From Gemmatimonadota bacterium (lineage in GTDB: Bacteria > Gemmatimonadota > Gemmatimonadetes > Gemmatimonadales > GWC2-71-9), in the NCBI GenBank assembly GCA_003221035.1, contig QHUB01000038.1:1-35196 (forward strand): a stretch of DNA of 35,196 nucleotides, read 5' to 3'. Below the pieces are notes generated by a model, which worked only from the letters and a program-made list of their open reading frames with translations, was not told the origin of the DNA and searched no databases. Positions 1-35,196 of this stretch are shown piece after piece. Each line of letters begins with the position of its first letter. The stretch's first letter is position 1. The translations under genes were made by a program, and so were the position numbers.

Positions 1-46
1 TACCAACACCAACATCATCTGCGCCCCTACCAACACCAACATCATC
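1..46. repeat. Direct repeat with 27-base period at the window edge
   Basis: A 19-base unit (1-19) recurs exactly at 28-46. The spacer between the copies contains TGCGCCCCTACC (20-31), which is identical to part of one arm of the 28-base palindrome inside the GH3 gene (1086-1097). The GH3 stop codon (45-47) falls at the boundary of the second copy. The array probably continues left of the window. Confidence 0.75.
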
Positions 47-2210
47 AGGGAATACATTCGAATGTCGCCTCCTGCCCTTCGGCCGAGCTCGGTCCGACGT
101 AAACCCGGAACGTGCCCGGCTCGACGACAGGCTTCCGGTCGAGGCCGATGAACCAGAGATCCTTCACCGCAATGGGCAGATCGATGGCGCGCGACTCGCC
201 CGGCTTCAGCGTCACGCGCCGGAAGGCTTTCAGCTCGCGCAGCGGCCGGCTCACGCTCGCCACCATGTCGCGCACATAGAGCTGCACGACCTCCGTGCCT
301 TCGCGGCTCCCCGTATTCGTCACCGTGACCGTTGCGGTGACCGTGTCGCTCACACGAGCCCGTGCGCTGCTGAGCTTGAGATTGCCGTAGCCGAAAGTCG
401 TGTACGACAACCCGAAGCCGAACGGGTAGCGCGGCGTGACGGGCACGTCGATGTACTTCGAGCTGTACTTGTTGTTGACATCGGCCGGGCGGCCGGTATT
501 GCGGCGATTATAGTAGATCGGCACCTGGCCGAGCACGCGCGGAAACGTGATCGGCAAACGGCCGCTCGGGTTGAGGTCGCCGAACAGCACATCGGCCGTC
601 GCATTCCCCGCCTCGACGCCCAGGAACCACGTCTCGACGATCGCCGGCACGTGGTCCGACGCCCACTCGAGAATCAGCGGGCGCCCGTTCATCAGGACGA
701 GCACGACCGGCGTACCGGTCGCCACAACCGCTTCGAGCAGCTGCTCTTGTACGCCCGGAAGCCCCAGAGACGACCGACTGGCCGCTTCCCCACTCATGTC
801 GCCGCGCTCGCCCAACACGAGCACCGCGACCTTCGCCTGTTTGGCGGCCGCGACCGCCGCCGCAAATCCCGCCGTCGAGGTGTCCTCGATGGCCGCTCCT
901 TGCGCGTACAGCACCTGCGTCCCGGCGGTCACTTTCGCTTTTATACCCTGGAGCACACTCACGACGTCTTCTGCTCGGCCCTGCGTATGCCAGGGACCGA
1001 GCGGCTCTTCCTTATTGTCTGCGAGCGGGCCGATCACCGCGACCGCACCCGATTTTGAGAGGGGTAACGTAGGGGCGCAGCATGCTGCGCCCCTACCTAC
1101 CGGTTCGTTTTTCAATAGCACGATCGACTCGGCGCCCACGCGCCGCGCGATGGCGCGGAGCTCCGCGTTGGCGGGCGCCGCGCGCGCGCGATACGGATCG
1201 CGAAACAGGCCGAGCCGCTGTTTGGCGCGCAGGATCCGCATCACGGCCGAGTCCACAACCGCCATCGGAATGCGGTTCGAGCGCACCAGCGCGGCGAGCG
1301 AATCGACGTAGATGCTGCTCTGCATGTCCATGTCCACGCCGGCCGTGAGCGCGCGCCGGCCGGCCTCAGCCTGCGAACCCGCGATCCCGTGGTTCACGAG
1401 CTCCTGGACTGAAGTCCAGTCGCTCACCACGAACCCGCTGAATCCCCACTCGCGCCGCAGCACCGTATCGGTGAGCCACGCATTGCCGGACGCGGGCACG
1501 CCCGAGATGTCGTTGAAGGCGGACATCAGACTCGCTACCCCCGCGTCTACCGCTGCCTTGAAGGGCGGAAGGTACAGCTCGCGCATCGTGCGCTCGGAGA
1601 TTTCGGTCTCCGCGTACTCGCGACCCGCTTCAGACGCGCCGTACCCGGCGAAGTGCTTGGCCGTCGCGAAGATGTTTTGCTGGAAGCCACGCACGCGCGC
1701 CGCCGCCATGAGCGAGCCAAGGTACGGATCCTCACCCGAGCCCTCCGCGATCCGTCCCCACCGGGGATCGCGCGCGATGTCCACCATCGGGGCGTATGTC
1801 CAGTTGATGCCGAACGCGGCGGCTTCCTGTCCAGCGGCACGTGCCGTCGCCTCTGCGGCATCGGGATCGAAGGACGACGCCTCACCGAGCGGGATCGGGA
1901 AGATCGCGCGATAACCGTGGATGACGTCGAGCCCGAACAGCAGCGGGATCTTGAGCCGCGACTCCGTCACCGCCACCCGCTGCACCGGCGTGGTGTTCTC
2001 GGCGCCGATGACGTTGAACAGGCCGCCCAGTTTGCCGTCGCGCACAAGTTGTATTTGTTGTGGTGATGCCCGGCCGTTCGCCGACAGGAGATTGAGCTGC
2101 CCGAGTTTTTCCTCGAGGGTCATGCGGGCGAGCAGCGAGTCGAGACTCTGGGCAGCCATTGGCGTCGCGAGCAGGACCGCGAAAAGCAGGCTGTTGCACA
2201 TGCGCAACAT
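45..2210 (-). CDS. bglX: GH3 beta-glucosidase, exported (BglX-like)
   Basis: This is a 721-residue glycoside hydrolase family 3 enzyme, expected to release glucose from beta-glucosides in the periplasm. It starts with a signal peptide (MLRMCNSLLF... ending TPMAAQ). The GH3 N-terminal barrel follows, with KHFAGYG and the nucleophile motif FVVSDW (Asp264). Next come the C-terminal alpha/beta domain (VAVIGPLADNKE, LVLMNGRP) and a fibronectin-III-like end (GTEVVQLYVRD). The ATG at 2210 is preferred over one 48 bases upstream because it opens the signal peptide and has GGAGA (2219-2223) 8 bases before it. Residues of about 372-381 are encoded by a perfect palindrome (1069-1096) inserted between the two catalytic domains, exactly where family members have a short VLLKNE-to-LPLSK linker. 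The gene is divergent from a TonB-dependent receptor and a GH144-like enzyme, which suggests shared glucan metabolism. Confidence 0.92.
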   Translation of the reverse strand: MLRMCNSLLFAVLLATPMAAQSLDSLLARMTLEEKLGQLNLLSANGRASPQQIQLVRDGKLGGLFNVIGAENTTPVQRVAVTESRLKIPLLFGLDVIHGYRAIFPIPLGEASSFDPDAAEATARAAGQEAAAFGINWTYAPMVDIARDPRWGRIAEGSGEDPYLGSLMAAARVRGFQQNIFATAKHFAGYGASEAGREYAETEISERTMRELYLPPFKAAVDAGVASLMSAFNDISGVPASGNAWLTDTVLRREWGFSGFVVSDWTSVQELVNHGIAGSQAEAGRRALTAGVDMDMQSSIYVDSLAALVRSNRIPMAVVDSAVMRILRAKQRLGLFRDPYRARAAPANAELRAIARRVGAESIVLLKNEPVGRGAACCAPTLPLSKSGAVAVIGPLADNKEEPLGPWHTQGRAEDVVSVLQGIKAKVTAGTQVLYAQGAAIEDTSTAGFAAAVAAAKQAKVAVLVLGERGDMSGEAASRSSLGLPGVQEQLLEAVVATGTPVVLVLMNGRPLILEWASDHVPAIVETWFLGVEAGNATADVLFGDLNPSGRLPITFPRVLGQVPIYYNRRNTGRPADVNNKYSSKYIDVPVTPRYPFGFGLSYTTFGYGNLKLSSARARVSDTVTATVTVTNTGSREGTEVVQLYVRDMVASVSRPLRELKAFRRVTLKPGESRAIDLPIAVKDLWFIGLDRKPVVEPGTFRVYVGPSSAEGQEATFECIP
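1069..1096. repeat. 28-base perfect palindrome inside the GH3 gene
   Basis: The two 14-base arms (1069-1082 and 1083-1096) are exact reverse complements with no loop. The element lies in frame in the GH3 coding sequence and adds roughly ten residues (VGRGAACCAP region). TGCGCCCCTACC of its right side recurs at 20-31 next to the GH3 stop codon, so it belongs to a dispersed REP-like family. Confidence 0.85.
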
Positions 2211-2341
2211 GGAACAGGTCTCCGGCGCTGAAGAATTGACCTTCAAATTACGGCCCAAAACGGGATGCCGTGAAGGTCTGGCGTTTCCCCTGCCCGCACC
2301 GGCAACTTAGGGCACTGACTCAATTTCACGGAGATCTATAC
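2211..2341. promoter_or_regulatory. Divergent regulatory region between GH3 and TonB receptor genes
   Basis: This 131-base gap must hold both divergent promoters. It contains an 8-base inverted repeat, GACCTTCA at 2238-2245 and TGAAGGTC at 2271-2278, with a second nested pair ACGGC (2250-2254) and GCCGT (2267-2271). The symmetry could be a repressor operator or an RNA hairpin. TTGACC at 2236-2241 resembles a -35, but no convincing -10 follows at the usual spacing. Confidence 0.4.
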
Positions 2342-5317
2342 ATGCTACGTCATCGTTTTTTGTGGCTCGTCTGCGTCACCCTGCTTGGCCTTCCCGTGTC
2401 AGTCAACGCACAAACCACTACCGGCACCGTTCGTGGCTATGTGAAGGATCAGAACGGGGCGGCTGTGGCCGATGCGGCGATCCAGGCGCGGGACACCGCG
2501 ACCGGGGCCCTGCGGACCGCGACATCGCACGCTGACGGCTCATATGTGTTACCGGGTCTGCGGCCCGCCACTTACGAGCTTTCGATTCGCCAGATCGGTT
2601 TCGGCCCCCAACGCAAAGTGCTCACAGTGCAGATCGGCGCCACGTTGAGCGTCGACTTTACACTTCAGGCCGGAGCTGTCGAGCTGCAGGCGGTGACCGT
2701 CGAAGGCGCCCCAGCAATCGAGATGAGGACGTCCGAAGTCGCGACCAACGTCACGACGGAGCAGATTCAGCAGCTGCCGAGCAGCAGTCGGAATTTCCTC
2801 GATCTGGCTGGCCTCGCGCCTGGTGTCACCGTCACGGAAGATCGCATCAATTCAGGAGCGGGCTTCCGGACCTTCTCGGCGGGTGCCCAGAGTGCCAACA
2901 ACGTCAATCTTTTCATCGATGGCGCCAGTCTAAAGAATGATCTCACCGGTGGCGGGGTGGTGGGTCAGGACGCGAGCCGCGGCAATCCGTTCCCGCGTAA
3001 CGCGATTCAGGAGTACCGCGTTGTCACACAGAACTTCAAGGCTGAATACCAGAACGCCTCGAGCGCGATCATCACCGCTACGACGAGAAGCGGCAGTAAC
3101 CAGTGGTCGGGGAATGCATTCGTCGGTTATCAGGACAAAGGCCTGCTCGCGCTGGACACCTTCCAGATCAAGGACAAGAACGCCAATCCAGCTGCGTTCA
3201 AGAAACCCGATTACAGTCGCGTACTGTCAGGCTTCAGTCTCGGCGGCCCGATCAGCAGGGACCGTCTGTTCTTTTTCGGGTCGTATGAGGGAAACTATCA
3301 GAACCGCGCGCAAACAGTAAACATGGCCGTGCCAACCGGGTTCACGGCACTCGACAGCGTGAACCTGGGACAGTTCAATGGTCACGTCACGTCGCCGTTC
3401 CGCGAGACGCTCCTGTTCGGCAAGCTCAGTTACACGGCGGGACAACATTCGTCGCTCGAGCTGAGCGTCAACAATCGTCACGAAACCGACGTGCGGGATT
3501 TCGGCGGGCAGGTGGCGGACCAGGCGGCAGTCAACTACCGGCAGGATATCGGGCTCGCCATCCTGAAGCATCGATATGCGGGCGGTTCGTGGCTGAACGA
3601 GGCGAGCGTCAGCTATCAACGCTTCCGCCGGAATCCATCTCCTGATGTGGTCAACCTTCCCGCTCGAGAATTTCAAAACGGCACAACTACGGGATGCTGC
3701 TCGACAATTGGCGTGATCGGGAGCAACCTGAGCACGCAGGACTTCACGCAGAAAGGGCCCAGCATCCGAGACGACCTGACGTACACGGGCTGGCATGCCG
3801 CTGGCGATCACGTGGTCAAGGTGGGGGTCAACGTTGACTTCATTTCCTACGACGTCATCAAGCGGAACAGCGAGACTCCCCACTTTTTCTATACCGATAC
3901 GCTCCCCCGCACGCTGCCGGGCGATACGGCGCCGCGTATTCTCGCCTATGACTATCGCAGCCCCTATCAGCTCGTCTGGCAATTCGGCGCGCCGGGACTC
4001 ACCACTACGAACAACAAAATCGGCGCGTATCTGCAGGACGACTGGAGTCCCTCGCGGCGTTTGACGTTGAACCTGGGGATACGGTGGGATTACGAATCAC
4101 ACATGCTGAATTACAACTACGTCACGCCGCAGAATGTTCGTGACACCATCAGGCTGTACAACAGCCAGCTTCAGTTCCCCATCGACACGACGCAGTATTT
4201 CACGAACGGCAGCCAGCGCGACAGATTCCTCGGCGCGTTCCAGCCGCGTGTCGGCTTCTCCTACAGCCTGGACGAGAACAACACGACGGTTCTCTTCGGC
4301 GGCGCCGGAATCTTCTACGACCGCTCCCTGTTTGATATCTCCGTCGACGAGACGCTGAAGCTGCGGCGCCCGGAATACAGCGTTCTGTTTGCCGACCCCG
4401 ATTCTGCGCCACACGCCGGCGAAGTCGCGTGGAACAACTCGTATCTGACCACCGATACCACGGTGCTCAAGTCCCTGATCGCCAGCTCTCCGGGCAGCCT
4501 GGGCGAAGTCTGGTTGATCTCGAACAACGCGAAGGTCCCGAAGTCCACGCAGTGGAACATCGGCATCCGTCACGCCTTCGGTTCGCTGGTGGCATCCGTC
4601 GGATATGCCGGCGTGCGGGGGTACGACCAGTTGGTGTTCAACTGGGCCAATTTCTCCTGGCGGAACTACGGCACCGATTCGAGCAGCTGCTGCCTCGGCG
4701 GCAGCCCGTTCCACGGCTTCACGAACATTCTGTATACCACGAGCAGCGGCCGCACCTGGTACGATGCGCTGCAGGTCCAGATCAACCGGGCGTATCGGAG
4801 AACGGCAAGCGGGTTTGGCTGGGGTGCGGGTTTGACCTTCACCAACGCCACGCGCGCAGTCTCCGGTGTCGACGTTCCGGGCGATCAGTTTGCTTTCCCA
4901 AACGTCCAGTTCATTCCCAAGCACCCGGCGAACGACGAGAAGAGTCACGTCACCGCCAACTGGATCATGGATCTGCCTGTTCTTGCCGGTCTGCAGTTCA
5001 GCGGTTTGATAAACCTGGGAAGCGGACCACTGCAGGACATTTCGGGGCGGTTTGATCCCAGGAACTGGAGACCCGGCGGCTTCACATTGCCGCAGAAGAG
5101 CTTCCCATTGCTCCCGGGCGCGTGGGCCTATCGCAACGTGGATCTGCGGCTCCGTAAGGATTTCCCGGCATTCTCGGGAGGATCGATGGCTGTAACAGCC
5201 GATCTCTTCAATGCGTTCAACTATCAGAACTTCGGCTGCACATACGGCGGCACGACACCCAACTGCGTCGTCAGCGATCCACGACGGTTGCAGGTGGGAG
5301 CCGAGTACAACTTCTGA
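2342..5317 (+). CDS. TonB-dependent receptor, Oar-like, with carboxypeptidase-regulatory domain
   Basis: This 991-residue outer-membrane protein probably imports oligosaccharides or another large nutrient with TonB energy. Residues 1-24 are a signal peptide (LLGLPVSVNAQ). A carboxypeptidase-regulatory-like beta-sandwich follows (about 28-110; GTVRGYVKDQNGAAVADA), then a plug with FIDGASLKND and a large beta-barrel that ends in an aromatic residue (VGAEYNF), as barrels normally do. The ATG at 2342 is chosen over an in-frame start at 2270 because it opens the signal peptide and has GGAG (2330-2333) 8 bases upstream. No SusD-like partner follows; instead the next gene overlaps the stop codon and encodes a GH144-type lipoprotein. 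This pairing and the divergent GH3 gene suggest glucan uptake, but the substrate is inferred only from neighbours. Confidence 0.9.
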   Translation: MLRHRFLWLVCVTLLGLPVSVNAQTTTGTVRGYVKDQNGAAVADAAIQARDTATGALRTATSHADGSYVLPGLRPATYELSIRQIGFGPQRKVLTVQIGATLSVDFTLQAGAVELQAVTVEGAPAIEMRTSEVATNVTTEQIQQLPSSSRNFLDLAGLAPGVTVTEDRINSGAGFRTFSAGAQSANNVNLFIDGASLKNDLTGGGVVGQDASRGNPFPRNAIQEYRVVTQNFKAEYQNASSAIITATTRSGSNQWSGNAFVGYQDKGLLALDTFQIKDKNANPAAFKKPDYSRVLSGFSLGGPISRDRLFFFGSYEGNYQNRAQTVNMAVPTGFTALDSVNLGQFNGHVTSPFRETLLFGKLSYTAGQHSSLELSVNNRHETDVRDFGGQVADQAAVNYRQDIGLAILKHRYAGGSWLNEASVSYQRFRRNPSPDVVNLPAREFQNGTTTGCCSTIGVIGSNLSTQDFTQKGPSIRDDLTYTGWHAAGDHVVKVGVNVDFISYDVIKRNSETPHFFYTDTLPRTLPGDTAPRILAYDYRSPYQLVWQFGAPGLTTTNNKIGAYLQDDWSPSRRLTLNLGIRWDYESHMLNYNYVTPQNVRDTIRLYNSQLQFPIDTTQYFTNGSQRDRFLGAFQPRVGFSYSLDENNTTVLFGGAGIFYDRSLFDISVDETLKLRRPEYSVLFADPDSAPHAGEVAWNNSYLTTDTTVLKSLIASSPGSLGEVWLISNNAKVPKSTQWNIGIRHAFGSLVASVGYAGVRGYDQLVFNWANFSWRNYGTDSSSCCLGGSPFHGFTNILYTTSSGRTWYDALQVQINRAYRRTASGFGWGAGLTFTNATRAVSGVDVPGDQFAFPNVQFIPKHPANDEKSHVTANWIMDLPVLAGLQFSGLINLGSGPLQDISGRFDPRNWRPGGFTLPQKSFPLLPGAWAYRNVDLRLRKDFPAFSGGSMAVTADLFNAFNYQNFGCTYGGTTPNCVVSDPRRLQVGAEYNF

Positions 5318-6711
5318 TCGGTCGTTGTAGCAGCATTCTGTTTGCCCTGGCCCTCGGAGCCTGCTCCGGCAACTCCGGGGGCCCGGGCATTGCACCCGAC
5401 ACCGCCGCATTCCTCGACACCCTGCAGCAGCGCACGTTCAACTGGTTCTGGGACCTGACGCCGGCCTCGAACGGCCTGACGCCGGACCGCTGGCCCACGC
5501 CGTCATTCTCGAGCATCGCCGCGGTCGGGTTCGCGTTGACTGCGTATCCGATCGGCGTAGAGCACGGGTGGATCACCCGCGCCCAGGCCGCCGACCGCAC
5601 GCTCGCCACCCTGCGCTTCTTCTGGACCGCGCCGCAGGACTCGGCCGGCCCGAACACCACGGGCTATCGCGGCTTCTTCTATCACTTCCTCGACATGCAG
5701 ACCGGCCGGCGCTTCCAACAGGTCGAGCTCTCCACGATCGACACGTCATTGCTGCTCGGCGGCATCCTGTTCGCTCAGAGCTATTACGACGGCAGCGACA
5801 CAACCGAGAAACAGATCCGCGCGCTCGCCGACTCGATCTACTTCCGCGTCGACTGGCAGTGGGCCGAGGCGCGGCCGCCCGCGGTCAGCATGGGCTGGCA
5901 TCCGGAGAGCGGTTTCATCACTGCCGACTGGATCGGCTACAACGAGGGGATGATCCTCAACATCCTCGCCCTCGGCTCACCAACGCATCCGGCCGACTCG
6001 GCCGCCTGGAGCAAATGGGTGAGCGGTTATCAGTGGGCCGCTTACCATGGCCAGAGCTTCGTGCAGTTCGCACCACTGTTCGGCCACGAGTATTCACATG
6101 TGTGGATCGACTTCCGCGGAATCCGTGACAGCTACATGGCGGGTAAAGGGATCGATTATTTCGAGAACTCGCGGCGCGCTGCGCTGTCACAACGCGCGTA
6201 CGCGACCGCAAATCCTCAGGGCTATGCGGGCTACAGCGCCAGCATCTGGGGACTTACCGCTTGTGACGGCCCGGCGAACAAGACGCTCACGATTGGCGGC
6301 CGCAGTCGCCAGTTCCACACCTACATGGCGCGCGGCGCCTCCTCACTCGAAGAGCCCGATGACGGCACAATTGCTCCCACCGCCGCCGGCGGCGCCGTCC
6401 CGTTTGCACCCGAGATTGCGATTCCTGCGTTGATGGAGATGCGTAAGACGTACGGCGTAAAACTGTTCGGAACGTACGGGTTTCTCGACGCCTTCAATCC
6501 GACGTTCACCGCGACCGGGCAGCAGGAGACCGGGACCGTTGACCCGCAGCTCGGCTGGTTCGACATCGACTACCTGGGGATCGATCAGGGCCCGATCCTC
6601 GCAATGATCGAGAACTACCGCACCGGGCTGGTGTGGCGCGTGATGCGCACGAACCCGCACATTATCCGCGGCCTGCAGCGAGCGGGGTTTGCCGGAGGGT
6701 GGCTGCCATAA
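5314..6711 (+). CDS. GH144-like (glycoamylase-domain) lipoprotein glucanase
   Basis: The roughly 465-residue protein matches the glycoamylase-like family (PF10091), which includes GH144 endo-beta-1,2-glucanases. Landmarks are RTFNWFWDL, LTPDRWP, GFFYHFLD, VELSTIDTSLL, GWHPESGF, FGHEYSHVWIDFRG, and a C-terminal stretch GIDQGPILAMIENYRTG. The reading frame is open and family-like well upstream of the first TTG (5536): it begins with a lipoprotein signal whose lipobox is LGAC (Cys at about residue 17). No ATG, GTG or TTG is in frame there. The likeliest start is CTG at 5314, forming a CTGA overlap with the receptor's stop codon like the ATGA overlaps elsewhere in the window; ATC at 5317 is the alternative. 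GGTGGGAG lies at 5293-5300, rather far upstream. The protein is probably anchored to the envelope and cuts glucan for the GH3 enzyme to finish. Confidence 0.8.
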   Translation: MIGRCSSILFALALGACSGNSGGPGIAPDTAAFLDTLQQRTFNWFWDLTPASNGLTPDRWPTPSFSSIAAVGFALTAYPIGVEHGWITRAQAADRTLATLRFFWTAPQDSAGPNTTGYRGFFYHFLDMQTGRRFQQVELSTIDTSLLLGGILFAQSYYDGSDTTEKQIRALADSIYFRVDWQWAEARPPAVSMGWHPESGFITADWIGYNEGMILNILALGSPTHPADSAAWSKWVSGYQWAAYHGQSFVQFAPLFGHEYSHVWIDFRGIRDSYMAGKGIDYFENSRRAALSQRAYATANPQGYAGYSASIWGLTACDGPANKTLTIGGRSRQFHTYMARGASSLEEPDDGTIAPTAAGGAVPFAPEIAIPALMEMRKTYGVKLFGTYGFLDAFNPTFTATGQQETGTVDPQLGWFDIDYLGIDQGPILAMIENYRTGLVWRVMRTNPHIIRGLQRAGFAGGWLP

Positions 6712-6811
6712 TGCGGAATGCGGAATGCGGAATGCGGAATTTCAGGGAAGGCATCTCAGCGCACGACGCTCATCCGTCAATTCCGCATTCCGAATTCCAC
6801 ATTCCGCATTA
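6709..6811. repeat. 33-base inverted repeat built from GCGGAAT heptamers
   Basis: The left arm 6709-6741 contains four exact GCGGAAT units (6713-6740). The right arm 6779-6811 is its reverse complement with two mismatches in 33. The 37-base spacer is unique. The element fills the gap between two genes and includes the GH144-like gene's stop codon. It could fold into a strong hairpin in RNA, but there is no U-run, so a dispersed REP/MITE-like element is more likely than a standard terminator. Confidence 0.85.
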
Positions 6812-6815
6812 GAGC

Positions 6816-7280
6816 ATGTCCGGCCTGCTCACAGCGGTATCTGGGTTGCCCAACGCCGCCGAGCCGGTAGCGGGCTGGATCACCGGCGGTCAGCCCACCG
6901 AGCAGCAGCTCAAGGCATTCAAGTCAGCCGGCGGTGAAGTCGTGGTCGACAACCGCGATCCGATGGAGCCTCGGCCGTTCGATGAGCCCGCGACCGTGCG
7001 CGCCCTGGGCCTGCAGTATGTGAGTCTGCCGCTCGTCCATGGCGCGGTAACGACAGATACAATGAAGCAAATGCATGCGGCGGTTAAAAAGCTGGAGGGA
7101 AGAAAGGCCCTACTCCACTGCTCGAGCGGCAACCGCACGTCCGCCGCGCTGATTCCCTACCTGATGATCGACAAGAAAATGGAACAGGATGATGCAGTTG
7201 ATACGGCGATGCGGGGCGGGCTCAGAAGCGCAGAGTTGATGGAATTGGCACTGGACTATGTGAGGAAGCGGCCTGCCTAA
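6816..7280 (+). CDS. DUF442/BLH-type phosphatase-like protein
   Basis: This is a 154-residue cytoplasmic protein of the DUF442 (beta-lactamase-hydrolase N-terminal, PF04273) type, a small dual-specificity-phosphatase-like fold. It shows the opening WITGGQPTEQQLKAFKSAG, a VVVDNRDP strand, and the active-site loop LLHCSSGNRTSA. The loop has the Cys-X4-Arg spacing normal for DUF442 and rhodanese-like loops, one residue shorter than classical tyrosine phosphatases. There is no sulfide-oxygenase or lactamase-like partner domain, so the substrate is unknown. No Shine-Dalgarno is visible before the ATG, and the start directly follows the inverted-repeat element. Confidence 0.75.
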   Translation: MSGLLTAVSGLPNAAEPVAGWITGGQPTEQQLKAFKSAGGEVVVDNRDPMEPRPFDEPATVRALGLQYVSLPLVHGAVTTDTMKQMHAAVKKLEGRKALLHCSSGNRTSAALIPYLMIDKKMEQDDAVDTAMRGGLRSAELMELALDYVRKRPA

Positions 7281-7283
7281 GAC

Positions 7284-7323
7284 CTCAAGCCTCAAAGCCC
7301 CTCAGCCGCTCGGCCTCTCGGCG
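7284..7323. repeat. Degenerate CTCRR-type short tandem repeat between convergent genes
   Basis: The 48-base gap between the DUF442 gene and the convergent NTF2-like gene is filled by five degenerate units of 7-10 bases, each starting CTCAA, CTCAG or CTCGG and ending GCC or GCG. No function is evident. Confidence 0.45.
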
Positions 7324-7328
7324 TCTTC

Positions 7329-7715
7329 TCATGCCTTAGGCTCTTCCCTCCCTCCCGCGTAGCGGTGCCAGTACATCCTCATCTCCGAGATCTTCCCATC
7401 GCGCGTCTCACAAAAGATTGCCCCTCGCGCATCGACCTGTTCACCGGTCCTCCGGCGCCGGAACGTGCACTTGAACTCCGTCGCAAACCACGGCCCCGCG
7501 GAGTATACCTCTCCTGACTCGAACTTCGTTTCGGCTTGATACAGTGGAATGTCCTTCCAGTACGCGCGGATCGCCGCCATACCGGAGTCCGGCGCGCTGA
7601 ATGGTGTCTCGATAAAGACGGCATCCTCGGTGAAGACGGAGCAAATGGCATCGACGTCGCCCCGCTCCCATCCCTTGCCGAACGTGTCGATCAGCGCTCT
7701 ATACTCGCTATTCAT
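7329..7715 (-). CDS. SnoaL/NTF2-like (DUF4440-type) protein
   Basis: This 128-residue protein has the cone-shaped NTF2-like fold pattern: an N-terminal helix (YRALIDTFGKGWERGDVDAICSVFTEDAVFIETPF), a conserved AIRAYWKDI helix and long beta strands ending EMRMYWHRY. Such proteins act as small enzymes or binding modules, and the ligand cannot be told here. The ATG at 7715 is preferred over an upstream in-frame codon at 7784, which would add 23 unlike residues. Its start codon overlaps the divergent ATG of the next gene (CATG, 7713-7716). There is no well-placed Shine-Dalgarno; TATATT (7723-7728, minus strand) ends 7 bases before the ATG, suggesting a leaderless transcript. Confidence 0.75.
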   Translation of the reverse strand: MNSEYRALIDTFGKGWERGDVDAICSVFTEDAVFIETPFSAPDSGMAAIRAYWKDIPLYQAETKFESGEVYSAGPWFATEFKCTFRRRRTGEQVDARGAIFCETRDGKISEMRMYWHRYAGGREEPKA

Positions 7716-9052
7716 GCGCGCAAATATACTCCTGCTCGCGCTGCTGGGTCTCGGCTGCCGCCCCACCCCGGATGATGGCTTCACGCTGCTCTTTCTGGGC
7801 CGCGCGCCCGCGGCACGAATCGGCCGCTACTCCTGGGCGCCGGACGCTGCTCACAGCCGCTTCGTCGCGTTCGACGGAGACCTGCACGTAGTCCGCACGG
7901 TCACCAATCCGCGAATTGCGACCCCTGTTGCGATCGCCCCGTATCCCGGCTCCAGACTCCTGGTCACGGAGCGAACCGGGGAAGGTGTCGTCTTCGATAC
8001 CACCGGCCAGCCGATCCGCGAATGGGACAGTCCCTTCCCCGCGTCTCTCTATGCCGCCGACGGCGGGGGCTCCCGCATCATCGCGTCGCGATCACCGTAC
8101 TTCGTGCAGTTCGTCGCCGAGGACGGCACCGCGCCGCTCCTCTGGATGCTCGATACCCTCGGCCAGCGACACGAAGGTCTGGGCGTGATCCACGTGCCGG
8201 ACATCCGCTATCTCGCGCAGCTCGTCAACGCCGGGCCCGTCGCGCTGCACGACGGCGTCGTGTACTATGCACCGCTCGTGCGCGACGAGATCCTGCGCCT
8301 CGACGCGAGCGGCTCGCCGGTGTGGCGCAGCTCGCGCGGCCTGATTCCGGAAGAGCGCGATCCCCATTTTGCCGCCGGGAAAGAGCGACGCGTCGATCAC
8401 GCGCTCATCAACATCGCGATGCAATTTGGGCCCCCCCCCGACGGGCGTCTTTACGTGCTTGGCGCGCAGGACTCCGCCGCGACGCGGCTCAGGCTCGATG
8501 TGCTGAACCCTAAGACCGGCGAGATCATCGAAAGCCGGATGCTGGGCACACCCGCGACGGCGATCGCGGTAAACCGGCGCGGCGCGATTCGCGTACTCGA
8601 TCCCGAGGCGTTGCTCGCGCAGGTCCCGACGCGGGGCCGGGATCTGTTCATGCCGCCGTTCGCGCTGCCCGATGTCACGGGCAAGCCGGTCCGGCTCGAG
8701 GATTACCGCGGCAAGGTGACACTCGTCAATTTCTGGGCCTCGTGGTGCGAGCCCTGCCGCGCGGAATTTCCACACATGGCGTCACTGTACAAAGAGCTCG
8801 ACCGTAAGGACTTCGATATCGCCGCCATCTCTGACGACGTCAGCGATTCCAAGATGCGGGCATTTGTCGCCGAGTTCCGGCCGCCATTCCCCATTCTGGT
8901 GGGGCGCGGCAACATGAAGGCCGTCTATCATTACCGCGGGCTGCCCTACTCGGTGTTGCTGGACAAGCAGGGACGCATAATCGAGCGCATGTTCGGGTTT
9001 GGCGGCGAAACCGAGTTTCAGCACCTGCGCGGAACCATTGCGAAAGAGATCC

Positions 9053-9078
<26 letters not shown>
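7714..9078 (+). CDS. Lipoprotein with beta-propeller and TlpA-type thioredoxin domain
   Basis: This 454-residue protein starts with a lipoprotein signal (MRANILLLALLGLGC, Cys15). Residues of about 30-310 look like a six-bladed beta-propeller (repeated LVTERTGEGVVFDTTGQPI and VLDPEALL-like blades). The end, about 315-454, is a TlpA/redoxin domain (PPFALPDVTGKPVRLEDYRGKVTLVNFWASWCEPCRAEF; active-site Cys345 and Cys348). It is expected to sit in the periplasm as a thiol-disulfide reductant or a sensor-like scaffold. ATG 7714 is fixed by the signal peptide. It has no Shine-Dalgarno, but TATACT at 7700-7705 lies 8 bases upstream. A run of nine C (8431-8439) encodes three prolines and could slip. 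The 3' end overlaps the PQQ dehydrogenase by 26 bases, suggesting joint expression. Confidence 0.82.
8431..8439. repeat. C9 homopolymer in the propeller-thioredoxin gene
   Basis: Nine consecutive C follow GGG in coding sequence (Phe-Gly-Pro-Pro-Pro-Asp). As given, the frame is intact. A one-base change would remove the thioredoxin domain. Confidence 0.9.
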
Positions 9079-10948
<1,870 letters not shown>

Positions 10949-10965
10949 GCACCCTAACCTAGAGC

Positions 10966-11925
10966 GTGCCCGAATCTCCGCTCCCGGCTCCCGGCTCCCC
11001 GCTCCCCATCATTATCGATACCGACCCGGGAATTGATGATTGCCTGGCGTTGTTACTCGCCCTCAACTCCCCTGAGCTCGACGTCCGCGGCATCTCCGTC
11101 TCGTACGGAAATGCCGTCGTCGAGAACGCCTACCGCAACGCCGTCGAGATCGTTCGCAAAGTCAAACATCCCGTCCGCGTTCCGTTAGGCATCGGAGCGC
11201 GCCGGCCGCTCAAGCGTCCGCTCCAGGTCGCCGACGACACCCATGGCCCGTCCGGCCTCGGCTATGCCGATGTGCCGCCCGCGGGCGTCATCCTCGACTA
11301 CGCGCGGACGCTCGAGCGCCTGCTCGAAGCTCAAGCCGAGCCCGTCACGCTCGTCACACTCGGTCCTCTCACCAGCCTCGCGCTCGTGTTGCGCGCCAAT
11401 CCCGGCCTCGTGCGTGAAAAGGTCGGCCGCCACGTCGCGATGATCGGCAACATCGAGGCGGCCGGCAATACGACGCGCTTCTCCGAATTCAACGCCTGGT
11501 GTGATCCGGAGGCGTTGGCGACGGTGCTCGCGGCCGAGATTCCCACGGAAATGATCGGGCTCGATGTGACGCGCAAAATTGTGATTCGCAGCAGCGAAGT
11601 GAACCGCCTCGCCGAGCAGTCACCGTGGCTGCACGATGCGCTCCGCTTTTACGTCGAGTTCCATAAGAAGCAGGAAGGTTTGGACGGCGCCATCATCAAC
11701 GACGTCCTCGCGATCGCCTACCTGATTCAGCCCGACGTGTTGACGTTCAGCGATTTGCGTCTTTCCGTCTCGCTGGACGACGGCCAGAGCCGCGGCCGCA
11801 CGAAGCTCGACCCGAAGGGCTCGTTGACGCGCGTGGCGATGGAAGTGCATCCCGCGCCGGTGCGACGCTTGTTGTTCGAGCGCGTCCTGCCCGCGGGTGC
11901 GCTCGTCGAAGAGGCGATGGCGTGA
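10966..11925 (+). CDS. Nucleoside hydrolase (IU-NH family)
   Basis: This 319-residue protein of the inosine-uridine nucleoside hydrolase family splits ribonucleosides into ribose and base. The calcium-binding signature IIIDTDPGIDD lies at about residues 15-25 (Asp18, Asp20, Asp24, Asp25). GPLTSLALVL and EFNAWCDPEA are also family-like. At the C-terminal metal site the usual His-Asp is Asn245-Asp246 (INDVLAIAYL), so Ca binding is kept but the common catalytic His is missing. An Asn here is seen in some family members. The GTG at 10966 is the only standard start near the domain; the first 14 residues (PESPLPAPGSPLP) are encoded by a GGCTCCC heptamer array. TAACCT (10955-10960) lies 5 bases before the start. 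The gene overlaps the next one by GTGA. Confidence 0.85.
   Translation: MPESPLPAPGSPLPIIIDTDPGIDDCLALLLALNSPELDVRGISVSYGNAVVENAYRNAVEIVRKVKHPVRVPLGIGARRPLKRPLQVADDTHGPSGLGYADVPPAGVILDYARTLERLLEAQAEPVTLVTLGPLTSLALVLRANPGLVREKVGRHVAMIGNIEAAGNTTRFSEFNAWCDPEALATVLAAEIPTEMIGLDVTRKIVIRSSEVNRLAEQSPWLHDALRFYVEFHKKQEGLDGAIINDVLAIAYLIQPDVLTFSDLRLSVSLDDGQSRGRTKLDPKGSLTRVAMEVHPAPVRRLLFERVLPAGALVEEAMA
10981..11008. repeat. Heptamer array CTCCCGG/CTCCCCG x4
   Basis: Four consecutive 7-base units lie in the first codons of the nucleoside hydrolase gene. The same heptamer (GGCTCCC and variants) makes the array at 15981-16015. Confidence 0.8.
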
Positions 11926-12887
11926 CGATTCCCCGCAAGGTGGCCGTCATCGGCGCCGGCGAGATCGGCGTTGGGTGGGCCGCATTGTGCGCGTCGGCGG
12001 GATGGCCAGTGGCGATCTTCGACCTGAATCCCGAGACCATGGACCGGGCGTCCAATGAGATCGAGCGGCGCACGCGCGCCCTCGTGGCGCTCGATCGCGC
12101 GCCCGAGTCCATCGTCGAACGCGGCCTCCGCGAGCTCGTCCGCGCCAATTTCCTTTCGGAAGCGGTCCAGGACGCGGACTGGGTCATCGAGGCGATCCAG
12201 GAGGATGTCACTGCCAAACAGAAATTGCTCGCCGGGATCGAGCAGGCCGTCGGTGGCGACGTCTTGATCAGCTCGTCATCCAGTGGACTTCCGCCGACCG
12301 AGATCTTCGGCCGCTGCAGGAAGCTGGATCGTTGTCTCGTCACGCATCCGCTCAATCCTCCCGAGCTGATCCCGATCGTCGAGATCGTGCCCGAAAGCCG
12401 CACGTCCGCCGCGTCGATCAGCCGCGCCGTCGAGTACCTGCGCGCGCTCGGCCGTTTTCCCATAGTCCTCAAGAAACCGATTCCCGGCTACGTCGTGGGA
12501 CGTGTGGCGGCGGCCGTGTGGCGGGAGTGCATCGACCTCGTTCTCCAGGGCGTGATCAGCGTCGACGACATGGATCGCGCGGTGTCACTGGGGCCGGCGC
12601 TCGGCTGGGCGGCGGCGGGGCCGCATTTGACCTACCACCTGGCTTCCGGCGAAGGCGGGATTCGCTACTTCACCCAGCGCCTGCTCGCGAGCTTCGAAAG
12701 CTGGTGGCGACAGCTCGCGCACTGGTCGCAGCTCGAGCCCGACCAGCAGCGCGCGCTCACGCAGTCGATTGAAAAGGCCTACAAGGGGAAAATCGAGTTC
12801 TTGCGCGAGGCGCGCGACCGCCGGCTCAGCGCGATTCTCCGGTCCCTGGAGCAAGCACGCGCACCATCAGGATCGGAATCCTGCTGA
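11922..12887 (+). CDS. 3-hydroxyacyl-CoA dehydrogenase-like NAD enzyme (lambda-crystallin/gulonate or carnitine dehydrogenase type)
   Basis: This is a 321-residue cytoplasmic dehydrogenase. The NAD-binding Rossmann motif GAGEIG is at residues 11-16, followed by ADWVIEAIQED, SSSSGLPPTEI, the family motif HPLNPPELIPIVEI (catalytic His) and KKPIPGYVVGRV leading into the C-terminal helical domain. Single-domain members of this size without an enoyl-CoA hydratase part include L-gulonate 3-dehydrogenase, carnitine dehydrogenase and 3-hydroxybutyryl-CoA dehydrogenase, and the sequence alone does not decide between them. GTG 11922 overlaps the nucleoside hydrolase stop (GTGA), so the two are likely co-translated. 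The 3' end overlaps the convergent universal stress protein gene by 62 bases. Confidence 0.82.
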   Translation: MTIPRKVAVIGAGEIGVGWAALCASAGWPVAIFDLNPETMDRASNEIERRTRALVALDRAPESIVERGLRELVRANFLSEAVQDADWVIEAIQEDVTAKQKLLAGIEQAVGGDVLISSSSSGLPPTEIFGRCRKLDRCLVTHPLNPPELIPIVEIVPESRTSAASISRAVEYLRALGRFPIVLKKPIPGYVVGRVAAAVWRECIDLVLQGVISVDDMDRAVSLGPALGWAAAGPHLTYHLASGEGGIRYFTQRLLASFESWWRQLAHWSQLEPDQQRALTQSIEKAYKGKIEFLREARDRRLSAILRSLEQARAPSGSESC

Positions 12888-13272
12888 CGTGTCGTAAGGC
12901 TGTCGCGGTGGTGCCATGAACGACGTCGCTTAACAGGGAATGCCCGTGCGTGGCCATCGCGATGAGATCCACCCCTTCCCGCTCGGCCGTCGCCGCGATT
13001 TCCTTCGCCGGATCTCCAGCCGCCAGCACCGCATCCACTTCGATTCCGGAGTGCCGCAGCTGCTTTGACCGCAGATCCAGATACGCGCGGTCTTCCTTCA
13101 TTTCCTGTGACTCCCGAAGGTTGAGCTGCTCCATGTTCCGGGCCGCCCACCCGTCGGCCACATGCACCAGCAGCACCTCGGCGCCGCAGAGCTTCGCGAG
13201 CCCGGCGACGTGCTTGAGGATCGCGTCGTCGGCGGGGCCGTTCTCGAGCGGCACCAGGATGCGCTTGTACAT
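12826..13272 (-). CDS. Universal stress protein (UspA family)
   Basis: This 148-residue cytoplasmic protein has one UspA domain: YKRILVPLENGPADDAILKH at the start, AEVLLVHVADG, and VDLIAMATHGHSLLSDVVHGTTATALRH near the end. The ATP-binding loop is imperfect: the second Gly of the usual G-X2-G-X9-G pattern is Leu, so nucleotide binding is uncertain. The start ATG at 13272 overlaps the stop of the upstream Nramp gene as TGATG, making this the last gene of the mntR-Nramp-usp operon. A UspA protein co-expressed with a manganese/iron transporter fits a role in metal or oxidative stress (inference). Upstream in-frame codons belong to the transporter gene. Confidence 0.88.
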   Translation of the reverse strand: MYKRILVPLENGPADDAILKHVAGLAKLCGAEVLLVHVADGWAARNMEQLNLRESQEMKEDRAYLDLRSKQLRHSGIEVDAVLAAGDPAKEIAATAEREGVDLIAMATHGHSLLSDVVHGTTATALRHVSRIPILMVRVLAPGTGESR

Positions 13273-14612
13273 CAGCCGATCCACCCGCCGACCACTCGCA
13301 CGAGCAAGTACGCGTTCAAGGCCGCGATGAACACGGCAACGACGTACGAGAGGATCTTGAGCCACTTGGGGTTCACGAACTCACCCATCTTCAGGCGATC
13401 CGAGGTGAACATCACGAGCGGAAAGACCGCGAATGAGAGCTGCAGGCTGAGGATCACCTGACTGAGGATGAGAAGTTGGGCGGTGCCGTGCTCGCCGAAA
13501 AAGATAGCCGTCAGGGCAGCCGGCACAATCGCGATCAAACGAGTGATGAGCCGGCGCAGCCAGGGCCGGATCCGGATGTTGAGGAATCCTTCCATCACAA
13601 TTTGACCGGCGAGCGTTCCCGTCAATGTCGAATTCTGACCGGATGCGAGCAGCGCGAACGCAAACACCGCGCTGGCGCCCGTGACGCCGAGCAGCGGAGT
13701 CAACAGCCGGTACGCGTCTTGAATCTCCGCGACGGCCGTCTGGCCGGCGCGATGGAACGTCGCCGCCGCGACGATGAGAATCGCGGCATTGATGAACAAC
13801 GCGAACGAAAGGGCGACGGTCGAATCGATGAACGCGAACTTGACCGCCTCGCGCCTTCCTTCGACGGTCTCTTCGTAACTGCGCGTCTGCACGACCGACG
13901 AGTGAAGATAGAGGTTGTGCGGCATGACGGTCGCGCCGAGGATTCCGATCGCGATGTAGAGCTTGTCGGGGTCCGTGACGATGCTCGTCCCGGGCAGGAA
14001 CCCGCTGAACACCGCGCCCGCGTCCGGTCTGGCGATGAGAATCTCGAACAGGAAACAGCCGGCGATCGTGGCGATGAGCGCGACGACGAGCGCCTCCAGC
14101 AGTCTGAATCCCTTGTGCTGCATGTAGAGCACGATCAACACATCGAGCGACGTGATCGCGATGCCCCACGCGAGCGGGATGCCGAACAGCAGATTCAGCG
14201 CGATCGCCGAGCCGATGACTTCGGCGAGATCGCATGCCGCGATCGCGATCTCGCAGATCACCCAGAGAAAGAATGAGACCGGCTTCGAGTAGTGGTCGCG
14301 GCATGCCTGCGCCAGATCACGTCCCGAGACGATGCCGAGCTTTGCGGCAAGACCCTGCAGCAGGATCGCCATCAGGTTGGATAAGAGGATGACGCTGAGC
14401 AGCGTATAGCCGAATCGCGCGCCGCCCGCGAGATCGGTGGCCCAGTTGCCCGGATCCATGTATCCGACGGCAACGAGATAGCCGGGTCCGGCGAACGCCA
14501 GTGCCTTCTTCCACCACTGCCCGCGTTGGACGGGAACGGTGCGATAGACTTCCGCGAGGCTGGGCGTGAGCCGCGCCCGGCGCCAGCCGCTGTCGATTGC
14601 GCTATTCGCCAT
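13272..14612 (-). CDS. mntH: Nramp-family divalent metal transporter
   Basis: This 446-residue inner-membrane protein has about 11 hydrophobic segments. It carries both metal-site motifs of Nramp proteins: DPGN in TM1 (Asp53, Asn56; [15 protein letters not shown]) and [10 protein letters not shown] in TM6. Family members import Mn2+ or Fe2+ with protons. ATG 14612 overlaps the end of the upstream DtxR-type regulator gene by 11 bases, and the stop overlaps the usp start (TGATG). The link to a DtxR/MntR regulator supports Mn or Fe as the substrate, with Mn slightly favoured because that regulator has Asp rather than Cys in its metal-site region. Confidence 0.93.
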
Positions 14613-15303
14613 CGGCCGGTCTGCAGAGCAATAGGAGCGCAAGCTCCTGGCCGACGACGCGCGTCGTGCCGTCGCCCAGGCGCGCGGTGGTCGGGCCATT
14701 GAACGGCTGCCGATCGATCACCGTCAGCTGCACGCCCGGCCTCAGACCCTGCTCGGCCAGATAGCGCAAGCGCGCGGGATGCTCATCGCTCACTTCCTGC
14801 AACACGACGGTGTGGCCCACTTCGGCGGCGGCAAGCGAGACCAGCTCGGCTTCTTCGATTTCGCCCGCGGCCGTGGGAATCGGCGCGCCGTGCGGATCGT
14901 AACGCGGCTCGCCGAGTGCGTCCGCCATCCGCTCGATGAGCTTTTCGGAGACGGCGTGCTCGAGACGCTCGGCTTCGACGTGTACATCGCCCCAATCGAA
15001 GCCCAGCTTGCTCGTGAGATACGATTCGAGAATGCGATGGCGCCGGATCATTTGGAGCGCGGCCCGCCGACCCTGGGGCGTGAGCTGCACGCCGCGATAC
15101 GGGACATGCTCGATCAAACCGGTTTCGGAGAGGCGCTTCATCATGCCGCTCACCGACGGCGGCGCGACTTCGAGCATTTCGGCGATATCGCTGGTGGTGG
15201 CGAAACCGCCTTGACTCGTGAGGTGAAAAACGGATTTGAGGTAGTCTTCTACAGATCGCGTCAGCGGCGGCGACGGCTGCGGCGATCGAATTGCGGCGCT
15301 CAT
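14602..15303 (-). CDS. mntR: DtxR/MntR-family metal-dependent repressor
   Basis: This 233-residue regulator has three parts: an N-terminal winged helix ([12 protein letters not shown]... [22 protein letters not shown]), a dimer and metal domain ([29 protein letters not shown]), and an SH3-like FeoA-type domain at the end. The DPHG motif puts Asp where iron-type DtxR has Cys, as in manganese-responsive relatives. ATG 15303 is favoured because GGGGAGAG stands 5 bases before it. The other in-frame ATG, 30 bases upstream, lies beyond that Shine-Dalgarno. The promoter region carries a DtxR-type box, so the operon mntR-Nramp-usp is probably autoregulated and shut off at high metal. Confidence 0.92.
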
Positions 15304-15345
15304 CCAGGCTCTCCCCAAAATGGCGACTGTCAACGAGACAGGGCA

Positions 15346-15376
15346 TTAGGTTAGCCTAATTATCAGATATTGTCAA
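15346..15376 (-). promoter_or_regulatory. mntR operon promoter overlapped by a DtxR-type operator
   Basis: On the minus strand a consensus -35 TTGACA (15371-15376) stands 17 bases from TAACCT (15348-15353) as -10. The 19-base stretch 15346-15364 reads GATAATTAGGCTAACCTAA on that strand. From memory of the DtxR/IdeR consensus (TTAGGTTAGGCTAACCTAA), 14 of 19 positions match. Metal-loaded repressor bound here would cover the -10 and block polymerase. Confidence 0.7.
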
Positions 15377-15399
15377 ACAAAGATGTGGATTTTGCAAGC

Positions 15400-15972
15400 C
15401 TAAGAAACTAGGCTAATTAGCGGTGTGAGAATGCGCTCGCTCATTCCCCAAATCACGCGATTCCCTAGCGCATATGCTGGTAAGACGCCTCGGGGGATGC
15501 CAGGATGATCGACTGTCATCTCGCTGCGCGTCCCCGGAGCCGTGAGAGCCCGGAACGAGACCCAGAAGGCGTCCTGAACCTCGGGGCTGAGGACGATCGC
15601 AGGCCGGACTGTCAACGCGAATACAAACGGCCGGACGACAACCGGTGGAAGCACCGGTGTACGGGGATGGAGATCGTCGAGCACGCCGAGGCGCTCGGCG
15701 CTCGAGAGATCGACCCCCACTTCCTCGAGCGTTTCGCGGACCGCGGTCGTCAGGAGGTCCGCATCGGTGGGCTCGCGCCGGCCGCCGGGAAATGCGATCT
15801 GTCCCGACCACACGTCGCCGACGCGAACCGCGCGCTGGATGAACAAGGCTTCGACGCCTTCGTCGCCATCGCGCAGGATAACGGCGACGGCCGCGGCAAT
15901 CATCCCGGTCTCGAACGGAATCTCAGTGGGTCGATAGTTTCGTAGCTTGCGGCGTGCTTCCTGAACGGTCAT
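15400..15972 (-). CDS. Nudix hydrolase, CoA-pyrophosphatase-like
   Basis: This 190-residue Nudix protein is probably a CoA or nucleotide pyrophosphatase. The Nudix box is GGRREPTDADLLTTAVRETL followed by EEVGVDL. Just before it, FIQRAVRVGDVWSGQIAFPGG resembles the NuCoA motif of CoA diphosphatases (NudL/NUDT7 type). ATG 15972 is chosen because the sequence upstream of it is the heptamer repeat 15981-16015, whose translation is Arg/Gly-rich and unlike the family. GGGAG within that repeat lies about 11 bases upstream and may act as ribosome site. The last codons contain a DtxR-like half site, so the gene abuts the mntR promoter. Confidence 0.85.
   Translation of the reverse strand: MTVQEARRKLRNYRPTEIPFETGMIAAAVAVILRDGDEGVEALFIQRAVRVGDVWSGQIAFPGGRREPTDADLLTTAVRETLEEVGVDLSSAERLGVLDDLHPRTPVLPPVVVRPFVFALTVRPAIVLSPEVQDAFWVSFRALTAPGTRSEMTVDHPGIPRGVLPAYALGNRVIWGMSERILTPLISLVS
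15406..15420 (+). promoter_or_regulatory. Second DtxR-like half site
   Basis: AACTAGGCTAATTAG shares the core TAGGCTAA with the mntR operator about 50 bases away. It falls in the last codons of the Nudix gene and upstream of the -35. It could be an auxiliary binding site. Confidence 0.4.
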
Positions 15973-15980
15973 AACGCCCC

Positions 15981-16015
15981 GGCTCCCAGCTCCCGGCGCC
16001 CGGCGCCCGGCTCCT
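15981..16015. repeat. GGCTCCC heptamer array, five units
   Basis: Five degenerate 7-base units (GGCTCCC, AGCTCCC, GGCGCCC twice, GGCTCCT) fill the gap between the Nudix and SDR genes. The array includes part of the SDR stop codon (16014-16016). Confidence 0.8.
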
Positions 16016-16808
16016 AGGCCGAGACCTCCTCGCCACCGTCGACGTTGATCACGTTGCCGGTGATCCAGTCGGCGCCGGGATGACACAGCGCCACGATGGC
16101 GCCGCCGAGGTCGGCGGGAGTCGTGAGACGGTGATGCGGATTTCGCAGCGTGGCCATCTCGACGAGCTTCTCGTTGCCGGGAATCTTCCGGAGCGCCGGC
16201 GTATCGGTGACCCCGCCGCGCAGGGCGTTGACGGTGATGCCGTGGGGCGCGAGCTCGAGCGCCAATTGGCGTGTGTGTGACTCGAGCGCCGCCTTGGCCG
16301 CCGACACGGCGCCGTAGGTCGCAAAGACACGCGTCGATCCCGAAGACGTCATCGAGAAAATCCGGCCGCCCTTCCCCATCAAACCGTGCTTCACCACGCC
16401 TTGAGACCAGTACACCAGCGAGTGCGCCATCACGTCGAGTGTCATGTCGATGTTGGCTTTGTTCAGGACCTCGGCGCCGATGTAGGGCTTCAGCGTTCCG
16501 AAGGCGAGTGAGTGCAGCAGTACGGCGACGTTCAGGTTCTGTTTGGCGAGCTCGGCAAGCACTTCGTTCCGCTTCTCTTCATCCGCCGCGTTGATGTTGA
16601 AGTACTGCGCCTTGCGGCCGAGCCGCTCGATATCCCTGCGAATCTCGGCGACGTGCTCGAGGCCCGCTTTGCGGTCGAGATGCACGCCCACGATGTCGTA
16701 GCCTGCCTGCGCGAGCGCCCGCGCGGCGCCTTCGCCGAATCCGCTCGAAGCGCCGAGTATCAGGGCCCACTTGGTAGCCCTGAGCTGCGCGTGTGGGGTG
16801 TCGGTCAT
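16014..16808 (-). CDS. Enoyl-ACP-reductase-like short-chain dehydrogenase (FabI/FabL type)
   Basis: This 264-residue SDR has the nucleotide motif LILGASSGFGEGAARAL. It has LLHSLAFGTLKPYIG where FabI proteins have HSIAFA, and the active site YGAVSAAK with Tyr-X6-Lys spacing. That spacing is typical of enoyl-ACP reductases rather than the usual Tyr-X3-Lys of SDRs. The end NALRGGVTDTPALRKIPG plus VINVDGGE resembles FabL. It may reduce enoyl-thioesters in fatty acid or related synthesis, but a different enoyl substrate is possible. ATG 16808 has no Shine-Dalgarno; TATTAT (16815-16820, minus strand) ends 6 bases before it, predicting a leaderless transcript from the promoter shared with the divergent glycosyltransferase. 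The stop codon is in the heptamer array. Confidence 0.8.
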   Translation of the reverse strand: MTDTPHAQLRATKWALILGASSGFGEGAARALAQAGYDIVGVHLDRKAGLEHVAEIRRDIERLGRKAQYFNINAADEEKRNEVLAELAKQNLNVAVLLHSLAFGTLKPYIGAEVLNKANIDMTLDVMAHSLVYWSQGVVKHGLMGKGGRIFSMTSSGSTRVFATYGAVSAAKAALESHTRQLALELAPHGITVNALRGGVTDTPALRKIPGNEKLVEMATLRNPHHRLTTPADLGGAIVALCHPGADWITGNVINVDGGEEVSA

Positions 16809-16813
16809 GGCGG

Positions 16814-16820
16814 TATAATA
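16814..16820. promoter_or_regulatory. Symmetrical -10 shared by divergent leaderless genes
   Basis: TATAATA reads as a perfect TATAAT -10 (16814-16819) on the plus strand, 5 bases before the GTG at 16825. On the minus strand it reads as TATTAT (16815-16820), 6 bases before the ATG at 16808. Both starts would then coincide with or lie within a base or two of the expected transcription starts. No clear -35 is seen on either side. Confidence 0.6.
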
Positions 16821-16824
16821 GCAC

Positions 16825-17964
16825 GTGAACTGGCTGCTCGCGGCGCCGTGGATTCTGGCGCTACTGCTCATCTCCTTCCGCTACACGATGCGCCGGCCGC
16901 GGCTCCGCGATTACGAGCCCATCACGTCAGGACCGCTCGTCTCCGTGATAATCCCGGCGCGCAACGAGGCCCGCAACATCGAGCGCTGTGTGCGCTCCGT
17001 CCTCGGCACCCGGTACAGCCCCATCGAAGTGATCGTCGTAGATGACCGGTCCACCGACGGCACTGCCGAAATCGTCGAGCCCGCCACGGGCAACCGTCTG
17101 CGGCTCGTGCGCGGCGTCGATCCACCAGAGGGTTGGTTCGGAAAGCAGTGGGCCATCGTGCAAGGCTACAAAGTCGCGCGGGGTGAGCTCCTGCTCTTCG
17201 CCGATGCCGACACGCGCCATACGCCTGAGCTGCTACCCCGGGCGGTCTCAGGGCTTCAGCAGGAGCGCGCCGATCTCTTCACCGTACTGCCACGGCAGGA
17301 AATGCGGACGTTTTGGGAGCGTTTGATTCAGCCGCATGTCTTCGTCGCGCTCGAAAGCCGTTTTGCCTATCTCCCTTCGGTGAACCGCACGCGGACGCCC
17401 TGGAACGCGATCGCGAATGGGCAGTTCATTCTCACGCCGCGCGCTGCCTACGAGGAGGTTGGCACGCACGAGGCCGTGCGAGACGGCGTCGCGGACGACG
17501 TCATGCTCGCGCAACTGTACGTGCGCGCGGGGAAGGACATCTTCATCGCCCAGGCGCGCGAGTTCATGGCGACGCGCATGTACGCGTCGCTGGGCGAGAT
17601 CGTCGCCGGGTGGACCAAGAACCTGGCCACGGGCGCGCCACTCCTGGCGCCGCCAATTGGCATCATTCGCGCAGTGCTTCCATACGTGATGTGGCTGCCG
17701 GCATTGTTCTGGTTGTTGCCACCCATTCTCTGGCTCAGCGCGGGCTCGCACGTCGCCGCCATCGCCACCGTGGCTTCGTTGCTGACCTGGGTCGCCGTCT
17801 ATCTCGCCGAAGGCGCGCCGATCTGGTACGCGCTGCTCTATCCGATCGGCGCTGCCTTCGTCGGATTGATCATGTTGCGATCCGCGGGGCGCGGCCGACG
17901 CCGCATCGAATGGCGAGGTCGTACATATTCCAGCGACTCCACTAGAAGTACAGTCCGACAATGA
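16825..17964 (+). CDS. Membrane glycosyltransferase family 2 (HpnB-like)
   Basis: This 379-residue protein has one N-terminal membrane segment (LLAAPWILALLLISF), a cytoplasmic GT2 catalytic domain and three or four C-terminal membrane segments (about 275-350). Catalytic landmarks are VSVIIPARNEARNIERC, VIVVDDRSTDGTAEI, GWFGKQWAIVQGYKVARGELLLFADADT (DXD metal motif), and a DDVMLAQLYVRAG stretch. The layout and PPEGWFGKQWA resemble hopanoid-associated HpnB and carotenoid glycosyltransferases, but no hopanoid genes are in the window. GTG 16825 has no Shine-Dalgarno and follows the shared -10 by 5 bases. The 3' end overlaps a convergent gene by 23 bases. Confidence 0.83.
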   Translation: MNWLLAAPWILALLLISFRYTMRRPRLRDYEPITSGPLVSVIIPARNEARNIERCVRSVLGTRYSPIEVIVVDDRSTDGTAEIVEPATGNRLRLVRGVDPPEGWFGKQWAIVQGYKVARGELLLFADADTRHTPELLPRAVSGLQQERADLFTVLPRQEMRTFWERLIQPHVFVALESRFAYLPSVNRTRTPWNAIANGQFILTPRAAYEEVGTHEAVRDGVADDVMLAQLYVRAGKDIFIAQAREFMATRMYASLGEIVAGWTKNLATGAPLLAPPIGIIRAVLPYVMWLPALFWLLPPILWLSAGSHVAAIATVASLLTWVAVYLAEGAPIWYALLYPIGAAFVGLIMLRSAGRGRRRIEWRGRTYSSDSTRSTVRQ

Positions 17965-18541
17965 GAGATACGTTGAGACCTGATACGAACCATCCGTTTT
18001 CGGTGAGCTTGCTGGAGGGACTCTCGGTCTTTTGGTGCGAGTAACCCGCTGATACAATCGCAGTTCCGCCCAGCGACAGGTTCGGTGTTATCCAGTAACC
18101 TGCGCCCAACTCTCCGAATGGTCCTGCGCTCCAAGTCTTGAATGTGTATGCGGACCCCGAGAGAGTCTGCCTCCGATCCTGGTAACTTCCGGCGAGGCCG
18201 ATCGACTGAAATGAGCGGACCTTGTGGCGTGGCATCTGATAGAAACGCTTTCCCAAACCTACCACGACGTCCGCGAACCTATCTTTCGCGTCCGAGGTCG
18301 CACCCAGCGCGTCGGTCTGAGTACCGCTGAGAAACTCTCCGAAAAAGTCGACGCGGAGCATCAATGCGGACCGCGCGCTGGTGAAATGCAGGATGCCAAC
18401 GCCCATCAAATTTCCCGATGCGTCCACTTGCACGCCCCACTGGCCGGCATGGAATCCGGAAGTATCGACCGACGATTCCTGGGCGGCGAGACACAGTGGG
18501 GCCAGTGACAGCAGCAGAACCAACGAGTTGCGACGTTGCAT
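17942..18541 (-). CDS. Small outer-membrane beta-barrel protein
   Basis: This 199-residue protein has a signal peptide (MQRRNSLVLLLSLAPLCLAAQ). The body has alternating hydrophobic strands and Gly/aromatic turns (GLGKRFYQMP, FGELGAGYWITPNLSLGG) and a terminal Phe after NVSLIVGLYF, as for outer-membrane barrels of about eight strands. No specific family is recognised. ATG 18541 is preferred over one 78 bases upstream because it opens the signal peptide; AAGG lies about 9 bases before it. The gene follows the Ni/Co transporter gene on the same strand after an 84-base gap, so a link is possible but not shown. Confidence 0.72.
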   Translation of the reverse strand: MQRRNSLVLLLSLAPLCLAAQESSVDTSGFHAGQWGVQVDASGNLMGVGILHFTSARSALMLRVDFFGEFLSGTQTDALGATSDAKDRFADVVVGLGKRFYQMPRHKVRSFQSIGLAGSYQDRRQTLSGSAYTFKTWSAGPFGELGAGYWITPNLSLGGTAIVSAGYSHQKTESPSSKLTENGWFVSGLNVSLIVGLYF

Positions 18542-18625
18542 GGGCAGGACCTTGGATAGGGGCTCCCAAGTCTGCCCACCGATGCGCCGTCGTTCAACGC
18601 GAAACGCGCCAAACGACATAATAAG

Positions 18626-19327
18626 CTACGAGCGCATCAGCACCTGCTGCGCGAGTGCCAAACCGGCCACGACACTCCCTATCGCCGCGCCCACGTGCAG
18701 GATCGTCGCCCAGCGCGCGCTGCGCTCTGCCGCGAACCGTATGAGCAGCGACAGCGTCAACGACACGCCCAACATCCCCATGACCGTTCCCGCGGCGAAG
18801 GCGGCGAAGTACGCGAGGCGCGACGTCGCGTCCGGCACGGCGGCGGCGAGCAGCGCGGCGATCGCGCCGCTCCCCGCCAGGCCATGCGCGATGCCGAAGC
18901 CGAGCGAACGCCGGGCGTCCGCGACCGTGTGGGCATGTGCGTGAGTGGAGGTGGTTGTGTGGCTATGAAGATGAAAGTGAGACGTCGCCGACGAGTGCGC
19001 GTGGAGATGCATGTGCCAGCCGCCGCGCACGTATCGCCAAATCACCACCGTTCCGAGGAGCACGAGCAGTGTGCCAACGACGAGCTCCGCGGCGGGCCAC
19101 AGCGCTGCCGGCAGCCGGATGCCGAGCACCACAATCACGCCGACCACGATGCCCACCGTGACCGAGTGGCCGACCCCCCAGACCAACCCCAGCCGTGCGG
19201 AAGCCCACAGCCGCGCTCCAGGCCGGGTGGCCAGCGTCGAGACGGCGGCCAGGTGGTCCGGCTCGAACGCATGCCGGAGTCCCAGAAGGAGGCCGATCCC
19301 CGCGACGCCAAAGAGGTTGGGGCTCAT
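18626..19327 (-). CDS. Nickel/cobalt transporter (NiCoT/HoxN-HupN-like)
   Basis: This 233-residue inner-membrane protein has about six hydrophobic segments. The signature RHAFEPDH in the first segments gives His19-X4-Asp24-His25, the HX4DH motif of nickel/cobalt permeases; GVGHSVTVG is a second conserved stretch. A cytoplasmic or periplasmic loop at about 104-133 is rich in His (HMHLHAH, HFHLHSH, HAHAHT) and probably binds metal. At 233 residues it is shorter than classical HoxN. The AT-rich leader contains TAGGCTAA (19341-19348 region), the same core as the mntR operator. Confidence 0.83.
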   Translation of the reverse strand: MSPNLFGVAGIGLLLGLRHAFEPDHLAAVSTLATRPGARLWASARLGLVWGVGHSVTVGIVVGVIVVLGIRLPAALWPAAELVVGTLLVLLGTVVIWRYVRGGWHMHLHAHSSATSHFHLHSHTTTSTHAHAHTVADARRSLGFGIAHGLAGSGAIAALLAAAVPDATSRLAYFAAFAAGTVMGMLGVSLTLSLLIRFAAERSARWATILHVGAAIGSVVAGLALAQQVLMRS

Positions 19328-19354
19328 GTGAGCACAGAATTTAGCCTATTCTTT
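19328..19354. promoter_or_regulatory. Divergent leader with DtxR-like core
   Basis: This AT-rich gap before the Ni/Co transporter (minus) and the sigma factor (plus) contains TTAGCCTA at 19341-19348, the complement of the mntR operator core. A single half site in a short gap is weak evidence. Confidence 0.3.
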
Positions 19355-19408
19355 ATGAAGGACCCCTTATTACAACCCTTTGCAGCACTTGGCTATCCAA
19401 CTTCGTGC

Positions 19409-19960
19409 ATGCCCAGACAGGTGCTCGAGGACACTCTGACTGCTGACTCCATAGCGGCTGACACGGCCCTCGCGGCAAGCGGGGACGCCAGTGCCTTCGA
19501 GCGGTTGTATCAGGCCCATGTTGCCCGGGTCCATACACTGGTGCGTCGCATGTTGAACGTGGACGAAGCCGACGACGTGACGCAGGACGTATTTATTCGG
19601 GCCTGGCAAAAGCTGTCGACGTTTCGCGGCGAGGCGGCGTTCGGAACGTGGCTGCACCGGCTGGCGGTGAATGTGGTGTTGGCGCGGCGCAAAAGCGTCG
19701 GGATCGAACGGGGCCGCTTCGTCACGGACGACGAGCCGCTCGCCGGTGCGACTTCGAAGCGCACGACGCCGGAGCTCTCGATGGATTTCGAGGAGGCGCT
19801 GGCAAGCCTCCCTGAAGGAGCAAGACAGGTGTTCGTGTTGCACGACGTGGAAGGGTATCGCCACGAAGAGATCGCGCGCATGCTCGGCGTCGTGCCGGGC
19901 ACGTCGAAATCGCAGCTGCATCATGCGCGGATGGCGCTGCGGAGGCACTTGGATCGATGA
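19409..19960 (+). CDS. ECF-type RNA polymerase sigma factor
   Basis: This 183-residue sigma-70 factor of the extracytoplasmic-function group has region 2 (AFERLYQAHVARVHTLVRRM... DDVTQDVFIRAWQKL, GTWLHRLAVNVVLARR) and region 4 (LPEGARQVFVLHDVEGYRHEEIARMLGV, SQLHHARMALRRHL). It would direct polymerase to envelope-stress promoters. The start is uncertain: ATG 19409 is chosen, while ATG 19355 in the same frame would add 18 residues; neither has a Shine-Dalgarno. The stop overlaps the anti-sigma start as ATGA, so both proteins are made in step. The downstream genes for two exported DUF4097 proteins are probable members of the same operon and perhaps its targets. Confidence 0.9.
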   Translation: MPRQVLEDTLTADSIAADTALAASGDASAFERLYQAHVARVHTLVRRMLNVDEADDVTQDVFIRAWQKLSTFRGEAAFGTWLHRLAVNVVLARRKSVGIERGRFVTDDEPLAGATSKRTTPELSMDFEEALASLPEGARQVFVLHDVEGYRHEEIARMLGVVPGTSKSQLHHARMALRRHLDR

Positions 19961-20622
19961 CTGATAAGTGGACGAACCGGCTTTCGGAGTATATCGACGG
20001 CGAGCTCGATAGCGCCGAGCAGGCTGCACTCGAGGAGCATCTCGCGACCTGCGGACATTGCTACGCGACCCTCGGCGACCTGCGCCAGGTCGTCGGCCGC
20101 GCGAAGCAGCTCGAGGATCGCAAACCCACGAACGATCTCTGGGGCGGAATTCGCGCCGGGATCGCGCGGAGCGAGCCTCGGCGCCATGCGCCGGTGGTGG
20201 CGAAGCGCCGCTTCAGCTTCTCCGTCCCGCAGCTTCTTGCCGCGAGCATTGCGTTGATGCTGATGACCGGCAGCGGGATGTGGGTCGCGCTCCACCAGCC
20301 TTCCCGTACGGTCACGCCTGACTTCATCGCGGGTCGGGAGACGCGACGGCCTCCAAACGTCAATGTGAACTGGACACGATCCACCGACGCGGCGATTGCC
20401 GACTTGCAGGTGGCGCTGGATCAGAACGAGAACCGGCTCGACACCGCGACGGTCCGGGTCGTGCGGCAGAATCTTGCGATCATCGATCGGGCGATCGCGG
20501 ATGCGCGTGCCGCCCTGGACAAAGATCCGGGCAACACATACTTGAGCCTCCACCTCGCTGATACAATGCGGCGCAAAGTGGAGCTATTGCGGCGGGTGAA
20601 CGACCTCGCCGCTCGATCCTAA
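19957..20622 (+). CDS. Zinc-finger anti-sigma factor, membrane-anchored
   Basis: This 221-residue protein starts with a zf-HC2 anti-sigma domain: LSEYIDGELD then HLATCGHC, giving His28, Cys32 and Cys35 as zinc ligands. One membrane segment (about 88-111, VPQLLAASIALMLMTGSGMWVAL) separates the cytoplasmic sigma-binding part from a periplasmic domain with heptad-like helices (ADLQVALDQNENRLDTATVRVV). It should hold the upstream sigma factor inactive until an envelope signal arrives. ATGA overlap with the sigma gene fixes the start. GGGAG at the 3' end already belongs to the next gene's ribosome site, showing that the operon continues. Confidence 0.88.
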   Translation: MTDKWTNRLSEYIDGELDSAEQAALEEHLATCGHCYATLGDLRQVVGRAKQLEDRKPTNDLWGGIRAGIARSEPRRHAPVVAKRRFSFSVPQLLAASIALMLMTGSGMWVALHQPSRTVTPDFIAGRETRRPPNVNVNWTRSTDAAIADLQVALDQNENRLDTATVRVVRQNLAIIDRAIADARAALDKDPGNTYLSLHLADTMRRKVELLRRVNDLAARS

Positions 20623-20635
20623 AGGGAGCACGAAC

Positions 20636-21745
20636 ATGGTTGCAACGCTGGCCGCCGCGATGCTGGTCGCTATGGCGGGAGCATCGCAGAGACAATCGGA
20701 TACGAGTTTCGCCGTGCCGGCCGGCGCAAGCCTCTCGGTCAACAATTTTGGCGGCGGGATCACGGTCCACGGCTGGTCCGAGAACCGCGTGAAGGTGCAC
20801 GCGGAGACGGGCCGGCGCGGGCGGGTGGACGTGTCGCTGGTGGGGAACACCGTAGTCGTGAAGACCGGCAGCCGCGAAGGCGCGCCGTCGGTGATCGATC
20901 TGGATGTCACGGTGCCCCAGTCGATGGGGCTGACCCTCGGAGGAACGTACGCGGACATCACGGTGGACGGCATGCAGGGCGCCATCAGCGCCGAAACCGT
21001 GAACGGCGAGGTCAACGTGCGCGGGGGCAAAGGGATCATCACGCTGCACTCGATTCAGGGAAGCGTGACACTTGCCGACGCCTCCGGCCGAATCGAGGTG
21101 AACTCCGTCAATGAAGATGTCGAGCTCTCGAACATCAATGGCGAGATCAAGGTCGAAACCACGAATGGCGAAGTGCGCCTGACCGGCATTCAGTCGTCCA
21201 GCGTGGACGCCGGGACGATCAACGGGGACGTGCTCTATGAGGGCACAGTCACCGACGGCGGCTCCTACAGCCTGGGCTCGCACAACGGTGATATCACGGT
21301 CTCCATTCCCGAGCGCGCGAACGTGACCATTACGGCGGCGACCGCAAACGGCGACATCGACTCGAGCTTCCCGCTTCCGATGACACAGGGGCCCGGCAAG
21401 CACCGCAAGACGTTCAAGATCGGCTCGGGGAGCGCGCGGATGGAGCTGGAGTCGTTCCAGGGCGACATCGAGCTGCGCCGCCCCGCGGAGCTGCGTGAGC
21501 AAATCGATCGCAGGAAGCACGAGCATGAGGAACGCGACAACGACAAGGATCGCGACTCCGATACCAGCTTCAGCTTTGATTGGAGCAGTGTGAGCACGTA
21601 CGCAACGCGGTACGCGGCGAGCTATGCCCCGAAGTATGCGGCGCAGTACGCGGCGCAGTACGCCCCGCGCTACGCGCGCCAATACGCGAAGATGTACAGT
21701 CGCCAATACAAGCAGGCGTACAAGAACAACCATGATGAGAAATGA
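20636..21745 (+). CDS. Exported DUF4097 beta-repeat protein with tyrosine-periodic tail
   Basis: This 369-residue protein has a hydrophobic leader (MVATLAAAMLVAMAGA). Many short beta-strand repeats of DUF4097 type follow, marked by NGD/NGE turns (TVNGEVNVRGGKG, NINGEIKVETTNGEV, SHNGDITVSIPE), forming a likely right-handed beta-helix to about residue 285. A charged linker rich in Asp/Lys/Arg/His (about 288-312) leads to a tail, residues 322-365, of eleven four-residue units beginning with Tyr, mostly YAXX. The tail is basic and carries one Tyr every fourth residue. AAGGGAG (20623-20629) gives a strong ribosome site. The gene follows the sigma/anti-sigma pair and precedes a paralogue lacking the tail. 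Role unknown; a cell-surface or periplasmic scaffold is an inference. Confidence 0.82.
   Translation: MVATLAAAMLVAMAGASQRQSDTSFAVPAGASLSVNNFGGGITVHGWSENRVKVHAETGRRGRVDVSLVGNTVVVKTGSREGAPSVIDLDVTVPQSMGLTLGGTYADITVDGMQGAISAETVNGEVNVRGGKGIITLHSIQGSVTLADASGRIEVNSVNEDVELSNINGEIKVETTNGEVRLTGIQSSSVDAGTINGDVLYEGTVTDGGSYSLGSHNGDITVSIPERANVTITAATANGDIDSSFPLPMTQGPGKHRKTFKIGSGSARMELESFQGDIELRRPAELREQIDRRKHEHEERDNDKDRDSDTSFSFDWSSVSTYATRYAASYAPKYAAQYAAQYAPRYARQYAKMYSRQYKQAYKNNHDEK
21599..21730 (+). repeat. Eleven 12-base units encoding Tyr-Ala-X-X
   Basis: The units begin TAC or TAT every 12 bases, encoding YATR, YAAS, YAPK, YAAQ (twice), YAPR, YARQ, YAKM, YSRQ, YKQA and YKNN. DNA identity between units is moderate, so the periodicity is kept at protein level. 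Confidence 0.9.
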
Positions 21746-21756
21746 CAGGAGGTCTC

Positions 21757-22539
21757 ATGCGTAGTCTCGCGGTTGCCGCGCTCCTTTGTCTGACCGGCGC
21801 GGCCGTGGCAGCAGGGCAGGATTTCAACTGGCATGGCCGGCTCGCCGCGGGCAAGCGGCTCGAGATCAAAGGCGTGAACGGCGACGTCCGCGCCGTCCTG
21901 GCGAGCGGCGCCGAGGCGGTCGTCAACGCGCGCAAGCACGGACACCGCTCCGATCCTGACGACGTGGAGATCAGGGTCGTGCCGTCGGACGATGGCATCA
22001 CCATCTGCGCCGTCTACCCGACGCCGTCGCGCGCTCACCACGACAACACCTGCGAGCCCGGCGACAACTGGCACTCGAACACCGAGAACAATGACGTCGT
22101 GGTCGATTTCGAGGTGCAAGTACCCGCCGGCGTGGTCTTCGACGGCAGGACCGTGAACGGCGAGATGTCGGCTGAGGGACTCAAGGCGGATGTGCGCGCG
22201 AGCACGGTGAATGGCAGCGTGAAGGTGACCACGACGGGGCTCGCCGAGGCGTCCACCGTGAACGGCTCGGTGTACGCGCAGATGGGACGCACGAACTGGA
22301 CCGACGAGATCGAGTTCAGCACCGTCAACGGGCGGATCACGCTGGTTCTTCCCGATGGCGAGCTCAATACCGAGATCCGGGCCAGCACGGTGAATGGAGA
22401 AATCGAGTCTGATTATCCGGTGACCGTCTCCGGCCGGTTCGGGCCGCGGAAGATGCGTGGCACGATCGGAACGGGCGGCCGCACGCTGAGTCTCAGTAGT
22501 GTGAACGGAGACATTCTACTGAAGAAGGGCACGCAATAG
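21757..22539 (+). CDS. Exported DUF4097 beta-repeat protein, second copy
   Basis: This 260-residue paralogue of the upstream protein has a clear signal peptide (MRSLAVAALLCLTGAAVAAGQ). Its body is built of short strands ending in a VNG turn (GVNGDV, TVNGEM, STVNGSV twice, STVNGRI, STVNGEI, SVNGDI), as expected for a DUF4097 beta-helix. Two Cys (about 89 and 101) could pair. ATG 21757 is preferred to one at 21742 that overlaps the previous stop codon, because of the signal peptide and the near-perfect AGGAGGT at 21747-21753. It is the last gene before a strong terminator. It lacks the tyrosine-periodic tail of its neighbour. Confidence 0.85.
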   Translation: MRSLAVAALLCLTGAAVAAGQDFNWHGRLAAGKRLEIKGVNGDVRAVLASGAEAVVNARKHGHRSDPDDVEIRVVPSDDGITICAVYPTPSRAHHDNTCEPGDNWHSNTENNDVVVDFEVQVPAGVVFDGRTVNGEMSAEGLKADVRASTVNGSVKVTTTGLAEASTVNGSVYAQMGRTNWTDEIEFSTVNGRITLVLPDGELNTEIRASTVNGEIESDYPVTVSGRFGPRKMRGTIGTGGRTLSLSSVNGDILLKKGTQ

Positions 22540-22593
22540 GTCCGGCCCGCAGTCTTTCGGTACCCAATCTCAGCAAGCGCTGAATCACCTTAG

Positions 22594-22619
22594 GCCCCTC
22601 TCTGTCGAGAGGGGCTTTT
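22594..22619 (+). terminator. Intrinsic terminator after the sigma/DUF4097 operon
   Basis: A 9-base-pair perfect stem (22594-22602 with 22607-22615, GCCCCTCTC/GAGAGGGGC) encloses the loop TGTC and is followed by TTTT. The descending arm contains AGGGG, which stands 6 bases before the GTG of the methyltransferase gene, so the hairpin could also hide that ribosome site in read-through RNA. Confidence 0.9.
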
Positions 22620-22620
22620 G

Positions 22621-25600
22621 GTGTTGCGGGACATCCTCGCCCGCACGACTCAGATCGAGCAGCTTGGCGCGCTGTTCGCGGCGCTCGGCTATGACGCCGT
22701 GTGGGAGCCGGTACCCGTCCGAGCCTGGCTCGGCGAGGTGGATGGCGTCGCCCGCGCCGCGCTCATCGCGCGCCACGGCGCGTTCCGGGTCTTTGCGCTG
22801 GAGGCAACAGTCCCGGAAGCCGCGGCACGGGCTGCCGCGCGCCGGCTCTCCGCCGGCGCCGAGCGCGGCCTGGCCTGCGCCCTCGGCGGTGCACCGCTGC
22901 GTCTGGTCTGCGCTGCCGGGCCGGTCGGCGTCCGAACGACGACCATCAACGTCACCGCGCCTGCGGGGGCCGCGCTCGCAACGCTCGAACGGCTCGTTCC
23001 AGCTGTCGGCGAAACGGCGCTCGCCTTGTCGCTGCGCATCGGCGAGGTGCTGGCGAGCGAAGGCGTCACACCGCGTTTCTTCCGCGCGTTTCGCGGCACG
23101 CTGGTGGACCTGACCGAGCAGCTTCGCACGCCGCGTTCCCGTCTCGACCGCCACACTCTGGCGTTGACCACACTGACTCGCGTGCTCTTCCTGTATTTCA
23201 TCCAGTCGAAAGGCTGGCTGGACGGCGACACGCGCTACGTCCCACACCTGCTCGACCGCGCCCTGTTCAGCCGGCGCCACTTCCATCGCTCGTTCCTGCA
23301 CGCGCTCTGCTTCGGTGCGTTGAATCGCCCGCCGGCACAGCGCAGTCGCGCGGTCCGGGCCTTGGGGAGAATTCCGTTCCTGAACGGCGGCCTGTTCGAG
23401 CCTACCGCGCTGGAACGCCTGCACCGTCCCGCGGAGTGGTCGAACGCCGCCTGGCGCGATGCCTTCGATCGCTTGTTCGAGCGCTTTCACTTTTCGGTGA
23501 GCGAACACGACGCCGGTGAATTCGTGGCGCCGGACATGCTGGGACGCGTGTTCGAAGGGGTGATGGACCCCGACGAGCGTCGGACCAGCGGCAGCTACTA
23601 CACCCCGGCCTCGCTCGTGCGCGAAATGGTGCGCGCGGGGCTCGAGGCGGCGCTCACCCATCGCTTTGGCATCTTGCCCGGCGCGGCGGCGCGCTGGGTG
23701 CACGAGCGCCGCGCACCAACACCCGCACCCAGTCTCAGAGGACTGACCGTCCTCGACCCCGCCGCCGGCTCGGGTGCCTTTCTCCTCGGCGCGCTCGACG
23801 AGCTGGTGGCACTCCGCTGCGCCGCCGGCGACGGCCCCGCCCTCGTCGTGAAACGCGATGTGCTCGCGCATTCGCTGTTTGGTGTGGACCTGACGCCCAC
23901 CGCCGTGCGCCTCACCGAGCTGCGACTGTGGCTCTCTCTCGTGGCCGACCAAAACGAGTCCGACGTGAATCGCGTGGCGCCGTTGCCCAATCTCGACGGG
24001 CATGTCCTGCAAGGCGATGCGCTCCTCGATCCGGTGATGCTCGCCGCCTCGATGGGTGGGCGCGCATTCCGGGCCGGCGCCGCCGACGTCCGCCGCCTGA
24101 CAGCGGCACGTCACAAGCATTTTCTGCTCGCCAGCCCCGAAAAACGGGCGGCGCAAGCCGAGCTGGACCGTGCGGAAGCAACGCTCGCGCGCCGGCTGCT
24201 CGATGAGGCTCTCGCCGCGCTCGAAGCGGCCATCGCGGAGCTGCTCGGCGCCGCCCGGAACCGCGACCTGTTCGGCCGGCGGCGCGCGCTGGACTCCGAG
24301 CAACGGCAACGGCTCCAGCGATTGCATCAGAGCTGGCGTGACTTGCGCACTGCACACCGCAAGCTGCGTCACGAGAAGGCCGTTCCTTTTTTCTCTTTCG
24401 AATCGCAGTTCGCCGACGTGATGCATCAGGGCGGGTTCGATCTGGTGATCGGGAATCCCCCGTGGGTGCGCGCCGAGCGGTTGCCTGCGCGTGTGCGCGA
24501 AGCGCTGGCGACGCGCTACTCGTGCTGGCGATCACCCGGCACCCGCGGTGGGGGCGGGGGGCGGGGGGGCTTCGCACATAAGCCCGATCTCGCGGTCGCG
24601 TTCACCGAAAGAGCGCTCGAGCTCGCGCGTCCGGCGGGCGTGGTAGCGCTGCTCGTTCCCGCCAAGCTCGCCACGAGCGGCTATGCGGAGCCGCTTCGAC
24701 GGCACTTGAGTGCCACGCGAATCGAGCGCGTCGCCCCCGTGCCTGAGCGCGTGTCCCATGCGTTCGGTGCCGCCGTGTACCCCATGGCGTTGGTGGTCGC
24801 GCGCGCCGATCCGGCGGGCACCGAAATCACCGCGACGGCCCTCGGCGCTAAACCGTCGGTGCCCGGCGTGCCTCAACGTCAATTGCAGCGTGATGGCGAG
24901 GGACCCTGGATCCTCACGCCTCAAGCCGAACGCGTCCGCAGCAGGCTGCTTGCGGACTTCCCCACCGTGGGCGATCGCTGGACCCCGCAGCTGGGTGTGA
25001 AGACCGGCGCGGACGATCTCTTTGTGTTGGCGCAAGAGTGTTCCGGCACGCGGCCCGCGATTCGTGGGCGCGACATTGCTGCCTTCCACTGCCGGCCGCG
25101 CCGGTACGTGCTGTGGACGCACGGCGCCGATGGCCTGCCGCTCGCGCGCTTGCCGCGGGATCTCACGGAGCGACTGGCGCGGCATGAGGCACGGTTACGC
25201 CGCCGCGCCGACTACAGATCTGGCCCGCCCTGGCAATTATTTCGCACCGCACTGGGATTCGCGGCCCATCGGGTTGTCTGGCCGGACCTCGCGCGCAGGC
25301 TCGCCGCGGCCGTGCCGGCGCCGCAGCTGGTACCACTTAACACGGTCTACGGCATTGCGACGCGTGATGCCGAAGACGCGGCATCCTTGGCCGCCTTGTT
25401 CAACTCCCGGTGGCTCACGGCGCTCGCCCGTCTCGTCGCGGATCCGGCTCGAGGCGGGTTCCGCCGTTTCAACGCGCGCGTCGTCGCAGGTCTCCCGATC
25501 CCGCCGCTCGGGTCGCCGGTCTGGGCCGAGTTGGCCCGTCGCGGCGCCGCCCGCGAGCCGGCCGACGACCTCGTCGCCGATGCCTTCAACCTCGATGATA

Positions 25601-25635
25601 CCGACCGTCGCGCGCTGGCCGCGGATCCTGTCTGA
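22621..25635 (+). CDS. Large adenine-specific DNA methyltransferase (Eco57I/PglX-like)
   Basis: This roughly 1004-residue protein is of the Eco57I / type IIG / BREX PglX kind. A conserved N-terminal half ([58 protein letters not shown], the last at about 325-329) leads to SAM motif [10 protein letters not shown] (Asp379) and catalytic motif IV NPPW (612-615), as in N6-adenine enzymes. [20 protein letters not shown] and a C-terminal specificity-like domain follow. No PD-(D/E)XK, HNH or PLD nuclease motif was seen, so it probably only modifies DNA. GTG 22621 is placed 6 bases after AGGGG; TTG 22618 or 22624 are alternatives. A tract of G5-C-G6-C-G7 (24550-24569) lies just after motif IV. The next gene, a SNF2 helicase, overlaps its 3' end. 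Confidence 0.88.
24550..24569. repeat. G5-C-G6-C-G7 tract in the methyltransferase gene
   Basis: Three G runs of five, six and seven bases, split by single C, encode a Gly-rich loop (GGGGGRGG) after the NPPW motif. Slippage in the G7 run would truncate the enzyme. Confidence 0.9.
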
Positions 25636-27886
25636 GGATCTCGTTCCAGTCGCGGAGCCGCTCGCCGCCCTCCTTCAGCCGGGCGGCGAGGCGTCCGCAC
25701 GGCAGGTTGTAGCAACTGCGGCACGTGCGCTGCTCGACGTTGAACCGGCGGGACCAGGTCGGTCGTGGCCGGCCTGGCTCGCCCCACACCAGATACCGGC
25801 CGCCGAGCGATTGACGACGATCATCGCGCGATATGGCGGCGCGTTGCTTGCGGACGAGGTGGGGCTTGGCAAATCCTACGTCGCGCTCGCAATCGCACTC
25901 GCGACCCAAGAAACGTTCACGCTCATTGTTCCGGCCGTGCTCGTTCAGCAGTGGCGCGCGTTGTTGGATCGATTCGGCGTGCCGGAGACGCCCATCATCA
26001 CGCACGAGTCTCTGAGTGTGCAGAGTCGCCCGTTGCCGACCTTTGCCGCCCCATGCCGCCTTGTTGTCGTCGACGAGGCGCACCGCTTCCGTAATCCTGA
26101 AACCAATCGGTATCGAGCACTCGCCGGACTGGTCGTCGGCAGCCGCGTGCTGCTGGTAACCGCGACGCCGATCCACAACTCCGCTGGCGACCTGCTCCAT
26201 CTGCTGCGTCTGTTCCTGCGCGATCATGCCCTCGCGGCACTCGGAGTCCCATCGCTGCGAAACGCCGCTCGGCGCGAAGCCGACCGGTCGCTGGCGCACG
26301 CTGCGGTCGCGCGCGTGGTCGTCGCTCGCTCACGCGAGCGGGTGCGGCGTGGCTACGACGGCGGTCCCGTGAGCATGGTGTTCCCGCGCGCCACCACCGA
26401 AGCCATCCGGGCAGGGCCCGCGTCCGACTCGTTGCTTGCCGAATTGACCGCAGGAGTGAGCGCGTTACGCGGTGGCGGGACAGCCGCGCCTCTCCTGCGT
26501 CTGATGCTGCTGCGGCGCCTGGGATCGAGCATCGGCGCCTTCCGTGCCGCCCTCACTCGGCATGACGCCTACCTCGATCTCGCGATGCGCGCCGCAGACG
26601 AGGGCCGCGCGCTCTCGCCGCGCGAGTTCCAGCGCTGCTTTCCGCGTGCCGGGGAATCGGATATCCAGCTGGTCCTGTTCCCGGTGCTACTCGATCAGAC
26701 CGACAACATCGCCGCATTCGCGGATGATCACCGCGTGCTCGCGCGCCTGCGTGAGCTCGTGGCGCATCCCCCGGCAACCGACCCGAAGGCCGATGCTTTA
26801 CAAGAGCTCCTCACCAGGAAGGCCGTCAAGACGATCGTCTTCACCGACGCGCAGCCGACCGCGCGCTATTTGCTCCAACGGCTCCGCCACGCCCGAGTCG
26901 CGGCGGTGTTTGGACATGCTGGTCGGTTCGCTACGGGAACTGTCTCGCGGCACGAAGTCCTGCGCACGTTCGCGCCCCAGGCTCAGGGCGGATCCCGGCC
27001 GGTCGCGGCGCTCGAGACGGATGTCCTCATCGCCACCGATCTGTTGAGCGAGGGCCTCAATCTCCAGGATGCCGAGCGGGTCGTGCATTACGACCTGCCG
27101 TGGAGTCCCGCTCGCCTCGCACAGCGCGTCGGGCGTATCGACCGGCTGGGCTCGCCGCATCGCACGATCAGCACAGTGACATTCCTGCCGCCGCCGGCGC
27201 TTGCCCGGGCGCTCGAGCTCGAGGAGCGACTCGCGCGAAAGGTCAGTGCGCAGCAGGTCGCCGGCACCGGTGGCCGTCTCGACTGGTGTGATCAGCTCGC
27301 CGCGCTGGCGACTGCTTGCGAAGCACCCAACGGCTCGTGCGCCGCTGTCGAGGGCGAGCCACCGAGTACGGCACTGATCGTCCGGATCGCCGGACTCGTG
27401 GACGCGATTGTGGTTGAGGGACAGACCGCCCGGACCAACCCCGCTGCCGCGACGCGTATTCTCGCCGGCGCGGCCTCAAGAAATCCGGTTGCCGTCGATC
27501 GACAGCAACTCCAAAGTGCGATCGACGCGGCAGCGCCGTTGATCCGCTCACGCCTCGCGGCGGTGCAGGAAGCCCGCTGGCGCGCGGGCGACCGCGATCG
27601 TTTCGCGCGCCGGCTCATTCCGTGGGTGCTGTCGGCGGCCCGACGCGCGGCGCGCCGGGGTGATGGAGAGCAGCTGAGCTCGCTCGATACGCTGGTCTCC
27701 CGGCTTGCCCTTGGCATGACCGCCGGGGAGGAGCTCAGGCTGGAAGACCTGCTCTCGCGACCTGAGCCGCTGCTCGTGCAGGACCTGCTCGGGTGGCACC
27801 AGGGACTGCCGCCCGTGGATTCTCAAGAGTCGTCCGTGAGCGTCGATCTCGTCGCCGCAGTCAGCGTCGGCTCACCATCGCAGTAG
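25595..27886 (+). CDS. SNF2-family helicase/translocase partner of the methyltransferase
   Basis: This roughly 763-residue ATPase is of the SNF2/RapA/DrmD kind. Walker A is ADEVGLGKS (Lys93), motif II is DEAH (160-163, [11 protein letters not shown]), motif III is VTATPIHN, and the C-terminal helicase lobe has [20 protein letters not shown] (about 478-497) and motif [10 protein letters not shown] (510-517). The final 230 residues are helical and show no nuclease motif. It should move along duplex DNA using ATP. The start is uncertain because no Shine-Dalgarno is visible: ATG 25595 (41-base overlap with the methyltransferase gene) is chosen, ATG 25580 is possible. The overlap implies coupled translation. 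Methylase plus SNF2 translocase resembles drmMI-drmD of DISARM, but drmA, drmB and drmC are absent nearby. Confidence 0.86.
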
Positions 27887-27894
27887 ATTCCGGT

Positions 27895-28545
27895 GTGGCG
27901 CTCGACACCTTCCTCTTCGATCTCGACGGCACGATCATCGATTCGATCGAGCTGATCCTGCGCTCCTACCGCCACACCATGGAGCTGCACCGCTGCAACG
28001 AGCCGGCCCCGCCCGACGACCTGTGGATCAAAGGCCTGGGGACGCCGCTCTGGACGCAGTTCGGCCAGATCACCGACGACAAAGCGGAGATCGAAGCGAT
28101 GGTGCAGACCTATCGCACGTACAACCTCACCCATCACGACGCCCTGGTGAAACCGTACGAAGGCGTCGTGGATGAGATCCGGCGCATCAAGCGGGCCGGC
28201 AAGCGACTCGGCGTCGTGACCAGCAAGCTGCGCGACGGGGCGATGCGGGGCATTCGCATCTCCGGGCTCGACGAAGTGTTCGACATCATCGTCGGCTGCG
28301 ATGACGTCAAGAACTTCAAGCCGCATCCGGAGCCCGTGCTCAAAGCGGTGGACGAATTGGGAGTCGCAAAAACAGGCACCGTCTTTATCGGCGACTCGCG
28401 TCACGACATGGAGTGTGGCCGAGCTGCCGGCGTGAAAACGGCCGCTGTGCTGTGGGGACCGTTTGATCGCGAACACCTGCAGGATCTGTCGCCCGACTAC
28501 TGGCTGGAGAAACCCGAGGACCTGAGGCAGCTTTACGAGCCATGA
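27895..28545 (+). CDS. HAD-superfamily phosphatase (phosphoglycolate/PpaX-like)
   Basis: This 216-residue hydrolase shows all four HAD motifs: FLFDLDGTIIDS (nucleophile Asp), VVTSKLRDG, the Lys of NFKPHPEPVLKA, and VFIGDSRHDMECGRAAG (acidic pair). The helical cap between motifs I and II has the size of subclass I caps, as in phosphoglycolate phosphatase and pyrophosphatase PpaX; the substrate is not determined. GTG 27895 starts 8 bases after the helicase stop, with no Shine-Dalgarno; TAGATT at 27884-27889 lies 5 bases before it. The stop overlaps the next start as ATGA, linking it to the aminotransferase. Confidence 0.86.
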   Translation: MALDTFLFDLDGTIIDSIELILRSYRHTMELHRCNEPAPPDDLWIKGLGTPLWTQFGQITDDKAEIEAMVQTYRTYNLTHHDALVKPYEGVVDEIRRIKRAGKRLGVVTSKLRDGAMRGIRISGLDEVFDIIVGCDDVKNFKPHPEPVLKAVDELGVAKTGTVFIGDSRHDMECGRAAGVKTAAVLWGPFDREHLQDLSPDYWLEKPEDLRQLYEP

Positions 28546-29681
28546 GCCTTCCCACGCGATTCGTCCAATTCGATCTCGAACGCTGGCAGAGTACCTGGGA
28601 AAACCGGGTCCGCTACAATCTCTCTGAATCCGGCGTCCATCCGCTCAGCATCCAGGAGCTCCTCGGCCTCGCCGGCGCGTCCGCACTGCCGTTGCTCGAG
28701 GTTCGGCTCGGCTACGCGCAGTCGAACGGCTCAGACCTGTTACGGGAGCGCATCGCGGCGCTCTATCCAGGCGCGTCGCCAGATCAGGTGCTCGTCACCA
28801 CCGGCAGCTCCGAAGCGAACTTCGTGACCTGCTGGCGTCTGATCGAGCCCGGCGACAAAGTCGCCGTGATGATGCCGAACTACATGCAGACCGCGGGACT
28901 GACCCAGAACTTCGGCGCGCAGGTCCGGCCGTTCCAGCTGCACGAGAAGGAAGGGTGGGAGCCGTATGCGGAGGAGATACGCACGGCGATCGCGCCCGGC
29001 ACGAAGCTCGTCGTCGTGACCAACCCCCATAACCCCACAGGCCATGTGCTGGGCGCCGAAGCCCGCAAGACGATCCTGGACCGCGCGGCGGAAGTGGGCG
29101 CATGGATTCTGGCGGACGAGGTGTACACAGGTGCCGAGCGCGACGGCAAAACCACGCAGTCGTTCTGGGGCTCAGGCTACAACAAGGTCGTCATCGTCAA
29201 CGGACTGTCGAAAGCATACGGTCTGCCCGGCCTGCGGATCGGCTGGATCATCTCGAGCCGGGAATTCAACGAGGAAGTGTGGGCCCGTCACGACTACACG
29301 ACGATCGGGCCGTCGGGCGCGAGCGATCACCTCGCCGCCGTCGCGCTCGAGCCGCACGTACGCGACAAGCTCATCGAGCGCACGCGTCGGATCCTGCATG
29401 CGAACTATCCGGTGATGGAGGCGTGGCTCAAGAGCTTCGGCGACACATTCTCCTGGCACGCGCCGAGCGCTGGGGCAATCTGCTGGGCGCGCTACCGCGG
29501 CGCGATTCCCGCAACCGACGTCGTCGAAAAGCTGCGCGCGCAGCACAGCGTTTTGCTCTGCCCCGGCGATCACTTCGGCATGCCGGGATTCCTGCGCTTC
29601 GGCTACGGCGACGAGCTACAGCATTTCCAGGAAGCCTTGGCGGAAACGGAGCGTGGGCTGCGCCGGCTGTTCAGTGACTGA
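28542..29681 (+). CDS. PLP-dependent aminotransferase, fold type I
   Basis: This 379-residue class I/II aminotransferase-like enzyme has VTTGSSEANF (phosphate-binding region), VVVTNPHNPTGHVL, ILADEVYTGAE (Asp that pairs with the pyridine nitrogen), and VNGLSKAYGLPGLRIGW, whose Lys should bind PLP. FLRFGYG near the end holds the Arg for the substrate carboxylate. Similar enzymes include aspartate-type aminotransferases and the capreomycidine-synthase group, so the amino donor is uncertain. The ATGA overlap with the HAD gene fixes the start and implies co-expression. Only two bases separate its stop from that of the convergent phosphate transporter. Confidence 0.88.
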   Translation: MSLPTRFVQFDLERWQSTWENRVRYNLSESGVHPLSIQELLGLAGASALPLLEVRLGYAQSNGSDLLRERIAALYPGASPDQVLVTTGSSEANFVTCWRLIEPGDKVAVMMPNYMQTAGLTQNFGAQVRPFQLHEKEGWEPYAEEIRTAIAPGTKLVVVTNPHNPTGHVLGAEARKTILDRAAEVGAWILADEVYTGAERDGKTTQSFWGSGYNKVVIVNGLSKAYGLPGLRIGWIISSREFNEEVWARHDYTTIGPSGASDHLAAVALEPHVRDKLIERTRRILHANYPVMEAWLKSFGDTFSWHAPSAGAICWARYRGAIPATDVVEKLRAQHSVLLCPGDHFGMPGFLRFGYGDELQHFQEALAETERGLRRLFSD

Positions 29682-29683
29682 CC

Positions 29684-30715
29684 CTAGACGAACGCGCGCA
29701 GCAACACGTAGCTGAGCCCACCGATCCCGGCCGCGGCCGGGATCGTCGCCATCCACGCCCAGACGATCCGCCCCGCGACGCCCCATCGCACCGCCGAGAA
29801 CCGCTGGACCGCGCCGACGCCGGTGATGGCGCCGGTGATCGTGTGCGTCGTACTGACCGGAATGCCGTAATGCGACGATACGAACAGCGTGATCGCCCCC
29901 GCGGTCTCGGCGCAGAACCCGCCGAACGGCGTCAGCTTGGTGATGCGCTGGCCCATCGTCCTGACGATGCGCCAGCCGCCCGCCATGGTCCCCAGTCCGA
30001 TGGCGGCGCCGGCCGCCACGATGACCCACGGTGGAATGTGCTCGGCATCGGTGAGATGAAACAGCTGGATCGGAAAGTTCACGAACAGCGCCTGGCTCGA
30101 TACCAGCAGGGCGACGATGATGCCCATCGTTTTCTGCGCGTCGTTCGTTCCGTGGCCGAGCGAGTAGAGCGCCGCGGACACGAGCTGCAGCACTCGGAAT
30201 GTTTTGTCGACTCGCCGGGGCAGCGATCGCCGCAGCGACCACGACAACGCCACCGTGAGCAGCAGCGCCAGCATGAACCCCATGACCGGCGCGACGACGA
30301 TGAAAATCAGCGTCTTGGTCCAGCCGCTCGCGATGATCGCGGAGAATCCGGACTTCGCGACGGCGGCGCCGGCGTACCCCCCGATGAGCGCGTGCGATGA
30401 CGAGGTCGGCAGCCCCAGCCACCACGTGACGAGGTCCCAGGTGATCGCTCCCAGGAGCCCGCCGAGTACGACGGTCGAATCAACGACGTTGAGATCGATC
30501 AGTCCCTTGCCAATGGTCTTCGCGATCGCAGTGCCGAAGACAAACGCGGCGATGAAGTTCCAGAACGCCGCCCATACGACCGCGGCGCTCGGCGAGAGCA
30601 CGCGCGTGGACACGACCGTCGCAATCGAGTTGGCCGCGTCGTGAAAGCCATTGATGAAGTCGAATGTGAGGGCGACGAGCAGGATCGCCAGAACGAACCA
30701 GACGGAGCCGGTCAT
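29684..30715 (-). CDS. pit: PiT-family inorganic phosphate transporter
   Basis: This 343-residue inner-membrane transporter has about ten hydrophobic segments. The duplicated PiT signatures are FINGFHDAANSIATVVSTR in the first half and GHGTNDAQKTMGIIVALL in the second. It should import phosphate, perhaps as a metal-phosphate complex, with protons or sodium. ATG 30715 overlaps the stop of the upstream DUF47 gene as TGATG, so the pair is translationally coupled, as is common for Pit and its PhoU-like partner. A 24-base perfect palindrome (29722-29745) lies in the last codons. Confidence 0.93.
   Translation of the reverse strand: MTGSVWFVLAILLVALTFDFINGFHDAANSIATVVSTRVLSPSAAVVWAAFWNFIAAFVFGTAIAKTIGKGLIDLNVVDSTVVLGGLLGAITWDLVTWWLGLPTSSSHALIGGYAGAAVAKSGFSAIIASGWTKTLIFIVVAPVMGFMLALLLTVALSWSLRRSLPRRVDKTFRVLQLVSAALYSLGHGTNDAQKTMGIIVALLVSSQALFVNFPIQLFHLTDAEHIPPWVIVAAGAAIGLGTMAGGWRIVRTMGQRITKLTPFGGFCAETAGAITLFVSSHYGIPVSTTHTITGAITGVGAVQRFSAVRWGVAGRIVWAWMATIPAAAGIGGLSYVLLRAFV
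29722..29745. repeat. 24-base perfect palindrome at the 3' end of the phosphate transporter gene
   Basis: The self-complementary stretch sits in the codons for TIPAAAGIG, about 35 bases before the stop, between convergent genes. It has no U-run after it, but could fold in either transcript. Confidence 0.75.
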
Positions 30716-31329
30716 CAGGCGTGCTTTATCGTGATTGACTCGACCACGTTGGCAACGTCCTCGCCCTGGTCGAGCGTGCCCTCCAGATTGTCGTAGATCT
30801 CTTTCCACTTGATCAGCTCGATGGCGTCGCGCTCTTTCGCGAACAACTGGCCGAGCGACTCGTGGTAGATCGCGTCCCCTTCCTCTTCGAGCTGCTTGGC
30901 TTCAATGCAGTAGCGCATCACGTCATCGCCCTTCTTGAGTCTGCTTACCGCTTCCGCCAGCACGGCCATCATGCGCTCCAACACCTCGGTGATGCGCAGC
31001 ACCCCGGGCGGCGCCACTCCCAGACCGAAGATCTGCGCGCGCCGCGCGGTGCCATCCATCGCGTCCATCACGTCATCGAGATCCGAGGCGAGCTGATGGA
31101 TGTCTTCGCGGTCGAGGGGTGTGATGAACGTACGGTCGAGACGGTTGACGACTTCGTGCGTGACCTGATCGGCTTCGTGCTCGAGCCGCTTCAGCGCCTC
31201 GACGTGCGGCGTGCGGCGATCGGGCGGCGCCTCGAACAGCTTCCGCAAATGCGCGACGGCTTCCTTGTTGCGATTGGCGACTTCGGTAAACAGAGCGAAG
31301 AACTCTTCTTCGCGCGGCAGGAGACGCAC
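30715..31329 (-). CDS. DUF47 PhoU-like partner of the phosphate transporter
   Basis: This 204-residue all-helical protein is of the DUF47/PhoU-like family: FFALFTEVANRNKEAVAHLRKL, LKRLEHEADQVTHEVVNRLD, TFITPLDREDIHQLASDLDDVMDAMDG and a C-terminal EGTLDQGEDVANVVESI. The acidic ExxxD-type repeats bind metal in relatives. It probably controls the Pit transporter it is coupled to. GTG 31329 is chosen because GGAGA stands 4 bases before it; an in-frame TTG 54 bases upstream would add a Pro/Arg-rich stretch with no family likeness. Confidence 0.9.
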   Translation of the reverse strand: MRLLPREEEFFALFTEVANRNKEAVAHLRKLFEAPPDRRTPHVEALKRLEHEADQVTHEVVNRLDRTFITPLDREDIHQLASDLDDVMDAMDGTARRAQIFGLGVAPPGVLRITEVLERMMAVLAEAVSRLKKGDDVMRYCIEAKQLEEEGDAIYHESLGQLFAKERDAIELIKWKEIYDNLEGTLDQGEDVANVVESITIKHA

Positions 31330-31398
31330 GGGTTCTCCGGGGCGTGGTGGTCCGCAAAAGATAGCGGCCCTCGGGAATGGCAACTAGGTTATCGGCTC

Positions 31399-32832
31399 AT
31401 GACTACTACCCCGGCCCCGTCCCAACCGGTCGAGTTCGTCCGGGCCATCACGCGGCTGGATGCGACCGCCCTCGTCGTCGGATCGATGATCGGATCCGGC
31501 ATTTTCATAGTCTCGGCGGACATTCTGCGGCAGGTCCATTCGCCCGGGCTGCTGCTCACCACCTGGATCGTGTCGGGAATCGTAACGCTCCTGGGCGCCC
31601 TCTCATACGGTGAGCTCGCCGCGATGTATCCGAAGGCGGGCGGCAACTATGTCTATCTCCGCGAGGCCATTTCACCGCTGTTCGGCTACCTCTACGGCTG
31701 GACGCTATTCGTCGTGATTCAGACCGGCACGATCGCCGCCGTGGCCGTCGCGTTCGCGCGCTTCACCTCGGTGCTGTGGCCGGGGCTGTCGCCGAACATT
31801 TTCCTGGGAACCACGATCAGATTCCCGGATCCCATCGGGGCGATCCAAATCGGCCTCTCGCCGCAACGTCTATTCGCCATCGTCTCGATCGTCATTCTGA
31901 CCGCGATCAACGTCCGCGGCGTGAAGACCGCCGCCTTCATCCAGACGACCCTCACCGCGGTCAAGACCGCGGCGCTCGCGGGACTGATCCTGCTCGGCGT
32001 CACCATCGGCCGCAACGCAGAAGCGATCGCGGCCAATCTCGGCGCGAATTTCTGGGCCGGTGGCGCGCTCACCCTCGGCGTGCTGCCGGTCGTCGGTGGC
32101 GCCATGGTGGGGTCGCTGTTCTCGATGGACGCCTGGAACAACGTGGGATTCGCCGGATCCGAGCTCAAGAATCCCGAGCGGGATCTGCCATTCGCGATGG
32201 GCGCGGGTGTCATCACCGTGACGTCGCTCTATGTGCTCGCGAATGTCGCGTACCTGCTGGTGCTGCCGAACAGTGCGATCGCGACCGCGCCCCAGGATCG
32301 CGTCGGGACTGCCGCATTGCAGGCGATGCTCGGCACGCCCGGTCTCTACATCATGGCGATCGCGATCATGATCTCCACGTTCGGCTGCAATAACGGACTG
32401 ATTCTCTCGGGCGCCCGCGTGTACTACGCCATGGCCTGCGACAATCTGTTCTTCAGGTCAGCCGGAATGCTGCATCCCGAGTACAAGACCCCATCGCTCG
32501 CGCTGATCGCGCAGGCGATCTGGACCTGCGTGCTCTGCCTCTCCGGCACCTATGGTCAGCTGCTCAACTTCGTGATCTTCGCCGCGGTCATGTTCTACGC
32601 CGTGACGGCCATCGGCATCTTCCGGCTGCGTCAGAAGCACCCAGAGCTTCCGCGACCCGTGAAAGCACCGGGGTACCCGGTCCTGCCGGCGCTGTACGTC
32701 GTGCTCACAGGCCTGATCGCGGTTGATCTGCTGATCCAGGGCGCCACGCGGACCTACGCATTCCTCGGGCTTATTCTCGTTCTGCTCGGCGTGCCTGTGT
32801 ACTTCGGCTGGAGGCGTCTGGCCCGCAGATAG
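31399..32832 (+). CDS. APC-family amino acid permease
   Basis: This 477-residue inner-membrane protein has about 12 hydrophobic segments and the APC signatures: LDATALVVGSMIGSGIFIVS in TM1 (unwound GSGIF substrate loop), SYGELAAMYPKAGGNYVYLREA after TM2, and FAGSELKNPERDLPFAMG after TM6. It resembles LAT/SteT-type exchangers, so it likely moves a neutral or basic amino acid. ATG 31399 has no Shine-Dalgarno; TAGGTT at 31385-31390 lies 8 bases upstream. The gene is divergent from the DUF47-pit pair with a 69-base gap. Confidence 0.9.
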   Translation: MTTTPAPSQPVEFVRAITRLDATALVVGSMIGSGIFIVSADILRQVHSPGLLLTTWIVSGIVTLLGALSYGELAAMYPKAGGNYVYLREAISPLFGYLYGWTLFVVIQTGTIAAVAVAFARFTSVLWPGLSPNIFLGTTIRFPDPIGAIQIGLSPQRLFAIVSIVILTAINVRGVKTAAFIQTTLTAVKTAALAGLILLGVTIGRNAEAIAANLGANFWAGGALTLGVLPVVGGAMVGSLFSMDAWNNVGFAGSELKNPERDLPFAMGAGVITVTSLYVLANVAYLLVLPNSAIATAPQDRVGTAALQAMLGTPGLYIMAIAIMISTFGCNNGLILSGARVYYAMACDNLFFRSAGMLHPEYKTPSLALIAQAIWTCVLCLSGTYGQLLNFVIFAAVMFYAVTAIGIFRLRQKHPELPRPVKAPGYPVLPALYVVLTGLIAVDLLIQGATRTYAFLGLILVLLGVPVYFGWRRLARR

Positions 32833-32856
32833 GGTTTCGGGTTATATTCGGGGTGT

Positions 32857-32985
32857 ATGGCCGTAAAGAAGCCCCGGGAATCCACCCCGCCCAAGGCCCT
32901 TCCGTGCCCGGATTGCGGTGCCAAGACCGCTCACCAGTCGGGGTGTGTCGTCTGCCTCCAGTGTGGGTGGGCCCGCTGTGGCTAG
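32857..32985 (+). CDS. Small zinc-ribbon protein (42 residues)
   Basis: This short reading frame encodes a basic N-terminus followed by a compact cysteine-rich ribbon: LPCPDCG (Cys17, Cys20), then GCVVCLQCGWARCG (Cys30, Cys33, Cys36, Cys41). The pattern resembles the C-terminal zinc-ribbon tail of B12-dependent ribonucleotide reductase (NrdJ), but no reductase is nearby, so it seems to be a stand-alone protein. The start has TATATT (32843-32848) 8 bases upstream and GGGGTG directly before the ATG. It lies 24 bases after the permease gene and its stop overlaps the radical-SAM start by 8 bases. Codon-level sense of the Cys pattern supports it as real. Confidence 0.7.
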   Translation: MAVKKPRESTPPKALPCPDCGAKTAHQSGCVVCLQCGWARCG

Positions 32986-34087
32986 CTGGGCGGACGCCCC
33001 TGCAGGCGACCTGAACCCCAAGCGGCCGAAAAGCGCCGCCCAACTGCCGCTGCTCAAGTCTGACCGTCAGACTATCCGGCTGTCCGACACAGTCCTCGAT
33101 GAGCGGCTCCGTGGTACACGATTCGTTTCCATCACACCGCGCCGTGTTCTCAACTCACCCAAGTCCACGGGCATGGACTACTGGTCGCTCAATCCGTATG
33201 TCGGCTGCGAATTCGGCTGCAGTTACTGCTACGCGCGCTACACCCATCGGTACGTCGTCGAACGAGCGCACGACGCCGGCAAGATCACCGATGCCGAGTT
33301 TCTGGACTACCGTGGCGCGCACGGGTGGGAAGCCTTCGAGAAGCGGATCTTCGTGAAGGAGCAGGTCGTCGGCGCGCTCGAAGCCGATCTCAAACACGTT
33401 CCGCTTGGCGAATGCATTGTGATCGGCACGGCCACCGATCCATATCAGCCCGCCGAGCGCCGCTTCAAGATCACGCGCGCCGTGTTGCAGCGGCTGACAC
33501 GATGCGAAGGTCTCTCGTTCGGGATCATCACGAAGAGTCCGCTGATCGTGCGCGACTCGGATTTGCTGCTGCGGCTCCAGGAGCGGAACGAGCTCCAGAT
33601 TCACATTTCCCTGATCACGCACGACGCCGTCCTGGCGCGAAAGCTCGAGGCGCGGTCGCCCGTGCCGGCGGCGCGGCTGCGCGCGCTGCGCAAGCTGGTG
33701 GATACGGGCGTGCATGCGGGACTGATCGTTGCCCCCGTGTTGCCCGGGATCACCGATGACCTTCCGCATCTCGACGCGCTCTTTGCCGCCGCCAAAGATG
33801 CCGGCGCGCTGTTCGTACATGCGGGCGCGTTACGACTGTACGCCGCGGTCCGAGATCGCTTTTACATGGTTCTCCAGGAGCACTTTCCGGAGCTCGTGGC
33901 ACGATACACGCGCGCATATGCGCGGCAGGCCGGCGCGCCCAAGGAGTACGCAAAAGCGTTGTCGCGACGGGTCGAGGAACTGCGGAAGAAGCACGGATTC
34001 AAGAACCACACGGGGATGATCGATCGCTACCGGCCGGCCAAGATGCCGGTTCAGGGCGAGCTCGAGCTGCGCGGCAGTCTGCCTTAG
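32978..34087 (+). CDS. Radical-SAM protein, Rv2578c / spore-photolyase-like
   Basis: This 369-residue protein has a radical-SAM cluster motif CEFGCSYCYARYTHR (Cys77, Cys81, Cys84; CX3CX2C) after NPYVGCEFGC. The rest matches the Rv2578c/SplB-related family (VIGTATDPYQPAERRFKITRAVL, LSFGIITKSPLIVRD, LQIHISLITHD, LIVAPVLPGITD). Such proteins are often annotated as photolyase-like, but their reaction is mostly unknown. GTG 32978 is chosen because it makes an 8-base overlap with the zinc-ribbon gene; GTG or ATG codons further upstream would run through that gene in another frame. The stop overlaps a convergent lipoprotein gene by 4 bases. Confidence 0.87.
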   Translation: MASWADAPAGDLNPKRPKSAAQLPLLKSDRQTIRLSDTVLDERLRGTRFVSITPRRVLNSPKSTGMDYWSLNPYVGCEFGCSYCYARYTHRYVVERAHDAGKITDAEFLDYRGAHGWEAFEKRIFVKEQVVGALEADLKHVPLGECIVIGTATDPYQPAERRFKITRAVLQRLTRCEGLSFGIITKSPLIVRDSDLLLRLQERNELQIHISLITHDAVLARKLEARSPVPAARLRALRKLVDTGVHAGLIVAPVLPGITDDLPHLDALFAAAKDAGALFVHAGALRLYAAVRDRFYMVLQEHFPELVARYTRAYARQAGAPKEYAKALSRRVEELRKKHGFKNHTGMIDRYRPAKMPVQGELELRGSLP

Positions 34088-34791
34088 TTACGACTCTCCA
34101 GGTGAAACACACGCGTCTGCCCGCACACCGGGACGGCCGCGTTGTGGATGTACCCGCGCACAAACACCCAATTCAGCCCTACGGTATCGGCCTGGTCCTC
34201 GAGCACGATGCCAAGCCCTGGATTATAGGATCCCGCCGGCCGAATGAGAGCACATCCCTCGATGTCAAATTGCAGAACGACCATGCCCCCGGCATTGCGG
34301 AGCGTCGTATCGGGGTCGGTGGGACGCGCGATGACGTTGCCGAACGTACGAACCGGCGAGCTCACACCAGGACTTGGTGCGGATGCGTAAACGTCCGCTG
34401 TGGCGCGGATTTCAAACGTGCGCGCCGACGGCGTGGCCAGACCGGGCGCGCTACCCAGGGTGTCCAGCATGAAGTTCGGGACAAAGGCCGAAACGTGTAC
34501 CTGCTCCGTCGGCAGGCAGACCGGTTCGCCCTTGTCTACCAGGAAGTAGGGTTCGAATGTCACCGCAGACTCGTCCACACCGACGCGCGGCTCGTAGACC
34601 CATTGATGGCACGACGGAAACGGCAAGAGGAGTCGCACTTCGAACGGCGTCGCGGCACGGACCTCAGCGGGCCACTCCATCCACTCCACGACACCCGGTT
34701 GGAAGTTTTGATCACTGGAATCACAGCCGGCGAGTCCCAGCAGGAGCGGAATACAGTAGAGGGGCCGCATACACCTTCGATACCCAATCAC
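34084..34791 (-). CDS. Lipoprotein of unknown function
   Basis: This 235-residue protein has a lipoprotein signal with lipobox LAGC (RPLYCIPLLLGLAGCDSS). The mature part seems all-beta, with Pro/Asp-rich loops (VRLLLPFPSCHQWVYEPRVGVDESAVTFEP, FEIRATADVYAS) and five or six Cys that may pair. No family is recognised. GTG 34791 is chosen because GGAG stands 5 bases upstream and it overlaps the preceding DUF72 stop as GTGA. The ATG at 34770, with GAAGG 3 bases before it, is an alternative that keeps the same lipobox. Confidence 0.7.
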   Translation of the reverse strand: MIGYRRCMRPLYCIPLLLGLAGCDSSDQNFQPGVVEWMEWPAEVRAATPFEVRLLLPFPSCHQWVYEPRVGVDESAVTFEPYFLVDKGEPVCLPTEQVHVSAFVPNFMLDTLGSAPGLATPSARTFEIRATADVYASAPSPGVSSPVRTFGNVIARPTDPDTTLRNAGGMVVLQFDIEGCALIRPAGSYNPGLGIVLEDQADTVGLNWVFVRGYIHNAAVPVCGQTRVFHLESRN

Positions 34792-35196
34792 CTGCTCTCC
34801 GCGTCACCATCCAGCCACATCCGCGCCACCGCTCGAATCGTCCCCGGCGCATTTCCCTCGGCGCGATTGTTCGCCAGGATGAACGCCTCCACGCGCCGTC
34901 GCTGCGCCTCGCTCACGAGTCGCAGCAAATCCTTGCGGAGTTCAGGCTGTGGCTCCTGCACGCGATCGTACGGCTGGAATTGCTTCACCGCATCACTGTA
35001 GCGCCGGCCCGGCTTCAGGAGCGCACGCGCGACCGTGAAGTTCGCAGGAAACGTCCACCCCAGGTCGATCTGCTCGCCGATCGGCGGCATCTCGGTCCAC
35101 GAGTTGAACACGTGCGCGACGCCGTGCCGCTTGAGCGCTTCGCCATGGACACCGGTCAACAGCTCGGGATTGCGGAGCTCTACGGCATAGCGGAAA
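34788..35196 (-). CDS. DUF72 (YecE-like) protein, 5' end outside the window
   Basis: The last 136 residues of a DUF72 protein are present. The frame enters from the window edge with FRYAVELRNPELL, followed by GVAHVFNSWTEMPPI, a tyrosine-containing YDAVKQFQPYDRV region and a final helix RVEAFILANNRAEGNAPGTI. DUF72 proteins are TIM-barrel-like and of unknown activity. The start lies beyond base 35196; an internal TTG at 35159 is not the true start because the family sequence continues through it. The stop overlaps the lipoprotein GTG. Confidence 0.85.
   Translation of the reverse strand, partial: FRYAVELRNPELLTGVHGEALKRHGVAHVFNSWTEMPPIGEQIDLGWTFPANFTVARALLKPGRRYSDAVKQFQPYDRVQEPQPELRKDLLRLVSEAQRRRVEAFILANNRAEGNAPGTIRAVARMWLDGDAESR

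Follow-up and report, generated by a model that had tools for sequence, protein, structure and literature searches.

A DNA methyltransferase gene (MT) and an SNF2-type helicase gene (HEL) overlap in the DNA analysed here, a 35,196-nucleotide stretch of a Gemmatimonadota draft genome (the window), and we interpret them as a domesticated writer of a fixed N6-methyladenine (m6A) mark, MT, whose access to DNA or movement on it is aided by the motor HEL. We give this reading, which is drawn from sequence comparison, a probability of about 0.5. It is the simplest reading that covers the retention of the pair, its synteny, the constant target domain, the absence of a nuclease and translational coupling. 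More tentatively, we propose that an immune-type pair became, by domestication, an epigenetic system of the whole order, whose fixed m6A mark may need the SNF2 motor or be steered by it.

The source genome comprises 3.36 Mb and is 98.7% complete, and all close homologues of the pair lie in Gemmatimonadota records. The distribution of the genes is described for 295 genomes of the phylum, each at least 90% complete, and for 160 genomes of the order Gemmatimonadales (50 from the family of the source genome, termed its own family, and 110 from the rest of the order); conservation is described for 32 MT and 41 HEL orthologues. A scan of GTDB contigs finds about 50 pair-bearing loci, nearly all in Gemmatimonadota, with three in Acidobacteria too. 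The features of the locus are outlined in table 1.

Table 1. Features of the MT–HEL locus (positions in the window).
Feature	Position	Strand	Remarks
Candidate MT promoter, TCGGTACC plus -10-like CACCTT	22557-22591	+	from orthologue comparison only
Hairpin abutting MT start	22592-22617	+	3' arm GAGGGG, Shine-Dalgarno-like; covariation support weak
MT, gamma-type N6-adenine DNA methyltransferase	22618-25635	+	1005 aa counted from TTG 22618
MT N-terminal alpha/beta domain	22618-23007	+	residues 1-130; structure model and conservation
MT SAM-binding motif	23755-23784	+	residues 380-389; in 32/32 orthologues
MT catalytic motif IV NPPW	24454-24465	+	residues 613-616; invariant in 32 orthologues
MT target-recognition domain, TaqI_C-like	24973-25512	+	residues 786-965; conservation equals that of the catalytic domain
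MT/HEL overlap, out of frame	25595-25635	+	41 nt
HEL, SNF2/RapA-type helicase or translocase	25595-27886	+	763 aa; Pfam SNF2 and Helicase_C
HEL Walker A DEVGLGKS	25853-25876	+	G90, G92 and K93 invariant in 41 orthologues
HEL Walker B DEAH	26072-26083	+	D160, E161 and H163 invariant
HEL helicase motif	27122-27151	+	orthologue conservation
HEL C-terminal alpha+beta domain	27272-27883	+	four strands, long helices, fifth strand (model)
HAD-family phosphatase	27893-28545	+	directly downstream of HEL; synteny anchor

MT is retained throughout the order. It is present in 144 of the 160 Gemmatimonadales genomes (45/50 in the own family, 99/110 elsewhere in the order) and in 12/135 genomes of the phylum outside the order, and HEL gives the same picture across the phylum; type I HsdR, by comparison, is found in 37/151 Gemmatimonadales genomes. 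An earlier interpretation made from the letters alone (the sequence-only reading) left it to homologues to show whether the two genes travel together without a third, and they do: among the 139 genomes in which both are listed, 128 have HEL immediately after MT in the same orientation, most of the others being split over contigs. HEL also follows MT in at least six further inspected genomes. This adjacency and co-orientation are far beyond chance. Beyond the phylum, relatives of MT occur in about 14 of the 111 genomes of an Acidobacteria class searched with MT. In the three Acidobacteria loci that were read HEL is again behind MT and the remaining neighbours are housekeeping genes; among mechanically called ORFs, Gemmatimonadota and Acidobacteria pair loci have no family in common beyond the clusters at the MT and HEL positions.

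Synteny extends well past the pair. Own-family loci match the window gene for gene, both upstream (sigma-type ORF, zf-HC2 and two DUF4097 genes) and downstream (HAD phosphatase, aminotransferase, PHO4 and amino-acid permease), while other families keep parts of the order (HAD, PHO4, glycosyltransferase and radical SAM). The DUF4097, HAD, aminotransferase and PHO4 neighbours recur in different genera. The genes after the pair had been described as housekeeping-type, which fits the HAD, aminotransferase and PHO4 genes and applies equally to the syntenic anti-sigma and DUF4097 genes upstream. In the window the latter belong to a cluster at 18695-22539, conserved in the own family, of an ECF-like sigma factor, a zf-HC2 anti-sigma factor and two DUF4097 'toastrack' genes. 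The HAD phosphatase is possibly co-transcribed with the pair and is not thought to be part of the system.

Pairwise distances of MT and HEL are correlated at 0.85, compared with 0.62-0.85 for the pair against its neighbours and 0.56-0.91 for the neighbours among themselves, and dN/dS is 0.11-0.27. Judged by these correlations and ratios, MT and HEL are inherited with the chromosome and under purifying selection, although their rate of evolution exceeds that of the HAD, aminotransferase and PHO4 neighbours about 1.3-1.9 times. An origin in mobile elements was set aside, as the relatives in viral contigs and plasmids are all remote (34% identity or less). About 10% of Gemmatimonadales lack the pair, often those with small genomes, and it is therefore not essential; since six of the 16 that lack MT are small, at 1.8-2.4 Mb, its loss seems to accompany genome reduction. 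In one genome (G013) the contig ends beside the locus at the site of loss.

MT has Pfam matches to Eco57I (PF07669, 2.7e-22) and N6_Mtase. Its structure model (pLDDT 90) is closest to CamA (E 1e-20), followed by BrxX, BseCI and MmeI. The target-recognition part is the fastest-changing part of restriction and BREX methylases. In the own family the target domain of MT has an identity of 0.70, against 0.70 and 0.73 for the catalytic blocks, and in a second family 0.53 against 0.55 and 0.63; full blocks are 0.54-0.80 identical, without a trough such as that of PglX. The control here is E. coli BREX PglX, one system in one species. The query allele is matched in 351 genomes, with at least 80% of the query covered in only four, and among five alleles the blocks outside 501-950 average 0.84-1.00 identity while blocks 551-950 fall to 0.19-0.44. 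With a conserved protein region taken as a proxy for conserved DNA specificity, the target-recognition region of MT is apparently constant across genera. Of all the findings, this constancy speaks most strongly against an arms-race role.

Irregular forms of MT were also seen. Swaps of the target domain were considered for some genomes of the second family (f2), in which the profile match ended early, and were rejected: the same domain lies behind low-complexity insertions or in a separate ORF. In three related genomes (G023, G102 and G105) MT is split at one common point into a catalytic ORF of about 800 aa and an overlapping target-recognition ORF, an arrangement like HsdM plus HsdS, with HEL after them. 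An insertion of about 11.6 kb at locus L164 (G022:C3:26000-44500) interrupts MT towards its C-terminus, close to profile position 944, and cuts it off from its own last residues and from HEL.

The sequence-only reading saw no nuclease motif in either protein, and conservation agrees: no conserved nuclease residues are found across the MT and HEL orthologues, and residues 1-140 of MT contain no invariant D or K even within the own-family set. Both protein ends had been named as places where a nuclease fold might hide. Residues 1-130 of MT follow the order helix-strand-strand-strand-helix-strand, which is compatible with a PD-(D/E)XK core by inspection of the DSSP string of the model; a hidden nuclease there or in the HEL C-terminus was nevertheless rejected, as conservation gives no catalytic set. 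The modelled MT N-terminus is probably a dead nuclease-like domain.

Partner genes were sought at the locus and in the genome. No drmA/B, pglZ, yprA or DUF499 partner was found beside the pair, and the neighbours said to be capable of making it a known type, drmA/B or pglZ, are absent from the annotated Gemmatimonadales flanks. There is no drmC-type PLD gene among the window genes at 2270-34087 or in sampled flanks, and no restriction nuclease among annotated flanks. The source genome has no match to DUF1998/MZB (PF09369), for which control genomes are positive, and none to DUF499. Its sole PglZ-domain (PF08665) protein, encoded on another contig, is a PorX-like response regulator and was rejected as a BREX partner on that ground. 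Elsewhere, locus L088 (G067:C1) encodes an SNF2 helicase of 1080 aa with an N-terminal PLD nuclease domain; an MT-like methylase was not found in the 18 kb examined around it. At L087, which lies in a genome (G161) from another family of the class, MT and HEL are both longer (1213 and 1032 aa) and adjoin a divergent HerA/mad8-like gene, and this locus is perhaps a more complete ancestral system.

The main alternative is a vertically kept, nuclease-free innate immunity, in effect a stripped-down ARMADA or DISARM, in which MT would mark self DNA and HEL would translocate on unmarked invader DNA, blocking its replication or exposing it to general host nucleases. It holds this place because the characterised relatives of the gene combination known to us (DISARM class 1, ARMADA, BREX and BR/Hma) are all defence systems. 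We consider it possible. The closest families of MT and HEL are defence proteins, homologues with 26-30% identity (L073 and L057) lie in loci with a YprA/DUF1998 helicase, an SNF2 helicase and a methyltransferase, and both genes change faster than their HAD, aminotransferase and PHO4 neighbours. However, the target-recognition region is constant across genera, retention at a fixed locus is about 90% against about 25% for a real defence gene (HsdR), and the pair has no effector or YprA partner, while ARMADA type II needs all four of its genes (PMC12458937). A fixed locus in about nine of ten genomes, no cutting partner and a constant recognition part make the pair resemble a resident DNA-marking system more than a mobile defence island. 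The earlier proposal of a minimal, nuclease-free defence or epigenetic module thus stands as to a nuclease-free, stand-alone pair, for which the epigenetic option fits best, and is not supported as to a defence island, since the locus is core and vertically inherited. Its other option, reliance on a distant nuclease, finds no support in a core locus with a constant target region and a genome without a DUF1998 or DUF499 partner.

HEL has intact motifs (GLGKS, DEAH, TATP, EGLNLQ and one more listed in table 1) and a structure model (pLDDT 87) that matches RapA and SNF2 remodelers. The C-terminal domain of RapA and BrxHII, as described, matches the C-terminal arrangement of HEL (PMC12839542). Charged residues in this part of HEL show little conservation outside the own family. 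A second alternative would make the pair a DNA repair or transcription-coupled module, with HEL acting as a RapA-like recycler or stripper of RNA polymerase and the methylase marking strands for repair. Profile and fold comparisons with the PDB both rank RapA first for HEL, and the C-terminal domain is RapA/BrxHII-like, but such similarity is common to BrxHII/DrmD-type helicases, the shorter Acidobacteria helicases do without this domain, and no repair genes are linked to the pair in annotated neighbourhoods; we regard this alternative as improbable. A decaying DISARM/ARMADA remnant is strongly disfavoured and very improbable: the engine genes are absent and HEL is frame-broken at three own-family loci (L006, L018 and G134:C52, by decay or assembly error, with MT intact there), but motifs are intact in 32 MT and 41 HEL orthologues, dN/dS is 0.11-0.27 and about 90% of the order retains the pair.

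An overlap of about 41 bases between an Eco57I/PglX-like methylase and an SNF2 helicase had been noticed from the letters; both ORFs are in place and the figure is exact. Of 30 orthologous loci, 29 show such an overlap, with lengths from 7 to 167 nt, and translational coupling of the two genes is likely. At the other end of MT, TTG 22618 is followed by GTG 22621, and the latter is the likelier start because two orthologues (L005 and L007) have the GTG and no TTG. The hairpin before it (-34 kcal/mol, z -5.5) had been taken for a strong terminator. It is real but abuts the start codon; most own-family orthologues retain the CCCCTC...GAGGGG hairpin, which ends in CCC-GTG with no T tract. The terminator reading was rejected on the lack of a conserved T tract, and the structure is probably a 5'-UTR hairpin whose GAGGGG is a plausible Shine-Dalgarno sequence for GTG 22621. 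An Rfam search gave no match. The TCGGTACC element (22557-22564), about -57 from the MT start, recurs in most orthologues of the own family, where its distance from the -10-like hexamer barely varies. The conserved TCGGTACC, CACCTT and GAGGGG at the start make it probable that MT is transcribed from a promoter of its own and that its hairpin can mask the ribosome site. A GGTACC upstream of MT was set aside as a methylation or promoter signal, its counts being uninformative.

Returning to the domesticated m6A writer, an ancestor of the Gemmatimonadales would have taken MT and HEL from an ARMADA/DISARM-type pool of parts and kept them in the core genome. MT would place N6-methyladenine at a single, unchanging asymmetric site in DNA. 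HEL, translated from the overlapping message that it shares with MT, would be an ATP-driven translocase or remodeler of double-stranded DNA and a probable partner of MT, stripping off bound proteins or carrying MT along DNA so that sites become methylated. The genome would then carry a stable mark throughout, with a use in regulation or DNA housekeeping and a role resembling that of CamA, an orphan core methylase. Against this reading count the defence roles of the characterised close relatives, the faster evolution of both genes, the breaks in HEL in a few genomes and the absence of the pair from about 10% of the order. Enzymatic activity, a physical MT–HEL complex, remodeler-assisted methylation and the cellular role are what we infer; a literature search found no methylome for the phylum Gemmatimonadota. 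In eukaryotes DDM1/LSH provides remodeler-assisted DNA methylation, and MT–HEL, if the reading is true, would be its bacterial counterpart. To our knowledge, pairs of a methylase and an SNF2 helicase were previously known only within larger anti-phage systems, where it is difficult to tell apart what each protein does. The Gemmatimonadales pair is free-standing, intact and present in about 90% of the order, with a recognition region that appears fixed, and it offers a natural minimal system both for probing the methylase-helicase core shared by DISARM, ARMADA and BREX by itself and for asking whether immune parts can turn into a genome-wide regulator.

Among known systems, the pair is, on profile scores and gene content, not DISARM, BREX or ARMADA; membership in these and in DUF499/Hma systems was rejected by missing partner families and profile cut-offs. 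The sequence-only reading had said as much of DISARM and BREX while seeing kinship with them, and the scores below cut-off to DrmMI/PglX and DrmD/DpdE/BrxHII bear it out. For DISARM class 1, the suggested PADLOC check returns DrmMI as the best match of MT (101 bits; PDLC02643, 101.5 bits, partial) and DpdE (120 bits) and DrmD (108 bits) as those of HEL. However, HEL scores 121.7 bits against NF038317 (DrmD), whose cut-off is 610, the source genome lacks the DUF1998 protein needed for DrmB, and annotated Gemmatimonadales flanks hold no defence gene. Likeness to BREX lies in the PglX/BrxX-like fold of MT and in the RapA-like C-terminal domain of HEL, as in BrxHII (PMC12839542), but MT reaches only 30-43 bits against PglX cut-offs of 400-900 and the locus has no PglZ phosphatase. 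The BREX-related Hma systems (PMC12839542) differ in their DUF499 ATPase, which the source genome lacks, and neither a Tudor nor an inactive REase domain is apparent at the N-terminus of HEL. With type IIL/IIG enzymes (MmeI, BpuSI and the Type IIG PADLOC models) MT shares MmeI-like helical, methylase and recognition domains; it differs in an N-terminal domain without conserved nuclease residues and in the separate helicase.

The layout of ARMADA type I has a YprA-like helicase, a BrxHII/RapA-like helicase and a PglX-like methylase (PMC12458937). The last two adjoin each other in our pair as well, although the YprA-like helicase is missing, the order is MT-HEL rather than YprA-HEL-MT, and HEL has about 760 aa instead of about 950. 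Because the relatives at L073 and L057 sit behind a YprA/DUF1998 helicase in the type I layout, the window pair is, by this comparison of loci, the methylase-helicase half of an ARMADA-like system, without the YprA engine and with the gene order reversed. For CamA, the best structural match of MT, we know of no helicase partner. CamA is an orphan core-genome N6-adenine methylase that every sequenced C. difficile genome carries (PMC8187626); it differs in being about half the length of MT and specific to one species. What MT–HEL has in common with orphan core-genome methylases of the CamA/CcrM kind is retention across a whole lineage, free of a linked restriction nuclease.
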